NCBI GenBank assembly: GCA_016218575.1
Contig: JACRDN010000020.1
Coordinates: 1 to 64,000 of the forward strand
Direction of reading: 5' to 3'
Length of the DNA: 64,000 nt
Source: Elusimicrobiota bacterium
GTDB lineage: Bacteria > Elusimicrobiota > Elusimicrobia > UBA1565 > UBA9628
Under the pieces are notes generated by a model, which saw nothing but the letters and a program-made list of their open reading frames with translations, did not search any database and was not told the DNA's origin. Position numbers and translations under genes: made by a program. Below are positions 1-64,000 of this stretch, piece after piece; positions within the stretch are counted from its first letter, which is position 1; each line of letters begins with the position of its first letter.

Positions 1-72
1 AGCAATGTTCCTGCGCTGGCCGCGATTGGAACCGAAGAGCAAGCGGAGGTGAGGCAACTAGTCGCGGCCTAA
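1..72 (+). CDS. possible 3' end of a truncated gene
   Basis: Frame 1 is open from the window edge for 23 codons and ends in TAA at 70-72; the last residues read EVRQLVAA. This could be the C-terminal tail of a gene lying to the left. The stretch is too short to recognise a family or to exclude a chance open frame. It runs towards the 3' end of the minus-strand ATPase gene, so the two would be convergent. Confidence 0.25.
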   Translation, partial: SNVPALAAIGTEEQAEVRQLVAA

Positions 73-102
73 AAAGTTAGAATGAATCCCTCACCAATTA
101 GG

Positions 103-1215
103 TTACGCTACGCAATTTCCCCGGACATCGGGGCACGGCCCCGATCGGAGAGGAGCGATCGACTGAACTTTAACACCAAGAAGATCCGCAACATCGCCAG
201 ATCGATGAGCTCCTGGTCCCAATTCAGCTAATGCGCGAAGATAGTCCTTCTCACGCGGAGTCAAACGATCGAAGCGTACTCTAAAAAAACTTTCATCAAG
301 CTTCTTGATAGCCGCGACCGTGGCACGCAACACGACGGCTTTATCGATGGGAGACTTCGCGGCCAGATTCCAGGCTTGATATCCCCATTCTTGAAGGAAA
401 TATGGATAACCCTTGGTCTGGCTCATGATCTCTTTGAGAGCATCCTCCGTAAAAGCCACCCCTCCCTTCTTAACAGGATCTAGCACAGCCGCCATTGCGT
501 CGGACGCAGTCAAAGGTCCGATTGCAGGGTATTGAAACAGACGCTCTGCGTAAGACTTGGATCTCCCGGCTAGACCAACGAGCTGCGGAAGACCAGCGGC
601 AACGAGAACGAGAGGCAGTTGCCTTTGCGACACGCGATGAATTGCCATAATAAGCGCGCTCATTTCAGATTCACTCAAATATTGAATTTCATCGATAATG
701 ATTGCAATCGCAGTTCTCCGCTCCTTCGCCGCTTCCCCCAATGCAACGAATAGCTCCGACAAATCGGTCTCAAAGTCGCCGGAATCCGCCTTTCCCTTCT
801 CCGGATCCATACTGAGCCCCATCTCAATATCGCCAACCATAACCCTCACTGATCCAATAAAGCTTCGTAGAACGCGAAGTCCCATTTTGACCTTACTGCT
901 GACGCCCTCCATCTTGTCAAATTGGATCAACACTCCACGAAGGGCAGGGATGAGGAGTTCCGGAAGAGACCGGCTCTCTGTAGTCTCAACCAGAACAACG
1001 CCGTACTTTTGAGATTCAGCCAAGTCTCGAATACGATTGAGCAGGACCGTTTTACCCACACCGCGCAACCCCACAAGCATCAAGCTTTGTTCATAACGGC
1101 CGGCCTTGACTCTACCCAACATAACCTGCGCAAGCGTGAGCAGTTCATCGCGGCCCGCCAGTTCAGGTGGAGGATTTCCAGCTCCGGGAGAAAAAGGATT
1201 TTGAAGAGGATCCAT
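103..1215 (-). CDS. AAA family ATPase (AAA_16/ORC-like) with an aberrant C-terminus
   Basis: A 370-residue P-loop ATPase. Walker A is GLRGVGKT (residues 49-56) and Walker B is IIIDEIQ (172-178), followed by sensor-like segments and a winged-helix-like C-terminal part (TPREKDYLRALAELG...DVADLLGVKV). In relatives as I know them, the segment after 'APLRS' continues for some 30-40 residues of winged helix; here it is replaced by GPCPDVRGNCVA and a stop. A hairpin with 8-bp arms (127-145) sits exactly at this divergence, so the gene may be frameshifted or truncated. It stands alone behind an AT-rich region with inverted repeats. Such stand-alone ATPases are often mobile or horizontally spread. The substrate is unknown. 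Confidence 0.75.
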   Translation of the reverse strand: MDPLQNPFSPGAGNPPPELAGRDELLTLAQVMLGRVKAGRYEQSLMLVGLRGVGKTVLLNRIRDLAESQKYGVVLVETTESRSLPELLIPALRGVLIQFDKMEGVSSKVKMGLRVLRSFIGSVRVMVGDIEMGLSMDPEKGKADSGDFETDLSELFVALGEAAKERRTAIAIIIDEIQYLSESEMSALIMAIHRVSQRQLPLVLVAAGLPQLVGLAGRSKSYAERLFQYPAIGPLTASDAMAAVLDPVKKGGVAFTEDALKEIMSQTKGYPYFLQEWGYQAWNLAAKSPIDKAVVLRATVAAIKKLDESFFRVRFDRLTPREKDYLRALAELGPGAHRSGDVADLLGVKVQSIAPLRSGPCPDVRGNCVA

Positions 1216-1222
1216 TTATATC

Positions 1223-1279
1223 TAAGTTATCTAATTATACTAAGTTTATAATTTAGTTAGATAACTTACCTATAATTAG
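1223..1279. promoter_or_regulatory. AT-rich inverted repeats upstream of the ATPase
   Basis: TAAGTTATCTAA at 1223-1234 is the exact reverse complement of TTAGATAACTTA at 1257-1268. A second pair, CTAATTATA (1231-1239) and TATAATTAG (1271-1279), interlocks with it. The region is very AT-rich in a GC-rich genome and lies immediately upstream of the ATPase start at 1215. It likely contains the promoter and an operator; no regulator can be named. Confidence 0.5.
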
Positions 1280-1308
1280 AAACCGCTATCGCCCTGGCAA
1301 ATGGCTCC

Positions 1309-1331
1309 TATTATTATGACGCGACCCCTTA
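1309..1331 (-). repeat. half copy of the stop-codon palindrome found after mcsB
   Basis: On the minus strand these 23 bases, starting with the TAA stop codon of the FIST gene and reading on through GGGGTCGCGTCAT, are identical to 41575-41597 at the end of mcsB. The mcsB copy continues into the second arm of a hairpin. Here the sequence diverges immediately afterwards, so only one arm is present and no stem can form. Confidence 0.75.
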
Positions 1332-2501
1332 GGAAATGATGGCCAGGCTCGAGGTGTAGCCATGGACATAATTCTTGTCGCCCACCGGCCCGATCTCGCC
1401 CCCGGCGAAAAACCCCGCCAAGGGGATCGGCCCTTTCAAGGCCTGCACGAGGCCGACGTCGTGGTCGGGTTTCTTGTAAAGCCCCTGGCCGCGGCCCGCG
1501 CAGTTGACAAGAAATGCTCCCCGCGCGCCCTCTCGCCCGGGCAAACCCTCGAGAATGGCGCGCAGCTCCCTCTCAGAGGCCTCGGCATCGCGCAGTTGGA
1601 ACTGGAAAGTCTGCCCGACGCGCAGAGCCGATCCTATCATCATGGCTCCGCTCTTGGGATCGAATCCCCCCAGGTTGCGGATCAAGAAGTCGCCCCTCCT
1701 GAAGCGAGAGCGGCGCTCGTCCATCAGAAGTCCTGCGAAAAGGGAATGCGCGGCCACGTCCCGATCCTGGGAGGGGACGGACTGCAGGAGTTCGCGCGCG
1801 ATGTCGAAGGGCGGACGCCCCCCCAACTCGTAGAGGATGCGCCCCTCGGCCTTGGTGATGGTGAGCGGCGTGCCGATCGGGCGGCAGCCCTGGGCCACGG
1901 CGGTCGCAAAGCGCACCTCGCCGGAAAGAGCCACTCCCACGCAGCCGCTGGTGTAAAACTCCGAATTAAGCAGAAGCCAGCTCGGTTTTCCCAAGGCCGG
2001 GCCCGAGGAAAGTCCCCCGATCACCGGAGCCTTGGGGTAGGCCTCGTTGAAAACCTGAACCAGGTTCTCAATATCGCAGCTCATGGGGTCGGCCAGGGCC
2101 AGGAACTTAGGCTTGTCGGTGGGATAGAGATCCAGAAGTTCGAAGAGCTCCGAGGGCTTCTCCACGGCTTGACTCGGCTCGGCCGAAAGATAGAAAGGGG
2201 TCAGCTTGGCCCCGGGGAGCCTCATGCCCATCAAGGACACTCCAGGGGATTTCTCCACCTCACGGCTTCCCGCGATAACGCCGACGCCGTTGCAGCCGAG
2301 CAGGATCGAGGCTCCCAGGGAGTCCTGGACCATTTTTGGCAAAGCCGAGGGCGCCACGGCGGGATAGAGCTCGGCCACGAACAGGAGGGCGAGGTCGCAT
2401 CCGCCCCTCAAGTCCTGGCGGACCTTCTCGCAGGCCGCTGCGACGGCTTTTCCCCAGTCCTTGTCCGTGGAAAGAGCGCAGGCAAATTCTTTCCGGGCCA
2501 T
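1329..2501 (-). CDS. FIST domain sensory protein
   Basis: A 390-residue protein with the FIST_N/FIST_C architecture, a predicted small-ligand sensory module found alone or in signal-transduction proteins. The start chosen is the ATG at 2501 (MARKEFACALSTDKDWGKAV). It overlaps the TGA of nadA by one base, and codons further upstream are simply nadA read in another frame. No output domain is present, so it may act as a free-standing sensor or binding protein. It is the last gene of the long suf-nadA unit; its stop codon lies in a repeated sequence (see 1309-1331). The family call is fairly sure, the ligand unknown. Confidence 0.8.
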   Translation of the reverse strand: MARKEFACALSTDKDWGKAVAAACEKVRQDLRGGCDLALLFVAELYPAVAPSALPKMVQDSLGASILLGCNGVGVIAGSREVEKSPGVSLMGMRLPGAKLTPFYLSAEPSQAVEKPSELFELLDLYPTDKPKFLALADPMSCDIENLVQVFNEAYPKAPVIGGLSSGPALGKPSWLLLNSEFYTSGCVGVALSGEVRFATAVAQGCRPIGTPLTITKAEGRILYELGGRPPFDIARELLQSVPSQDRDVAAHSLFAGLLMDERRSRFRRGDFLIRNLGGFDPKSGAMMIGSALRVGQTFQFQLRDAEASERELRAILEGLPGREGARGAFLVNCAGRGQGLYKKPDHDVGLVQALKGPIPLAGFFAGGEIGPVGDKNYVHGYTSSLAIIS

Positions 2502-3562
2502 CAGCTTTTGGCCCTGTCCTCGGAGAGCTCGAACATCCGCTCGATGGGGCGCCGGGCCCTCTCCCGGATCTTGGACGGCACGTTGATGCGGTGGCCTGCC
2601 GAGGGTTTTTCCATGACTCGAAGCACATGCTCGAGGTCGGTCGCTTTCATGTACGGGCAGAGCCGGCACATGGGCACGAATTTTTTATCGGGGAAGCGCG
2701 TGCGGGCCAAATCCCCGAGCCCGCACTCCGTGATGAGCATGTAGGCGGGGGCCTTGGTCTTCTCGACACGGGACATCATGTCGCCCGTGCCCCCGACGAA
2801 GTCGACCACGGACACCAGGCCCGGGCTGCACTCCGAATGGGCCAATATTTGGACCCCCGGGTACATTCTGCGGTAGAGCGCGACGGATGCCGCGTCGAAG
2901 TTCTCGTGCACGATGCATCGCCCCCGCCAGATCACCATCTCGCTTCCCAGCTCCTTGCCCAGGGCCTTGGCGAGGTTGCGGCCCATCATCTCGTCCGGCA
3001 GGAAAATGACCTTGCGGTACTGGTCGTAGAGTTTTCCCAATATCTGGACCGCGTTGGCGCTGGTCACGATGACGTCCGACTCGGCCTTGACCGCGGCCGA
3101 GGTGTTGATATAGGACGCGACCGGAGCTCCCGGATGCTCGGTCTTGAGCCTGCGCACGTCCGCGGCCTCGATGCTCTCCGAAAGGGAGCAGCCCGCCTCC
3201 AGGGCGGGGAGAAGAACCTCCTTCTCGGGATTGAGGATCTTCGCGGTCTCGGCCATGAAACGCACGCCGCAGAAGACGATCCTCTCGGCCTGGGCCTGTG
3301 AGCACAGCTTGGCGAGCTTGTAGGAGTCTCCCACGAAATCCGCGATTCCGTGGATGATTTCCGCCCTTTGATAGACGTGCGCCGCAATCACAGCCTTCTG
3401 GGAAGCCTTCAAGGAGTTGATTTTCCAGGTGAGCCGGGCGCAGCGCCCGAGCTCCGCGTCCGAGTAGCCGAGATCGCCCAGGCCTTTGGCGGCCAGGCGG
3501 TCCATCTCTTGGTCGAGTTCCTCCCGGGTCGGCTCCGGGGCCGCCGTCATTATAGTCGACAT
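2501..3562 (-). CDS. nadA: quinolinate synthase NadA
   Basis: NadA condenses iminoaspartate with dihydroxyacetone phosphate to quinolinate in de novo NAD synthesis, using a [4Fe-4S] cluster. The 353 residues carry the expected cysteines: GCSLSES (Cys125), RGRCIVHE (Cys216) and the MCRLCPYMK pair (Cys299/Cys302), matching the positions of the E. coli ligands. Other family signatures include FVGDSYKLA and FLPDEMMGRNLA. nadB and nadC are not in the window. Start and stop overlap the neighbours by one base each, so it is translationally coupled to the GDPD gene upstream and FIST downstream. Its place downstream of the SUF genes fits its need for a cluster. Confidence 0.95.
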   Translation of the reverse strand: MSTIMTAAPEPTREELDQEMDRLAAKGLGDLGYSDAELGRCARLTWKINSLKASQKAVIAAHVYQRAEIIHGIADFVGDSYKLAKLCSQAQAERIVFCGVRFMAETAKILNPEKEVLLPALEAGCSLSESIEAADVRRLKTEHPGAPVASYINTSAAVKAESDVIVTSANAVQILGKLYDQYRKVIFLPDEMMGRNLAKALGKELGSEMVIWRGRCIVHENFDAASVALYRRMYPGVQILAHSECSPGLVSVVDFVGGTGDMMSRVEKTKAPAYMLITECGLGDLARTRFPDKKFVPMCRLCPYMKATDLEHVLRVMEKPSAGHRINVPSKIRERARRPIERMFELSEDRAKS

Positions 3563-4266
3563 TAAACCTTGATCTCCGGGAAATTGCTGAATATGCCGTC
3601 CACCCCAAGCTCCTTGAGGCGGTCGGCGTCCTTCTGCTTGTTGACCGTGTACACCAGAACGTCAAGATTCCTCTTATGGCACTCGCGCAGGCCGCGGACC
3701 CCCACCTGCCTCAAATTCATGTGCAGGCTCTCGGCCCCGAGCTCTCCAGCCTGGGCGAAGGCCCTCTTCATGACAGTGGCCCCCAGCAAATACCCGATGC
3801 GGACGCCCGGATCAAGTCCCCGCACCTCGTAGAGGGCCTTATGATCGAAGCTCGAAACCACGATCCAGCCATGCGCCCGGCGCCTGCCGATCAAATCAAC
3901 GACGCGCTTCTCTATGCCCGGATACAAGCGCGAGCCGCTCTTGATCTCCAAATGGAGCTCGGCCTTGCCTTGAGTCAAGTCCAAGACGTCCTCCAGGCGC
4001 GGCACGCGCTCGGCGGCAAAGCGCGGGGCAAACCAAGAGCCCACGTCCACCAGGGAGAGCTCCTCCCAGGGAACGGCCCCCACCCGGGCGCGCAGGCCCG
4101 CCACGCGCCTCAAATCCTCGTCATGGATCACCACGAGCTCCCCGTCCCGGGTCTGGTGCGCGTCGAGCTCGATGGAGCGGGCCCCCATCTCGAGGGCCAA
4201 AGCGAAAGCCGCCATGGTGTTCTCGGGGGCGTGGGCGCTCGCGCCGCGGTGGGCTATCAGGCGCAC
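3562..4266 (-). CDS. glycerophosphodiester phosphodiesterase (GDPD)
   Basis: A 234-residue cytoplasmic GDPD/UgpQ-type TIM-barrel enzyme that hydrolyses glycerophosphodiesters to glycerol-3-phosphate and an alcohol. The N-terminal signature is intact (LIAHRGASAHAPENTMAAF), followed by SIELDAHQTRDGELVVIHDEDL, which supplies the metal-binding Glu/Asp and the second catalytic His. The C-terminus (LKELGVDGIFSNFPE) is typical. There is no signal peptide. It overlaps the PHP gene by 10 bases and nadA by one, in the middle of the long minus-strand unit. Confidence 0.9.
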   Translation of the reverse strand: MRLIAHRGASAHAPENTMAAFALALEMGARSIELDAHQTRDGELVVIHDEDLRRVAGLRARVGAVPWEELSLVDVGSWFAPRFAAERVPRLEDVLDLTQGKAELHLEIKSGSRLYPGIEKRVVDLIGRRRAHGWIVVSSFDHKALYEVRGLDPGVRIGYLLGATVMKRAFAQAGELGAESLHMNLRQVGVRGLRECHKRNLDVLVYTVNKQKDADRLKELGVDGIFSNFPEIKV

Positions 4267-5075
4267 CGCGAAAGCCTCTCCATGAATCGGTCAAAGACCC
4301 GGTCCGGCACCGCCACCCCGAGGGCGCGATTGCGCCCGCTCCCGGGGCCGTGAAAATCCGATCCTCCGGTCGCCAGAAGCCCGCGGCTCTCGGCCAAGGC
4401 CGCGTAGCGCGCGGTCTCGCTTGGCGAGTGCAGCGCGTAATACGCCTCTATCCCCTCCAGCCCCTGCTTCATCCAGCCCTCCAGGCTCTCTAAATCCCCG
4501 ACCGTCTTAGGGTGCGCCAAGCTCGCGAAGCCCCCTGCCTCCCGGATGAGCGAGATGGCCTCCTCGGGGCTCGGCCCCATGGATTCGACATAGCCCGGGC
4601 GGCCTTGAGCCAAAAAACGATTAAAGGCCTCTTGCCGGCTCTTCACCCAGCCCTTGCGGATCAAGGCGTCTGCCACGTGAGGCCGCCCCAAGGTCTCGCG
4701 GGACGCGGCCCGGACATCCTCGAAGGACAGGGGCACGCCCTGCTTCTGGAGAGCCTCCACGATCCGCCGGGCCCTGAACTCCCGGCGCGAGCGGAACTCC
4801 TCCAAGCGCCGGACAAACCCGGGGTCCCGCCAGTTCAGGCCGTAGCCCAGGATGTGGACTCGGTCCGCCAGCCGCGTGTTGATCTCGATGCCGCAGCGTA
4901 TATTCAAGCCAATGGCACGCCCCGCCGCAAGGGCCTCTGGAAAGCCCGAGACGCTGTCGTGGTCGGTCAGAAAGAATACCTCGAGGGAGGAAGCCTTGGC
5001 CTTGGCGACAAGCTCCGCGGGGCTTAATGTCCCGTCCGAGTAGCGGGAGTGGGCGTGGAGATCGAGGCGCTTCAG
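4257..5075 (-). CDS. PHP domain phosphoesterase, probable CTG start
   Basis: A PHP-family metal-dependent phosphoesterase of about 272 residues (RNase AM/YciV-like or 3',5'-nucleotide phosphatase type). The first ATG in frame (4907) would remove the N-terminal metal-binding motifs. Reading upstream in frame restores LDLHAHSRYSDGTLSP and FFLTDHDS, the PHP motifs I and II. No ATG, GTG or TTG precedes this stretch in frame as far as about 60 bases into nfu. The only sensible start is CTG at 5075-5073, forming a four-base CTGA overlap with the nfu stop, just like the ATGA overlaps elsewhere. Later motifs are FASLAHPKT and GGSDFHGPG. The function call is good, the start inferred. Confidence 0.8.
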   Translation of the reverse strand: MKRLDLHAHSRYSDGTLSPAELVAKAKASSLEVFFLTDHDSVSGFPEALAAGRAIGLNIRCGIEINTRLADRVHILGYGLNWRDPGFVRRLEEFRSRREFRARRIVEALQKQGVPLSFEDVRAASRETLGRPHVADALIRKGWVKSRQEAFNRFLAQGRPGYVESMGPSPEEAISLIREAGGFASLAHPKTVGDLESLEGWMKQGLEGIEAYYALHSPSETARYAALAESRGLLATGGSDFHGPGSGRNRALGVAVPDRVFDRFMERLSRCA

Positions 5076-5305
5076 ATGGCGACGACTTCCTTGATCTCGG
5101 GAACTTCCTGCCGCACCATGCGCTCGACCCCGCCCTTGAGGGTCATCATGGCGCTGGGGCAGGACCCGCAGGCCCCATGCAGGGATACCTCCACTATTCC
5201 CGTGTCTTCGTGAACCTCGACCAAGGAGATGTCTCCCCCGTCCGACTGGATGTAAGGCCGGATTTTCTCGATGACCTTCTCCACCCTTTCCTTAACCGTT
5301 GCCAT
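5072..5305 (-). CDS. NifU C-terminal-domain (NFU) Fe-S carrier
   Basis: A 77-residue NFU-type protein with the CXXC motif GACGSCPSAMMT (Cys46, Cys49), which binds a [4Fe-4S] cluster at a dimer interface and passes it to target proteins. The sequence MATVKERVEKVIEKIRPYIQ... SDGGDISLVEV is a standard NFU domain with nothing appended. It overlaps the rrf2 gene upstream by 14 bases and the PHP gene downstream by 4. It probably replaces SufA as the carrier in this SUF system, since no SufA is present. Confidence 0.92.
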   Translation of the reverse strand: MATVKERVEKVIEKIRPYIQSDGGDISLVEVHEDTGIVEVSLHGACGSCPSAMMTLKGGVERMVRQEVPEIKEVVAI

Positions 5306-5777
5306 GCGCTCCCTCCGACCGGCCGGAGACGCCGCCCAGCATCAATTCCACCCCATCGCAAGGAGACTTCTCCTCCAAAATCTGGGCCAAGGTGATGCCG
5401 TCGAAATAGTCCTCGATGAGGCTGCCCAAGCGGCGCCACACCGGGGATATCCCGCAGTGAGTCTGGCGGTGGCAATCCTTCTGGCCGTGGTCATACTTGT
5501 CGCAGACGCTCTCGAAAATCGGACCCTCCACCGCCCGCGCCACCTGCCCCAAGGTGACCTCCGACGGCGGCTGGGCCAGGAAGTAGCCGCCCCTGAGGCC
5601 CCGCTGGCTCCGCACCAGACCCGCGCGCTTGAGCCTCAGGAAGAGCTGGTTGATGTAGCCGACCGGTATGTTCTCAGCCTCCGAGAGCTTCTCGGCCGAG
5701 AGCGGGGTCTGCCCATGGACGCGGGCAAGGCTCACCATGAGCCTTGCCGCGTACTCCACCGAGCTCGTAATTCTCAT
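5292..5777 (-). CDS. Rrf2 family Fe-S-sensing regulator (IscR/SufR-like)
   Basis: A 161-residue Rrf2 regulator with an N-terminal winged helix (MRITSSVEYAARLMVSLA) and a wing sequence, GLRGGYFLAQPPSEVTLGQV, typical of the family. It has three cysteines at residues 92, 102 and 108 in the region where IscR binds its [2Fe-2S] cluster. The gene lies inside the SUF operon. The operon promoter carries a palindrome matching the E. coli IscR type 1 core (11521-11537), so feedback repression by the cluster-bound form is the likely mode. That link is inferred from motif and context, not proven. Confidence 0.88.
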   Translation of the reverse strand: MRITSSVEYAARLMVSLARVHGQTPLSAEKLSEAENIPVGYINQLFLRLKRAGLVRSQRGLRGGYFLAQPPSEVTLGQVARAVEGPIFESVCDKYDHGQKDCHRQTHCGISPVWRRLGSLIEDYFDGITLAQILEEKSPCDGVELMLGGVSGRSEGAHGNG

Positions 5778-5780
5778 ATT

Positions 5781-6104
5781 TTAATAAATTCCAAGGTGGT
5801 CCTTGGCTTCCTCGCTCGCCATCACTCGGGGATCCCAATTGGGATTGAAGCTCAAGTCCACGTCCACGTCGCGCACACCGGGAATTTTGGCCAAGGCGCC
5901 GTGCACCGAGGCCATCAGCATGGGGCCGTAGGGGCAGGCGGGAGATGTCAGGCTCATGACCACCTTGACCGAGGCCCCGCCCTTCTCCGACTCGCTCACC
6001 TGGGCGCCGTAGATGAGCCCCAAATCGACCACGCTTATGTGGATCTCGGGGTCGTTGACGGGCTGGAGGGCCTCGCCGATCTGCTTGAAGGAAATCGAAG
6101 GCAT
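5781..6104 (-). CDS. SufT-like MIP18/DUF59 Fe-S assembly factor
   Basis: A 107-residue MIP18 (DUF59) protein. The family includes SufT and eukaryotic CIA2 and helps deliver clusters to target enzymes. Signatures are ALQPVNDPEIHISVVDLGLI and VVMSLTSPACPYGPML, the latter holding the conserved reactive cysteine. It sits between rrf2 and sufU with 3-base gaps. No ATPase or other domain is fused to it. Confidence 0.88.
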   Translation of the reverse strand: MPSISFKQIGEALQPVNDPEIHISVVDLGLIYGAQVSESEKGGASVKVVMSLTSPACPYGPMLMASVHGALAKIPGVRDVDVDLSFNPNWDPRVMASEEAKDHLGIY

Positions 6105-6107
6105 GTC

Positions 6108-6584
6108 CTATTCCACCTCCTGGAATTCGCCGGCCGCAGCCGGGCTCGAAAGGCCTTGAAGCAAGGTGTTCCAAGCCAAAGTGGCGCATTTGACCCTCAT
6201 GGGATATTTTCGAACGCCTTCCAACGCCGCCAGGGCTTCGAGCTCTGTCGGGAGGAGCTTCCGCTCCGACCCGGAGAGCATCATCTCCTTAAAAATTCCC
6301 ACCAACTCCCTAGCCCTGGAGAGACTACTCCCTTCCAGGGCCTCCGCCATCATGGCCGAGGAGGCCTGGCTGATCACGCAGCCGTGGCCCTGGTAGCGGA
6401 TAGCCTGAATGCTCCCTTGCGGGCCCAAGCGCAGCGTGATCTCGACCTCGTCGCCGCAGACCGGATTGATCCCGTGGGAATGGCAGTCCGCCGGCTCCAC
6501 CTTGCCCTTGCGGGAGGCGCTCCGGAAGTAATCCAGGAGCACGTCCCGGTAAAGGTCCTGCAGCTCCGCGTCTCCCTCGGCCAT
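6108..6584 (-). CDS. sufU: SufU-type Fe-S scaffold / sulfur acceptor
   Basis: A 158-residue IscU/SufU homologue that accepts sulfur from SufS. It has the three cysteine positions of the family, in NPVCGDEV, GHGCVISQASSAM and VKCATLAW, and the longer spacer between the second and third that marks SufU (Gram-positive type) rather than IscU. SufE is absent, so SufU is the expected partner of SufS. It starts 4 bases after sufS. Confidence 0.92.
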   Translation of the reverse strand: MAEGDAELQDLYRDVLLDYFRSASRKGKVEPADCHSHGINPVCGDEVEITLRLGPQGSIQAIRYQGHGCVISQASSAMMAEALEGSSLSRARELVGIFKEMMLSGSERKLLPTELEALAALEGVRKYPMRVKCATLAWNTLLQGLSSPAAAGEFQEVE

Positions 6585-6587
6585 GGT

Positions 6588-7817
6588 CTATACCGCCGTC
6601 GTCTTTTTAAAGAATTCCCGGGTCTTGCGCAAGGCCGGGCCCAGCTTCTCCACTTCCGCGAGCGTATTATAAAGGTAGAAACTGGCGCGCGCCGTGCCTG
6701 CGACCTTCAAGCGCATCATGAGAGGCTGGCAGCAGTGGTGCCCGGCCCGGATGGCGATGCCGTCCAAATCGAAGGAGGTTCCGACGTCATGGGGGTGGAG
6801 TCCCTCGATGTTGAAGGAAACGACCCCGCCCCTCGCCTCGACATCGGCGGGGCCGTAGACAGCGACCTCGGGCTCCGCTCTGAAAATCTCGAGGGCCCGG
6901 CGAGTGAGGGCTTTTTCATGCTCGCGAACCGCCATGAGCCCGACCGCGCTCAAATAGTCCAAGGCCGCTCCGAAGGCGACGGCATCGGCGATGTTCGGGG
7001 TCCCTGCCTCGAACTTATGGGGCAGGACGTTGGGGGTGAAGCGCTCGAGGAATACCCGCTGGATCATGTCCCCGCCTCCGAGAAAGGGCGGCATGGCATC
7101 GAGGAGCTCCTCCCTGCCGTAGAGCACGCCGATTCCGGTCGGGCCCAGCATCTTGTGCGCGGAAAAAGCGAGGAAATCGCAGTCCCAGCGGCTCACGTCC
7201 GTGGGAAGATGGGGAGTCCACTGAGAGGCGTCCACTAAAGTCTTGGCCCCGGCCTGCTTGGCGAGTGAAATCAGCCTCTCGACCGGGTTCAACGTGCCCA
7301 AGGCGTTGGAGGCGGCCGTGAAGGCGACGAGCTTGGTCTTGGGGCTCACCAGACGCGAAGCGGTGTCCATATCCAAGGTCCCCTCGGCGGTGACCGGGAT
7401 GAAGCGCAGGCGCACCCCTTTCTCCTGGGCCAGCATCTGCCAGGGCACGAGGTTGGAATGGTGCTCCATCTCGGTCAGGAGTATCTCGTCCTGGGCGGCT
7501 AGGAATTTCCGGCCCCAGGAGTGCGCGACCAGGTTGATGGCTTCGGTGGCGTTGCGCGTGAAAATGACTTGGGATGGCTTGGGAGCCCTTATAAAGGAAG
7601 CGGCCTTGGTCCGGGACTCCTCGACGAGCTGGGTCGCCTCGTCGGAGAGGGTATGCACGCCGCGGTGGATGTTGGCGTTGTGATTCTCGTAAAAGCCGAT
7701 TAGGGCCTCGAGCACCTGTCGCGGCTTTTGGGTGGTGGCCGCGTTGTCGAAATACACCAGGGGCTTGCCGCGCACCAGGCGCGAGAGAATGGGAAAATCC
7801 TTGCGCAGATCCTTCAT
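6588..7817 (-). CDS. sufS: cysteine desulfurase SufS
   Basis: A 409-residue class-V aminotransferase-fold, PLP-dependent enzyme that removes sulfur from cysteine as a persulfide. The N-terminus MKDLRKDFPILSR...VYFDNAATTQKP is typical of SufS/CsdA. The PLP lysine lies in FLAFSAHKMLGPTGIGVLYG and the persulfide cysteine in RAGHHCCQPLMMRL. It overlaps the Rieske gene stop by one base and precedes sufU, its likely sulfur acceptor. Confidence 0.96.
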   Translation of the reverse strand: MKDLRKDFPILSRLVRGKPLVYFDNAATTQKPRQVLEALIGFYENHNANIHRGVHTLSDEATQLVEESRTKAASFIRAPKPSQVIFTRNATEAINLVAHSWGRKFLAAQDEILLTEMEHHSNLVPWQMLAQEKGVRLRFIPVTAEGTLDMDTASRLVSPKTKLVAFTAASNALGTLNPVERLISLAKQAGAKTLVDASQWTPHLPTDVSRWDCDFLAFSAHKMLGPTGIGVLYGREELLDAMPPFLGGGDMIQRVFLERFTPNVLPHKFEAGTPNIADAVAFGAALDYLSAVGLMAVREHEKALTRRALEIFRAEPEVAVYGPADVEARGGVVSFNIEGLHPHDVGTSFDLDGIAIRAGHHCCQPLMMRLKVAGTARASFYLYNTLAEVEKLGPALRKTREFFKKTTAV

Positions 7818-8125
7818 CAGCCCGCCTCCACCAGTATATCCTCCCCTTCCACCCGCACGGGAAATGTCCTCACGGGAACCACGGCCGGCATGCGCGTGAC
7901 CGCCCCGGTCCTGACGTCAAAGCGCGCCCCATGCCGCGGGCATTCCACCTCGCAGCCGCGCAAAGTTCCCTCGCCCAAGGGCCCGTCGTCGTGGGTGCAT
8001 ACGTCCTCGACCGCGTAGAAACGGCCCTCCACGTTGCAGAGGGCGATGCGCAGCCGCCCGGCCTCCACGACGCGCATGCTCCCGGCTGGGATATCAGAAA
8101 CGCTCGCGACTTTCGCAAATCCCAT
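7817..8125 (-). CDS. Rieske-type [2Fe-2S] ferredoxin
   Basis: A 102-residue soluble Rieske/NirD-like ferredoxin. The cluster motif is complete: CTHDDGPLGEG (Cys-X-His) and CEVECPRHGARFD (Cys-X2-His). Small Rieske proteins often sit in suf operons between sufD and sufS and may donate electrons during assembly, but this is not established for this protein. It is separated from sufD by 2 bases and overlaps sufS by one. Confidence 0.9.
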   Translation of the reverse strand: MGFAKVASVSDIPAGSMRVVEAGRLRIALCNVEGRFYAVEDVCTHDDGPLGEGTLRGCEVECPRHGARFDVRTGAVTRMPAVVPVRTFPVRVEGEDILVEAG

Positions 8126-8127
8126 GG

Positions 8128-9308
8128 CTACTCCTTCCTCAAAAGCCTCTGGGCCATGCGCGACTCCAGGCGCGCGCCGATCTCGGGACTCGGGATTTTG
8201 GCCAAAACCGGGGCGAAAAAGCCCATCACCAGCATCTGCTCGGCCTCCTCGACGGAAAGCCCGCGGGAAGCCATGTAGAACAGGTCATCCGCGTTCAGAG
8301 GCCCCGCCGTGGCCCCGTGCTTGCAGCGCACCGCGTCGGTCAGGATCTCCAAGAGCGGCGTGGTGTCGGCCCGGGCCTCGGAGGAGAGCAGGAGATTGTG
8401 GTTGGCCTGGTAGGCGTCGCACTCGACCGCGCCTTCCTCCACGCGAATGAGACCCGTGTAGATCGAGCGCGCCCGGCCCATGAGCACCGAGTCGAAAAGG
8501 AGGTTGCTCTGCGTGTTCGGGGCGGCATGCCTTTGCGAGGAATGAAAATCGAAAACCTGTTCCTTGGATCCCAGGATGGCGCCGTTGAGCTCCGTCCTGG
8601 CTCCGGCCTCTTGGAGATCGACCTCCAGACGGCTCTTGTGGACGCGGCCGCCCAATAAAATCGAGCCGTGCTGGAGGCTCGCCTGGCTCTTGAGCTCGCA
8701 GCGCTGGCTCCAGAAATGAACGTCATCGGCGCCCACGTCCTGCAGGTAGAAGTATCGGGCCTCGGCCCCGGGGCCGAGGGCTAAATGGGAGAAGGCAATC
8801 GAGGAGCCCGAGGACTGTGCCGCTCCCGCGGCACGGTGTTCCTCTATGATCGTGGCCGAGCTGCCCTCCTCGAGAACCGCGACCACGCGCGGGAAGGCGA
8901 ATCCCCTCCCATATGAGAAGCAGAGATGCAGGGGCTGGGCGACCTGGACGCCCTTGGCCACGTGCACGAAGGCCCCCCGGCTCCACAGGGCGCGGCTGGC
9001 GAGCTCGAATTTGCGGTAAGCCGGCGACGCTTGGACGTCAAGCCCCCGGCGCGCCAGCGCCCCGAAGCGCTCGTCTCTTAAAGCTTCCTCGAGGGGAAGC
9101 ATTGAGACGCCTTGGGACGAGTTCCGTGCCTCCAAAGTCAGGCCCGCGCCGTCCGGCATGGGCGCCTTCAAGCGGGCCAGGCTCCACTCGGAAAAACGAG
9201 TGCGCCGCCATTCCTCCACGGTCCTGGCGGGCTCCGGCTCCTTGAGGAACGCCTCGAAGGCCTCGAGCTTGGCCGAAAGGATCGAATCCTGCGCGGGGGC
9301 TTGGGAGC

Positions 9309-9312
<4 letters not shown>
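8128..9312 (-). CDS. sufD: SufD subunit of the SufBC2D scaffold
   Basis: A 394-residue SufB/SufD-family beta-helix protein. The C-terminal region [25 protein letters not shown] and the preceding [11 protein letters not shown] are characteristic. The C-H-G-A-T motif and the shorter length point to SufD rather than SufB. With SufB and SufC it forms the ATP-driven cluster scaffold. Its ATG overlaps the sufB stop as ATGA. A 20-bp perfect palindrome lies inside the gene at 8760-8779. Confidence 0.94.
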
Positions 9313-10714
<1,402 letters not shown>

Positions 10715-10718
<4 letters not shown>

Positions 10719-11467
10719 GAAAGCGCCGCCTTGCCCTGGAGCCACTCATAGCCCTTCTTCTCGAGCTCCTCGGCGAGCTCCGGCCCTCCGGACTGAACGA
10801 TGCGTCCTTCCATGAATACATGGACGAAATGGGGCTTGACGTACCGCAGGATGCGCTGGTAGTGGGTTACCAAGAGAATGGCGTTCTGCGGGCCGGAAGA
10901 CTTGTTGATGCCGTTGGCCACTATCCTCAAGGCGTCTATGTCGAGCCCGGAATCCGTCTCGTCGAGCACGGCCAAGGCGGGGGCCAGGCACGCCATCTGT
11001 AGGATCTCGAGGCGCTTCTTCTCGCCGCCCGAAAATCCATCATTGACATAACGGGTGGCGAACTTCTCATCCATCTCGAGGAGAGACATCTTCTCGCGCA
11101 AAGTCTTGCGGAACTCCCGGATCCCTTGCTCGGAGCCCAGCACGGACTTCATGGCGGTGCGGATGAAGTTAGCCACAGTTACACCGGGGAGAGCATGCGG
11201 GTATTGAAAGCCTAGGAAAATACCCTTGCGGGCCCTCTCATAGGGAGCAAGCCCGGCGATGTCTTCGCTTTGGTAAAGAATTTGCCCGCTCTTGACCTCG
11301 TACTTGGGGTGGCCCATGATCACATGGGACAAGGTGCTCTTGCCCGAGCCGTTGGGGCCCATCAAGGCGTGCACCTCTCCTTTCTCGAGCTTCAAGGAAA
11401 CCCCCTTTAAAATGGGCTTTCCCTTGATCTCGGCGTGCAAATCCCGCACTTCCAGCAAAGGGGCCAT
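10715..11467 (-). CDS. sufC: SufC ATPase of the SufBC2D scaffold
   Basis: A 250-residue ABC-type ATPase that drives SufB/SufD. Walker A is GPNGSGKST, the signature loop [12 protein letters not shown] and Walker [14 protein letters not shown]; the SufC-specific [13 protein letters not shown] is present. The start is [14 protein letters not shown] at 11467, because a strong ribosome site AGGAG lies 5-9 bases upstream. The longer in-frame ATG would place the site inside the gene. It is the first gene of the suf unit. Confidence 0.95.
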
Positions 11468-11508
11468 AATTCTCCTATGTTTTACTAAGGAATAAGCCGA
11501 CAACTAGG

Positions 11509-11537
11509 AGTATAACATTGTTGACTATTTTAGTCAA
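11509..11537 (-). promoter_or_regulatory. suf operon promoter with an IscR-like operator
   Basis: On the minus strand, -35 TTGACT (11537-11532) and -10 TATACT (11514-11509) are separated by exactly 17 bases. The -35 box is the left arm of the palindrome TTGACTAAAATAGTCAA (11537-11521). This fits the core of the E. coli IscR type 1 site, YYGACTRWWWYAGTCRR, at every position. Binding there would block RNA polymerase. The gap to the sufC start is about 41 bases. Confidence 0.85.
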
Positions 11538-11558
11538 GTTAACGGCGTCGAGGCGCCT

Positions 11559-12446
11559 CTACCGACTTCGCGGAAGGAGGCCCGAGTCCTGAATGGCTTT
11601 GCGGAGCTTGTCCGTCAACTGACTGAAGCTCCTTCTAGTCCTGATGGCGGATTCCAGCCTTTCTATGCGTTCCCGGGTGGAAGGATGGTCGTATGCGTAG
11701 CTGGACAAGGGGTTTTTGTCAGTGGGATCTTTCACAAAACGGGAGGCTCTCTTCAGCGCCCTCGGCGCCGCCATCGGATCGTAACCCGCGCGTTCCAGCA
11801 AAGTCAGGCTCATAAAGTCGGCCTCGAGTTCCTGGGCTCGGGACAAAGGAAGCGACACGGACATGGCGAAGAGACTAGAATAGAGGGCATCCATGGTGGG
11901 ATAATTCAACGGGTTGCCTCCCGAGGCCACAGTCATGAGCGCTGGGGCGTATTGGCTTAGCTCTATCTTCCGCAGCTCCGCCCCAGCCTTCTCGAGAGGA
12001 TGATGAGCCAACACATGGCTCACCTCATGGGCCAGGATCGCGGCCATGCCAGACTCGTCCTGGGCGATGGGCAGAATACCCTCGAATATGACGATTTGCC
12101 GACCCGGATACGTCATAACGTTCGGGGCGCCCCTGCCCTCGCAGCTCTCCACGAGATACGTCGTCCACAGGCGAGGGTCCTCCCCGGCGGCCAACAAAAT
12201 CCTCAAGCCCGCCTTCCCGGTCAGCTGGAACAATTTTTGGCTCCCGCTCGGCCGGCAGGAGGAGATGATGCCCTGAACGCGCGGGCCCATAATAGCGTCG
12301 AACACGCTCTGTGACATGGGCAGCCGCTGTTTGCGTCCCGTGATGGGCACGGTCGCCTCCACGCTGATATCCATGTCCTGGGCGCGTCCGGGCCCCACCC
12401 CTAGGACGAGCACGATCGCGGCCAAAACGCCTCTTATTCTCGCCAT
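11559..12446 (-). CDS. M48 family metalloprotease, secreted
   Basis: A 295-residue zinc protease of the M48 (BepA/Oma1-like) type. A signal peptide (MARIRGVLAAIVLVLGVGPGRAQ) is followed by the M48 domain with HEVSH (140-144) as zinc and catalytic motif and ELEADFMSLTLLERAGYD carrying the third ligand Glu. It has no TPR tail of the BepA kind; the C-terminus ends soon after HPSTRERIERLE. In a diderm cell it would act in the periplasm on outer-membrane or envelope proteins. It is monocistronic upstream of the suf promoter. Confidence 0.9.
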   Translation of the reverse strand: MARIRGVLAAIVLVLGVGPGRAQDMDISVEATVPITGRKQRLPMSQSVFDAIMGPRVQGIISSCRPSGSQKLFQLTGKAGLRILLAAGEDPRLWTTYLVESCEGRGAPNVMTYPGRQIVIFEGILPIAQDESGMAAILAHEVSHVLAHHPLEKAGAELRKIELSQYAPALMTVASGGNPLNYPTMDALYSSLFAMSVSLPLSRAQELEADFMSLTLLERAGYDPMAAPRALKRASRFVKDPTDKNPLSSYAYDHPSTRERIERLESAIRTRRSFSQLTDKLRKAIQDSGLLPRSR

Positions 12447-12548
12447 GCAATAATGATAGGCTCCGGCACTCCGGGGCGCGAGGGCCTGAAGTCCTAAACA
12501 GGCGTGGACCGAAAGACCTAGCAGGAAAATGATATACTCCTCGACCCC
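12447..12548. promoter_or_regulatory. divergent spacer with -10 box near the 12549 start
   Basis: This spacer separates the M48 gene (minus) and the glycoside-hydrolase gene (plus). TATACT at 12533-12538 looks like a -10 box for the plus strand. Only 10 bases separate it from the ATG at 12549, so the transcript would have almost no leader. No good -35 is visible. The spacer also holds GGCC/GGACC-rich words of the kind noted upstream of other secreted-protein genes. Confidence 0.35.
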
Positions 12549-13724
12549 ATGGCTTTCGTTTGTTCACTTCTCCTGAGCGCCGCGTTTGCCTCATCGGCGC
12601 ATGCCAGCCACGAGACCGAAATCTCCGTCCCCGCCCCCGAGCTCGCCGCAAAGCCGGCTCCGCCCCCTATCGCGGCCTTAAAACCGGCGGCCGCCACCGA
12701 GCCCCGGCCTAATCCAAGCCGGAACAGGACGCCGATACGCGGCATCCACCTCACCGGCTGGGTGGCGGGATTTGCCAAGGCGCGCCGGCAATTCATAGCC
12801 GAGGCCAAGAAGGCTGGCCTCAACGCAGTGGTGATCGCTCTCAAGGAATACGACGGCCGGATGTTCGTGCGCGGCGTGGCCGAGGCGAAGGCTCTCGGCT
12901 CCTACGTCAACGCGATCCCGGATCTGCCCGCGGCGGTCCGCGACTTCAAGGCCGCGGGCCTCTACACGGTCGGGCGCATCGTCCTCTTCAAGGACGATTG
13001 GCTGGCCCGCAGGAGGCCGGACTGGGCGGTCCGAAAGCCGGACGGCTCGCTTTGGACCAACGACAAGGGCGTGGCCTGGGTGGATCCCTACCGCCGGGAA
13101 GTCTGGGAGTACAACCTCGCCATCGCCGAGCGCGCGGCCGCGGCGGGCTTCGACGAGATTCAGTTCGACTACATCCGATTTCCCTCGGACGGCAACACGG
13201 CCCTTTGCCGCTACTCGCGTCGCGACCATGGCGACAAGACCGCGGCCCGGAACCTGCGGGACTTCCTGGCCCTGGCCGGAAGCAGGCTCAGGCCCCGAGG
13301 GGTCAAGCTCTCCATCTGCGTTTTCGGGATGACCACGAGCGACGACAGCGGTATGGGCATCGGCCAGCACATCGCGGAGCTCGTCCAAGGCGCGGATTTC
13401 GTCTCTCCCATGATGTACCCCTCGCATTACAGCAAGGGCCAGTACGGCATCCGCAATCCCAACCGCGAACCGTATAAAACCATCCATCTGGGCCTTCGAG
13501 ACGCGACGCGGAAGCTGGGAGGGCTTTCTCCCCGCCTGCGCCCCTACCTCCAGGACTTCTCCCTGGGCTGGCGCTACCGCGCCGAGCAGGTCCGCGCCCA
13601 GATACTGGCCGCGGCGCGGATGGGCGTGACGGACTGGGTTCTATGGAACCCGCAGAACCATTACACCTGGGCCGCCATACCCAGCGAGGAACAGCTGAAA
13701 TTGCATGAATCGAAATCCCCTTAA
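12549..13724 (+). CDS. putative glycoside hydrolase (DUF4015-like), secreted
   Basis: A 391-residue protein with a signal peptide (cleavage near ASSAHA), a Pro/Ala-rich linker to about residue 60, and a TIM-barrel of the DUF4015 putative glycoside hydrolase family. Diagnostic stretches are GIHLTGWVAGFAKARRQFI, NAVVIALKEYDG, WVDPYRREVWEYN and FDEIQFDYIRFPSDG, the last holding likely acidic catalytic residues. The substrate is unknown. The 3' end overlaps the M16 gene by 20 bases, suggesting co-transcription. Confidence 0.8.
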   Translation: MAFVCSLLLSAAFASSAHASHETEISVPAPELAAKPAPPPIAALKPAAATEPRPNPSRNRTPIRGIHLTGWVAGFAKARRQFIAEAKKAGLNAVVIALKEYDGRMFVRGVAEAKALGSYVNAIPDLPAAVRDFKAAGLYTVGRIVLFKDDWLARRRPDWAVRKPDGSLWTNDKGVAWVDPYRREVWEYNLAIAERAAAAGFDEIQFDYIRFPSDGNTALCRYSRRDHGDKTAARNLRDFLALAGSRLRPRGVKLSICVFGMTTSDDSGMGIGQHIAELVQGADFVSPMMYPSHYSKGQYGIRNPNREPYKTIHLGLRDATRKLGGLSPRLRPYLQDFSLGWRYRAEQVRAQILAAARMGVTDWVLWNPQNHYTWAAIPSEEQLKLHESKSP

Positions 13725-16629
13725 AGCCGCAAGGCTCGCTTGGACGCCTCTTTGTCTTCTTATCCTTCTCGGCCCGGCTTGTCCGGCCCGGGCCGAAAAC
13801 TGGGCGCCGCTTGTCCCGCAGGTCTTGGAAGCGCCCAACCCCCAGGACCCTCTCAAAGCCACCATTCACAGGCTGGAAAACGGCCTCACCGTTTATCTCA
13901 GCCCCAACCCCCAGGAGCCGCGCATCGCGGCCTGGATCGCGGTGCGGGCGGGCTCCAAGCACGACCCCGCCGACAACACGGGGCAGGCCCATTACTTGGA
14001 GCACATGCTCTTCAAGGGCACGAGTGCCATGGGCAGCATCGACTACGCCAAGGAAAGGCCTCATCTTGACCGCATCGTATCCCTCTACGACAAGCGTTTC
14101 GCCTCCAGGGATCCCAAGGAACGGGAGGCCCTCTATAAGGAGATAGACACCGAGAATATCGCGGCCTCGCGCTACGCCGTTCCCAACGAGATAATCAAGC
14201 TCTACAATCAAATGGGCTTCCAAGGAATCAACGCCTTCACCTCCGACGAGATGACGGTTTACGTCTGCGACCTTCCCGCCAACCGCCTCGAGGCCTGGGC
14301 CCTGGTCGAGGCCGAACGCTTCGCCCATCCGGTTTTCCGCCTTTTCCAGAGCGAACTCGAGGCGGTGTACGAGGAAAAGAACCGTTCCATGGACAACCCC
14401 GAGAGGATTTTGGGCGAGGCCATGGCCAAGGCCCTGTACAAGGGCCACCCCTACGCCCGAAGCACCTTGGGCTCGGTCGAGCACCTCAAGAACCCGGCGC
14501 TCTCGGCCATGTACGAGTTCTACCGCAAGCACTACGTCCCGGGAAACATGGCGATCGCCCTCTCCGGGGATTTCGACCGGAAGGCAGCCCTGGCTGCGGT
14601 CAAGAAGTATTTCGGAGCGCTCCCGGGCAAGCCTCTCCCCCAGCCCCAAGCCCAGGCCATTCCCCCGCCGCGAGGCATCGAGCGCGTCGAGGTGCGCTAC
14701 GAGGCGGAGGAGAAGGCGCTGATTTCCTGGCCCGTGCCGGGGATTCTTCATCCCGACAACGAGGCCCTGACCGTGATGAGCCTGCTCCTCGACAACTCCC
14801 AGGCGGGCTTGATTGACCTCGAGCTCAACCAGGCCCAAAAGGTAAAGGGTGCGGGCGCCTCGCTTTCAGTCGAGAACGAGGGCGGAGAGCTCACCCTCTG
14901 GGCCGTCCCGAAGCTCGGCCAGACCTTGGAGCAAGCCGAGGCCCTGCTGTTGGAGACCCTGGAGAGGCTGAAAGCAGGGGCCTTCACCGATGAGGACCTC
15001 AAGGCCGTGATTACGGATTTCGAGATCGGCAAGAAGCACCAGCTAGAGTCCAACGAGAGAAGGGTCGAGGCCATGGCCGAGTCCTTCCTAGCTTTTGAAC
15101 CCTGGGCCCGCCGCGTCCAGCGCCTGGAGCGCCTCGGCCGGGTCTCCAGAGAAAACGTCCTGCGCGTCGCCCGCAAGTACCTAGGACCCAACCGGGTCGC
15201 GGCCTACCGACGCCCCGGCAAGCCCGACATCCCCAGCATCCCCAAGCCCGCCTTCACAAAGATCGCGATAGACCCAGCGCGGCAGTCCGCTTTCGCGGCC
15301 AAGATCCTGAATCTCCCCGCCAAGCCCATCGAGCCGCGCTGGCTGGCGCGGGGCAAGGATTATTTCATCGAGGACGCGCCCCAGGGCAGGCTCTACGCCG
15401 CCCCGAACCCCTTCAACGACCTCTTCGCCCTTTCCTGGGAGTTCGAGCGTGGAAGCCGCCAGGAGAGGACCCTCTGCGCGGCCCTGGGACTCCTCGAGCT
15501 CTCCGGGGCCGGAAGCCTCGGCGCCGAGGAATTCAAGAAGCGCCTCTATAGGCTGGGAACAAGCCTGTCCTACTCTTGCGGCGAGCGTTCCTCGGGCGTC
15601 CACCTGAGCGGGCTCAACGAGAACCTCTGGCCTTCCCTCGAACTCATGCGCGAGCGCTTCGAGACGCCCAACATCGCTCCCGATATCCTCAAAAAAGCCG
15701 TGGAGGTAGCTCTCGGAGCCCACCAGGACAACAAGAAGAATCCGGGCAGCGTCTACCAGGCCCTGGCGGAGTACGCCATGCGCGGCCGGAAAAGCGCGGT
15801 CCTCAACGAGCTCACGGATCGGGAGCTGAAGGCTCTGGCCTCGGCCTCCCTCGAGAAAATCATCAAGGACTTTCCATCCTACAAGCGCCGCGTCGGCTAC
15901 GTGGGCAACCGCCCGCCCAGAGAGGTCGCCAAGCTCCTCGATTCAAGAACGTCCTGGCGGGACACCCCCAAGCCAGAGCCCTTGCTTCTCCAGAAGCCGC
16001 GCAAGACCACGGTCTACTTTACGCACCGCGACATGGTGCAGTCCCGGGTCGGGCTTTTCGCGGCCGACGAGACTTACGACAAGAGCCACGCCGTGGACTA
16101 CGCCTTCTTCGGCGAGTACATGGGCGGAGGCATGAGTTCGGTCATTTTCCAGGAGATCCGGGAGGCCCGGGCCCTGGCCTACGCCGCCGGCGGGGGTTAC
16201 GCGCGGGGCGAGCTCCTGGGCGACGAGAACTACGCCTACGGGCGCCTGGGCTGCCAAGCCGACAAGACCCCCGAGGCCGCGCGCCTGCTTGCAGAACTGT
16301 TCCAAGCCGTGCCGCTGTCGCAGGAGCGCTTCAAGGAAACCGCCAAGTCCATCGAGGAATCGCTCCGCTCCGACCGCATTTCTTTCCGGGCCGTTCCCGG
16401 CGCGGTCATGGACTGGGAAGACCACGGCCTGGATGGAGACCCCAGGCCAGAGCGCTTCGCCAAGGCCCTGAAGTACCGCCTCGAGGATTTGAAGGACTTC
16501 TCCGCGCGCTTCAAGGACAAGCCCATGACTTTCTACATAATGGGCCACAGGGACCGCTTGGGGCTGGGCGAGATCAACAAGCTGGGAGATTTCGAGGAGA
16601 AGGCCCTGGACCAGCTTTTCCCCTACTGA
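13705..16629 (+). CDS. M16 family zinc protease, two-domain, secreted
   Basis: A 974-residue inverzincin (pitrilysin family) with a signal peptide (MNRNPLKAARLAWTPLCLLI...PARA). The inverted zinc motif HYLEH covers residues 96-100 and the third ligand is in ELEAVYEEKNRS. The second half (from about 560) is the inactive M16 C-terminal repeat (YAAPNPFNDLFALSWEFERG). An insertion of about 50 residues, rich in charged residues, follows the motif (DRIVSLYDKRFASRDPKEREAL). The protein is likely periplasmic and degrades peptides or misfolded proteins. It ends tail to tail with the next gene, overlapping by 7 bases. Confidence 0.92.
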   Translation: MNRNPLKAARLAWTPLCLLILLGPACPARAENWAPLVPQVLEAPNPQDPLKATIHRLENGLTVYLSPNPQEPRIAAWIAVRAGSKHDPADNTGQAHYLEHMLFKGTSAMGSIDYAKERPHLDRIVSLYDKRFASRDPKEREALYKEIDTENIAASRYAVPNEIIKLYNQMGFQGINAFTSDEMTVYVCDLPANRLEAWALVEAERFAHPVFRLFQSELEAVYEEKNRSMDNPERILGEAMAKALYKGHPYARSTLGSVEHLKNPALSAMYEFYRKHYVPGNMAIALSGDFDRKAALAAVKKYFGALPGKPLPQPQAQAIPPPRGIERVEVRYEAEEKALISWPVPGILHPDNEALTVMSLLLDNSQAGLIDLELNQAQKVKGAGASLSVENEGGELTLWAVPKLGQTLEQAEALLLETLERLKAGAFTDEDLKAVITDFEIGKKHQLESNERRVEAMAESFLAFEPWARRVQRLERLGRVSRENVLRVARKYLGPNRVAAYRRPGKPDIPSIPKPAFTKIAIDPARQSAFAAKILNLPAKPIEPRWLARGKDYFIEDAPQGRLYAAPNPFNDLFALSWEFERGSRQERTLCAALGLLELSGAGSLGAEEFKKRLYRLGTSLSYSCGERSSGVHLSGLNENLWPSLELMRERFETPNIAPDILKKAVEVALGAHQDNKKNPGSVYQALAEYAMRGRKSAVLNELTDRELKALASASLEKIIKDFPSYKRRVGYVGNRPPREVAKLLDSRTSWRDTPKPEPLLLQKPRKTTVYFTHRDMVQSRVGLFAADETYDKSHAVDYAFFGEYMGGGMSSVIFQEIREARALAYAAGGGYARGELLGDENYAYGRLGCQADKTPEAARLLAELFQAVPLSQERFKETAKSIEESLRSDRISFRAVPGAVMDWEDHGLDGDPRPERFAKALKYRLEDLKDFSARFKDKPMTFYIMGHRDRLGLGEINKLGDFEEKALDQLFPY

Positions 16630-17672
16630 GGGTTTTTGAGCCCCTCGAGGGCTTGGACGAGCTGGACGTCCCGGGGGAAGCGCTCGAGGGCCTCCTCGAG
16701 CATGCGCAGCGCCGCGGCCTTCTGGCCCAGAGCCGCCAGGGCGTCGGCTCCGTGGAGCGGAAAAAATTTCTCGGCCGGGTAACGCTCGAGGCCTTGGCGG
16801 CAAAGGTCGGCGCAGTCCAAGAGCTTCCCGTTCTTTTGGTAGATCACGGCCAGGGCCATCCAGGCGTAGGCCTGCCGGCCCCGCTTTTCGAGCCACTCGC
16901 AAAGGGCCTCAGCCTCCCCGTACATCTGGAACTCGACCAAGGCGCAGAGAAGATCCTCAACGTAGCGGCTGGTCTCGCCCTCCTCGGAGCCGCGCAAAAG
17001 GCGCAGGACCTGCAGGAAATGCCGGCAGGGCATCCAGGCCGCGTCCTCGCCGCCCAAATCGAGGCGGACGAGCTTTCTCAAGTCCTCGTTCTTGAAATGA
17101 CCAGCCTGGGGCAGGTATAGAAGCTTTCCTTTTCCCTTGGCGCCCCCCACTTCCACCTTGCCGTAGGCCACCTGCATCCCCGCGGGCAAAGTGAGCCGGG
17201 CCACAGGAAGGTTGTATAGCTCGGGAGTCTCGCCTGGGATCTCCCCCAATGACAGGGCCTTGACCTCTGGCCAGGAGAGCTGGACCGCGGCTCCCTCGTC
17301 CAAGTACAGCTTGATGCCCGAAAAGCACTTGATGCCGCGCAGCAGGCCGAAAACCGAGGCTGGATCGTGCCCCATCCAGAGAAATTCCTGGCCGGAGGGC
17401 GCCTGGAGGCCCTTGGCCTCCACGTAGAGAGCCACCGAGTCCTTGGCCGGGAATACCGGCACCCAGACCCCTCCCAACTCCGAGTCGCGGTCGGCCCAGA
17501 TGGGGAAGCTCTCGGCCGAGCGCGTGACGCGCTTCTTCTCGGCCTCGGCCATGGGCTCATCCACGGTCAAAAGAAAGCTCTCCGAGCGCAGAAGCTCGCG
17601 GTAGAGGGGCAGGCGCGGCTGGCGCGGGTGATGGGCGGCCTGCCGGATCAAGTGTTCCAAGGTTTCAACCAT
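16623..17672 (-). CDS. SseB-like domain plus TPR protein
   Basis: A 349-residue cytoplasmic protein. Residues 1-110 resemble the N-terminal SseB domain (RLPLYRELLRSESFLLTVDE... WVPVFPAKDSVALYVEAKG). The C-terminal third is helical with TPR-like repeats (AYAWMALAVIYQKNGKLLDCADLCRQGLERYP; ALGQKAAALRMLEEALERFP). SseB domains occur in enhanced-serine-sensitivity proteins and in T6SS-related regulators, but no such context exists here. Function unknown. Confidence 0.65.
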   Translation of the reverse strand: MVETLEHLIRQAAHHPRQPRLPLYRELLRSESFLLTVDEPMAEAEKKRVTRSAESFPIWADRDSELGGVWVPVFPAKDSVALYVEAKGLQAPSGQEFLWMGHDPASVFGLLRGIKCFSGIKLYLDEGAAVQLSWPEVKALSLGEIPGETPELYNLPVARLTLPAGMQVAYGKVEVGGAKGKGKLLYLPQAGHFKNEDLRKLVRLDLGGEDAAWMPCRHFLQVLRLLRGSEEGETSRYVEDLLCALVEFQMYGEAEALCEWLEKRGRQAYAWMALAVIYQKNGKLLDCADLCRQGLERYPAEKFFPLHGADALAALGQKAAALRMLEEALERFPRDVQLVQALEGLKNPQ

Positions 17673-18023
17673 CGCAGGCCCAGCTTAACCCGGCCCGCGA
17701 ATCCTGTCAAGGCCTATGCCGCAGGCCTCCCCGCGGGAGGCGCGCAGCCGCGAAGGGGGCTTGCTCTAATGTTTGGAGGGTTCTGTTTTTGTGGCGCCGA
17801 AGCGGTTGATGCCCGGCGCCATTCTATCTTTGTAGCGTTCTGCTTTAACCTGCGGCAGTTCAGCCATGAGGCGATGGGAATGGAATCGGCCGTCGGTTGG
17901 ATAGCTGACTATGGCGTCGTAGAGATCCCTCAGTCGAGGCCGGTAATTCGGTGAGGCTCGATGGTGGCCTCCGCCAGCCTCTTAAAGTTAGCATTTCTCC
18001 GCGAAAAGTGGCATCATGAAATA
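17673..18023. other. 351-bp divergent spacer with a coding relic and small hairpins
   Basis: This is the largest spacer in the window, between the SseB/TPR gene (minus) and def (plus). It contains a small hairpin of GCCTCCC and GGGAGGC, a GGCGCC pair flanking 16 bases near 17797-17824, and on the minus strand an open frame (17766-17981) with protein-like composition but no start. No clear promoter is seen. Confidence 0.4.
17766..17981 (-). pseudogene. possible gene remnant (about 71 codons, no start)
   Basis: Between an upstream TAA (17984-17982) and a TAG (17768-17766) the frame is open for 71 codons. It reads in part LRDLYDAIVSYPTDGRFHSH and RYKDRMAPGINRFGATKTEP. The composition looks like real protein, and codons are AT-richer than in neighbours. 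There is no plausible start codon near the 5' end; the first ATG leaves only about 30 residues. I do not recognise the family. It may be the end of a degraded gene. Confidence 0.3.
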
Positions 18024-18536
18024 ATGGTCGTGGGAACGGCAATCCGGAAGGTGACGGTGCTCGGCCATCCCGTCCTGCGCGCGCCGACGCGCGACTTGAG
18101 CCCGAAGGAGATACAAGCTCCCGAGGTCCGGCGGCTTATCGCCGAGATGGAGGCCTCCATGCTGGAGTACGCGGGCGTGGGGATAGCGGCCAATCAAGCA
18201 GGGGAAGGGCTGAGCCTCTTCCTGATGGGCTTGGAGCCGGGGGGCTCGCGCCACCCGGCCGGGATCGAACTCGCCATGGTCTTCAATCCCAAGCTTAAGC
18301 TCCTGGGGCAGGAGACGACCGAAGATTGGGAGGGCTGCCTGAGCGTCCCCGGCCTGCGGGGCAAGGTTCGCCGGCACCTCAAAGTCGAACTCTCCGGTCT
18401 CGACCAGGACGCCAAACCCTTCCGGCGCCTCTACGAGGGCTTCCCCGCGCGGGTCGTCCAGCACGAGTGCGACCACCTGGCTGGCAAGGTCTACCTCGAC
18501 CGCATGGCCGATCTCACGACACTCTGCTACACCTAA
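18024..18536 (+). CDS. def: peptide deformylase
   Basis: A 170-residue peptide deformylase that removes the formyl group from nascent proteins. All three motifs are present: GVGIAANQAG (51-60), EGCLSVPG (Cys105 as metal ligand) and QHECDHLAGKVYLDRM (HECDH 147-151). The motif-1 Ile and the ANQ variant are unusual but within family variation. The start is the ATG at 18024 (MVVGTAIRKVTVLGHPVLR); an upstream in-frame start would add residues that are not conserved. No methionyl-tRNA formyltransferase gene is adjacent. Confidence 0.93.
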   Translation: MVVGTAIRKVTVLGHPVLRAPTRDLSPKEIQAPEVRRLIAEMEASMLEYAGVGIAANQAGEGLSLFLMGLEPGGSRHPAGIELAMVFNPKLKLLGQETTEDWEGCLSVPGLRGKVRRHLKVELSGLDQDAKPFRRLYEGFPARVVQHECDHLAGKVYLDRMADLTTLCYT

Positions 18537-18590
18537 AGAAGTTCAATAAGTTGCATAAGTTGCAAGTCTGACACCAGCATCAGCATTCCC

Positions 18591-19562
18591 ATGATAGAAA
18601 CCTGCAATCTCACCAAGGATTACCGCGTGCCGGAGAAGGACCCGGGGCTGGCCGGGGCCTTGAAGTCATTCTTCCATAGGCGCTGGCGGATAACGCGGGC
18701 CGTGGACAACGTTTCCTTCAGGATAGAGGAAGGCGAGCTCGTGGGCTTTTTGGGGGCCAACGGCGCGGGCAAGACCACGACATTGAAAATGCTCTCTGGA
18801 CTGCTTACCCCAAGCTCCGGGAAGGCCACGGCCCTTGGGTACGTCCCCTGGGAGAGAAAATCCAGTTTCCAAAGGCGCTTCTCACTAGTCATGGGCCAAC
18901 GCACCCAGCTTTGGTGGGAAATCCCGGCCCAGGAGACTTTCCGCCTGAATCAGGTGATTTACGGGCTCTCGGAGGGGGAGTATCGGCGCAATTTGGGGGA
19001 GCTCGTGGAGCTTCTCGAGCTCGAGGAATGCCTCTGCGTCCCGGTCAAGAAGCTCTCCCTGGGCCAGCGCATGAGGGCGGAGCTGGCCGCGGCCCTCCTG
19101 CACCGGCCGGCTCTCCTTCTCCTCGACGAGCCCACTTTGGGGCTCGACGTGGTGATGCAGAAGAAAGTGCGCACCTTCATCCGGGAATACAACAAGCGCC
19201 ACAAGGCCACTATCCTTCTCACCAGCCACAACATGGACGACGTGGTCGAGCTCTGCCCGCGGGTGCTCATCATCGAGCGCGGGCGCATACTCTACGACGG
19301 CAGGCTCGACCAGCTCGTGTCCAAGTACGCGGAGCACAAGGTGATCCGCATGGTCTTCGACAAGGAGGTGGCCTTGGCCGACCTTAAGTCCCTGGGCACG
19401 GTCGTGGAGGCGGAAGGCCTCCGGGCCGCGGTCGAGGTGCCGCGCTCCAAGGTCTCCCAGCGCGCCGCCGAGTTCCTCAAATCCTTCCCAGTGGCCGACC
19501 TCACCATAGAGGAGGCCTCCATCGACGATATCGTGCGCAAGATATTCACACATGGCGCCTAA
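18591..19562 (+). CDS. ABC-2 exporter ATP-binding subunit
   Basis: A 323-residue ATPase of the ABC-2 export group, similar to those paired with DUF990/ABC2_membrane_6 permeases. Walker A is GANGAGKTT, the signature LSLGQRMRAELA and Walker B LLLLDEPTLGLD, followed by the H-loop LLTSHNMDD. The MGQRTQLWWEIPAQETF segment is typical of this subgroup. It is followed after 12 bases by two permease genes. The substrate cannot be read from sequence. Confidence 0.92.
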   Translation: MIETCNLTKDYRVPEKDPGLAGALKSFFHRRWRITRAVDNVSFRIEEGELVGFLGANGAGKTTTLKMLSGLLTPSSGKATALGYVPWERKSSFQRRFSLVMGQRTQLWWEIPAQETFRLNQVIYGLSEGEYRRNLGELVELLELEECLCVPVKKLSLGQRMRAELAAALLHRPALLLLDEPTLGLDVVMQKKVRTFIREYNKRHKATILLTSHNMDDVVELCPRVLIIERGRILYDGRLDQLVSKYAEHKVIRMVFDKEVALADLKSLGTVVEAEGLRAAVEVPRSKVSQRAAEFLKSFPVADLTIEEASIDDIVRKIFTHGA

Positions 19563-19574
19563 CATTCATCTCTC

Positions 19575-20369
19575 GTGCTGAAATATTGGACGGCCTATTC
19601 GATCTCTCTGCAGCACGTCCTGCAGAGACGCTCCTCGCTGCTCATGGACCGATTAGGAGGAATCGCCGTGATCGTGAGCCTCTATTACTTCTGGATCGCC
19701 TTGCTGGGCAGCAAGAGCTCGTATCTAGGCTACTCCCGGGAGCAGATGCTGAGCTACGTCCTGGCCATGAATCTCCTGCGCTCCTTCGTCTTCACGGGGC
19801 GGGGTTGGGAGCTCGTGGGCGAAATCTCCTCCGGGCGCATTTCGTCGTACCTCGTGAGGCCCATCAGCTACCATGGCTACAGCCTGGCCCTGGACCTGGC
19901 CCAGAAAACGGTCCACGTGGCCGCGGCCTTCATCGAGATCGGGGTCCTGGTTCTTCTGGTCCGCGCCCCCGTTTATCTGCCCAAAAGCCCAATGGCTTGG
20001 GCCACTTTCGCCGTGGGCGCGGTCCTGTCCTCCTTGGTGTTTTTTTTCCTCGAGTTCATGGTGAGTTCCCTGGCCTTCTGGACCTCAGAGTCGGGAGGAC
20101 CGCTCTTCTGCTTCGAGCTTTTTCTGCAGTTCGCGGCGGGAACATTTTTCCCGCTGGATGTCCTTCCCCTCGGCCTTCAGAAGGCCCTCGCCTTCACCCC
20201 TTTCCCTTATATGGTCTTTCTGCCCATCAATATCTATTTGGAAAGGCTCTCACCGGTCCAGGCCCTGAGAACGCTCGCCTTGCAAGGGCTATGGCTCGCG
20301 ATTTTCTTGAAGGCAAGCTCCGCCTTGTGGAAGCGCGGCCTCCAAAATTACTCCGCGGAGGGCGGTTGA
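19575..20369 (+). CDS. ABC-2 family permease, first subunit
   Basis: A 264-residue membrane protein with about six hydrophobic segments (IAVIVSLYYFWIALLG; AFIEIGVLVLLV; AVGAVLSSLVFFFLEFMV). The family (ABC2_membrane_6/DUF990-like) forms heterodimeric exporters with a second permease. The start is GTG at 19575. The 3' end overlaps the next permease as TTGA. Confidence 0.85.
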   Translation: MLKYWTAYSISLQHVLQRRSSLLMDRLGGIAVIVSLYYFWIALLGSKSSYLGYSREQMLSYVLAMNLLRSFVFTGRGWELVGEISSGRISSYLVRPISYHGYSLALDLAQKTVHVAAAFIEIGVLVLLVRAPVYLPKSPMAWATFAVGAVLSSLVFFFLEFMVSSLAFWTSESGGPLFCFELFLQFAAGTFFPLDVLPLGLQKALAFTPFPYMVFLPINIYLERLSPVQALRTLALQGLWLAIFLKASSALWKRGLQNYSAEGG

Positions 20370-21163
20370 GAGGGAACCTCCGCTTCTATATGGCCGTTTG
20401 GCTGCGCATAGCCTCCATGAGCCTGCAGGGGCAGCTCGCCTATGCCCTGGGCTCGGTGGGTTTTCTCCTGGGCAAGCTCGTGCGCTTCGCGTTTTTCTTC
20501 GCCTTCGTGGCCGCGGTCTTCCAGCATACCGACACTTTGGCGGGGTATTCCTTGGTGGAGATGGCGCTGTTCTTTCTCACCTTCAACATCGTGGACATCG
20601 CGGCCCAGATATTCTTCCGCGGGATCTACGGAGCCAGGCGCGCGGTGACCGATGGGGACTTCGACTTCTACCTCATACAGCCCTGCTCTCCCCTGTTCCG
20701 TCTCCTTTTCGGTACGGTGGACTTCCTCGACATCGCGCTCACCGTCCCGGTCCTGGCCATGATGGGAGCGGTCTTGGCGCGGCTTCCGGCCGGCATCGGG
20801 ATGGGCCGCTACGTCCTTTACGCGCTTCTCACGGCCAACGGCATAGGCATCGCCATGGCGATCCATGTCCTCGTGGCGGCCCTGGCCGTGCGCACCCAGG
20901 AGCTGGAGAACACCATCTGGATTTACCGCGACATCATGTTCATGGGAAAATTCCCCACGGACATCTACGGCGCCGCCGCGCGCCTGGTGCTGACGACGGC
21001 GCTTCCCATCGCGGTCATGGTCACCTTCCCGGCCAAGGCCCTCTTAGGCCTCCTGGAATCCCGCTGGACCGCCTACGCCTTCGCTCTCTGCGCCGTCTCC
21101 CTGGCCGCCAGCCGCTGGTTCTGGCTCGACTCGGTCAAGCGCTACACCTCATCCTCGAGCTGA
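20366..21163 (+). CDS. ABC-2 family permease, second subunit (TTG start)
   Basis: A 265-residue permease with six hydrophobic segments (LGKLVRFAFFFAFVAAVF; LVEMALFFLTFNIVDIAAQ; IALTVPVLAMMGAVLA). The TTG at 20366 is preferred because GGAGGG lies just upstream and the TTG overlaps the previous stop as TTGA. It gives MRGNLRFYMAVWLRIASMSL, like the N-termini of relatives. The ATG at 20390 is the alternative. It completes an exporter with the two preceding genes. Confidence 0.82.
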   Translation: MRGNLRFYMAVWLRIASMSLQGQLAYALGSVGFLLGKLVRFAFFFAFVAAVFQHTDTLAGYSLVEMALFFLTFNIVDIAAQIFFRGIYGARRAVTDGDFDFYLIQPCSPLFRLLFGTVDFLDIALTVPVLAMMGAVLARLPAGIGMGRYVLYALLTANGIGIAMAIHVLVAALAVRTQELENTIWIYRDIMFMGKFPTDIYGAAARLVLTTALPIAVMVTFPAKALLGLLESRWTAYAFALCAVSLAASRWFWLDSVKRYTSSSS

Positions 21164-21790
21164 TTCGGGCGCTAGGAAGCGTCCGCCCAGGCAGTAGTAG
21201 ACGGTCTTGAATATCTCGAGAATGGCCGATCGGGCCATGCCCTGGTCCTTCCACCAACAACGGGAAAACGATTCGTAAGGGGTCGCCGCGACGCGGACCG
21301 TGGCGCCTTCGAGGACGTCCGATAAAATCCTGCGGCTGCGCCGGGCATGGTAGCGAGAAGTCACGACCAGCACCCGCTTGCCGCGAGTCGCCGCGGCCCG
21401 GCGCAGGGCCAGGGCCTCGTCCACCGTGCTCACGACCCGATTGCCGTAGAAGTGTATCCTGTCCGCGGGAACCCCGCGGGCAAGCAGGATTTTCCTGTTG
21501 ATGTCCTCTTCAAAAGGAAGGGAAATGCCCACGCTCTTGAGCAAGGGCTCTTCTTGGCCGGGATCTGGCCGGGATATCCAGACCTCGGGAGCGTAGCCCT
21601 TCTTGTAAAGCTCTGCGCCGTAGAAGGGCCTGGCGAATCCCCCCGCCAGGATCACCATAAGGTCGCTGGGCTGGGGGTCGTCCGAATAGTCTATCCACCA
21701 GCCCACGCCGAGGAGGGCGGCGCCCGCGCACAAAGACAGGGCCGCGAGCCCGGCCATGACCCTCTTGAGCCAGCGCCTCGCGGTTTTCAC
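21149..21790 (-). CDS. YdcF/ElyC-like DUF218 membrane protein
   Basis: A 213-residue protein with one N-terminal membrane anchor (VMAGLAALSLCAGAALLGVGWWI) and a DUF218 domain (DLMVILAGGF..., NRVVSTVDEALALRRAAA, RVLVVTSRYHARRSRRI). DUF218 proteins such as ElyC/SanA are linked to envelope biogenesis, but the reaction is not established. It is convergent with the ABC exporter, overlapping it by 15 bases. Confidence 0.85.
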   Translation of the reverse strand: MKTARRWLKRVMAGLAALSLCAGAALLGVGWWIDYSDDPQPSDLMVILAGGFARPFYGAELYKKGYAPEVWISRPDPGQEEPLLKSVGISLPFEEDINRKILLARGVPADRIHFYGNRVVSTVDEALALRRAAATRGKRVLVVTSRYHARRSRRILSDVLEGATVRVAATPYESFSRCWWKDQGMARSAILEIFKTVYYCLGGRFLAPESARG

Positions 21791-21829
21791 TTGGGAAACG
21801 GGTTGATTTTCGGCGGGGGATGTTGTTTA

Positions 21830-22048
21830 ATGAAATTGAATCTCAATAAGATGCTGGGGTCAAAATCCAAGATCGTCTGCGCATGCCTCAATGTCAATGA
21901 GGCTCAGATCCTCGAGGCCATCCACGCCCGGCGGATCAAAACGGTCAAGGACATCATCGCCTACACCTCGGCGGGGGAGGGCTGCACGGCCTGCCATCCC
22001 ATCCTAAAGGAATACCTGGAGCGCGAACTGCCGCGCGCCAATCCCTAG
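21830..22048 (+). CDS. bacterioferritin-associated ferredoxin-like protein (Bfd-type [2Fe-2S])
   Basis: A 72-residue protein with the BFD-like [2Fe-2S] motif: CAC (Cys17, Cys19) and CTAC (Cys52, Cys55), spaced as in Bfd and the central domain of NifU. Bfd reduces bacterioferritin to release stored iron. A bacterioferritin gene lies directly opposite and convergent, which supports this role. ATG 21830 has GGGGGA upstream; ATG 21851 is a possible alternative start. Confidence 0.85.
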   Translation: MKLNLNKMLGSKSKIVCACLNVNEAQILEAIHARRIKTVKDIIAYTSAGEGCTACHPILKEYLERELPRANP

Positions 22049-22067
22049 CCTGAATAATTCAGGCTAG
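22045..22067. terminator. shared bfd/bfr terminator containing both stop codons
   Basis: A 10-bp perfect stem, CTAGCCTGAA / TTCAGGCTAG, with a 3-base loop, is followed on the plus strand by seven T (22071-22077), a good intrinsic terminator for bfd. The outer CTAG on each side supplies the TAG stop of bfd (22046-22048) and, on the other strand, of bfr (22066-22064). Confidence 0.85.
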
Positions 22068-22546
22068 CCCTTTTTTTCCTCCCCCAACTGCTCGGATAGA
22101 TAGTTGGCCAGGCCGATCTCCCCGATCACGTGCAGCTGGGACTCGAGCCAATCCACGTGCTCCTCGGATTCCTCGAGGATATGCTCTAAAATCTCGCGGC
22201 TGCCTCCATCCTTGAGCTTGGCGCAGAGGTCGATGGCCTCGTTGTACGACTTGACACCCCCGATCTCGAGCTTCAAGTCGTTCTCGAATTGCCGTTTGAC
22301 GTCGGTGCCCACGCGGATCACGTCGTAGCGGGCGATGTTGGGCACGCCCTCCAGGAATAGGACGCGGTCTATGAGCTTCTCGGCGTGGCGCATCTCCTCC
22401 AAGGACTCGTCGAAATGCTTCTTGGCGAGCTTGTGGTAGCCCCAGTTGCGGCACATCTTGGATTGGACGAAATACTGGTTGATCGCCGTCAGCTCTATGG
22501 TCAAAGCCTTGTTCAAAGCCTCGATGATCTTGGAATCGCCTTTCAT
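22064..22546 (-). CDS. bfr: bacterioferritin
   Basis: A 160-residue bacterioferritin. Ferroxidase ligands match E. coli numbering: Glu18, Glu51 and His54, with heme ligand Met52 in ESLEEMRHAEKLIDR. The second half keeps the Glu and His of HILEESEEHVDW. It stores iron as a 24-mer. The start MKGDSKIIEAL (22546) fits the family; longer in-frame starts add non-homologous residues. It is convergent with bfd. Confidence 0.95.
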   Translation of the reverse strand: MKGDSKIIEALNKALTIELTAINQYFVQSKMCRNWGYHKLAKKHFDESLEEMRHAEKLIDRVLFLEGVPNIARYDVIRVGTDVKRQFENDLKLEIGGVKSYNEAIDLCAKLKDGGSREILEHILEESEEHVDWLESQLHVIGEIGLANYLSEQLGEEKKG

Positions 22547-22577
22547 GAATGACCCCGCTCTTCTGATTAATATTCTA

Positions 22578-22606
22578 AGGCTGGATATATTAACATTTTC
22601 CAGCCT
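22578..22606 (-). promoter_or_regulatory. inverted repeat upstream of bfr
   Basis: AGGCTGGA (22578-22585) and TCCAGCCT (22599-22606) form 8-bp arms around a 13-base AT-rich loop, 32 bases upstream of the bfr start and 23 bases after the symporter stop. There is no T-run after it, so it is a weak terminator candidate. It could be an operator or a leader structure. It does not resemble a Fur box. Confidence 0.35.
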
Positions 22607-22628
22607 AAACACCGCAAGAACCCCAGGT

Positions 22629-24137
22629 TTAGTCCCGGTGCTTGTCCAACAGGGGCGCCAAAGCCCAACTGAGACCGAAGGTGCCCGCCGTGCCCAGGAT
22701 CACGAGCCAGCTCCAGCCCAACGGGAATATCTTGAGCTCGGAGAAATAAAGGAGGGTCGCGTTGACCCCCGCCATGATGAGCATCGAGGCCACGTTCGCC
22801 TTGTTGGCGCGCAGGTCCGTCAGAAGCCCGAATAGGAACACCCCGAGAAGGGAGCCGAAGGTCACCCCCCCGATCTTGAAGGCAAGCCATAGGATGCGGT
22901 CGAAGAAGCTGAAGAAATAGGCGATGGCCCCAAGCATGACGGCGAAGGCGGCCACGGCGAGGCGGGAGACGCGCAGGTAATGTCTTTGGTTGGCCTGGGG
23001 CTTGAACAGCGGCTTGTATATGTCGGTCACGAAAACAGCCGTGAGCGAGGCCAAGGGGGAGTCTATAGAGGCCATGACGATCGCGGCCAGGACCAGGCCC
23101 CTCAATATCTCTGGCATGCTCGTGGCCGCGAAGTGGGGAAAAATCTTGTCGAGCTTCTCCGGGAGAGCCATTCCGGGGTTGAGCTGATAAAAGACGAAAA
23201 GTCCAGTGCCCACCGCCATGTAGAGGATGAGCACGAAGAAGCTCCCGAATATGCTCAGCACCATGGTCTTCTGGCTTTCGACCCGGGTCTCAACGGTCAG
23301 GAGCTTCTGCATCATCTCGTGGTCCGTCCCGAAGGCGGCCATGGAGCCGAAGAAGCCGTTCAAGATCGCGACCCAGATGATGTTGGGGTCCGAGAAGAAT
23401 TTATGGATGAACCCCTCCTCCCCCAAGGACGGCCCCCAGTTCACTATGTCGAGCTTCCCGGCCTGCCCAGCCACCTGGAGGACCGCGTCCATGCCGCCGT
23501 CTATACGGGAGTAGACGTAGCCCAGGGCCGCCAACCCCGCCGCGATGAAGGTCAAGGCCTGAAGGACGTTGGTCCAGACCACGGCCTTGATGCCGCCGTA
23601 GCCGATGTAGACCACTCCGATTAAGGAGAACAAGGCGATGACGGGAACGATATGCCAGCCCAGCAGCACGCTCACGGCCAGGCAAGCCGCCATGAGCCTC
23701 ACCCCCGAGGCCAGCAGGCGGGTCGCGAAAAAGAAGCAGGTAGCCGTGTACTGCGTGTGTCGCCCGAAGCGGTGGCGCAGGAATTCGTAGATCGTGGTGC
23801 ATTTATATTGGTAGAACGCCGGGATGAAGAGGAACGCGATGAATATCCTGGCCAAGGCCGAGCCGATAAAGAATTGGGCGTAGTTCCAATTCTCCCGGTA
23901 GGCCGTGGCGGGCACCCCGATGATGGTCATGGCCGAGATCTCGGTGGCGACGAAGGAAAGGCAGGCCACCCACCAGGGAATGGCCCGTCCGCCCAGGAAG
24001 AAATCCTCGGTGCTCTCCTCCTTGCGGCCGAAATACCAGCCCATCAAGAACATAACGGCCAGAATGGACGCAAGCACCGTGAAATCAGCGACAGAGAGGT
24101 TGGTCTGCCCCGAGAACCAGCGCGTCATTTCTTCCAT
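22629..24137 (-). CDS. sodium:solute symporter (SSS family)
   Basis: A 502-residue transporter with about 13 membrane segments. The family core is clear: WYFGRKEESTEDFFLGGRAIPWWVACLSF, the FATRLLASGVRL segment and GTDHEMMQKLLTVET, which corresponds to the conserved GTDQ...Q motif of SSS proteins. It starts 22 bases after the GH3 gene, so it may import a sugar linked to that enzyme, for example an amino sugar; this is inferred from position only. Confidence 0.92.
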   Translation of the reverse strand: MEEMTRWFSGQTNLSVADFTVLASILAVMFLMGWYFGRKEESTEDFFLGGRAIPWWVACLSFVATEISAMTIIGVPATAYRENWNYAQFFIGSALARIFIAFLFIPAFYQYKCTTIYEFLRHRFGRHTQYTATCFFFATRLLASGVRLMAACLAVSVLLGWHIVPVIALFSLIGVVYIGYGGIKAVVWTNVLQALTFIAAGLAALGYVYSRIDGGMDAVLQVAGQAGKLDIVNWGPSLGEEGFIHKFFSDPNIIWVAILNGFFGSMAAFGTDHEMMQKLLTVETRVESQKTMVLSIFGSFFVLILYMAVGTGLFVFYQLNPGMALPEKLDKIFPHFAATSMPEILRGLVLAAIVMASIDSPLASLTAVFVTDIYKPLFKPQANQRHYLRVSRLAVAAFAVMLGAIAYFFSFFDRILWLAFKIGGVTFGSLLGVFLFGLLTDLRANKANVASMLIMAGVNATLLYFSELKIFPLGWSWLVILGTAGTFGLSWALAPLLDKHRD

Positions 24138-24159
24138 AAAGTCCGCGGCCGGGATTCGC

Positions 24160-25656
24160 CTAGAACGGCATGCGGCCCGACACCTCCACTCGCCCCAGCA
24201 GGGCCTTGGCAGCGGCCTTCTGGGCCGGGCTGTTCTTCGAGAAGGCGCAAAGCCCCGCAGCCTTTAGGGTCTGGAACACGAAGGGACTGCCGAAGGAAAC
24301 CACCCGGGCCCGGGGAAAACGGCCAAGCATGGATTGAATGCGGGCGATTTCCCCGCGGCCGTAGACGATCCTTCCGGTGTAGGCCCTGGGGCCGAGGAAG
24401 GAACCGACCACCAAAACGTCCTCTGGCTCGGCCCCTTGGTCCGGCCGAACCGGGCTCACCCGGGCCCCGGCTTGCGCGAGCTCTTTCGTAAAATCCTTGC
24501 CGAGCCAGTCCTTGGGATTCTCCTCCTCGGGCTCCCAATACCTGATCTGCGCGCCGGCCGTCAGGGGCTTGGGGCCCGCCGACCAGGCCAGGCAGGCCTC
24601 AGCCATCTTCCGGGCTATCTCACAATTCTTGGGCGAGCCCACTAGACTCAACGCATCTCCGGATGAGTCTCGGGGCCGCTCCGCGGCCGCGGAGCGGCCC
24701 ACGGCATATCGCTCCCGGACCTCGACCAAGCGCCCGCAGGCCGCGGCCGCGGCCGCGGCGAGTCGGGAATCCTCCTCCACTGCTGAAAAGAGCGCGGCGA
24801 CCAGGTCTCGGGGCTTTGCCGGAACCAGGAGGATGTCGGAGCCTCCCATGAGAGCCAGGCGCGCGGCCCGCGTCTCCTCGAAATGACCGGCCACGGCCTG
24901 CATGTTCAAAGCGTCCGTACACACCAAGCCCTTAAAGCCCAGCTTCTGGCGCAAGGTCTTTTCCACGTCCGAGGAAAGGGAATAGGGCAGATCCTTGTCC
25001 TTCTCCAAGGCCGGCACGCTCAAATGTCCGGTCATCACGGAGTCCCCCTCCTCGGCTAAATTCTGGAAGGGAACGAGCTCCCGCTGGGATAGAGTCGAGC
25101 GCGGCACCTCAAGAATGGGCAGCTCCAGGTGCGAGTCCTTGATAGTCTCCCCATGGCCGGGAAAATGCTTGAGGCAGGAAAGGGCCCCGCCCGCGTGCAG
25201 GCCCTTGATGTAGGCCCGGGCTAATCTCGTGACCGTGGCCGGATCGCTCGAGAACGAGCGCGTGTTGACGATGGGATTCTTGGGCTCGGTCGCCAGGTCC
25301 ACGACCGGCGCGAAAACCCAGCGCACGCCCAAGGCCACGGACTCGGCGGCCGTGATGGCGCCCTTTTGGTAGGCCAGGCTCTCGGAGTTGGCCGCGCCCA
25401 AGCCCATGTTGGCGGAGAGGGCCGTGCCTCCGGGGCACTGAGAGGCCACGCCGTCCTCGTAATCGGCGCAGAAGAGAAGAGGCGTCCGGGCCTTGGCCTG
25501 GAGCGTTCGGGTAAAGCGCGCCACCTCGACGACCTCTCCGCCGTAAAGGCAGAAGCCTCCCACCCCCAGCTCGACCAGCTTCAGGGCCTCGTCAGGGTCG
25601 TCCAGGCCGAATTTAAAGCCTGGAAACACGAGCTCCGCAGGATTCACGGAAGCCAT
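24160..25656 (-). CDS. GH3 beta-N-acetylhexosaminidase (NagZ-like)
   Basis: A 498-residue cytoplasmic GH3 enzyme. The NagZ signature is present: CLKHFPGHGETIKDSHLELP includes the general acid/base Asp-His dyad, and GLVCTDALNMQAVAG holds the nucleophile Asp. NagZ removes GlcNAc from recycled muropeptides; murQ is encoded 7 kb away. The catalytic domain ends near residue 320. The linker after it (RSAAAERPR) is encoded by a 28-bp perfect palindrome (24673-24700). The C-terminal part resembles the second GH3 domain. An SSS transporter follows. Confidence 0.9.
   Translation of the reverse strand: MASVNPAELVFPGFKFGLDDPDEALKLVELGVGGFCLYGGEVVEVARFTRTLQAKARTPLLFCADYEDGVASQCPGGTALSANMGLGAANSESLAYQKGAITAAESVALGVRWVFAPVVDLATEPKNPIVNTRSFSSDPATVTRLARAYIKGLHAGGALSCLKHFPGHGETIKDSHLELPILEVPRSTLSQRELVPFQNLAEEGDSVMTGHLSVPALEKDKDLPYSLSSDVEKTLRQKLGFKGLVCTDALNMQAVAGHFEETRAARLALMGGSDILLVPAKPRDLVAALFSAVEEDSRLAAAAAAACGRLVEVRERYAVGRSAAAERPRDSSGDALSLVGSPKNCEIARKMAEACLAWSAGPKPLTAGAQIRYWEPEEENPKDWLGKDFTKELAQAGARVSPVRPDQGAEPEDVLVVGSFLGPRAYTGRIVYGRGEIARIQSMLGRFPRARVVSFGSPFVFQTLKAAGLCAFSKNSPAQKAAAKALLGRVEVSGRMPF
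24673..24700. repeat. 28-bp perfect palindrome inside the GH3 gene
   Basis: GGGCCGCTCCGCGG is followed at once by its exact reverse complement, with no loop. It encodes the linker GRSAAAERPR between the two domains of the GH3 enzyme. A second palindrome of 20 bp, made of GGCCGC units, lies about 50 bases further on. Confidence 0.85.
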
Positions 25657-25938
25657 TATGGCATTTTCTAGCGGCGGGTAAAGAGGTCCCGCCCCTGCGC
25701 AGGGGCGGGGCCGGTCAGTGGCAGGGAGGGCCTACCCGGGGCATGCCCCTTTGGCCCTGGTAAAAGGCAGCCTGGCGCAACATTTATATAATACATGGCT
25801 TCCATAATACCCCTGGGCTGCGGACCAGCAATCGGGTAGCGTCCGTAGTTATCCACAAAACTTTCCCAGGAAATTTTTGTGGATAACTACCGCTCCTGAT
25901 TTCTAGACCATGCGATCATTGGCGCGACGACGCGAGCT
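25657..25938. promoter_or_regulatory. divergent spacer with two palindromes
   Basis: This 282-bp spacer separates the GH3 gene (minus) and the 25939 gene (plus). It holds a 22-bp perfect palindrome (25688-25709, CCCGCCCCTGC and its complement) and the 46-bp DnaA-box palindrome at 25845-25890. An AT-rich block, ATTTATATAATACATGG, lies near 25781. No firm promoter assignment can be made. Confidence 0.55.
25845..25890. repeat. 46-bp palindrome with two inverted DnaA boxes
   Basis: The outer arms of 16 bp are perfect (25845-25860 and 25875-25890). The 14-base centre pairs too, except one mismatch and a 2-base loop. Each arm contains the exact DnaA consensus TTATCCACA (25849-25857; reverse 25886-25878). 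There is no T-run on either side. No dnaA, dnaN or AT-rich unwinding region is adjacent, so this is more likely a DnaA-binding regulatory site than a complete origin. Confidence 0.7.
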
Positions 25939-28059
25939 GTGAGAAAATACTATATCTGCGCCCTAACGGCGCTTTCATTCGGGCTGGGATATTCCTTGGC
26001 GCTTGGCCTCGAGGCGCCTCCGGCCACGCTTAACCCGGCAACCGCGGCCGTGGGCCACGCCTTCTCCGCAAGCCAAATCAAGCTCCTCGTCAAGAACCAC
26101 TACCGAATCCGAGCCGACGGCTCGATCCTCGACCCCAGTTCCCAAGCGGTCCAAGCCTCCGAGATACCCTACCTTCTTCAACGCTTGGAAAGCGCCCAGC
26201 GCCTGCGGGCCTTCCTACAGATCAAGCTCATCCTCGGAAACAGCGATGGAGAGAAGAATCTCACCCCTCTTGAGCGCGAGCAAATACGCGGCATTTTGCG
26301 CGAGAACTGGAGCGTCTTCACCTGGAGCACGCGCAAGAAATTCCGGGCCTATTTCACCTTGCAGGAGCTCGAGGAAATCAACCAGACCCCTCCCCCCATG
26401 GTGAGCGACGAACTGGCTTTGAGCGATATGAGAGACCCCGAGCCCGATCTTTCCCCGGAGCCGGAAGCGCCGGCCGAGACCCCCGGAGCGCTCGCGCAAG
26501 TTGCTCAAAAGCCCGTGCCCAACCCGAGCCTGGCCCCGCGGTGGGCGCCCCAGCCGAGGCCCTTCCTCGCCGCGCCGGCCATCGCCTCGCCTAGAATCGA
26601 GGGCTCCTCCGCGGCTGCTTCGCCCGCCGCGCCTCCGGCGTTCGCTGTTCCGGCCGCCGTTGCGGCCGGCCCTGTCGTGGCTCCGCCTCCAATCGCGCCT
26701 CAGCCGCCGGCCCCCGCGGACTTGGGAGTGCTCAAGCCCGTGCCGAGCGCCCCGGCCGTCGCCGCGGCCCCTCCGGCAGGAACGGCCGCAACGGTTGCTC
26801 CAGTAACCGCCGCCCCGACCGCGGCGGCCGGCGCATCCCAAGATCTGGTGGCCATGGCCGCGGCGGCCACGGTCCGGCCCCCGGCTGCCGCAGTTCCACC
26901 GGTACCCCCCTCGACGACTGCCGCGGCCGGGACAAGCGCCGGAACAGTCGCCCCCACCACGCCTCTTCCACCAGTCCCGGAAACATTGAAGGGCGTTTCG
27001 CACGCCGAGTTCGAGATGTTCTTGGCCGATGCGCCCTACTCCCGGGACATCAAGGCCCTGCTTCGCATGATCTCGGACAAGGCCCCGGCCTTCGCTCGGC
27101 CCCGGGCCCTGAACGCGCTCCTGGCAAGTCTCCCCCTGATCTCGATGGATTCAAATCGCGCCGGCCGGAGCCTTTACGGCAACGTCGTAGAGCAAACCGC
27201 CCCTTCCGGGGAGAAGAGCTACGTCATCGCCTTGAACCCCGGGGCGGTGATCGCCATCCGCAAAAAAATGTTCTGGGGGAAGGTCGAGAGCCTCCTTCCC
27301 GATTCTCCCGACTACCTGGCCCAGATCCACGTCTCCGACGTCAAGGTAGACGCATTGAGACGAGACGGGATGGCCGCCAAGCAGGAAATGGCGGAGTGGG
27401 GCATGTCCAAATTCTACGCGGACGACAGCCTGCGCGGGACTTTCTCCAACCAGGAGCAGGGGGGGCATCTCCTGCGCCAACTCCTCCTCTTGGAAGCCCA
27501 GAGGCAAAGCTGGGATCTCTCCCCTTACGCGGCCGAGCTCTACGCGCGCGGGGCCCAGATGATGTTCTACGCCAAGCTCCACAATGAATTGCAGGACGAC
27601 CGTTTCCTCAACCCGGATCTTAGGCTCGCCTACCACGAGTGGCTCGAGCACCCCACGGAATACCGGGACCATTTGGTCCACGCCTTGGCCTCCTCTCGCG
27701 GCGGGCGCCTGGACCCCAAGAGGACGAGCCTGGCGCAATTCGCATCCTTCGTCCAAGGCCAGAACGCCTGTGACAACGCCCAGGGCCAAGCAAGCCCCGC
27801 CGCCTTGCGCGAAGCTCTCACTTACGACACGCGAGCCTTGGTCCGCGCCCGGCTCATAGACGAGGGCCAGGCCGAGAGCGCGCGCCAGAAAATCATGGTG
27901 GACACGGCCCGGGCCGCGGAAAAAATAAAACCCTGGACCGGCCAGGAGTGCCTCAAGGAGCATGAAGAAGTCCGCGCCGGCATCCAGAGGGCCGAGGGAC
28001 TCTTGAACGAGATGCTCCTGGCCGAGCAGAAATTCAGGGAGGAGCAGGCCCATGAATAA
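25939..28059 (+). CDS. secreted orphan protein with Ala/Pro-rich middle
   Basis: A 706-residue protein starting with GTG and a signal peptide (MRKYYICALTALSFGLGYSLA). Residues about 35-165 look folded and helical, about 165-350 are a low-complexity Ala/Pro/Val linker, and 350-706 are folded, with charged helical segments (EMFLADAPYSRDIKALLRMI; AGIQRAEGLLNEMLLAEQKF). I recognise no domain. It overlaps the next gene by 8 bases, so the two exported proteins are probably made together. Confidence 0.7.
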   Translation: MRKYYICALTALSFGLGYSLALGLEAPPATLNPATAAVGHAFSASQIKLLVKNHYRIRADGSILDPSSQAVQASEIPYLLQRLESAQRLRAFLQIKLILGNSDGEKNLTPLEREQIRGILRENWSVFTWSTRKKFRAYFTLQELEEINQTPPPMVSDELALSDMRDPEPDLSPEPEAPAETPGALAQVAQKPVPNPSLAPRWAPQPRPFLAAPAIASPRIEGSSAAASPAAPPAFAVPAAVAAGPVVAPPPIAPQPPAPADLGVLKPVPSAPAVAAAPPAGTAATVAPVTAAPTAAAGASQDLVAMAAAATVRPPAAAVPPVPPSTTAAAGTSAGTVAPTTPLPPVPETLKGVSHAEFEMFLADAPYSRDIKALLRMISDKAPAFARPRALNALLASLPLISMDSNRAGRSLYGNVVEQTAPSGEKSYVIALNPGAVIAIRKKMFWGKVESLLPDSPDYLAQIHVSDVKVDALRRDGMAAKQEMAEWGMSKFYADDSLRGTFSNQEQGGHLLRQLLLLEAQRQSWDLSPYAAELYARGAQMMFYAKLHNELQDDRFLNPDLRLAYHEWLEHPTEYRDHLVHALASSRGGRLDPKRTSLAQFASFVQGQNACDNAQGQASPAALREALTYDTRALVRARLIDEGQAESARQKIMVDTARAAEKIKPWTGQECLKEHEEVRAGIQRAEGLLNEMLLAEQKFREEQAHE

Positions 28060-28624
28060 GGCCCTTGCAAGCGCTTTCCTGGCGGCGGCTTTGGGGGCCG
28101 CGGCGATGCAAGCCCAAGCCCAGCTCGGCGGCTCCGATGTCGTCCATTACACGCCGCCCTCGCACGCGTTCTACTGCGACATCCCGGCGGTCGGCTGGGA
28201 GTCCTTCGAGGAGGAGGAGCCCTCGGGATTTGCCGTCCACCTTCTGGGGCCGGACAACCCCGCCGGGACCTACCGCCTCGGCATAGACATCCACTGGGTC
28301 GAGAAAGGACAGCCCGGCTGGGTGCCCTACAAGAAGGCCGTCGAGAACCTGCGCCGCTCAGCACCCCACCGCTCGGCCACCGCCAGCCGCGCCATGCGAA
28401 TCTCGGGGTCCCTGGCCAAGGTCTTCGAGGTGAGCGAGACCCGGCGCCTGCCGGCGGATCTCGTGCCCATGGTGGAGGAGGAGATCCACCACTTCATGGC
28501 CGTGGTCCCGAGCGGCGAAAGCTACTATATGATCCGGCTTTCCTCCAGCCAAGAGAACTTCATGGAGTACCGCAACCTCTTCGTCAAGTTTCTGCGCTCC
28601 TTCAAGATGATGGGAGAGAAGTAG
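28052..28624 (+). CDS. secreted protein, possibly PsbP-like fold
   Basis: A 190-residue protein with a signal peptide (cleavage near MQAQA). The pattern VHYTPPSHAFYCDIPAVGWESFEEEEPSG followed by beta-rich segments and a final ESYYMIRLSSSQENFMEYRNLFVKFLRSF resembles PsbP/MOG1-type domains of exported bacterial proteins. This is a fold-level guess. It is paired with the upstream orphan. The stop codon TAG begins a 28-bp palindrome. Confidence 0.65.
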   Translation: MNKALASAFLAAALGAAAMQAQAQLGGSDVVHYTPPSHAFYCDIPAVGWESFEEEEPSGFAVHLLGPDNPAGTYRLGIDIHWVEKGQPGWVPYKKAVENLRRSAPHRSATASRAMRISGSLAKVFEVSETRRLPADLVPMVEEEIHHFMAVVPSGESYYMIRLSSSQENFMEYRNLFVKFLRSFKMMGEK

Positions 28625-28650
28625 GTCATTTTATCCGGATAAAATGACCT
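28623..28650. terminator. 28-bp perfect palindrome at the stop codon
   Basis: AGGTCATTTTATCC and its exact reverse complement follow each other with no loop, beginning with the A of the TAG stop at 28622-28624. It would form a strong stem in RNA, but no T-run follows. It may serve as a 3'-end stabiliser or terminator; the position resembles the mcsB element. Confidence 0.6.
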
Positions 28651-28791
28651 TATGGGTGATATTGTAAAACCGCAGCCCGATTGCGCGCGCGGAGATAGGC
28701 CCAAAGTCCCGAAAACTGTCTAGGTCCAAATCCCAATCACCTTACCCTTTCGGCCCAGGCATTTTGAAGCCAGCGGGCTTATCCTCGGTCC
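28651..28791. other. spacer with GGCC/GGTCC words
   Basis: This 141-bp spacer precedes a secreted-protein gene. It holds ATAGGCCCAAAGTCC (near 28697) and CTAGGTCCAAATCC (near 28722), near-copies of one word, plus CCTTTCGGCCCAGG near 28745. Similar words occur upstream of other orphan secreted genes in the window. No gene or tRNA is seen. Confidence 0.35.
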
Positions 28792-30009
28792 ATGAAGAAC
28801 TTTCTCGCCGTCTGTCTCGTCTCCTGGTTTGGAATTCCCGGCTGGTCCCAAGGACCCCTTGGGATCACGACCGACAACTCCGCCGCTTTCAAAGAGCTGT
28901 CAGGCTTGACTGACTGCCCCCGATGCTGGAAGCGCAGCGACAAGCCGGGGCCCCTGGCCGCAAAGACCGCGGCCGGGCCGAAGTTCAAGATCGTCTGCGA
29001 ACTGGGCGGCAAGCACGGCGCCGACCCCGACAGGGTGAAGCATGATCTTGAGATCGCCCTCATCCAACAGGCCTACGAGAACGTGTTCGATCGGCTGCCG
29101 CCGCACCTTCAGCAAATCGCGCTTGAGACGACGGCCGTCATCAATCACAAGGACAAAAGCACCGCTTTGGGCTGGTCCGCGGAGGACGATCTCGACTACC
29201 GCTACCCGGACACGGAATTCTACCCCAAGGGCACGATCAAGATCAATTACACGGAATTCTTCGTGCGCCGGCTGGAGCTGGGCCGCAAACTGGGCCTCAA
29301 CGATCCCAAGGTCGCCAAAGCCTTTCAAGAAGACGCTGGAGACGCCATCACCCACGAGCTCACCCACGCCTGGCAATACCACAATCGCCCGGTCCGGGAT
29401 CTGATGATGGTCCAAGGAAGCTGTCCGGATGGGTTCTGCGATGAAGCTTTGATCCGGGAAACCGCCCTCAAGATCGAGTACGAGCGGGAAGCCTACGCCG
29501 GGACGAAACGATTCGACCCCGACCGACGCGGGATCATCTCAGACGCCTTGGAGAATTATTTCCTGGCCAATCCCCAGGAAAACGCGCCGGGAGGCTCCTA
29601 CCACGGCCTCATGGCCGAGAAAGTGCTCATAGGGATCATCGCCAGGGGCCGAACGGCCTCCGCGCAGGAAAGAGCCGGGATCAATCCCATCGAGACCCAC
29701 CGCATAGTCTACTATGGCCAGTATATCCCCGCCCGCAACGTGCGAGCCTTGATCGAGCTTAAAAAGTCCTATCTGTCGGACGGCCATTTCCAAGTATGGG
29801 AAAACGGAGACCGCCTGACGAACCGCTGCGGCCGCCTCAATGATATCGCATCCGAGACCGCGCCGTATTTCAGCGGCGAGGAGGGCGGGCAGTTGAAGGA
29901 ATGGTATCCCTACGTGAGCTCGGTGGAAAACCGCTACCGCCGGGAGATGGGCGCGTTGAAGGAAATCCTGAGATCCAGGGGCCTTAGCTGCGACGGCCTA
30001 GACTTTTAA
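28792..30009 (+). CDS. secreted HExxH putative metallopeptidase
   Basis: A 405-residue protein with a signal peptide (MKNFLAVCLVSWFGIPGWSQ). The zinc motif is AITHELTHAWQYH (HELTH 188-192) and a candidate third ligand lies in EYEREAYAG (about 231-235), as in gluzincins. Before the motif the strand-like KGTIKINYTEFFVRR is seen, as often in metalloproteases. Four or more cysteines suggest disulfides. I cannot place it in a named family. It overlaps the convergent hydrolase gene by 12 bases. Confidence 0.7.
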   Translation: MKNFLAVCLVSWFGIPGWSQGPLGITTDNSAAFKELSGLTDCPRCWKRSDKPGPLAAKTAAGPKFKIVCELGGKHGADPDRVKHDLEIALIQQAYENVFDRLPPHLQQIALETTAVINHKDKSTALGWSAEDDLDYRYPDTEFYPKGTIKINYTEFFVRRLELGRKLGLNDPKVAKAFQEDAGDAITHELTHAWQYHNRPVRDLMMVQGSCPDGFCDEALIRETALKIEYEREAYAGTKRFDPDRRGIISDALENYFLANPQENAPGGSYHGLMAEKVLIGIIARGRTASAQERAGINPIETHRIVYYGQYIPARNVRALIELKKSYLSDGHFQVWENGDRLTNRCGRLNDIASETAPYFSGEEGGQLKEWYPYVSSVENRYRREMGALKEILRSRGLSCDGLDF

Positions 30010-30741
30010 AAGGGCGGATAGCCAATCAACGACGGTTCGGGCCAGCCAATCACGGCGATCGAGGAAGTCATGTCTGGCCCCCGGGACCTTGACCAGCTTC
30101 TTGGGCTCATGAGCCGCCGCGAAAATCCTCCGCGAAACGGCGAGGGCCACCATCTCGTCTGCCTCCCCATGGATGAGCAAAAGCGGGCATCGGAGCTTTG
30201 CCGCGCTTCGGGCTGGATCCCAGCGATGAACCGCCGCGATGAAATCGCGATGGAGGAAGTCGGCTGATTTGACCCTCAAGGGCTGGCAGAGATGGGCTAT
30301 TTTCCTGCGGGTGTCCGACGTGACCATCTCGGGCCCGCCCACGGGTGCTACCGCGGCCACGCCCCTGAGCCCGGGCTCCAAAGAACCCAGGCTGATGGCG
30401 GTCCAGCCTCCCATGCTGAAGCCGAAAACGGCCAGCCTTCGGGCGTCCACGAAATCCTGGCCGCGCAGGAATTTTAGCCCGGCCTTCGCTTGAAAAGCCA
30501 GATCGCCGAAGGAGAAGAGCCCCTCGCTACCCCAAGCCCCGCGAAAATGCAGGGAAAAACTGGCGATTCCATGCTTGAGAAGCTCCCGCTGAATATCCGT
30601 ATTTTTCTCAGCTCCGGGAAACCCGTGAAGAAACAAGACAGCGGGAAGCTTTTGGTTCTTGGAAGACTCAAGCCAATTCAAGACCCCGACCATTTTCACG
30701 CCCTTGTAGCGGAATACTTGAGAAGCGCTGTGGGGGCGCAT
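29998..30741 (-). CDS. alpha/beta hydrolase (peptidase S9-like)
   Basis: A 247-residue cytoplasmic serine hydrolase. The nucleophile elbow is VFGFSMGGW, the acid lies in LLIHGEADEMV and the catalytic His in VPGARHDF, a complete triad. The N-terminus FLHGFPGAEKNTDIQRELL supplies the oxyanion region. The start is ATG 30741 (MRPHSASQVFRYKG), one base after the SUI1 stop. It is the last gene of the ndk-murQ unit. Substrate unknown. Confidence 0.85.
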   Translation of the reverse strand: MRPHSASQVFRYKGVKMVGVLNWLESSKNQKLPAVLFLHGFPGAEKNTDIQRELLKHGIASFSLHFRGAWGSEGLFSFGDLAFQAKAGLKFLRGQDFVDARRLAVFGFSMGGWTAISLGSLEPGLRGVAAVAPVGGPEMVTSDTRRKIAHLCQPLRVKSADFLHRDFIAAVHRWDPARSAAKLRCPLLLIHGEADEMVALAVSRRIFAAAHEPKKLVKVPGARHDFLDRRDWLARTVVDWLSALLKV

Positions 30742-30742
30742 G

Positions 30743-30988
30743 TCAGCCTCCGACCCGCTTGACCTGATAGCCCTGGGCCTTGAACTCCGCCTCCAGGAAA
30801 TCGCGGTGGTCCCCCTGAAACTCAAGGGCCCCCTCCTTGACCGCCCCGCCGCAGGCCAGCCTCTTCTTGAGCCGGGATAGAAGCTCGGCCTTAAGCGTGG
30901 GGTGCAGGCTCAGCCGCTCGATGCGCGTCATTCCAGCGCCCTTGGAGCCGCGTAGAAAGCGAAGACGCAGGGGTTCAGGCTGTTTCAT
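30743..30988 (-). CDS. SUI1/YciH-type translation factor
   Basis: An 81-residue SUI1-domain protein, the bacterial eIF1 homologue (YciH). The core MTRIERLSLHP...LKKRLACGGAVKEG...LEFQGDHRDFL matches the family's [25 protein letters not shown] pattern. It could influence start-codon selection, a point of interest given the non-ATG starts seen here. The ATG at 30988 overlaps the esterase stop as ATGA. Confidence 0.9.
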   Translation of the reverse strand: MKQPEPLRLRFLRGSKGAGMTRIERLSLHPTLKAELLSRLKKRLACGGAVKEGALEFQGDHRDFLEAEFKAQGYQVKRVGG

Positions 30989-31983
30989 GGAGTGGCACCC
31001 AGCAAAAGCTGGAAAGAACGGTCGTGGCGCTCGGCCATGTCGAAATGGCCGAGGTCGTGCTCTTCGTAAGTATGCCGGACCCCCAAGCCCTTGAGGACAC
31101 GGGAGAGCTTGCGCGCACCCAGATGCAGGCAAAACTCGTCGCGGCGGCCGCAGTCGAAGTATAGGGTCTTTAATTTCTTGAGATTGGCGCGAAAGCGTTG
31201 CGCGGCCTCGACCGGATCTTTTTCCCTCCAGCGCGCCCATGTTTTGGGGATGAGCTCCCCGGTTCTCGTGTCGAAGGGAAAATCAAAGCCCCAGGGGCTT
31301 CTCGGATTGGGCGAATAGCAGGCGGCCATGGCCAAGATATTGACGGCCGCATGGTCGAGAAGGTCTTTGCGCTTGGACTTCAAGAACTCCCTCACGAGGC
31401 GTGCGGCCGACCCGCCGCGCTGATCCAGGCAATTGATAAATTTGGGGATGTCCATGCCATAGCACCTTTCAAAAAGCATGTCCCCGCTGTGGCACAGCGC
31501 ATGCCCGAAAACCTCGGGGTATTTCATCCCCAAGCTCAAGGCCCCGTAACCCCCGCTCGACTTGCCCATGACGGCGCGCCCCTCGGGGCCGCGTCTGAGG
31601 TGAAGCTTGTCTTCAAAATAGGGGACAAGCTCCTTCACGACGTGGTCCTCGTAGCGCCCGACCGCGGAAGAATTGACGTATTGGCTTCCACCAAAGGCCG
31701 TGAAGCAGTCGGGGATGATCAGGACGCACTCCCGGACCTTGCCCCGGGCAATCAAGCGGTCGAGCCTTTCGGCCAGATTTTCCTTCCAGGGGTTGTAGTT
31801 GAGCACGCTCCGGCCCCCGCCGGTAAAGCCCGCGAGATAATAGATCACCGGATAGGGCTTGCCGCGCTTTTTCCCGTAGGACGGCGGCAGGTAGACCGGG
31901 ATCTCTCGGCGGTGAGGGTCGCTCAAGGGATTTCCCTTCAAGACGGAACTCGAGACCGCCTCGATCTGGACCTTACCTTTCAC
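30985..31983 (-). CDS. esterase D-like hydrolase
   Basis: A 332-residue protein of the putative esterase (Esterase D/feruloyl esterase-like) family. REIPVYLPPSYGKKRGKPYPVIYYLAG is the typical first strand block, the nucleophile elbow is MGKSSGGYGAL and the His region is EHDLGHFDM. No signal peptide. The start is GTG 31983, overlapping the murQ stop as GTGA. It may deacylate a sugar or lipid; its place next to murQ suggests a wall-related substrate. Confidence 0.85.
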   Translation of the reverse strand: MKGKVQIEAVSSSVLKGNPLSDPHRREIPVYLPPSYGKKRGKPYPVIYYLAGFTGGGRSVLNYNPWKENLAERLDRLIARGKVRECVLIIPDCFTAFGGSQYVNSSAVGRYEDHVVKELVPYFEDKLHLRRGPEGRAVMGKSSGGYGALSLGMKYPEVFGHALCHSGDMLFERCYGMDIPKFINCLDQRGGSAARLVREFLKSKRKDLLDHAAVNILAMAACYSPNPRSPWGFDFPFDTRTGELIPKTWARWREKDPVEAAQRFRANLKKLKTLYFDCGRRDEFCLHLGARKLSRVLKGLGVRHTYEEHDLGHFDMAERHDRSFQLLLGATP

Positions 31984-32879
31984 AGACTCTCCAAGGCCCG
32001 GCGCAGGGACCCCGCTTTCTCGAGGGCCAACCGGGCATCGGACAAGGAAAGGCCGGACCGGGCCATGAGCACCGCGAGCTTCACGCTCCAGCCGGACTTT
32101 TTGAACAACCCTTGGGCCCGGGCCGGGCTCACGCGGCCCAAATCGCAGATGATGCGCACCCCTCTCAGGCGGAGCTTGCGCGAGGTGGGCTTCAAGTCCA
32201 CCATCCAATGGTCGTGCACCTTGCCCAGGCGAATCATGGCTGCGCTCGTCAAAGTGTTGAGCACGAGCTTGGCCGCGGTGCCGGACTTCATGCGGGTCGA
32301 GCCCGCGATCACCTCGGGCCCCACGCGCGGGGCGATGGTGATCTCGGCGGGATTGCCGGCGGGCCGGCCGTTCGAAGTCACCAGAACCGTCCGGCAACCC
32401 CGGCGCCTGGCCGCCTCGAGCGCGCCTTGGACGAAAGGGGTGATGCCGCTGGCCGCGATCCCCACCACCACGTCCCCGGCCGAGAAGCCCCGCACCGCGG
32501 CGGCCCCGGCGCGAGGGTCGTCCTCGGCCCCTTCCTTGGAGCGAAACACAGAGGACTTGCCGCCCGCCATCACGGCCTGTATCTGCCCCGGCTCGGTATT
32601 GAAGGTAGGCGGGCACTCCGCCGCCTCCAGCACGCCCAGGCGCCCGCTCGTCCCGGCCCCAACGAAAATGAGTCTTCCGCCGCGGCTCAAGCAAGCCGCC
32701 GCGACCTGGGCCGCCCGCGCCAGGGACGCGGCCTCCCGGCCCACGGCCCGGGCCACGCCCTCGTCCTCCCGGTTGAAGACGCGCACAATCTCGAGCGCGC
32801 TTTTCAAATCTATATGCCGGGTCCTGGGATTGGGCTTCTCGGTGGGAAGCCGGGCGTAGACGCCGGGATGATGGGCCAC
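31980..32879 (-). CDS. murQ: N-acetylmuramic acid 6-phosphate etherase MurQ
   Basis: A 299-residue SIS-domain enzyme that splits the lactyl ether of MurNAc-6-phosphate to give GlcNAc-6-phosphate in murein recycling. Signatures are LPTEKPNPRTRHIDL, FVGAGTSGRLGVLEAAECPPTF, GIAASGITPFVQGAL and EVIAGSTRMKSGTAAKLVLN. The start is GTG 32879, giving family-like length. Partners NagZ (24.2-25.7 kb) and a hexosamine importer candidate lie nearby, but no murP or anmK. Confidence 0.94.
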   Translation of the reverse strand: MAHHPGVYARLPTEKPNPRTRHIDLKSALEIVRVFNREDEGVARAVGREAASLARAAQVAAACLSRGGRLIFVGAGTSGRLGVLEAAECPPTFNTEPGQIQAVMAGGKSSVFRSKEGAEDDPRAGAAAVRGFSAGDVVVGIAASGITPFVQGALEAARRRGCRTVLVTSNGRPAGNPAEITIAPRVGPEVIAGSTRMKSGTAAKLVLNTLTSAAMIRLGKVHDHWMVDLKPTSRKLRLRGVRIICDLGRVSPARAQGLFKKSGWSVKLAVLMARSGLSLSDARLALEKAGSLRRALESL

Positions 32880-32881
32880 GC

Positions 32882-33736
32882 CTACTGGACTTGCGTCGGC
32901 TGGACCGCGGGAGCGGCCGGCCCTGGCGAACCCTCGGGAAGCGCGTCGTCCGCCACGGGCTCCGGCTCGGGCTTGATCGGGTTTGCGATCCACTCCACTA
33001 TCTTGCGGCACATGCCGCCGTTCAAGAGCTTGGCCCCGTCGCGGTCAGGGACGGAGATCAGCGTGGCGTTGCGCTCGCCGGCCGAGCGCTTGGCGAATGC
33101 ATAGAGGATAGGAGTCTCCTTGGCGGGATATTTGTCGCGCTCCGAGTAGATCAGCAGGATGGGGCGGTCCTTGTAGGCGCGCACGGCGTTCACCGTGACC
33201 ACCTCCTGGTGGCTCATCCCCGGAGAGAGCCACGCGAACATGGGGACTTTCGGATGCACGGCCGCGTATTTGGCGCCCACCGACCCCCCGACCTCGAAGC
33301 CGATGAGCCCGATTTTATCCTCGGATATTCCAAGGCCCCCCAAGTGGGCCACCGCGGCCTGAATGTCCAGGGACATGTCGGCGTAGTCGTTCTCGCCCTT
33401 GCCGGCCTTGAACTGCTTCCAGGTCTTGGGCTGGCCGTCCGGAGCCGTGGCGCTCCCTCCGTGCCCGCGTAGGTCGAGGCCGAGGCAGCCGTAGCCGGCC
33501 TTGGCCAGCTCAAGCGCCAGGCGCTGCCAAAACTCCTTGCGCTGCTTGCGGCCGTGCAGGAGGATGAAAGTCAGCCTCTCCTTTTGAGCGGGAAAGTAGC
33601 GGCCCTTGAGGGTCCAGCCATCCTGGGTTCTGAGCTCGACAAGCTCTCCCGGAAGCTCGGGCAACGTCTTGGCGGGTTTGACCGCTGAAGCGCCCCACGC
33701 TCCCCCGATGACCAGCGCGGCCCAGAGGAGCCTCAC
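32882..33736 (-). CDS. exported alpha/beta hydrolase-fold protein lacking triad residues
   Basis: A 284-residue protein with a signal peptide (MRLLWAALVIGGAWGASA) and a clear alpha/beta hydrolase fold (LTFILLHGRKQRKEFWQRLALELAKAGYGCLGLDLRGHGGS). The nucleophile elbow reads IGFEVGG, with Glu where Ser is expected. The usual C-terminal His position reads PDRDGAKLL, with Asp in place of His. The Asp strand (ILLIYSERDKYP) is kept. So it is probably not a standard serine hydrolase and may bind a ligand instead. It overlaps ndk by 4 bases. Confidence 0.8.
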   Translation of the reverse strand: MRLLWAALVIGGAWGASAVKPAKTLPELPGELVELRTQDGWTLKGRYFPAQKERLTFILLHGRKQRKEFWQRLALELAKAGYGCLGLDLRGHGGSATAPDGQPKTWKQFKAGKGENDYADMSLDIQAAVAHLGGLGISEDKIGLIGFEVGGSVGAKYAAVHPKVPMFAWLSPGMSHQEVVTVNAVRAYKDRPILLIYSERDKYPAKETPILYAFAKRSAGERNATLISVPDRDGAKLLNGGMCRKIVEWIANPIKPEPEPVADDALPEGSPGPAAPAVQPTQVQ

Positions 33737-34188
33737 CTCAATATCTCGTCGGGGGAAAACCAGAGCTTGACCTCTCGGGCGGCGTCGGCCGGATCCGAGG
33801 AAGCGTGGATGACGTTCTCGAATTGTCCCGCCGTGGTGATGCGCCCGAAGGAGCCCCGGATGGTGCCGGGAGCGGCCTGCTCGGGGTTCGTAGCGCCCGC
33901 GATCTGGCGCACCTTGGCAATGGCCCCTTCCCCGCGGTAGACCATGGCCAGGACTCGGTTGTCCTTGAGCCCGTGGAACTCCCCGCGGATGTACTTGATG
34001 AGGCTGGCGAAAAACGGCTTGTCCGAAAGCGCCTTGTAATGCTCCCGGGCGAGATCCTCCGACACGCCGACCATTTTGGCGGCCACCATCTCGAGGCCCG
34101 CGGCGTCGAGACGGTCGATGGTCAGCCCAGTGAGCCTGCGCGCCAGACCGTCCGGCTTGATGAGTATGAGGGTTTCTTCTATTGCCAT
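33733..34188 (-). CDS. ndk: nucleoside diphosphate kinase
   Basis: A 151-residue Ndk, transferring the gamma phosphate from ATP to other nucleoside diphosphates via a phosphohistidine. The N-terminus EETLILIKPDGLARRLTG and the active-site NVIHASSDP (His128) are intact; the family consensus HGSD is HASSD here, a one-residue lengthened variant seen in some lineages. It is the first gene of the minus-strand unit running to 29998. A small inverted repeat with 8-bp arms, CGATTTTA, lies just upstream. Confidence 0.94.
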   Translation of the reverse strand: MAIEETLILIKPDGLARRLTGLTIDRLDAAGLEMVAAKMVGVSEDLAREHYKALSDKPFFASLIKYIRGEFHGLKDNRVLAMVYRGEGAIAKVRQIAGATNPEQAAPGTIRGSFGRITTAGQFENVIHASSDPADAAREVKLWFSPDEILR

Positions 34189-34227
34189 TGAACGATTTTA
34201 ATAAAATCGGAGGCCCGGCTCAAGTGA

Positions 34228-34256
34228 TTGACTCGATCCCGGCTAAGTGTTAGAAT
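34228..34256 (+). promoter_or_regulatory. promoter of the receiver-lysS-lol-mcsAB operon
   Basis: -35 TTGACT (34228-34233) and -10 TAGAAT (34251-34256) are 17 bases apart. Transcription would start near 34263, which supports ATG 34279 as the start of the first gene and excludes the in-frame starts at 34228 and 34255. Confidence 0.75.
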
Positions 34257-34278
34257 GGGATCGAGCTCCTCTAAAGAT

Positions 34279-34674
34279 ATGGCCCATATCATGATCGTCG
34301 ACGACGAGAAGGACGTCGTGACCCTCCTTAAGTACGTGCTGGAGAAGGACGGACACCGGGTGAGCGAGGCCTACAACGGGGCCGAAGCCCTTCAAAAGCT
34401 CGGGCTGGAGCCCGAGGCGGCCTCGGGCGGGGAGCCTCCCGATCTGATCCTTTTGGACGTGATGATGCCTATCCTGGACGGCTACTCGCTGAGCTCCCGG
34501 CTCGCCTCCAACTCCCGCACGCGCTCCATCCCCATCGTGGTGATTACCGCCAAGGGCGGAATGCGCGACCTCTTCCAGCTTGCCCCCAACGTCGCCACCT
34601 ATATCGAAAAACCCTTCGACCCCCACAAATTGCGCGAGCTCATCAGCAGCATGCTGAAGTCCTCCCGGCGATAG
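34279..34674 (+). CDS. stand-alone receiver-domain response regulator 1
   Basis: A 131-residue single-domain response regulator (CheY-like). Acidic pair DDE at residues 8-10, phospho-acceptor Asp60 in LILLDVMMP, Thr in VVITAKGG and Lys in IEKPFDP are all present. A short insertion (EPEAASGGEPPD) precedes the Asp strand. It has no output domain and no kinase nearby. The start follows from the promoter position. It is the first of a tandem pair, with a 14-base gap to the second. Confidence 0.9.
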   Translation: MAHIMIVDDEKDVVTLLKYVLEKDGHRVSEAYNGAEALQKLGLEPEAASGGEPPDLILLDVMMPILDGYSLSSRLASNSRTRSIPIVVITAKGGMRDLFQLAPNVATYIEKPFDPHKLRELISSMLKSSRR

Positions 34675-34688
34675 CCGCCGCGCCAGGC

Positions 34689-35084
34689 ATGTCCACCATT
34701 CTCGTCATCGACGATGAGCCTGAAATCGTCACTCTTTTGCGCTTCATGCTGGAAAAGGAGGGCTACAGCGTCCTCGAGGCCGGCAACGGCCGCGCGGCCA
34801 TGCAGCTCCTGGGCATGGACCCGCCCAACCCCCAAGCAAGCATCCCCGACCTTCTCATCCTCGACATCATGATGCCGATAATGGACGGCTACACTTTGAA
34901 CATGAAGCTGCAGGAGCATCCCACCACGAGCAATATCCCGATACTGGTCCTGACCGCCAAGGGGCAGAAGATGCGCGACCTCTTCGAGATGGCCCCCAAC
35001 GTGGCGGCTTACGTGCAGAAGCCCTTCGATCCCAAGATGCTCAAGGAATTGATAGCGGGAATCCTGGTCGGCAGGAAATCTTGA
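34689..35084 (+). CDS. stand-alone receiver-domain response regulator 2
   Basis: A 131-residue receiver domain, the same length as its neighbour and clearly a paralogue (shared M-RDLF-APNVA-Y--KPFDP block). Phospho-acceptor Asp59 in LLILDIMMP; DDE at 8-10; Lys in VQKPFDPKML. Tandem duplication with later divergence is likely. The stop TGA overlaps the lysS ATG by one base. The kinases must be elsewhere. Confidence 0.9.
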   Translation: MSTILVIDDEPEIVTLLRFMLEKEGYSVLEAGNGRAAMQLLGMDPPNPQASIPDLLILDIMMPIMDGYTLNMKLQEHPTTSNIPILVLTAKGQKMRDLFEMAPNVAAYVQKPFDPKMLKELIAGILVGRKS

Positions 35085-36616
35085 TGGAAGCGCCCAAGCC
35101 GGCGCAGGCCGACGAAGGAACCTCGTTAGAAGAAATTCTAGCCCTCAAGAAGGCCAAGGTGGCGGAGCTTCGGTCCCGCGGAGTGGACCCTTACCCGGCG
35201 AAAAGCGCGAGGACCCACGCCTGCGCCCAGGCCCTCGAGCTCGGGGCTCCCTTAGGAGCCTCCGAGCATAGCGCCCGCGAAGTCGCCTGCGCGGGACGTC
35301 TCCTGTCGCTGCGCGACATGGGAAAGTCCATATTCGCCCACCTGCAGGACGGCACCGGCCGCTGCCAACTCTATTTCAAGAAGGACGCCTTGAAGGAAGA
35401 GGATTTCTCACTCATCAAGAAGGACTTGCACGCCGGGGACTTCATCTCCGCGGCGGGGACGGTGTTCAAGACTCGGACCGGGGAGATCACGATCGCGGTC
35501 TCGCGCTTTACTTTGCTCTCCAAGGCCCTTCGCCCCATGCCCGAAAAATGGCATGGCTTGAAGGACGTGGAGCTGCGCTACCGCCACCGCCACCTCGACC
35601 TCATGGGCAGCCCCGAGATCCGCGAGAGCTTCCTGAAGCGCTCACTCATGATTTCCACCGTGCGCAAGACCTTGGACGGACTGGGCTTCCTGGAGGTGGA
35701 AACGCCCATACTCCTCTCCCAGGCCGGCGGCGCCTCGGCCCGGCCCTTTAAGACTTTCCACAACGCCCTCCAAAACGACATGGTCCTGCGCATCGCGACC
35801 GAGCTCTACCTAAAAAAGCTCATCATCGGGGGCTTCGACAAGGTCTACGAGATCGGCAGGATCTTCCGCAACGAGGGCATAGACACCAGGCACAACCCGG
35901 AATTCACCATGCTCGAGGCCTACGAGGCCTACTCGGACTACGAGGGCATGGCCAAGCTCTTCGAGCGGCTCATGGGCGAGTGCGCCGAAGCTCTGAAGAT
36001 GAGCAAGGCCGTTCACGGGGAAAAGGCCGTGAGCCTCCTCCCCCCTTTCCGGCGTCTTTATCTTCCCGAGGCTTGGGAAAAATACTGCGGCGATAAAATC
36101 GGCTCGATACTCGAGGGCAAGCGCTTCAACCGCAAGGCCCTGCTGGCCCTAGCCGCCACACTCCATGTCCCGGCCGACGAGAAGACTCCGGGGGCCAAGA
36201 TTTTCGAGAGGATTTTCGACGCCAGGATCCTCGAGCACTTGGACGAGCTCACCTTCGTCTTCGACCATCCCACCGCCATCACCCCCCTGGCCAAGCTCAA
36301 GGCCGGCTCGCGGGGGGGTCTGGTCGAGCGCTTCGAATGCTTCGGGCTCCAGCAGGAGCTTTCCAACGCCTACAGCGAGCTCAACGATCCCCAGGACCAG
36401 AGAGAGCGCTTCCTCGAGCAGACCCGCCAGCGCCGGGAGGAGGGCGACGAGGAGGCGGAGGCCCTGGATCAGGACTTCGTCGAGGCCATGGAATGCGGCA
36501 TGCCCCCCATGGGCGGGATCGGGGTGGGCATTGACAGGCTCGCCATGCTCTTCCTTGGACAGAGCTCCATCCGTGAAGTCATCCTGTTTCCCACCTTGAA
36601 GCCTGATGACGTTTGA
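35084..36616 (+). CDS. lysS: lysyl-tRNA synthetase, class II
   Basis: A 510-residue class II LysRS with an N-terminal OB-fold anticodon-binding domain (AGRLLSLRDMGKSIFAHLQDGTGRCQLYF) and the catalytic core. Motif 2 is YEIGRIFRNEGIDTRHNPEFT and motif 3 GGIGVGIDRLAMLF. The length and order are standard. It sits in an operon with two receivers upstream and lolC/lolD downstream, overlapping lolC by 11 bases; the lysS-lolC-lolD order also occurs in other diderm bacteria. Confidence 0.97.
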   Translation: MEAPKPAQADEGTSLEEILALKKAKVAELRSRGVDPYPAKSARTHACAQALELGAPLGASEHSAREVACAGRLLSLRDMGKSIFAHLQDGTGRCQLYFKKDALKEEDFSLIKKDLHAGDFISAAGTVFKTRTGEITIAVSRFTLLSKALRPMPEKWHGLKDVELRYRHRHLDLMGSPEIRESFLKRSLMISTVRKTLDGLGFLEVETPILLSQAGGASARPFKTFHNALQNDMVLRIATELYLKKLIIGGFDKVYEIGRIFRNEGIDTRHNPEFTMLEAYEAYSDYEGMAKLFERLMGECAEALKMSKAVHGEKAVSLLPPFRRLYLPEAWEKYCGDKIGSILEGKRFNRKALLALAATLHVPADEKTPGAKIFERIFDARILEHLDELTFVFDHPTAITPLAKLKAGSRGGLVERFECFGLQQELSNAYSELNDPQDQRERFLEQTRQRREEGDEEAEALDQDFVEAMECGMPPMGGIGVGIDRLAMLFLGQSSIREVILFPTLKPDDV

Positions 36617-37817
36617 GCTTTTCGTGGCTTGGCGCTACCTCCGGGCCAAGCGCAAGGGGCTCTTCGCAGCGCTCACGACCTCGATCGGGGTGCTGGGGGT
36701 CACCACGGGAGTGGCGGCTCTCATCACGACCCTTTCGGTGATGAACGGCTTTCAGAGCGACATCCAGAAAAAAATCATCGGGGCCCAGGCCCATATCACG
36801 ATCTACGGCCAGACTTGGGATTCCCGCAAGCTCGCCGCGGCGGTGGAGAAGGATCCCGAGGTAAGCGCCACGGCCCCATTCATCCTGGGTCAGGCGATTT
36901 TCACCTGCAAGGACCGGACCGTGGGCGCGGTTTTGAAAGGCCTGGACCCGGAGAAGGAATTCCAGGTCAACGACTTGGCCAAATCCCTGCGCGAGGGGTC
37001 CTGGGCCGGGATTAAGGGGAACAAGACCCCGGGGATCGTCCTTGGAGAGGAGCTGGCCCGGCATCTGGGAGCCTGGGTCGGGGAGGAGGTGGTGCTGGTC
37101 TCCCCGCAAAGCGCGGCCGGCCCCCTTGGGCTCCTCCCCAGGATGCAGAAATTCAAGGTGGAGGGCCTCCTCCATACCGGCTATTACGAGTACGACGCCA
37201 GCACGGCCTACACGAGCCTCGAAGCCGCGGCCGGGTTTTTCGGCGTCAAGGCCGAGGCCACCGGCCTCGGGGTGAAGGTGAAGGATCTCTCCCAGGCCGA
37301 GAGCGCGGCCAAACGACTGCAGAAGGAACTCGGCCTGTCGTTTCTCGTGCGCTCCTACCAGCAGATGAACCGGACCCTCTTCGCCGCGCTCAAGCTGGAG
37401 AAGGCCGTGATGTTCCTCATCCTCGCCCTCATCATCCTGGTCGCGGCCTTGAACATCGCCTCGACCTTGATCCTGCGCAGCGTGGAGAAAACCCGGGACA
37501 TCGGCCTCTTGAAGGCCATGGGTGCTACACCCGGGCAGATCCGGCGGGTATTCGCGGCCGAGGGCCTGCTCATCGGCGGGCTGGGGCTGTCCAGCGGGCT
37601 CGGCCTCGGCCTCATCCTCTGCTGGATCATAAAACGCTATCCCATCGTCGAGCTTCCAGCGGATATTTATTATCTTTCGCAGGTTCCGGTCTCTGTCGAG
37701 GGCAGGGACGTCCTGGCCGTGGCCGCGGTCGGCATAGCGTTGTGCCTCTTGGCCACGATTTATCCCGCGGCGCGCGCCGCCAAGGTGGACCCGGTAGAGG
37801 CCATCCATTATGGCTGA
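36606..37817 (+). CDS. lipoprotein-releasing ABC permease LolC/LolE family
   Basis: A 403-residue MacB/FtsX-type permease with one N-terminal membrane helix (FAALTTSIGVLGVTTGVAALITTLSVMNGFQ), a large periplasmic domain and three C-terminal helices, as in LolC/LolE. FELFVAWRYLRAKRKG at the N-terminus is diagnostic. Only one permease is encoded, so it would function as a homodimer (LolF-like). With LolD it extracts lipoproteins from the inner membrane for transfer to the outer membrane, evidence for a diderm cell. Confidence 0.93.
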   Translation: MTFELFVAWRYLRAKRKGLFAALTTSIGVLGVTTGVAALITTLSVMNGFQSDIQKKIIGAQAHITIYGQTWDSRKLAAAVEKDPEVSATAPFILGQAIFTCKDRTVGAVLKGLDPEKEFQVNDLAKSLREGSWAGIKGNKTPGIVLGEELARHLGAWVGEEVVLVSPQSAAGPLGLLPRMQKFKVEGLLHTGYYEYDASTAYTSLEAAAGFFGVKAEATGLGVKVKDLSQAESAAKRLQKELGLSFLVRSYQQMNRTLFAALKLEKAVMFLILALIILVAALNIASTLILRSVEKTRDIGLLKAMGATPGQIRRVFAAEGLLIGGLGLSSGLGLGLILCWIIKRYPIVELPADIYYLSQVPVSVEGRDVLAVAAVGIALCLLATIYPAARAAKVDPVEAIHYG

Positions 37818-38517
37818 GGTCGTGCTTCAGGCCAAGGGCCTGTCGAAAAGCTACGGCCGGGGTCCGGCCGCGGTCCGGGTCCTGCGGGGGCTCGACGTCT
37901 CTCTCGAGGCGGGCAAGCTCACGGCTCTGCTCGGCCCCAGCGGTTCGGGCAAATCCACCCTCCTGCATCTCTTGGGCCTCATGGACACGCCCGATTCCGG
38001 GGAGATATTCTTCGCGGGCCGGCCGGCGGGCGCCTTGAGCGAGGAGGGAAAAGCGGCTCTGCGCAACCGCCGGCTCGGCTTCATGTTCCAGTTCGACTCC
38101 CTGCTCCCCGAATTCACCGTTTTGGAGAACGTGCTCATGCCGGCGCGCATCGCCGTGGCCCAGACCGCCCTAAGCGGTCTGGGCCAAGCGCGCCAAAAAG
38201 CCGAGGAGCTTCTGTCCCGCTTCAACTTGAAAGGGCTCTCCCACCGCCTGCCCTCCCAGCTTTCGGGTGGCGAGCGCCAGCGCGCGGCCCTGTGCCGGGC
38301 TCTTGTCAACGAACCCGCCGCGGTCCTGGCCGATGAGCCGACGGGGAACCTGGACAAGCACAGCGGAGAATTGGTATTTAAAGACCTGGGGGATTTAGCC
38401 CGACAGCGCGGGGTCGCCGTCCTTTTGGTGTCCCATAACGAGGCCGTCTCGCAGTTCGCCGACGTCGTTTTACGCATGGCGGACGGAACCCTCTTGGAGC
38501 ATTCGGAGAAGCCATGA
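37810..38517 (+). CDS. lolD: lipoprotein-releasing ABC ATPase LolD
   Basis: A 235-residue ATPase of the MacB/LolD type. Walker A GPSGSGKST, Q-loop region MFQFDSLLPEFTVLENVLMPARI, signature LSGGERQRAAL and Walker B AVLADEPTGNLD. Between ENVLMP and the helical domain it has a slightly lengthened segment (AVAQTALSGLGQ) that is encoded by a 31-bp palindrome (38156-38186). It overlaps lolC by 8 and ilvE by 4 bases. Confidence 0.95.
   Translation: MAEVVLQAKGLSKSYGRGPAAVRVLRGLDVSLEAGKLTALLGPSGSGKSTLLHLLGLMDTPDSGEIFFAGRPAGALSEEGKAALRNRRLGFMFQFDSLLPEFTVLENVLMPARIAVAQTALSGLGQARQKAEELLSRFNLKGLSHRLPSQLSGGERQRAALCRALVNEPAAVLADEPTGNLDKHSGELVFKDLGDLARQRGVAVLLVSHNEAVSQFADVVLRMADGTLLEHSEKP
38156..38186. repeat. 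31-bp palindrome inside lolD
   Basis: The 13-base arms TGGCCCAGACCGC and GCGGTCTGGGCCA are perfect, with a 5-base loop. The element encodes part of VAQTALSGLGQA, a segment where E. coli LolD is slightly shorter, so the palindrome may have been inserted in frame. Confidence 0.8.
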
Positions 38518-39407
38518 AAATATACATCAACGGCGAATACTACGAAAAGGACGAGGCCAAGGTTTCCGTCTTCGACCACGGAGTGCTTTACGGCGACGGG
38601 ATATTCGAGGGCATACGGGCCTACAACGGCCGGGTCTTCAAGCTCGATGAGCATTTAAAGCGCCTCGAGGACTCAGCCAACGCCATCATCCTGAAGCTTC
38701 CTCTGCCTCTTGCCGAGATCAAAGAGGCCGTGGTCGGAACGGTCAGGCTCAACAAGCTCAAGGACGCCTACATTCGCCTGGTCGTCACCCGCGGCGTCGG
38801 AGACTTGGGCCTCGACATGCGCAAATGCAAGTCCGGCCCGACCCTCTTCATCATCGCCGACAAGATCGAGCTTTACCCCGAGGCCTACTACGAGAAGGGC
38901 CTGGAGCTCATAACCTCGACCTTCCGCCAGAAGGGCCCGGACCAGCTCACCCCCAGCGTCAAGTCCCTCAATTACCTTACCAACATCCTGGCCCGCGAGC
39001 AGGCGACCCGAGTCGGGGCCCAGGAGGCGATACTGCTCAACTCGGAGGGCTACGTCACCGAGTGCTCGGGAGACAACATTTTCCATATCAAGGCCGGCCG
39101 CATCTACACCCCCCCCTCCCACGCCGGCATCTTGGATGGCATCACCCGCCAGGTGGTGATCGAGCTTTCCCGCGAGAAGCTGGGAATCGCCGTCTGCGAG
39201 GAGATGTTCTCCCCCTTCGAGCTCTACCGCGCCGACGAGGTCTTTCTCACCGGCACGGGGGCCGAGGTGATCGCCGCGGTCAAGATAGACGGCCGCGTGA
39301 TCGGCGGCGGCGTGGCGGGCCCCGTCACCAAGAAGATCACGGCTCTCTTCCGGGAATACGCCCGCTCCGTCGGCACCCCCGTCTACGAGGAAAGCAAGGT
39401 CCGCTAG
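38514..39407 (+). CDS. ilvE: branched-chain amino acid aminotransferase
   Basis: A 297-residue class-IV, PLP-dependent aminotransferase. Diagnostic stretches are KVSVFDHGVLYGDGIFEGIRAYNG, the PLP lysine in TPSVKSLNYLTNILARE and EGYVTECSGDNIFHIK. It matches IlvE better than D-amino acid aminotransferase or 4-amino-4-deoxychorismate lyase. It catalyses the last step in Leu, Ile and Val synthesis. The ATG overlaps the lolD stop as ATGA. Confidence 0.93.
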   Translation: MKIYINGEYYEKDEAKVSVFDHGVLYGDGIFEGIRAYNGRVFKLDEHLKRLEDSANAIILKLPLPLAEIKEAVVGTVRLNKLKDAYIRLVVTRGVGDLGLDMRKCKSGPTLFIIADKIELYPEAYYEKGLELITSTFRQKGPDQLTPSVKSLNYLTNILAREQATRVGAQEAILLNSEGYVTECSGDNIFHIKAGRIYTPPSHAGILDGITRQVVIELSREKLGIAVCEEMFSPFELYRADEVFLTGTGAEVIAAVKIDGRVIGGGVAGPVTKKITALFREYARSVGTPVYEESKVR

Positions 39408-39413
39408 GACGCC

Positions 39414-40181
39414 GTGAAGCTCGTTTCCTGGAACGTCAACGGCGTGCGCGCCGCCCACCGCAAGGGCCTGCTCGATTGGATCACAAAGGATAATCCCGAC
39501 GTCCTCTGCCTGCAGGAGACCAAGGCCCAGCCCGAGCAGCTCCCCCCGGAGCTTGCCGCCCCCGCCGGCTACGTCGCCGAGTGGCATTGGGGCGAGAAAA
39601 AAGGCTATAGCGGGGTCGCCACCTTCAGCAAACACAAGCCCCTGCGCGTGGACCGCGGCTTTGACCTCGCGGCCTTCGACAACGAGGGCCGGGTGCTCAC
39701 CTTCGTCTACCCCGACTTCACCCTCTTCAACATCTATTTCCCCAACGGCAAGGCCAGCCCCGAGCGGCTCAAGTTCAAGCTCAACTTCTACGAGGCCTTC
39801 CTGGAAGTCATAGACCGCTACCGCAAGCAAGGCGAGGATAAAATCGTGATCTGCGGCGACGTCAACACCGCCCACACCGAGATTGATCTCGCCCGCCCCA
39901 AGGAGAACCGCAAGATCTCGGGGTTTCTCCCCGAGGAATGCGCCTGGCTCGATAAGCTCTTGGGGAGCCATGGATTTATCGACACCTTCCGCGTTTTCGA
40001 GAAAGGCCCGGGGCACTACACCTGGTGGGACATGCAGAGCCGGGCCCGCGAGCGCAACGTGGGCTGGCGGATAGACTATTTCTTCATCTCGGAGAACTTG
40101 AACCCCCGCATCAAGAAAGCCTTCATCCTGCCCGAGGTCCTGGGCTCGGATCACTGCCCGGTCGGGATCGAGCTGCAGTGA
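39414..40181 (+). CDS. xthA: exodeoxyribonuclease III
   Basis: A 255-residue AP endonuclease/3'-5' exonuclease of base-excision repair. All motifs are present: SWNVNGVRA, LCLQETKAQ, YSGVATFSK, CGDVNTAHTEIDL, VGWRIDYFF and GSDHCPVGIEL. It starts with GTG at 39414. The stop overlaps the mcsA start as GTGA. Confidence 0.96.
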   Translation: MKLVSWNVNGVRAAHRKGLLDWITKDNPDVLCLQETKAQPEQLPPELAAPAGYVAEWHWGEKKGYSGVATFSKHKPLRVDRGFDLAAFDNEGRVLTFVYPDFTLFNIYFPNGKASPERLKFKLNFYEAFLEVIDRYRKQGEDKIVICGDVNTAHTEIDLARPKENRKISGFLPEECAWLDKLLGSHGFIDTFRVFEKGPGHYTWWDMQSRARERNVGWRIDYFFISENLNPRIKKAFILPEVLGSDHCPVGIELQ

Positions 40182-40531
40182 TCTGCAATTCCTGCCACAA
40201 AGAGCAGGCCTGCGTCTTCATCAAGCAGATCGTAAACAACCAGGTCTCGCAGACGGCGCTCTGCGCGGACTGCGCCCGGAACTTCCAGGCGAGCCTCAAC
40301 CCATTCGACGCCTTCCTAAGCCTCCTCTCGGAGGCGGCCCGGCCCGCTCCCAAGCCCAAACCCCAGAGTTGCCCGACCTGCCGGACCACTTTCAAAGAGT
40401 TCCAGAGCCGGGGGCGCTTCGGCTGCCCGAACTGCTACGAGCGCTTTGCGCCGCTGCTCAAGAACATCATCCCGCGCATCCACGCGGGGGCCTACCAGCA
40501 CAGGGGCAAGCGCCCAAGGGGCCGGGACTGA
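40178..40531 (+). CDS. mcsA: McsA zinc-finger activator
   Basis: A 117-residue McsA homologue with four CXXC motifs (residues 3-6, 29-32, 65-68, 83-86) that bind zinc. In Gram-positive bacteria McsA activates the kinase McsB and is needed for CtsR control and protein-arginine phosphorylation. The C-terminal UVR motif of longer McsA forms is absent. The start GTG overlaps xthA and the stop overlaps mcsB. The pairing with mcsB makes the call strong. Confidence 0.85.
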   Translation: MICNSCHKEQACVFIKQIVNNQVSQTALCADCARNFQASLNPFDAFLSLLSEAARPAPKPKPQSCPTCRTTFKEFQSRGRFGCPNCYERFAPLLKNIIPRIHAGAYQHRGKRPRGRD

Positions 40532-41577
40532 TGCAGCTCCAGAAGATGCTGGACTTGAGGATCGGCTGGGCCCAAGAAGGCGAGGAAAGCGCCATAGTGC
40601 TGTCCTCCCGGGTGCGGCTGGCGAGAAACCTCGACAAGACGCTATTTCCCTCCCACGCGCCTGAAACGACTTTAAAGGAAACCCTAGAAAAAATCTTCGC
40701 CGCGGCCCGCCGGGCAGCCCTCGAGCGGGCCGCTTACTTGAAGCTCTCCGACCTCGACGCCGTGGATCTGCGCTTCCTGGTGGAGAGGCATCTCATCAGC
40801 CCGAACCACGCCGCGCTGCCCCGGCAGCGCGGCGTGGTCGTGGGCGCCGGGGAGACGGTAAGCCTCATGGTCAACGAGGAGGACCATATCCGGCTTGCCT
40901 GCCTGCAGCCGGGGCTCAACCTCAAGGAGGCCTTCGCTCAAGCCAACGCATTGGACGACGCCTTAAGCGAAAGCCTCCCCTTCGCCTTCCGCGAGGATTG
41001 GGGCTATCTCACCGCCTGCCCCACCAACCTCGGGACCGGCCTGCGCGCCTCGGCCCTGGTCCATCTCCCGGGCTTGGGCCTGTCGGGGCAAACCAACCAA
41101 CTCCTCGAGAACCTCTCCCGGGCGGGGCTCATCGCCCGCGGGCTTTACGGGGAGGGAACCCAGATCATGGGAGATCTGTTCCAGATCGCCAACGCCACCT
41201 GCCTCGGCCGGACCGAGGCAGAGATCCTGGCCGCGCTCGACGAGGCCGTAAGCCGGCTCGCGGAGAAGGAGGCCGAAGCCCGGCAGGCCTTGAGCTCGGG
41301 GAACGGCCGCGCCAGACTAGAGGACATCGTGTACCGTTCGTTGGGGATTCTCTCCCAGGCGCGTCTCCTATCCTTCGAGGAGGCCTGCCAGCACCTTTCC
41401 GCCCTGCGCCTGGGTTTAGGTCTCGGCTGGAAACTCCCGGCCGGGATCACCGCGGTCAACGAGCTCTTGATCCTGTCCCAGCCCGCCCACCTCCAGATGC
41501 GGGCCGACAAGGAACTCGGACCCGGCGAGCGCGATTTTTTGAGGGCGGCGCTCATCCGGGAGCGATTGGCTCGTTAA
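40531..41577 (+). CDS. mcsB: protein-arginine kinase McsB
   Basis: A 348-residue phosphagen-kinase-fold enzyme that phosphorylates arginines in proteins, marking them for ClpCP. SSRVRLARNLDKTLFP at the N-terminus, HLISPNHAAL, VNEEDHIRLAC and the active-site loop TACPTNLGTGLRAS with its Cys are all typical. ATG 40531 follows the mcsA stop directly. It is the last gene of the nine-gene operon, and its stop codon opens a palindrome. A 34-bp palindrome lies within it. Neither ctsR nor clpC is in the window. Confidence 0.93.
   Translation: MQLQKMLDLRIGWAQEGEESAIVLSSRVRLARNLDKTLFPSHAPETTLKETLEKIFAAARRAALERAAYLKLSDLDAVDLRFLVERHLISPNHAALPRQRGVVVGAGETVSLMVNEEDHIRLACLQPGLNLKEAFAQANALDDALSESLPFAFREDWGYLTACPTNLGTGLRASALVHLPGLGLSGQTNQLLENLSRAGLIARGLYGEGTQIMGDLFQIANATCLGRTEAEILAALDEAVSRLAEKEAEARQALSSGNGRARLEDIVYRSLGILSQARLLSFEEACQHLSALRLGLGLGWKLPAGITAVNELLILSQPAHLQMRADKELGPGERDFLRAALIRERLAR
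40805..40838. repeat. 34-bp palindrome inside mcsB
   Basis: Perfect 16-base arms (ACCACGCCGCGCTGCC and complement) around a 2-base loop. It encodes NHAALPRQRGV in the segment after HLISP. Alignment by eye with B. subtilis McsB shows the same length here, so the palindrome replaced or shaped existing codons and was not an added block. Confidence 0.85.
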
Positions 41578-41610
41578 GGGGTCGCGTCATAATAATATGA
41601 CGCGACCCCT
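41577..41610 (+). terminator. palindrome beginning at the mcsB stop codon
   Basis: Arms of 15 bases (AGGGGTCGCGTCATA, then its complement) enclose a 4-base loop. The first base is the last A of the mcsB TAA. No T-run follows, so it is at most an atypical terminator. The first 23 bases, counted from the stop codon, recur exactly after the FIST gene (1331-1309, minus). This suggests a dispersed REP-like element. Confidence 0.75.
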
Positions 41611-41668
41611 AAGCTCACGGCGAATTGTTAACATATATGCGCTCAAAAATAGAATTCCTGGAGAAACC

Positions 41669-42295
41669 ATGGCATTCAACCTGAGTCCCAAAGAGGAAAA
41701 ATTCTTCGAGCTCTTCGAAGCTCAAGCCGGGCGCAACGTGGAGGCGGCGCGGGTTTTCCACGAGCTCGCCGGCAAATGGTCGCTGGAGTCCCCTGCCTTC
41801 GCCCAGCTCGAGGACATCGAGCACGAGGCCGACATCACGGCCCATGAGATCTACGACAAGCTCAACCGCACCTTCGTCACCCCCTTTGACCGTGAGGACA
41901 TCCATGCCCTGGCCAGCGAGCTCGACGACATCGTGGACTTGATTCAAGCCATCGCCTCCCGCATGCAGCTTTACCGCGTCGAAAAAAGCTCGGACGACTT
42001 GAAGGAGCTGGCCGACATCCTCTACCACTCCGCGGAAAACGTGCGCAAGGCCATCGTCGAGCTCAAGAACCCGGAGAAAAGCCGCAGGGTCCTCGACTAC
42101 TGCATCGAGATCAACCGTTTGGAGAACGCCGGGGACAGGGCGCTGGCCGTGGCCATCGGCAAGCTCTTCCAGGGCAAGCCCGACCCGCTCGAGGTCATAA
42201 AGTGGAAGGAGATCTACGAGGTGACGGAAACGGCCATCGACAAGTGCGAGGACGTTGCCAACACCATAGAGTCCATTCTGGTCAAGCACGCGTAG
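41669..42295 (+). CDS. PhoU-like DUF47 protein (Pit accessory)
   Basis: A 208-residue all-helical DUF47/PhoU_div protein (LEDIEHEADITAHEIYDKLNRTFVTPFDREDIHALASELDDIVD). Such proteins are encoded next to Pit transporters and are thought to regulate them. The start is ATG 41669 with GGAG 9 bases upstream. The Pit gene follows after 4 bases. A -10 like TAGAAT lies at 41650. Confidence 0.92.
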   Translation: MAFNLSPKEEKFFELFEAQAGRNVEAARVFHELAGKWSLESPAFAQLEDIEHEADITAHEIYDKLNRTFVTPFDREDIHALASELDDIVDLIQAIASRMQLYRVEKSSDDLKELADILYHSAENVRKAIVELKNPEKSRRVLDYCIEINRLENAGDRALAVAIGKLFQGKPDPLEVIKWKEIYEVTETAIDKCEDVANTIESILVKHA

Positions 42296-42299
42296 CCTT

Positions 42300-43295
42300 A
42301 TGGCCCACCTCCCGCTGGTTTTGTCCATCATAGGACTGGCCTATTTTTTCGATTTTTTGAACGGCATGCACGATGCCGCAAACTCCATCGCCACGGTGGT
42401 TTCTACCAGGGTCCTCTCCCCCCGGCAAGCCGTGGCCTGGGCCGCGTTCTTCAACTTCGTGGCCGCCTTCGGCTTCGGGGTGCACGTGGCCAACACCATC
42501 GGCAAGGGCCTGGTGGAGCCCTCCGTCATAGACAACGCGGTCATCATCGGGGCGCTTGTCGGAGCCAGCCTCTGGGACTGGCTCACCATCGTCCTGGGAA
42601 TTCCCGTGAGCTCCTCCCACGCCTTGATCGGTGGCCTGGTCGGGGCCGGGGTAGCTAAGGCCGGATGGGGATGCCTCCTTCCAAAAAAACTCGCCATCAC
42701 GCTCGCCTTCATATTTCTCTCGCCGGCGATCGGGCTTATTTTCGGCTTTGCCCTCATGATTGCCATGTACTGGATTTTCCGGCGCAAGTCTCCCGGGCAG
42801 GTGGACTCCATCTTCCGGGTCGGGCAGCTTCTCTCGGCGGCCCTCTACAGCCTGTCCCATGGGGCCAACGACGCCCAGAAGACGATGGGAATCATCTCCG
42901 TCCTCCTTTTCAGCAACGGCCTCTTGAGCGGCGAGTTCCGCGTGCCGTGGTGGGTGATCCTCTCCTGCCACGCCGTCATAAGCCTCGGGACTTTGATGGG
43001 AGGCTGGAAAATCGTCAAGACCATGGGGCACCGGGTCACCAAGCTCAAACCGGTGGGGGGCTTCTGCGCCGAGACGGGGGCGGGGCTTTCCATCCTCATC
43101 TGCTCCTTGGCCGGCATCCCGGTTTCCACCACCCACACCATCACCGGGGCGATCGTAGGGGTAGGCTCGACACAGAGGCTTTCCGCCGTGCGTTGGGGAG
43201 TGGCGGGCCGCATCGTCTGGGCCTGGATCCTCACCATCCCCTGCGCGGCCGTCACCTCGGCGCTCATCTACCTTCTAATTTCCTCCTTTTGCTAA
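42300..43295 (+). CDS. pit: low-affinity inorganic phosphate transporter (PiT family)
   Basis: A 331-residue PiT transporter. The two inverted signature motifs are clear: FLNGMHDAANSIATVVSTR at the N-terminus and SLSHGANDAQKTMGIIS in the middle; VSTTHTITGAIVGVG closes the second repeat. About ten membrane segments. It imports metal-phosphate with H+ or Na+. It forms an operon with the DUF47 gene and stands 9 bases before pckG. Confidence 0.93.
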   Translation: MAHLPLVLSIIGLAYFFDFLNGMHDAANSIATVVSTRVLSPRQAVAWAAFFNFVAAFGFGVHVANTIGKGLVEPSVIDNAVIIGALVGASLWDWLTIVLGIPVSSSHALIGGLVGAGVAKAGWGCLLPKKLAITLAFIFLSPAIGLIFGFALMIAMYWIFRRKSPGQVDSIFRVGQLLSAALYSLSHGANDAQKTMGIISVLLFSNGLLSGEFRVPWWVILSCHAVISLGTLMGGWKIVKTMGHRVTKLKPVGGFCAETGAGLSILICSLAGIPVSTTHTITGAIVGVGSTQRLSAVRWGVAGRIVWAWILTIPCAAVTSALIYLLISSFC

Positions 43296-43304
43296 AATTG
43301 GGAC

Positions 43305-45092
43305 ATGACCAACCATCCCAAGCTCAAGCAGTGGGTGGAGGAAGCGGCCAAGCTCTGCCGGCCGGACCGAATCGTCTGGATAGACGGCTCGGAGGAGGAG
43401 AAGAGGAGGCTTGAGGACGAGGCCGCGGCGAGCGGAGAACTCCAGCGCCTGAACTCCGAGAAGCTCCCCGGCTGCTTTTACCACCGCACCGCCCCCAACG
43501 ACGTCGCCCGCACCGAGCATTTGACTTATATTTGCACGAAAAAGAAGGACGACGCCGGCCCCACCAACAATTGGATGTCTCCCGAGGAGGGCTACCGCCG
43601 GGCTTCTCAAATTTTTTCCGGCTCCATGAAGGGCCGGACTTTGTACGTGATCCCGTTCTCGATGGGCGCGGTGGGCTCGCCCTTCTCCAAAATCGGCGTG
43701 CAGCTCACCGACAGCATTTACGTCGTCCTCAACATGCGCATCATGACCAGAGTGGGCCGGAAGGTCCTGGACCAGCTCGGGACCGATGGGGCCTTCACCA
43801 AATGCCTCCACGGCAAGGCCGGGCTCGAGGTGGAGAACCGCCTCATCCTGCATTTCCCCGAGGACAACGCCATCTGGAGCGTAGGCTCGGGCTACGGGGG
43901 CAACGCCCTTTTGGGCAAGAAGTGCCTATCCCTGCGCATCGCGAGCTGGCTGGCGCGCCAAGAGGGGTGGCTGGCCGAGCACATGCTCATCCTAGGCGTC
44001 GAGGACAAGAAGGGCCGCGTCGAGTACGTGACTGCGGCCTTCCCGAGCGCCTGCGGCAAGACCAACCTCGCCATGCTCATCCCCCCCGAGGGGCTCAAGC
44101 ACAAGGGCTACAAAATCTGGACCGTGGGCGACGACATCGCATGGCTGCGCCTGGGCCCCGACGGCCGGCTATGGGCCATGAACCCCGAGTCCGGCTTCTT
44201 CGGCGTGGCCCCCGGGACCAACTCCCGGAGCAACCCCAATGCCCTGGCCACGGTGCGAAAGAACGCGATTTTCACCAACGTCGTCCTTTCCAAGGACGGC
44301 ACGGTATGGTGGGAGGACGGCGAGGGCCCTGCCCCCGCGGAGGGCTGGGACTGGCGGGGAAACCCTTGGAAGCCGGGGATGAAAGACGCCCAGGGCAAGC
44401 CCGTCCCCGGGGCGCATCCCAACAGCCGCTTCACAGCCCCGGCCTACCAGTGCCCGGCCATCTCCCCCCATTGGGAGGACCTCCAGGGAGTCCCCATCTC
44501 GGCCATCATCTTCGGCGGACGACGCGAGAAGGTGGCGCCCTTGGTCTACGAGGCCTTCGACTGGAACCACGGCGTCTACATGGGGGCAAGCGTGGCCTCC
44601 GAGAGAACGGCGGCCCAGGTCGGCAAGCTAGGCGAGGTCCGCCGAGACCCCATGGCCATGCTCCCCTTCTGCGGCTATAACATGGCCGATTACTTCACCC
44701 ACTGGCTGGAGATGGGGCGGCGCATCCCCAAGGCCCCCAAGATATTCCACGTCAACTGGTTCAGGAAAGATGAGAAGGGAAAATTCCTTTGGCCGGGCTT
44801 CGGCGACAACCTGCGGGTGCTCGAGTGGATCTTGGCGCGCTGCCATGGCCAGGGAAAAACCCGCAAGACCCCCATCGGCTGCGTCCCAACCCCCGATGGA
44901 CTCGACTTGACGGGCTTGACCCTCGAGGGCGGCGCCATGGACAAGCTCCTTGAGGTGCGGCGCCAGGACTGGGAGGCCGAGCTTCAGGACCAGAAGAAGT
45001 TCTTCGAGAGTCTGGGACCTCGGCTCAGCCCCGTCATCTGGAAGCAGTACCAGGGAGTAGCCGAGCGCTTCAAGGCCGCGGTCGAGGCTTAA
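43305..45092 (+). CDS. pckG: phosphoenolpyruvate carboxykinase (GTP)
   Basis: A 595-residue GTP-dependent PEPCK linking oxaloacetate and PEP in gluconeogenesis. The P-loop AAFPSACGKTNLAMLIPP carries the reactive Cys, the metal-binding and GTP regions include TVGDDIAWLRLGPDGRLWAMNPE and FFGVAPGTNSRSNPNA. Length agrees with the GTP class, not the ATP class. It is plausibly co-transcribed with pit. Confidence 0.96.
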   Translation: MTNHPKLKQWVEEAAKLCRPDRIVWIDGSEEEKRRLEDEAAASGELQRLNSEKLPGCFYHRTAPNDVARTEHLTYICTKKKDDAGPTNNWMSPEEGYRRASQIFSGSMKGRTLYVIPFSMGAVGSPFSKIGVQLTDSIYVVLNMRIMTRVGRKVLDQLGTDGAFTKCLHGKAGLEVENRLILHFPEDNAIWSVGSGYGGNALLGKKCLSLRIASWLARQEGWLAEHMLILGVEDKKGRVEYVTAAFPSACGKTNLAMLIPPEGLKHKGYKIWTVGDDIAWLRLGPDGRLWAMNPESGFFGVAPGTNSRSNPNALATVRKNAIFTNVVLSKDGTVWWEDGEGPAPAEGWDWRGNPWKPGMKDAQGKPVPGAHPNSRFTAPAYQCPAISPHWEDLQGVPISAIIFGGRREKVAPLVYEAFDWNHGVYMGASVASERTAAQVGKLGEVRRDPMAMLPFCGYNMADYFTHWLEMGRRIPKAPKIFHVNWFRKDEKGKFLWPGFGDNLRVLEWILARCHGQGKTRKTPIGCVPTPDGLDLTGLTLEGGAMDKLLEVRRQDWEAELQDQKKFFESLGPRLSPVIWKQYQGVAERFKAAVEA

Positions 45093-45124
45093 TAAGCCGA
45101 ACAGCCGGACCTCCCCGCATCCAT

Positions 45125-46273
45125 TTGGAAGACTCTATCATCGGCGTTGGGGCCATCCTCCTGCAATCGGGGGTGCTCATGGGACTCCTCTCCTCGCTTT
45201 TCGAGGTTAGAGAACTCTCCTCCCGGCTTCCCCTGGCCAAAGCGGCCGGACTTCCGGCCGCCGCCAACCTCCTGTTGATCTTGTTTTTGGCCGCCTCCTG
45301 GACTCTTTTCGCTGTTGGGCTCTTGGCATTGTTTTTCCCCATCGTGATATTCGCGCTCCCCCAATTCTTCATCGAAACCTTGCGCCGCCTCTTCAGCAAG
45401 GCCTCGGATTTGTCGACATTCGCGGGATTGCCTCCCTCCATGTTCCTGTTGGCCCTGGCCTGGATGGCCGCGGGCCTGGTTTGGGCGCCAAAAATCCAGG
45501 CCGGCCTCCTGGGCTACGCGGCCCCCGCGGACATCCGAATTCGCCTCGGGATTTATTGGGCCCTGCTTCTCGCCGCGCTCCCCGTCGGAAACCTCTGCTG
45601 GATGGGGCGGCACGGCCCCATCGCATGGGGACTGATCTCCAGTGATGAAACGACGCGGCAGGAAGCCCTACGCCGGCTGGAGGAATCGAACCCGCAAGAA
45701 AAGAATACCTTGGCACCCGCGCTCATGAAAATGGCATCGGAGGGAAAATTCAACGGCATTCCCATTGGCGAGGCCTATCTCGCCTTTCTTAAATTAGGCC
45801 CTGACGCGGCCATTCCCATCCTGATCGAGGCCCTGCGCTCCCATCCGAACCCCGAGGCCTATGTCACGGCCCAGGATGTCCTTGTCAAGATGAAAAGCCA
45901 GGCCGCTCCCCCTCTGGTGGAGCTTCTAGGGAGCTCCGATGTCGAAGCGGGAGAGTTGGCTTTAAATGCCCTCAAACGCATGGAGCCGGCCGACCGGGAA
46001 GCGGCTCTCGCTTCTGCGGCCGCAAGAAAAACCGCGCCAGGCCTCATCTCCCATCTCAAAAGCGACGAGAAAAGCGCCCGCCTCTACGCCTATAGGGCGA
46101 TAACCTTGTTGGGACCTTCCGCTGAGGACGTCTTGCCGTTGGTGGTGCTTGGACTTAAGAAGAAATCCGACTGCTGTTACGCGGCGCAAGCCCTCGGCGC
46201 CATCAAGCCCGCGGCTTTGAAAGCGCCTTCCGCTCCGGATTGCGGCGGCCGCTGTCAGCGCGGCCCTCGGTGA
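45125..46273 (+). CDS. membrane protein with HEAT-like repeats
   Basis: A protein of about 382 residues. The N-terminal part has four to five membrane segments (AAANLLLILFLAASWTLFAVGLLALFF; SMFLLALAWMAAGLVW; IYWALLLAALPVGNLCWM). The C-terminal half holds HEAT-like helical repeats (AIPILIEALRSHPNPEAYVTAQDVL; APPLVELLGSSDVEAGELALNALKRM). TTG 45125 opens the frame without a clear ribosome site; ATG 45178 after GGGGG is the alternative start. Function unknown. The 3' end overlaps the convergent small gene by 19 bases. Confidence 0.65.
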   Translation: MEDSIIGVGAILLQSGVLMGLLSSLFEVRELSSRLPLAKAAGLPAAANLLLILFLAASWTLFAVGLLALFFPIVIFALPQFFIETLRRLFSKASDLSTFAGLPPSMFLLALAWMAAGLVWAPKIQAGLLGYAAPADIRIRLGIYWALLLAALPVGNLCWMGRHGPIAWGLISSDETTRQEALRRLEESNPQEKNTLAPALMKMASEGKFNGIPIGEAYLAFLKLGPDAAIPILIEALRSHPNPEAYVTAQDVLVKMKSQAAPPLVELLGSSDVEAGELALNALKRMEPADREAALASAAARKTAPGLISHLKSDEKSARLYAYRAITLLGPSAEDVLPLVVLGLKKKSDCCYAAQALGAIKPAALKAPSAPDCGGRCQRGPR

Positions 46274-46644
46274 TTGGGAGAGCCCCCTTCGGGGTCGTTG
46301 AACTCCCCATCGCGGCGCGAGGGGCGCTGCGAGTCATCCGGATCGGACGGCAAGGGCTCTTCCTCGTCATAATCGTCGCTCCGCGACGCGCCCGCCTCGG
46401 GATCCGTCTTGCGGGGCTGCCTCACCGGGGGCTTGGCGCGCTTTATTTTGACGGCTTTGGGCTGGGGCTTGGTTTTAGGCTTGGCCTTGGGAGCGCGGGG
46501 CTCCCCCCCGCCCTTGACCTGAAAAGCGACGGCCCCCTCGTCTAGAACAGCGGCGACACGGCCCCCGGCCCGGCGCAAATTCTGGGCGAAGAGATTCGCG
46601 CTGAAAGACCCCAAGACAGCGGCTAAAATCGCGAGTGTTTTCAT
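46255..46644 (-). CDS. small basic secreted protein
   Basis: A 129-residue protein with a signal peptide (MKTLAILAAVLGSFSANLFAQ) and a low-complexity Lys/Pro-rich middle (APKAKPKTKPQPKAVKIKR) followed by an acidic tail. It is probably disordered and could bind nucleic acid or the cell wall, but nothing proves it. ATG 46644 is used; TTG 46650 is possible. The GGCC-rich words upstream resemble those before other orphan genes. Confidence 0.5.
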   Translation of the reverse strand: MKTLAILAAVLGSFSANLFAQNLRRAGGRVAAVLDEGAVAFQVKGGGEPRAPKAKPKTKPQPKAVKIKRAKPPVRQPRKTDPEAGASRSDDYDEEEPLPSDPDDSQRPSRRDGEFNDPEGGSPNHRGPR

Positions 46645-46727
46645 ACTCAATTGTCGCAGCTTTTCAGACGAGAGACCAGGGGCAAAGGGCCTACTCTGGC
46701 CTGGGCCTTAGGGCCCCCAGCGGCAAG

Positions 46728-48260
46728 CTAGGCCTCGGACTTATCCACCGAACTTCGCGGCGAAGTCCTGTGGACAACTTCCAAACAGGCGTCGAGCCGG
46801 GAAGCCAGCTCCCGGGCCGCGTTCCTGTCCTTGAGGCCGGAGAGGTTGATGCGGACATTCTCGGCAGCGCAAAGTACCGCGGCCTTCAAGAGGTGCAAAG
46901 CGCAATTCATGTCGGAAGCCACCGCCGCGCCGGTCAAAGGAAGAGCCTTCTCCACCACGGAGAAGGCCTGATGGGCCTTCTCCGTGGTCGCTAGAGGCAC
47001 CTCGGCGGCGTGGAGGAGGGCCGCCTGCATCTTGATGACCCTCTCCGAGCTGTCTTTGGGAAGGCCGACCGCAGCCATGAACTGGTCGAAGGCGGCCGCG
47101 TCCTCGGTGGTAAGGCGGTGGAAATCATCCTTGAAGACATTCAAGGATTGAGAGGATCTCTCCAGCTCAGGCCGAAATTCCGGCCTGAGCTTCTTGGACT
47201 TCAGACTAATCCCGATCGCCATCATCCCGAGGCCGCAGCCCATGGCCCCGGAGATGCCCGCGGCCGAGCCCCCGCCTGGGGTGGCGTCGGTGTTGGAGAG
47301 GGCCTGGGCCACGAGCTCGGCGGCCTCCTGCCAGCTTGAAGAAGCGCTAGGAGCTGCGACGGCCGCGAGCCTTCTTTCCAGGATCTGGACCTCGGGATTG
47401 AAATTCTCGAGGCTCAATGAATCCACGGCGAAGCCGATCAAGGCCTCCTGCGGGAGAAGCCCCACGATCTCGGCGGTCAGTATCTTGGCCCCGTGCTCCG
47501 CGGAGAGCCGCGAAACCTCGGAGAGGACCTTGGCCATGGGCGTGGTCTTGTAGTCAGTGAGCACGGTAGAGATCTGGACCTGTTTGCGCGCGGAAAGCTC
47601 TATCTCCTTGGCCCTGACGCAGGGCAACCCCCCTCCCGAGGCCCGGACCCGCTTGGCTATGTCCTTGCCCGCGGCCATGTCCGAGGTGGAGAGGTTCAGG
47701 TTGAAGTTGATGATTTGCCGCCTAGCGCCCACGGCCACGGCCCCGGCCATGGGATGGATGCGGTTGGGGCCGAAGTCCGGGGTCCGGGAAAGATCCTTGC
47801 CGATGAGATCCCTCAAGCCCTCGAACTGCCCCTTGCGCACGTTGGCCAAATCCTTGCGCTCCGGAATGCGTGCCGCCTGGTCGTAGAGGTAGGCCGGGAG
47901 CCCAAGCTCCCGGCCTATGCGCTCGGCAAGGCGCGCCGCCAAGGCCGCGCAGTCCTCCATGGAGACCCCGGAAACCGGAATGAAGGGAATCACGTCCACC
48001 GCCCCCATGCGGGGGTGCTCGCCTTTGTGCTTGTTTAAATCAATGAGCTCGACCGCCTTCTTGGCGACCGCGAAGCACGCCTCCAAGGCGACCTCGGGGG
48101 AGGCCACGAAGGACAGCACGCAGCGGTTGTGGTCCGGGTCGGTCTCCACGTCCAAGATGCTGACCCCGGAGACGGCCCGGGCGGCATCCACCACCTGGGC
48201 GACCTTGGCCGCATCCCGGCCCTCCGAGAAATTCGGCACGCATTCGACTAAAGCGCTCAT
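46728..48260 (-). CDS. ftcD: glutamate formimidoyltransferase / formimidoyl-THF cyclodeaminase fusion
   Basis: A 510-residue bifunctional enzyme closing the histidine pathway. The N-terminal formiminotransferase (MSALVECVPNFSEGRD..., NKHKGEHPRMGAVDVIPFIPV) moves the formimino group from formiminoglutamate to THF. The C-terminal cyclodeaminase (residues about 330-510; TPGGGSAAGISGAMGCGLGMMAI) makes 5,10-methenyl-THF and ammonia. ATG 48260 is chosen because the family starts there; the longer frame upstream is not conserved. It is 3 kb from hutI. Two palindromes lie within it. Confidence 0.94.
   Translation of the reverse strand: MSALVECVPNFSEGRDAAKVAQVVDAARAVSGVSILDVETDPDHNRCVLSFVASPEVALEACFAVAKKAVELIDLNKHKGEHPRMGAVDVIPFIPVSGVSMEDCAALAARLAERIGRELGLPAYLYDQAARIPERKDLANVRKGQFEGLRDLIGKDLSRTPDFGPNRIHPMAGAVAVGARRQIINFNLNLSTSDMAAGKDIAKRVRASGGGLPCVRAKEIELSARKQVQISTVLTDYKTTPMAKVLSEVSRLSAEHGAKILTAEIVGLLPQEALIGFAVDSLSLENFNPEVQILERRLAAVAAPSASSSWQEAAELVAQALSNTDATPGGGSAAGISGAMGCGLGMMAIGISLKSKKLRPEFRPELERSSQSLNVFKDDFHRLTTEDAAAFDQFMAAVGLPKDSSERVIKMQAALLHAAEVPLATTEKAHQAFSVVEKALPLTGAAVASDMNCALHLLKAAVLCAAENVRINLSGLKDRNAARELASRLDACLEVVHRTSPRSSVDKSEA
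47164..47191. repeat. 28-bp near-perfect palindrome inside ftcD (1)
   Basis: AGCTCAGGCCG and its complement form 11-bp arms; the 6-base centre pairs except for one mismatch. It encodes KLRPEFRPEL in the cyclodeaminase part. Confidence 0.65.
47890..47917. repeat. 28-bp palindrome inside ftcD (2)
   Basis: Perfect 12-base arms TAGGCCGGGAGC and GCTCCCGGCCTA with loop CCAA. It encodes GRELGLPAYLY, a conserved segment of the formiminotransferase, so it did not add residues. Confidence 0.7.
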
Positions 48261-48408
48261 ATTTAAGCTCCTCAAGTGTATTTTGCCATTCTTGCCCGCC
48301 ATAGTTCCACTTGGGCCTAGGCCCAAAGACCTCGATTTTTTCTCCTAAAGGCCCATGAGCCCGGTTCGTAAATTTTTTATTTTCAAATGAAACATTTCTG
48401 GAGGACAT

Positions 48409-49230
48409 ATGCGAACATTCGCTCTTATCTTAAGTTTTGCCTTTCTCCCGCCAGCCGCGGCCTCGGCCCAGGAGTGGGGGTATTCCTGCCTCGTAGCCAA
48501 AGAAGAAAGCTTGACCAAGCTCCTCCCCGCGGGCGAGAGTATCGACGGCTTTCTGCACGGCTTGTCGCCGGAAAAAATCCAAAGCTTGGGCGGGGCGGCC
48601 ATCGACAAATCGCCCCAAGCCGATGTTTTGCGGCAAGCCGACGGCTTCTTTAATACCCTCGAGTTCACGGCGGCATATGAGAAAGGAAAAGCCTATTTCT
48701 TGGACCAGGATAAGAGAGAGCGCTTGTTGGAAAGCGCGATCTCGCCCATTTTAGGGACAAGAGCCATCGAAGGTTTTGAAAGGGATTTCATCTTCTCCGC
48801 CTATCGCGCTCTCTGGCTGTTTTCCGACAAGATCAAGGACCAAACAGCCAAGAGAAGCTCCCCCTTTCACGCCGCCATAAACGATGTCGCCCTGGTGAGC
48901 GTCTATTCTCCCGTGGGCGTGCGGATGTATGCGCCTCAGGAAGAGACGGGGGGATTTTATACATCTTCAGTGGAGAAGAGGACTGACGGAAAGATTCTCA
49001 AAAACATCCCTCTCCAGCACAACCAAATTCAAATCGGCTACCGCATCGGCGCCCACCCCCCGCGCGGCGGCATGCTGGACGTGGAATTTAAGAAAGCGGC
49101 CATTTCCGGCTCGAAGAACGTCAACGAGTATTGGCTGCCGGGAAGCCCGCTTCACGTCGAGGATGATAACATCGGCCGGGCCGTGGTGGATGGAACGGCT
49201 ATAGTAGGGAAATGTACGGCGGTCAGATGA
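48409..49230 (+). CDS. secreted orphan protein
   Basis: A 273-residue protein with a signal peptide (MRTFALILSFAFLPPAAASAQ). The ribosome site GGAGG lies 4-8 bases before ATG 48409. The mature part is mixed alpha/beta with a late segment NQIQIGYRIGAHPPRGGMLDVEFKK and a final Cys. No family recognised. The upstream spacer contains the 16-bp palindrome TTGGGCCTAGGCCCAA near 48310 and an AT-rich stretch. Confidence 0.7.
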   Translation: MRTFALILSFAFLPPAAASAQEWGYSCLVAKEESLTKLLPAGESIDGFLHGLSPEKIQSLGGAAIDKSPQADVLRQADGFFNTLEFTAAYEKGKAYFLDQDKRERLLESAISPILGTRAIEGFERDFIFSAYRALWLFSDKIKDQTAKRSSPFHAAINDVALVSVYSPVGVRMYAPQEETGGFYTSSVEKRTDGKILKNIPLQHNQIQIGYRIGAHPPRGGMLDVEFKKAAISGSKNVNEYWLPGSPLHVEDDNIGRAVVDGTAIVGKCTAVR

Positions 49231-49264
49231 GGATCTTCCTGGGCCCTGCGGCCCAAGGGCAGGC

Positions 49265-50578
49265 CTACGGTTTTATCACCAAGGTACGCAGCTCCGTGAA
49301 CTCCTCCATGGCGTAGCGCGCCCCTTCCCGGCCCGTTCCCGAGTCCTTGGTGCCCCCGTAAGGCATGGCATCCGACCTGAAGGAAGGGATGTCATTAACA
49401 ATGAGCCCGCCGACCGGGATATTTTCCCAGGCCTCGAAGACTCCACGCAAATCATTGGTGAAAATCCCCGCTTGCAAGCCGTAGGGGCCTTGGGCGATTT
49501 TCTCAAGCCCCTCGTGCCGGGACGCGACCTTGCGCAGGATGGCCACCGGGCCGAAGGCCTCCTCGCGGGACAATCGGCAGGTCTCGGGGGCATTCTCGAT
49601 CAAGGTGGGTGGAAGCAGGCTCCCCTGGCGCTTGCCTCCGCGAAGAACCCGGCCTCCTCCCTTTACGGCTTCTTCGATCCAAGCCTCCACGCGCTCGGCG
49701 GCCTCTTGCGAGATGAGAGGCGCTATGTCGGTGTTTTCGTCCAGGGGTGCGCCGATTCTAAGCTCCGCGATGTTTTTAAGGAGCAAATCCTTGAACTCCC
49801 CGTAGACCGGCGCCTCGACGTAAATGCGCTGGACCGAGATGCACACCTGCCCGGAGTAATAATAAGCCCCCCAGGCCGAGCGCGCCGCGGCCCAGGGCAC
49901 GTCCGCGTCCGCGGCCACCAGAACCCCGGCGTTGCCGCCCAGCTCCAAGAGCACGTGCTTTTTGCCGGCCAGGGACTTGATATGCCAGCCGACCTTGGCG
50001 CTGCCGGTAAATGAGAGGATTTTAAAGCGCTCGTCCCGGACCAAGGCCTCGGCCTCCTCGTTGGAGACCACAGCCACGGCCATGGCCTCCTCGGGCCAGC
50101 CCGCGGCTCTCACGACCTCGGCGAGCTTTATGGCCGTGCGCGGGGCCTGCGGCGCGGGCTTCAAGACAAAAGGAATGCCCACGGCCATGGCCGGGGCCAC
50201 CTTGTGGGCGACGAGGTTGAGCGGGAAATTAAAGGGCGTGATGAACAAGGCGGGTCCCCTTGGGAACCGCCTGACAAGAGCCAACCGGCCCTCCGCGTTG
50301 GGGTCGAGGTCCAAAGGCAGGACCTCTCCCCTAAAACGCTTGGCCTCCTCGCTCGCCCAGCGGAAGGTGAATACCGCCCGGCCCACCTCGCGCCGGGCCT
50401 CCTTCAAGGGCTTCTGCACCTCCTCGGCGATGAGACGGGCGAAAGTCTCGGCCTCGCGCTCGATCGCCGCGGAAACCGATAGCAGGGCCTTGGCCCGGGC
50501 ATGGGAAGGCCAGGCCGCGGTCTTGGCGAAGGCCGCCGCTGCCCTGCCGACGATGGCGTCAAGTTCGTCCTTGTTCAT
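49265..50578 (-). CDS. NAD(P)-dependent aldehyde dehydrogenase
   Basis: A 437-residue ALDH superfamily enzyme. ITPFNFPLNLVAHKVAPAMAVGIPFVLKPAPQAP is the cofactor region, LELGGNAGVLV holds the general base Glu and YYYSGQVCISVQRI the catalytic Cys. The C-terminal MPYGGTKDSGTGREGARYAMEEFTE is typical of succinate-semialdehyde or lactaldehyde types. ATG 50578 overlaps the HAD stop as ATGA. Substrate unknown; it follows hutI and the HAD gene in an operon. Confidence 0.9.
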   Translation of the reverse strand: MNKDELDAIVGRAAAAFAKTAAWPSHARAKALLSVSAAIEREAETFARLIAEEVQKPLKEARREVGRAVFTFRWASEEAKRFRGEVLPLDLDPNAEGRLALVRRFPRGPALFITPFNFPLNLVAHKVAPAMAVGIPFVLKPAPQAPRTAIKLAEVVRAAGWPEEAMAVAVVSNEEAEALVRDERFKILSFTGSAKVGWHIKSLAGKKHVLLELGGNAGVLVAADADVPWAAARSAWGAYYYSGQVCISVQRIYVEAPVYGEFKDLLLKNIAELRIGAPLDENTDIAPLISQEAAERVEAWIEEAVKGGGRVLRGGKRQGSLLPPTLIENAPETCRLSREEAFGPVAILRKVASRHEGLEKIAQGPYGLQAGIFTNDLRGVFEAWENIPVGGLIVNDIPSFRSDAMPYGGTKDSGTGREGARYAMEEFTELRTLVIKP

Positions 50579-51297
50579 TCCTTTATGCCGAACCATTGGA
50601 GCCAGAGCCTCGCCGGGGTGAAATCCCGGGCCAAATAGTCGGGCTTGGATTCGACCAAAGACTGCCAAGAGGCGAATCCCGTTCCCACCGCCACGGTCTT
50701 GAATCCCGCCTTGCGCCCGGCCTCCACGTCCAAGGGGGTGTCTCCGATCACGTAGACGTCGGAGTCATCGATCACGGCTCCGGCCAGCTTCTCGGCCCGG
50801 CGCACGGCCCTCTTGAGCAAGCCGGGCCTGTGGAAGGAGTCCGAGCCGTAGCCCCCGAACAGGAAATAGGCGTTGAATCCCGAGGGCTCGAGCTTGATGC
50901 GGGCACCCCGTTCCATGTTGCCGGTCCCAAGACCCAGAAGCACCCCCTTCTCGCGGCTGAGCCTCTTGAGGAGAACCTTAATGCCCCGCGGGTGCACGTA
51001 GGACTTCTTCCGGAGCGCGGCCTTGATGTAGCGCGGCAAAAGGCGCAGGTACTCTTGGTGAAGCTCCTCCAGCTCCGCCCGACTCGGACTCCGGCCTCGC
51101 GACTTCTCAAAGGCCGCGCGGAAATTCCAAAGGTCGGTTCTTCCGGCCAAGCTGAACTCCGCGCAGATGTTTTTCTTTCCGTAAAGAAGATAGACCGCGC
51201 GGTTCAAGGCCTTGCGCCCCGCCCCGCCCGCCCTCACCAACGTCCCATCTATGTCAAAAAGAAGAACTTTGAGAACTTTGACTTTGGTGCCAGTCAT
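50575..51297 (-). CDS. HAD superfamily phosphatase
   Basis: A 240-residue HAD hydrolase (phosphoglycolate phosphatase-like). Motif 1 is LLFDIDGTLV with nucleophile Asp, motif 2 GLGTGNMERG, motif 4 YVIGDTPLDVEAGRKAG. The cap domain is helical (KALNRAVYLLYGKKNICAEFSLAGRTDLWNF). Substrate unknown. It lies 26 bases after hutI and overlaps the aldehyde dehydrogenase gene. Confidence 0.88.
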   Translation of the reverse strand: MTGTKVKVLKVLLFDIDGTLVRAGGAGRKALNRAVYLLYGKKNICAEFSLAGRTDLWNFRAAFEKSRGRSPSRAELEELHQEYLRLLPRYIKAALRKKSYVHPRGIKVLLKRLSREKGVLLGLGTGNMERGARIKLEPSGFNAYFLFGGYGSDSFHRPGLLKRAVRRAEKLAGAVIDDSDVYVIGDTPLDVEAGRKAGFKTVAVGTGFASWQSLVESKPDYLARDFTPARLWLQWFGIKE

Positions 51298-51323
51298 TTA
51301 TATTCTTAACTTGCTTAACTTCC

Positions 51324-52583
51324 TCACAGCTTCAAGTCCTCACTGGAGTAAACCACGGCGCCGGATTTCATCACCCACGCAGTGCCCGAGTTTCCAAAAT
51401 AGTATGGGATTTCTCTGTAGTCCTGAGCCTCATAGCAAAGAATATCGGCCTTTTTCCCCGGCTCGAGCGAGCCATGCGTTCGTCCCAGGCCCAAGGCCCA
51501 GGCTCCGTTGATCGTGGCCGCCGTGATAGCCTCGGCCGGGGCCATTTTCATCTGGGTGGTCGCGATCGAGAGGATTTGCCTCATGTCCCAGCAGGGACAT
51601 GTCCCCGGGTTGAAGTCCGTGGCCAAGGCCACGGCTGCGCCCGCATCGATAAGCTCGCGGGCTGGCGGGTAAGGCTTGTCTAGGAAATAATTGGAGCCCG
51701 GCACCAGGCAGGCCACGGTCTGGCTGTGGGCCAAGACTTTTGCGTCAGCAGGGCCCGCGCAATCCAAATGATCGGCGGATGCGGCGCCGCATTCCACAGC
51801 CAGGGCCGCGCTCCCGGCATGGGAGAGCTGCTCCGCGTGGATTTTAGTTTGGAGCCCGGCCTGCCGGGCCGACTGAAGTATTCTTTTCGATTCCTCAATA
51901 GTGAAGTAGCCTCTCTCGCAAAATACGTCCACGAAAACCGCCAATTTCTCCTTGGCCGCGGCCGGGATCATCTCCTCGCACACTTGGCGGACGTACTCGC
52001 CCCGGCGGCCGTCCAGCTCCGGCGGAAAGGCGTGGGCCCCGATCAAGGTGGGGATTATCTCCAAGGGGCCTTGCTCCGCCACGGTCTTGATGGCCCTCAG
52101 CATCTTCATCTCCGCCTCGAGCTCGAGGCCGTAGCCGGACTTGGCCTCCAAGGTGGTCGTCCCGGACTCGATGAACTTGCGGGCGCGCTCTCGCAGCCCT
52201 TGGGACAGCTCGCCTTGGCTCGCGGTTCTGACGCCGCGCACGGTGGAAAGAATACCTCCTTCATTTTCCGCGATCTGGGCGTAAGTACTGCCCTTGATCC
52301 GCGACTCAAAATCATCCAAGCGCGGGAAGGCGAAGACCGGGTGGGAATGGCTGTCCACGAACCCAGGCAGGACCACGCGCTTGCCCGCGTCTATGATCCG
52401 CGCCGATCCGGCCTTTTCATGGCGTAGCACCTCGCCGCGCGGGCCTGCGGCCAGGATTTCCCCGTTCTCGACCAGGACCGCCCCGTCTCGGACCAGGCCC
52501 AAGGAGCCCATCTGGGCGCCCTTGCGCGGACCCGGGCCGGCCATGGTCAAGAGTTGTGAAATGTTAAGAATTAACGCAGACAT
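51324..52583 (-). CDS. hutI: imidazolonepropionase
   Basis: A 419-residue amidohydrolase that opens imidazolonepropionate to formiminoglutamate. Metal ligands: VLPGFVDSHSHPVFAF, the KIHAEQLSHAG His, and ATDFNPGTCPCWDM with Asp. The substrate segment TTTLEAKSGYGLELEAEMKMLRAI is diagnostic of HutI. It starts a block with the HAD and ALDH genes, divergent from the 52670 gene. Other hut genes follow 1.4 kb upstream in a separate unit. Confidence 0.95.
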   Translation of the reverse strand: MSALILNISQLLTMAGPGPRKGAQMGSLGLVRDGAVLVENGEILAAGPRGEVLRHEKAGSARIIDAGKRVVLPGFVDSHSHPVFAFPRLDDFESRIKGSTYAQIAENEGGILSTVRGVRTASQGELSQGLRERARKFIESGTTTLEAKSGYGLELEAEMKMLRAIKTVAEQGPLEIIPTLIGAHAFPPELDGRRGEYVRQVCEEMIPAAAKEKLAVFVDVFCERGYFTIEESKRILQSARQAGLQTKIHAEQLSHAGSAALAVECGAASADHLDCAGPADAKVLAHSQTVACLVPGSNYFLDKPYPPARELIDAGAAVALATDFNPGTCPCWDMRQILSIATTQMKMAPAEAITAATINGAWALGLGRTHGSLEPGKKADILCYEAQDYREIPYYFGNSGTAWVMKSGAVVYSSEDLKL

Positions 52584-52589
52584 TCGAGT

Positions 52590-52618
52590 ATTTTACTAGG
52601 CCCAACGGGCCGAAGCAA
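52590..52618 (-). promoter_or_regulatory. possible promoter of hutI
   Basis: On the minus strand TTGCTT (52618-52613) and TAAAAT (52595-52590) are 17 bases apart. The -10 ends 6 bases before the ATG, so transcription would start at about the first base of the gene, giving a leaderless mRNA. The -35 is weak. Confidence 0.35.
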
Positions 52619-52669
52619 GCTGGGCCAAAGGACCCTTGTCGCAACGATGACAATCCCAAAAACTATACC

Positions 52670-53251
52670 ATGAAAATAAAGCAAGTAGTCCTCATTGCGG
52701 CGGCGGCTGTGCTGATCCCGTACATTCTTCGTGCCGAACATACCTTCGAGGACATGAAGCGGTCCCACGAAATAGAATTGTCGGCAAATCTTGCCACTGC
52801 GTCAGTGCGGATGAAAAAAACAAGAAATTGCACCAGCGAGCCATTTCGCTCTGAGGAAACAAGGGAAACAATAAAATGGGAGGAAGACCGCGACAACCTA
52901 TACCAGCCTATTAGAAATCTGGAAGAATCGGGGCGTATCATTTATGCGGTCAATCGCAAAGACTACAAACCGTCAGGACATATCGCCATAGAAACCCGAT
53001 ATTACACGGTCATAAAGTATGTCTTGCCCGCAAGAGAATGGGAAATGCTCGACAATGGTGAATGCAAGGGAAGTACAAAAGTGCTCAGTCTTACCAGCGC
53101 TCGCGAAGACATAACGGAATTCATGAAAGACACCACCAATGCTGTCCTGCGCAGACATCTAAAAAATGCAGGCTATAAAATCCTTTCCACTTCGATGGGC
53201 AGATTTGGACGAATGACGGTAAATTTCCGCATTAGAAGACGCTCTGATTAA
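52670..53251 (+). CDS. AT-rich exported orphan protein
   Basis: A 193-residue protein with a signal-like N-terminus (MKIKQVVLIAAAAVLIPYIL). Codon use differs from neighbours: A/T third positions and many AAA, ATA and AGA codons, so recent gain is likely. The mature part is basic with two cysteines (RNCTSE, GECKGS) and ends NFRIRRRSD. I recognise no family. It lies between hutI and yajQ, splitting the hut genes. Confidence 0.6.
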   Translation: MKIKQVVLIAAAAVLIPYILRAEHTFEDMKRSHEIELSANLATASVRMKKTRNCTSEPFRSEETRETIKWEEDRDNLYQPIRNLEESGRIIYAVNRKDYKPSGHIAIETRYYTVIKYVLPAREWEMLDNGECKGSTKVLSLTSAREDITEFMKDTTNAVLRRHLKNAGYKILSTSMGRFGRMTVNFRIRRRSD

Positions 53252-53490
53252 CCTGAACTATTCAGTTCGGGACAGGTTCCGGGACAAAAAGATCAATAGG
53301 CCTGGGCCCCAGGAGCTAAAACAGAGAGCAGATGCATACCTACCGTGGCCGGCCACAGCAGGTATGCGCCCGTAAGTTGAATAGCGTGTTTATCGAGACC
53401 GAGAAAATAAGCGAAAAAGAGGGGATGGAATTATCCCGACCCTTCAGACGCTGAGAGGCACCCAATCGACTATTTTAGGTTAATGCTGAA
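53252..53490. repeat. spacer with a long imperfect palindrome and repeats
   Basis: This 239-bp spacer holds a 7-base direct repeat CGGGACA (53268 and 53280) flanking AGGTT, next to CTGAACTATTCAGTTC, and a 34-bp palindrome (53334-53367) whose 17-base arms differ at two positions (outer GCATACCT, inner GTGGCC). A GGCCTGGGCCCCAGG block lies near 53299. No gene is seen; the content looks like remains of mobile or REP-type sequence. Confidence 0.5.
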
Positions 53491-53988
53491 TCAGCGAAAA
53501 TTCTTGAACTGCAAATCTATACCGAAGCTCTTGCCCCGGATCAAGGCCATGGCGGACTGAAGTTCGTCCTTGGACTTGCCCGCTACCCGCACCTGCTCGC
53601 CCTGGATGGAGGCGACAACCTTGAGCTTTTCGGCCTTGATGGCCGCCGCGATCTCCTTGGCCTTCTCCGAGGGGATGCCCGCCTGGATCGCCACCTCCAT
53701 CCGCGCGGTCTGGCCCAGGGCCTGCTCGAGTTTGCCCTTCTGGAAATTCTTCAAGGGAAGGCCTCTCTTGGCCATGCGGGTGTTGAGGATGTCCAGCACC
53801 GCTTCGATCTTGAACTCATCCTCGGCGCGAACCACGAGCTTTTTTTCCTTTTGATTGAGCTCTATGGAGACCGCCGAGCCCTTGAAGTCGAAGCGGTTGG
53901 CTATCTCCTTCATGGCCACGTTGACGCACTCCTGGACCAGGTTCAGGTCCACTTCGCTCACGACATCGAAAGAAAATTCAGATGGCAT
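53491..53988 (-). CDS. YajQ family nucleotide-binding protein
   Basis: A 165-residue YajQ (DUF520) protein. Signature MPSEFSFDVVSEVDLNLVQECVNVAMKEIANRFDFKGS and the end GKSFGIDLQFKNFR are typical. In Xanthomonas a member binds c-di-GMP and works with a transcription factor; in E. coli it binds nucleic acid or nucleotides. ATG 53988 has a strong GGAGG site 6-10 bases upstream. It is the last gene of the cyclase-hut unit. Confidence 0.93.
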   Translation of the reverse strand: MPSEFSFDVVSEVDLNLVQECVNVAMKEIANRFDFKGSAVSIELNQKEKKLVVRAEDEFKIEAVLDILNTRMAKRGLPLKNFQKGKLEQALGQTARMEVAIQAGIPSEKAKEIAAAIKAEKLKVVASIQGEQVRVAGKSKDELQSAMALIRGKSFGIDLQFKNFR

Positions 53989-54007
53989 ATATCCCTCCTT
54001 TAGAGTC

Positions 54008-55648
54008 TCAAAGTCCCCATTTGAGCTTTTTCCCCTTTGCGGTTTTAACGGCTTCAGGATAACCAGCATCGGCATGGCGGACCACCCCGAGGGCGGGGTC
54101 ATTGGTGAGAACCCTCTCCAGGCGCGCATCCATGCCCTTGGTCCCGTCGGCCACGCAAACCTGGCCCGCGTGGAGCGAATAGCCGATCCCCACCCCTCCT
54201 CCATGGTGGAAGCTCACCCAGGAGGCTCCCGAGGCGGTGTTGAGGAGGGCGTTCAAGATGGGCCAATCCGCGACCGCGTCCGAGCCGTCCTTCATGCCCT
54301 CGGTCTCGCGGTGGGGGCTGGCCACCGAACCGGCGTCCAAATGGTCCCGGCCGATCACGACCGGGGCGGCGAGCTTTCCCTTCCTGACCAAATAATTGAT
54401 GCGAAGCCCCATCTCGGCCCGGGCTCCCAGGCCCAGCCAGCAGATCCGCGCGGGCAGGCCCTGGAAGGCGATTTTCTCACGGGCCAGGCGAATCCAGCGC
54501 GCCAAGGCCTCGTCCTTGGGGAATAGCTTCAAGACCTCCTGGTCGGTGACCGCGATGTCGCGCGGGTCTCCGGAGAGGGCGGCCCAGCGGAAAGGGCCTT
54601 TGCCCTCGCAGAAAAGCGGCCGGATGAACTCTGGGACGAATCCCGGGATGTCGAAAGCGCGCTTAACCCCGGCCTGGTAGGCCATGGCCCGGATATTGTT
54701 GCCGTAGTCGAAAGCGATAGCCCCTTGGCGCTTGAGCTCGAGCATGCCCTGGACATGCTTGGCGATGGATTGCCGGGCCCGGGAGAGGTACTCTTGGGGA
54801 TTGGCGGCGCGCAGTCCCGCAGCTTGACCGAGCGACAGTCCCTTCGGGATATAGCCCACCAAGGGGTCATGGGCCGAGGTCTGGTCGGTGAGCAAATCCA
54901 CCGGAACTTTTCGACGGGCGAGCTCGGGAATAATGTCGGCGGCATTGCCCAAAAGCCCGACGGAAAGGGCTTCGCCTTTCTCTCGAGCCTCCTGGACGCG
55001 GCACAGGGCCGCGTCCAGACTGGTCTCCATGGCGTCGAGGTAGCGGGTCTTCAAGCGCATCTCGATGCGGGCGGGGTCCACCTCCACGGCCAGAAAGGCA
55101 GCCCCGTTCATGGTCGCGGCCAGGGGCTGGGCCCCGCCCATGCCCCCGAGGCCCGAGGTGACGACCAGCCGGCCGCTTAAAGAGCCGTTGAAATGCTTGC
55201 GCGCGGCCGCGGCGAAGGTCTCATAGGTTCCCTGGACGATGCCCTGGGTGCCGATGTATATCCAGGAGCCCGCCGTCATCTGCCCGTACATCATGAGCCC
55301 CTTTTTCTCGAGCTCGTTGAAATGCTCCCAGGTGGCCCAGCGCCCGACGAGGTTCGAGTTGGCGATGAGCACGCGCGGGGCGTGCTCGAAAGTGCGGAAA
55401 ACCCCGACGGGCTTGCCGGATTGGACGAGCAAAGTTTCATCATCCTTCAAGGCTTTTAAGGACCTAACGATAGCCTTGAATGACTTCCAGTCCCGGGCGG
55501 CCTTGCCGCGCCCGCCGTAAACCACCAGGTCCCGGGGCCTCTCGGCCACCTCGGGGTCAAGGTTGTTCATGAGCATGCGCAGGGCCCCCTCCTGCTGCCA
55601 GCCCCGGCAGGAGATGCGGCTCCCCCGCGGCGCCCTGACGGCCCTCAT
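54008..55648 (-). CDS. hutU: urocanate hydratase
   Basis: A 546-residue urocanase, using NAD+ to hydrate urocanate to imidazolonepropionate. N-terminus [22 protein letters not shown], the NAD-binding [21 protein letters not shown] and the conserved [16 protein letters not shown] are present. ATG 55648 overlaps the hutH stop as ATGA. The gene is complete and of normal length. Confidence 0.97.
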
Positions 55649-57133
55649 GGATCGAAGCCTCCGGCCAGGACGAGCTCGCGCGCCCGCTCCATCTTGCCCG
55701 AAAGGACCTCGTCGCCGCGGTTGGGCTTGATCTCCCGGCGCAGGAGCTCCAAGCCCCGGGCCACCCCGCGCCCAGGCACAAGCGGGGCGTGGGCCTCGAC
55801 CCCCTGGGCCGCGCAGAGCATCTCGATGCCCGCGATCTGGGCCGCGTTCCAGGCGATGCGCTTGAGCTTGAGCGCGGCCCCCATGCCCATGCTCACGAAA
55901 TCCTCCTTGTTGGCCGAGGTCGGGATGGAGTCCACGGAGGCGGGATGGGCCAAGACCTTGTTCTCCGAGGCCAAGGCCGCGGCCGCGACCTGGGCGATCA
56001 TCCAGCCCGACTCAAGGCCGGGATTTCGGGCCAAAAATGGAGTTAATTTCGGGGCTTGCCCCGAAATTAACTGAAAGATTCTTCTTTCTGAAATATTTCC
56101 CAAGGTTGTCAAAGCTATTCCCGCCATGTCGAAGGCGAAACTCAGGGCCTGGCCGTGGAAATTGCCCCCGGAAACGGCCCGGCCATCCACCAGCAGGGGA
56201 TTGTCGGTCACGCTCTGGAGCTCGATTTCCAGGGTTCGCAGAGCTTGATTCAAGAGGTCGAGGGCCGCCCCATGGACCTGGGGCATGCAGCGCAGGCTGT
56301 AGGGGTCCTGGACCCTGGGGTCGTTCTCCCGGTGGGATTCCCGAATGGCGCTTTCCTCCAGGAGCGTGCGCAGCTCTCGGGCGGCCTCGATCTGCCCGGG
56401 ATGCGGCTTCAACCGCTGAAGCCCCTCGTTGAAAGGAGCGGGAGTCCCGGTCATGGCCTCGAGACTCATGGCCCCCGCCAGCTGAACGGCCCGGAACACG
56501 CGGAAAGCCTGGTGGAGGGCCAGGCCCCCCACCGCCTGCATGGCCTGGGTTCCGTTGAGAAGGGCCAGCCCCTCCTTGGCCCCGAGGTCGAGTGGCGCGG
56601 CATGGGCGAGCTTGAGGGCCGTGGCCGCGGGGATTCGCTTGCCCTGGCTAAGAGCCTCGCCCCGCCCTAAGAGGAGGAGGGCCATGTGGGCTTGCGGCGC
56701 CAAATCTCCGCTGGCGCCCACCGAGCCGCGGCTGGGAATCAGGGGGGCCACCCCCGCGTTCAAAAGCCCGGCCATGAGCTCCACGACCGCGGGGCGCACC
56801 CCCGAGCGTCCGCGCGCAAGCTCGTTGGCGCGCAGAAAGAGGATAGCCCGGGCCTCCTTGGGGCTCAGGGGCTCTCCCACCCCGCAGGCATGGCTCAAAA
56901 CCAGGTTGCGCTGGAGGATTTTGAGCTGGGTCTCGGGAATGCGGCGGGAAGCGAGTTCCCCGAAGCCCGTGTTCACGCCGTAAACGGCCTTGCCGCCGGC
57001 CGCGGCCTTGAGGAGCGCCTGCCGGCCGTTTTGGAGCCTCTTGCGGATCTCGGGGCTTAGGGCGACCGGGCGGCCGGAAAAACAGACAGAGACAAGGTCC
57101 GATAGGGAAGTTTTGGAGCCCAGGACGAACGGC

Positions 57134-57159
<26 letters not shown>
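55645..57159 (-). CDS. hutH: histidine ammonia-lyase
   Basis: HutH deaminates histidine to urocanate using an MIO group formed from Ala-Ser-Gly in [14 protein letters not shown]. Other signatures: [16 protein letters not shown] and [11 protein letters not shown]. No ATG opens the gene: homology reaches back to [22 protein letters not shown], upstream of which the usable starts are TTG 57159 (preferred, GGGG nearby, about 504 residues) or CTG 57123 (about 492). The gene overlaps thiolase by 26 bases if TTG is used. Near 56030-56110 the codons turn AT-rich around a 32-bp palindrome. Confidence 0.93.
56041..56072. repeat. 32-bp palindrome in an AT-rich patch of hutH
   Basis: Arms of 15 bases (AGTTAATTTCGGGGC and complement) around a TT loop. 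It encodes [10 protein letters not shown], where HutH relatives usually have a VDP.LSGLPPF-like sequence of the same length. The surrounding codons (AAT ATT TCA GAA AGA AGA) are AT-rich and rare in this genome. Confidence 0.85.
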
Positions 57160-58279
<1,120 letters not shown>

Positions 58280-58280
58280 T

Positions 58281-58991
58281 TCAGTGATAGTATATCATAC
58301 GGCCCGCCAGCCCGCAGAGCGCCGCGATGGAGCCCCCCAGGTAGAAGCTGACCCAGGAAAGATCGAGCAGGCGCTTGGCCCTCACGAAGTGCATGAAGGC
58401 GATCCACCCCAAAGCCAAGAGGAGGAAGGCTTGGCTCGGAACAAGGAAACACAGGCTCAGAACCAGGCGCTCGAGCATGGTCGCGCATTTCTCCTGCAGG
58501 CCGGGAAAAGCCCGGAATTGGATGTCCTTCTCGATGAAATAGACCAGGACCGTCGCCGCGTGAGTGGTCAGGACGAAAAGGCAGCCCAAAATCGGCCATT
58601 TCTCGGGGATCAAGGCGAATCCGGCACTCTTCAAGCCCATGGGGATCACCGCGAAAATCACGGCGTAGTGGATTATTTGATCCCAAAGAAAATAAAGCGT
58701 ATTGTCGGGGGTGTTGTACTTGAATATGGTGAACACCCGCCACTGATCCTCCAGAAAATGGGCCGCGAAGACGATCAGGATGCAGGCCCAGCCCCTGAGC
58801 GAGAGGAAGGGGAGGTCCACCCAGACCTCATTAAGGTAAGGATAGGCCAAAGCCGCGTAGCACAGCGGATGCGTGGCGCAATGGATGAGCATTCCCCAAA
58901 GGCTTGAGCGCTTCCAACGGTTGATGAGGTCGGTCTGGAAGGTGAAATCGGCCAGGAGGTGGCCGAAGAGGAGCCGCCAGAAAATCGTCAT
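58281..58991 (-). CDS. DUF3307 family membrane protein
   Basis: A 236-residue protein with about six membrane segments. The N-terminus FWRLLFGHLLADFTFQTDLINRWKRSSLWGMLIHCATH is the DUF3307 signature with conserved His and Asp. Function is unknown; some members sit with SatD-like or signalling genes. ATG 58991 overlaps the cyclase stop as ATGA, so the two are coupled. Confidence 0.85.
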   Translation of the reverse strand: MTIFWRLLFGHLLADFTFQTDLINRWKRSSLWGMLIHCATHPLCYAALAYPYLNEVWVDLPFLSLRGWACILIVFAAHFLEDQWRVFTIFKYNTPDNTLYFLWDQIIHYAVIFAVIPMGLKSAGFALIPEKWPILGCLFVLTTHAATVLVYFIEKDIQFRAFPGLQEKCATMLERLVLSLCFLVPSQAFLLLALGWIAFMHFVRAKRLLDLSWVSFYLGGSIAALCGLAGRMIYYH

Positions 58992-61108
58992 TTGCCGGTC
59001 AGTTGGAAAACCCCGTTCCAGCCGGCGGGCGGGGGTTCTTGCCGGAATTGCCGCGATTTTTCAAGGTAAAATAGGCTCGGTCCATCATCCGGAAAAACCT
59101 CCAGGGCTCGCGCGAAGGCCGCCTCGGCCTGGACGTAGTCGCGAGCCTGGAAGCGAGACATCCCTTCCTCATACGCAGGCAAGGCCTTCTCCCATTCGGC
59201 GGAAAGACTTCCTTTCCTCGCCAAGAGCTCGTAGACCTGGACCGCGGACTCCTTACCCACCACCTGGATGCGGCCGAGCGGGCGGGCCTCGACGGCCTGC
59301 CGCGCGCCCTCGTACATGTTCTGGCTCGCCATGATCCGCGAGCCGAAGAATTTGTTGGCCCCCTCCAAGCGCGAGGCGAGGTTCACCTCGTCTCCAATGA
59401 CCGTGTACTGCAGTTTCTTCTGGCTCCCGGTCAGCCCCACCGTGACCATCCCAGAATTTAAGCCGATGCGAATGGCCGGGGTCAAGGGGAAAGATGAGTC
59501 CAGGCCCTGGTTGAGCTTCTGGAGCACCTCCTGGCATTCCACGGCCGCCAGGCAGGCCTTGGCCCGATGGTCCTCCAAAGACAGGGGGGCGTTCCAGAAG
59601 GCCATGATGCAATCACCGATGTATTTGTCCACCACGCCCTGGTGATCGTGCACCACCTGGCTCAAGGCGGAAAGATAGCGGTTGAGGAACAGGATCAGGT
59701 CTTCCGGCGGCATTTTTTCGGAAAGGTCCGTGAAATGGGCTATATCCAGGAAGAAAATGCTCATGTCCCGCTTCTCTCCACCGAGACGCACCTTCCTCGG
59801 ATTGCGGGCCAGATCGTCCACCACCTGGGGAGCCACGAACTGGCCGAAGAGGTTCTTGATGAATTTCTTCTCCTGGCCCTCCCGGCGCACTCGATGGACG
59901 GTCTGGGCCAGGAAGCAGGAAACCAGCGCGGTGAGCGGGGCCACGAAATCCACGCGCAGGCCACGCCCGAAGCCCCAGTAAGCCAGCGCAAACCAAGCAG
60001 AAGCCAGCGCGGCCGCCGCGGCCGCGCTGGCCGGGGGCGGCGTTCTTAGGAGAAAATAAGGGGCCCAAATCATCACCAAAAGGATGAGAAGAGTGTAAGC
60101 CCTCGGGACGGGCCTTAAGAAGTCGCCGTTGAGGATATTGTCTATCACGTTGGCATGGTACTCGGCCCCCGGAGCCTGGGGGAGGAAGGGCGTCGGATAA
60201 TGGTCGAAATAGCCGATAGAGGTGGAGCCCACGATCACGAGCGCGCCCTTCAGGCCCGCTTTTTGCTCGGAGGAGAGCTCCCCGCTCAAGATATCCATGG
60301 CGGAAATCCTGGCGTAAGGGGAGGAGATCTCGGGGAGATTGGCCACCTCCCCCGCGAGCTTGCCATCCCGAAGGGGATGGGCCAGCCATTGGCGCGGGGC
60401 GCGGAAATTGAGCAGGAGAAGCCGCGGCCACGGAGAGGCGAACTCGCCTTCCAGCTTCTCCAGGGGCTTGTCCAAGAAGCTCGCCAGACCCGCCGCGTCC
60501 AGGCTCGCCGCCGAGCGGCCGGGGAATTGCGGATTGAAATAGCGCCGGTCGAAGAGCTTCGCCCGCCGCAAATGGCCGTCCTCGTCTAGGACTTCGTTCA
60601 CGTCCGGGTAGGCCAAATACTGGGAAGCCTGGGCCAGGCCGCGGATGGGGAGGTTAAGCTTCACCACCTCCCCGGCCGTAGTCTCCTCGGTCTCGGTGTG
60701 GTACAGGTGGATGACCCGACCGAACCGCTTGGTCGCCGCGATCAGCTCCGAGTCGTCCTCCCGCGGCTCCAGGAACATCACATCGAAGACCACGGTTCTA
60801 GCGCCGTACGATTTCAGGCGGTCCAGGAGACGGGCGTGGATCCGGCGCGGAAGGGGGAAGCCGTATTTCTTCCCGGTCTCGGCGTCCAGGGCCGCGATTA
60901 GGAGGCGGGGGTCCCCGCCTCTGAGCTCCGAGCGGCGCATCTTGAACAGCCGGTCCTGCCACAAGTCTTCAAGGCGCCGAAAAGCGCCTGGATAAGGAAG
61001 CCCCAGCATGCCCGGCCAGTACAGGAGGAAGAAGAGGACGGTGAAGAGGAGGGAAAAATATAGAGGGAACCGGCTCTTAAGCCCGGCCTTGAGCGCCGCT
61101 GGGTTCAC
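58988..61108 (-). CDS. CHASE2-domain adenylate/guanylate cyclase
   Basis: A 706-residue class III nucleotide cyclase. Order: one membrane helix (FPLYFSLLFTVLFFLLYWPGML), an extracytoplasmic CHASE2 sensor domain (LLIAALDAETGKKYGFPLPR...ARTVVFDVMFLEP), three membrane helices (about 345-415), then the cyclase domain. Metal-binding Asp are in IFFLDIAHFTDL and KYIGDCIMAFW; the purine region is QYTVIGDEVNLASRLE. A short helical tail may be TPR-like. It likely makes cAMP in response to an external signal. First gene of the hutH-hutU-yajQ unit. Confidence 0.92.
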   Translation of the reverse strand: MNPAALKAGLKSRFPLYFSLLFTVLFFLLYWPGMLGLPYPGAFRRLEDLWQDRLFKMRRSELRGGDPRLLIAALDAETGKKYGFPLPRRIHARLLDRLKSYGARTVVFDVMFLEPREDDSELIAATKRFGRVIHLYHTETEETTAGEVVKLNLPIRGLAQASQYLAYPDVNEVLDEDGHLRRAKLFDRRYFNPQFPGRSAASLDAAGLASFLDKPLEKLEGEFASPWPRLLLLNFRAPRQWLAHPLRDGKLAGEVANLPEISSPYARISAMDILSGELSSEQKAGLKGALVIVGSTSIGYFDHYPTPFLPQAPGAEYHANVIDNILNGDFLRPVPRAYTLLILLVMIWAPYFLLRTPPPASAAAAAALASAWFALAYWGFGRGLRVDFVAPLTALVSCFLAQTVHRVRREGQEKKFIKNLFGQFVAPQVVDDLARNPRKVRLGGEKRDMSIFFLDIAHFTDLSEKMPPEDLILFLNRYLSALSQVVHDHQGVVDKYIGDCIMAFWNAPLSLEDHRAKACLAAVECQEVLQKLNQGLDSSFPLTPAIRIGLNSGMVTVGLTGSQKKLQYTVIGDEVNLASRLEGANKFFGSRIMASQNMYEGARQAVEARPLGRIQVVGKESAVQVYELLARKGSLSAEWEKALPAYEEGMSRFQARDYVQAEAAFARALEVFPDDGPSLFYLEKSRQFRQEPPPAGWNGVFQLTGK
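60004..60032. repeat. 29-bp palindrome inside the cyclase gene
   Basis: Perfect 14-base arms GCCAGCGCGGCCGC and complement around a single base. It encodes an Ala run in the third membrane helix region (PASAAAAAALASAW). Confidence 0.7.
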
Positions 61109-61258
61109 TCGGCGATTCTAGCAGATTACAGCCCGAGGACGGACCGCGTCTAGAACTGGGCCCAGGGCCTATCCGACATAGGCCTTAAGGCCGGAGACAT
61201 CCTGGCCCGTCCTCCGTATAATAGTAGTAGTCGAAATTCGCGATTAAAGGAGCCCTTC
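61109..61258. promoter_or_regulatory. divergent spacer with -10 box for the 61259 gene
   Basis: This 150-bp spacer separates the cyclase gene (minus) and the 61259 gene (plus). TATAAT at 61217-61222 is a perfect -10 box for the plus strand; the -35 is unclear. GGCC-rich words with a hairpin GGCCTAT/ATAGGCC lie near 61168-61186. The ribosome site GGAG lies 7-10 bases before ATG 61259. Confidence 0.5.
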
Positions 61259-62395
61259 ATGTTGCGCGAGATTTTCTTCATGGTAGCCCTCTTTCCCATT
61301 TCGGCCCGCCTCGGCCACGCCGGCTCGCTCGAGCAGATCAAGGCGCAAGACTTCGGCCAAGGAGTCGCCGTTTCCCTGGCGCTCAAGAGAAAGCCTGTGG
61401 ACGTGCCCGCGGCCTGGGTCGAGAGAAGCGTCTGGGGCGGATTCAAGACGGAAAAAGTCCCGGTCTACCTGGGCAAGCCTATAGGCCGCTACCGCTATCT
61501 TCCCTCGGCCCTGCATTATTTTGATTCTCCGAAGCCGGGAACCTTCGTCATCGTCAGGAACGGGAACAACGACTTTTCCCTCTACCAATCCTTCTCGGAT
61601 CTTTCTTGGGTCGAGGGACATAGCCCCAATGGGGGTTGGCTCGAGCTCGATTCAAAGCGCTTCCCGGCTTCCTATGATCTCGCCGAAATCGTGACCATAG
61701 TCATCCGCAAGCCCTCCGCCCGCTACATCCTACGCTCTCCTTTCCGGCTCAAGCCCGTCGCCGAGAACGAACTCGAGGCGGCGGCCAAAAGCGACGTCAA
61801 GCGCGCCCTCGTCATGCTGGGGGATTCCCAGCGGGAAGACGACTACTATTTCGGCATCGTGGCCAAGGCCCTGGCTCGACAAAACCGCCTGGAGGAAGCC
61901 TTGGGGCTGGGCGCCGAAGCACGAAGAAAAGAAAACGTGATAGACGAAATCGTCCTTGGTCTCCTTGAAAGCGGCTCCATCGACGAAGCCTCATCCTTGA
62001 TGTCACGCTACTACGCCCCCGACTCGATGAGATGGCTCACCGTCGCTCGAGCCTATATGGGCCGCGGCGACCTCGACAAGGCCGTCCAAGTCCTGGCGGA
62101 CTACGAGGCAAGACTGCCTCGAGAATCCCTCCTGCGTCACTCGGACGTCGACGCCATCAGATACGACATTATCGAAAAGCTATTGGCCGCGGATAAATTC
62201 GACCAGGCCTATCTGCTCGCCCGCGCCATGGACGGCCGGGGCGATGGCACGATCAGCGGCGGCTCGGAGAGTTACACCGCCCATCCCCCGCACAAATCCC
62301 TGGCCTACGCCAATCTGATCAAATATCTGATCGCCCACGGCCGCGCCAAAAAGGCCAACGATATCTGGGAAGAAGCCCAAAAGCCCCGGAGATAA
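61259..62395 (+). CDS. secreted orphan protein with TPR-like C-terminus
   Basis: A 378-residue protein with a signal peptide (MLREIFFMVALFPISARLGHA). Residues about 25-165 look beta-rich (YRYLPSALHYFDSPKPGTFVIV). The C-terminal half is helical with TPR/Sel1-like pairs (AKALARQNRLEEALGLGAEARRK; ARAYMGRGDLDKAVQVLADYEARL). Function unknown. It is followed by a 47-bp gap and the convergent purA. Confidence 0.65.
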   Translation: MLREIFFMVALFPISARLGHAGSLEQIKAQDFGQGVAVSLALKRKPVDVPAAWVERSVWGGFKTEKVPVYLGKPIGRYRYLPSALHYFDSPKPGTFVIVRNGNNDFSLYQSFSDLSWVEGHSPNGGWLELDSKRFPASYDLAEIVTIVIRKPSARYILRSPFRLKPVAENELEAAAKSDVKRALVMLGDSQREDDYYFGIVAKALARQNRLEEALGLGAEARRKENVIDEIVLGLLESGSIDEASSLMSRYYAPDSMRWLTVARAYMGRGDLDKAVQVLADYEARLPRESLLRHSDVDAIRYDIIEKLLAADKFDQAYLLARAMDGRGDGTISGGSESYTAHPPHKSLAYANLIKYLIAHGRAKKANDIWEEAQKPRR

Positions 62396-62442
62396 GTCGT
62401 CGGATATCGAAGCCGTCCCCTTGAGCGCCCTCCGATCAGGGT

Positions 62443-63732
62443 TTATTTGAACGACCCCAAAGCCGCGGAATTGCGCACTATGGTCTGCTCGCGGCTCTGG
62501 CCCACCGAGACGATGGCCACGGGAACGCCGAGCCACTTCTCGATGCGCTGGACGTAGTCGCGGGCCGAGGGCGGCAGGACCCCGAAGCTTCGCGCGCGGG
62601 AAACGTCACCGCTAAATCCCGGGAAGGTCTCGTAGACGGGCTCGACCTCGAGCTGGGCCCGGCGCGAGATCGGGAACTCCGCGAGGCGCTGACCGCGATA
62701 GCGATAGGCCACGCAGACCTTCAGGGGATGGATGTTGGCCAAGGTGTCGAGCTTGGTCATGGCAAGACTCGTCATCCCGTTGACCCGGATGGCCGCGCGC
62801 AGCTGGGGAATGTCGAGCCAGCCGATGCGCCGCGGACGTCCGGTCGTGGTTCCGTACTCCTTGCCGACCTCTCGGATGTAGGTCGCCACCCGCCCCTCCA
62901 CCTCGGTGGGGAAGGGCCCGAGGCCCACGCGCGTGGTGTAGGCCTTGGTGACCCCCATCACGGCATCCACGGCCTGGGGGCCGATCCCGGCGCCCACGCA
63001 GGCCCCGCCGGCGATGGGATTCGATGAAGTCACGAATGGGTAGGTCCCAAAATCCAAGTCGAGCATCGCCCCCTGCGCGCTTTCAAGGAGCAGCCGCTTG
63101 CCGGCCTTCACGGCCTCGCTCAAAAGCTCGGAAGTGTCGCAGCAAAAGGGTGCTAGGTAGCGCCTGAGCTTGTCGTAGTCTCGGAAGACGTCCTCGCGGA
63201 TGGCGGCCAAGGGCTTGGCCCGCGAAAGCTCGGCCGCGCGCACCTTCAAATTCTGGCCGACCAAAGCCTTGAAGGTCTCCGGCTCCAGGAAATCGCAGAC
63301 CCTGATCCCGATGCGGGCGACCTTGTCCTCGTAGCAGGGCCCGATGCCCTTCTTGGTCGTGCCGATGCCCCGCCCCCCCTCCTCGCGCAAAGTGTCAAGG
63401 ATGATATGGTAGGGCAGGATCACATGCGCCGACAGGCTGAGGAAGAGCCTTCCGCGCACCGTGATGCCCCGGCTCTCCAGGAGGCGCACCTCGGAGGCGA
63501 AGGCCTGGGGGCTCACCACCAGGCCGTTCCCGATCACGTTGCGCGCGCGAGGCAGGAGAATGCCGGAGGGAATGAGGTGCAGGGCGAAGGATTTCCCGTC
63601 GAAGACCACGGTGTGCCCCGCGTTGTTGCCCCCCTGGTAACGCACCACGAAATCCGCCTTGCGGCTCAAATAATGGACGATTTTTCCCTTGCCCTCGTCG
63701 CCCCATTGGGCCCCGACCACCACTAGTGCCAT
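62443..63732 (-). CDS. purA: adenylosuccinate synthetase
   Basis: A 429-residue PurA, joining IMP and aspartate with GTP hydrolysis. GAQWGDEGKGKIV (8-19) is the P-loop-like segment; YQGGNNAGHTVVF and TTKKGIGPCYEDKVARIG follow. ATG 63732 is the family start; the upstream frame is not conserved. It begins 5 bases after the stop of the partial gene at the right edge. Confidence 0.96.
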   Translation of the reverse strand: MALVVVGAQWGDEGKGKIVHYLSRKADFVVRYQGGNNAGHTVVFDGKSFALHLIPSGILLPRARNVIGNGLVVSPQAFASEVRLLESRGITVRGRLFLSLSAHVILPYHIILDTLREEGGRGIGTTKKGIGPCYEDKVARIGIRVCDFLEPETFKALVGQNLKVRAAELSRAKPLAAIREDVFRDYDKLRRYLAPFCCDTSELLSEAVKAGKRLLLESAQGAMLDLDFGTYPFVTSSNPIAGGACVGAGIGPQAVDAVMGVTKAYTTRVGLGPFPTEVEGRVATYIREVGKEYGTTTGRPRRIGWLDIPQLRAAIRVNGMTSLAMTKLDTLANIHPLKVCVAYRYRGQRLAEFPISRRAQLEVEPVYETFPGFSGDVSRARSFGVLPPSARDYVQRIEKWLGVPVAIVSVGQSREQTIVRNSAALGSFK

Positions 63733-63737
63733 GCCGT

Positions 63738-64000
63738 TTATCCTTGGAAGAATCTCCTCCACCAAGGGAGGGTGTCTGTCTTTTGCCTGTGCAAAGTGTT
63801 GTGGAGAACCTTGAGCCGGCAGTCACGCTTGAGCTCCACGTCGCCGCAAACACCAAGGGAGAAACGGACCCGCGCCAATATCCCCGCCTCCGTGGCCTCG
63901 AGGGCCTCCACCGGGACCAGAATGGGAATGGGCCCCTTCTCGGAAATGCCGCCAAAGAGCTTGCCCAGGTACTGCGCGATGTCGCGAGAGTCATCGATGC
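63738..64000 (-). CDS. C-terminal part of an unrecognised gene (partial)
   Basis: An open minus-strand frame enters at the right edge and ends in TAA at 63738. The last 87 codons include DIAQYLGKLFGGISEKGPIP and LVPVEALEATEAGILARVRF, then a basic end, WWRRFFQG. The first part has strand-like and helix-like patterns of a folded protein. I do not recognise it; it does not look like HisZ, which precedes purA in some bacteria. It is probably co-transcribed with purA. Confidence 0.65.
   Translation of the reverse strand, partial: IDDSRDIAQYLGKLFGGISEKGPIPILVPVEALEATEAGILARVRFSLGVCGDVELKRDCRLKVLHNTLHRQKTDTLPWWRRFFQG

Follow-up and report, generated by a model that had tools for sequence, protein, structure and literature searches.

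A dispersed family of REP-like palindromes with DnaA-box-like ends, and a candidate protein partner, in Elusimicrobiota

Why should the spacer between two divergent genes hold a near-perfect palindrome with two facing DnaA boxes? The 46-bp palindrome lies at positions 25845-25890 of the 64,000-nucleotide stretch of Elusimicrobiota DNA that we analysed (the window), and an earlier note had read it as a possible origin of replication or DnaA regulatory site. Its sequence is GTAGTTATCCACAAAACTTTCC-CA-GGAAATTTTTGTGGATAACTAC, in which two arms of 22 nt each (25845-25866 and 25869-25890) are 95% complementary across a 2-nt gap. Each arm contains an exact match to TTATCCACA, at 25849-25857 on the plus strand and at 25878-25886 on the minus strand, and these face-to-face half-sites are the only exact matches in the window. 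The divergent neighbours, given here as context only, are a glycoside hydrolase family 3 (NagZ-type) gene on the minus strand (24160-25656), 190 bp from the element, and a 706-aa ORF on the plus strand (25939-28059), whose start codon lies 50 bp from the element and which had no Pfam match. In all of this the earlier description holds, as it does in calling the palindrome unlikely by chance: shuffles of the window gave two or more TTATCCACA matches in 2 of 100 cases (mean 0.17), and the palindrome folds as single-stranded DNA at -16.2 kcal/mol (z = -8.1), a stability equalled by 0 of 200 shuffles. Together, the box shuffles and the folding z-score make a palindrome by mere chance very unlikely, and we rejected that reading. 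The same spacer contains a second palindrome, also seen earlier, which we place at 25685-25712. It is 28 bp long and GC-rich, with 14-nt arms that are 93% complementary; it is unrelated to the repeat family described below, and its core is present once in the sequence examined from its own genome.

A dispersed family of palindromic repeats

Is this palindrome a singular site? A first pass with a strict pattern found 10 copies in the window's genome, and a covariance model built from an alignment of 29 copies gave 142 strand matches, corresponding to 71 places, down to E 7e-4. Since the search scored 150 candidates, the figure of 71 is a minimum. The 2.82 Mb genome thus holds at least 71 sites of a 41-42 bp element, and the palindrome at 25845-25890 is almost certainly one copy of this dispersed family. 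The repeat element proper spans 42 bp (AGTTATCCAC...GTGGATAACT; 25847-25888; 63.6 bits, E 2.1e-13), and a second copy in the window lies at 46739-46779 (46.0 bits, E 1.8e-8); neither palindrome is assigned to a strand.

Sixty of the 63 exact TTATCCACA occurrences in the assembly (~95%) are inside repeat copies, and across the genome the box occurs nearly always as facing pairs. That a genome should hold many similar palindromes is what the earlier note itself had named as counting against its proposal, and the reading as a unique origin or regulatory site finds no support. What stands of it is the exact DnaA-box match, which makes DnaA binding plausible. An origin of replication is ruled out by the 71 dispersed copies, and with just two boxes in the window the element does not match a unique oriC or DnaA control locus with its cluster of boxes. 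The loci oriC, datA and DARS carry DnaA boxes of the TTATCCACA type. However, each of them is a single locus where several boxes stand in a fixed arrangement (PMC4585315), whereas the element described here has 71 copies, each with one symmetrical box pair around a self-complementary interior.

The element consensus is roughly A(G/C)TTATCCAC(A/C)(A/G)AACTTCSC followed by its reverse complement, 41-42 bp in all. Its borders are sharp, with no conservation outside (flank information ≤0.26 bits). The GTAG and CGTC tags are absent as a feature of the element ends (of 142 flanks, 1 has GTAG and 8 have CGTC), which rules out a tagged REP. The flanks show no conserved T run, and 2-9 nt direct repeats of the kind left by target-site duplication are in no excess over chance. 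The Rfam matches (microRNA, thermometer) were weak, falling far short of the gathering score.

A larger MITE-like branched hairpin element, with ends near AGTGCTC[CT], occurs at loci L320 (~1923-2163), L317 (~1923-2083), L310 (~1960-2080) and L362 (~500-830). Three copies or derivatives of it (L320, L317 and L310) contain the palindrome in their middle. The homologous spot in L362 lacks the palindrome but holds another hairpin, which disqualifies it as a clean empty site, and no clean one was found.

Placement and descent of the copies

Where do the copies lie? We scored their placement with a codon-usage gene finder that was checked on the window. Although the genome is ~93% coding in the window, 58 of the 71 copies are intergenic or at a contig edge; each of the remaining 13 overlaps a predicted ORF, in many cases at one of its ends. 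A gene 3' end lies within 25 bp of 34 of the 71 copies, compared with 13 of 71 for a gene 5' end. Convergent gaps hold 17 copies, several of which occupy the entire gap (a weak excess, Fisher p 0.045), and divergent gaps hold 11, including 25845-25890. There was no clear sign of clustering by contig (chi-square p 0.09). The second window copy falls within the last codons of an FTCD-type gene on the minus strand (46728-48302) and supplies its C-terminal codons; homology of this gene to solved FTCDs stops at residue 507, at about the start of the element-encoded C-terminus.

How did the copies arise? The two arms are more alike within a copy than between copies, both in the inner part (0.79 versus 0.66; 0 of 2000 permutations) and in the outer part (likewise 0 of 2000 permutations), and two-sided (paired) changes fill 35 cells compared with 20 in column shuffles. 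Quasi-palindrome correction by template switching can also make the arms of one copy alike, and therefore this likeness is no proof of a hairpin function in RNA or DNA. Identical copies occur, in different contexts. Related genera of the order keep the outer motif (A)GTTATCC[A/C]C, with interiors that differ yet stay self-complementary (for example, TTATCCACAAACATACGGTACCGTATGTTTGTGGATAA in genome G009 and GTTATCCCCCGATCCGTCGCGCGACGGATCGGGGGATAAC in G226); the final box bases are replaced there (GTTATCCCC...) and the palindrome is retained. In G225, copies at ~15 loci have the same imperfect interior, GAATTATGCCGGCATAAAACGG, and most share its interior mismatches. Shared mismatches of this kind point to an element that spreads by copying within the genome, and away from binding sites that arose one by one.

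Most relatives that encode DnaA have no such palindromes. Outside the order, facing DnaA boxes enclose ordinary, non-palindromic interiors, and mean inner self-complementarity is 0.34-0.38 elsewhere versus 0.80 in this family. Broad scans of genomes and viruses with a looser pattern returned, among the matches listed, for the most part ordinary pairs of DnaA boxes whose interiors are not palindromic. In one family of the same class, single matches resemble DnaA-box clusters of the usual origin type.

A Y1 protein with a DnaA-like domain

What protein could read such an element? In the window's own genome, G000, the sole Bac_DnaA_C match, a weak one, is in the same ORF as a Y1_Tnp domain; this ORF, at C19:242709-243623, encodes a 305-aa protein. 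A profile of 30 aligned orthologs of this Y1-DnaA_C protein has DnaA as its sole convincing PDB match (E 1.1e-4), and comparison with local DnaA domain IV by hhalign gave a probability of 90 and E 1.4e-6. The AlphaFold model has a Y1 core, and its best PDB match is 4er8, a REP transposase bound to a REP hairpin; the NCBIfam model REP_Tyr_transpos scores 72.5 bits against a cut-off of 80. This architecture, a Y1 core with a Bac_DnaA_C-like C-terminal domain, is that of TnpAREP subclass 2.1.2. However, the orthologs do not keep the HUH motif and catalytic tyrosine of that subclass intact: the first histidine is absent in 30 of 30 aligned orthologs, the second in 18 and the tyrosine in 10. Since HUH is lost in all 30 and the tyrosine in a third, the present orthologs are probably catalytically inactive and unlikely to move anything now. 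The DHTT region of DnaA domain IV is replaced by TPSA in the Y1-DnaA_C protein; residues of this region in E. coli DnaA contact the box. We found no synteny of the gene among the loci compared, and vertical domestication gained no support from the correlation of ortholog distances with DnaA distances (Mantel r 0.07, p 0.30, 11 genomes).

Do the palindromes and the protein occur together? Orthologs are present in 32 of the 56 genomes of the order. With presence of the palindrome defined as a match to either search pattern, 15 of the 32 genomes with an ortholog have palindromes versus 2 of the 24 without (Fisher p 0.0017, a statistic that ignores relatedness), a provisional comparison in that its positive side includes G011, G027 and G010, which are counted by pattern alone. 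Counting the pattern-only genomes G013 and G025 as well gives 4 of 24 without an ortholog (p 0.017). The other 17 ortholog-bearing genomes have no such palindrome, and in G226 (91% complete) and G228 (72%) palindromes are present with the ortholog undetected. In G016, the ortholog gene is flanked by two palindrome copies, one on each side, in a REPtron-like arrangement; in the other genomes tested, G000 included, no copy lies within ~1.5 kb of the ortholog gene.

G000 also encodes a Y1 transposase of the TIRYT type with intact HUH and tyrosine (C23:71782; L180 947-2348). Its 41-nt terminal inverted repeats (GGGTGCCAGTCATTTACATTC...) are unrelated to GTTATCC, and we rejected it as a mobiliser of the palindromes.

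Competing readings and known systems

Which reading best accounts for the family? The family itself, its sharp boundaries, its extragenic bias, the self-complementarity within copies and the turnover of interiors from genus to genus are observed. The mechanism with most support, if still a tentative one, is that a DnaA-domain protein recognises the palindromes or once did so. The hairpins would have spread by copying within the genome and been tolerated chiefly where they lie between genes, close to gene 3' ends. Their outer half-sites would be what a protein recognises, the likeliest candidate being the REP-transposase-like Y1 protein with its C-terminal relative of DnaA domain IV. An ancestor of this protein probably moved the hairpins in single-stranded form, and today's orthologs, though catalytically degenerate, probably continue to bind the palindrome as DNA-binding proteins. 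A fold common to the two binding domains would then explain the DnaA-box spelling, and host DnaA might bind the sites incidentally. To the whole model, a REP-like hairpin family recognised by a Y1 protein of the DnaA-domain-IV type whose ancestor mobilised the hairpins, we give about an even chance. We think it unlikely, although worth stating, that the DnaA box is the recognition sequence of the repeat and is read by a catalytically dead, transposase-derived DnaA-domain protein, such that a selfish or domesticated repeat system and the initiator share sites across the chromosome and may compete for them; if so, repeat copy number would be tied to initiation control.

Could the palindromes instead be genuine DnaA-binding sites, kept by selection either as regulatory boxes or as a scattered system for titration or timing? 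Host DnaA binding to many of the copies is plausible and could occur, because the box match is exact and because, among boxes near dnaA in the order and class, TTATCCACA occurs most often (35 of 70). The concentration of exact boxes inside the repeats (60 of 63) favors such sites, as does the usual DHTT/DHST motif kept in DnaA domain IV of the relatives. The relaxed consensus TTWTNCACA fits 70 of the family's 142 half-sites, but this leaves half of them outside it. Moreover, related genera change the last box bases, replacing the CACA end (GTTATCCCC), and the palindrome stays; the strict DnaA box is therefore not a conserved feature. With half-sites and box ends so variable, DnaA binding is unlikely to be what the family conserves. 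The self-complementary interior is conserved as well, the element appears to spread by copying, most DnaA-bearing relatives are without palindromes, copies do not clearly cluster by contig, and box pairs elsewhere are found without palindromic interiors. We consider selected DnaA sites rather improbable. A canonical DnaA was not found in G000, which is rated 97% complete; since nearly all relatives have one, the missing dnaA is probably an assembly gap.

A role of the copies as RNA hairpins, transcribed at gene ends and maintained as bidirectional terminators or mRNA 3' stabilisers, would fit the 3'-end bias, the 17 copies in convergent gaps, the stable hairpin and the excess of paired changes over shuffled columns. 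However, no gene ends in the divergent gaps that hold 11 copies, that of 25845-25890 among them. No T run follows the hairpin, the window copy at 25845-25890 was not called terminator-like, and RNA structure leaves the fixed outer 8-10 bp across genera unexplained; this reading also strikes us as rather improbable. Both DnaA titration and RNA-level roles are rivals to protein recognition that may coexist with it. A MITE with GTTATCC termini, recognised and mobilised by a DDE transposase, would have the inverted terminal sequence, many copies and sharp borders seen here. We nevertheless judge it quite improbable: target-site duplications (2-9 nt) are not above chance, the whole ~41-bp element is palindromic with an interior that turns over yet stays self-complementary, and a non-systematic look saw no full element with such ends. 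Operator sites of a transcription regulator, with a coincidental resemblance to DnaA boxes, would account for the dyad symmetry and for the position of 25845-25890, 50 bp upstream of a start codon, but are highly improbable given the common 3'-end and convergent placements, the identical copies in different contexts and the copied mismatches. An attC-like site was considered and set aside on the wrong polarity of the conserved ends.

Returning to recognition by the DnaA-domain protein, how does the family compare with known systems? It is an untagged, REP-like family and a candidate partner for REP-transposases with a DnaA-like domain. Like REP/REPIN sequences with their RAYT/TnpAREP proteins (PMC3733652, PMC8266576, PMC3116915), the copies are short hairpins, present in tens, extragenic and leaning toward gene 3' ends; they are homogeneous within a genome and turn over between species, a Y1 REP-transposase-like gene co-occurs, and there is one REPtron-like arrangement, in G016. 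Unlike REPs, which are tagged at one end, they have no GTAG/CGTC tag and are fully symmetrical over 41-42 bp, their conserved part is the stem base GTTATCC[A/C]C, and the associated protein has no intact HUH. Untagged palindromic repeats that resemble REP hairpins occur in Mycobacterium, Deinococcus, Bordetella and Brucella (PMC3733652); their protein partner is unnamed there, whereas a candidate partner is at hand here.

The candidate protein resembles TnpAREP subclass 2.1 (2.1.2) and TIRYT proteins (PMC6006769, PMC3733652) in combining a Y1 core with a DnaA-C-like helix-turn-helix domain. Quentin et al. 2018 (PMC6006769) assigned the Y1 plus DnaA-C architecture to TnpAREP subclass 2.1.2 and, searching both automatically and by hand, detected no REP-like sequences in the vicinity of these genes. 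The terminal repeats of such genes, GGGG[AT][CG]A[CG], are unlike DnaA boxes, and the authors therefore doubted a role of the DnaA-like domain in target recognition (PMC6006769). Here, in contrast, DnaA-box-like palindromes co-occur with the gene and flank it in one genome, and the catalytic motif is degenerate. The family is thus a concrete candidate for the DNA partner that went unfound in that survey, and it bears on both points, the absent REPs and the doubted target recognition by the domain. No earlier report of this repeat family was found in the literature searched. Should host DnaA bind as well, the presence of ~95% of the assembly's perfect TTATCCACA boxes in one repeat family would be relevant to possible interference between repeats and replication control. 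A perfect palindrome of 54 bp, different in sequence from the family (L232 2377-2430), adjoins the Y1-DnaA_C ortholog of G009.
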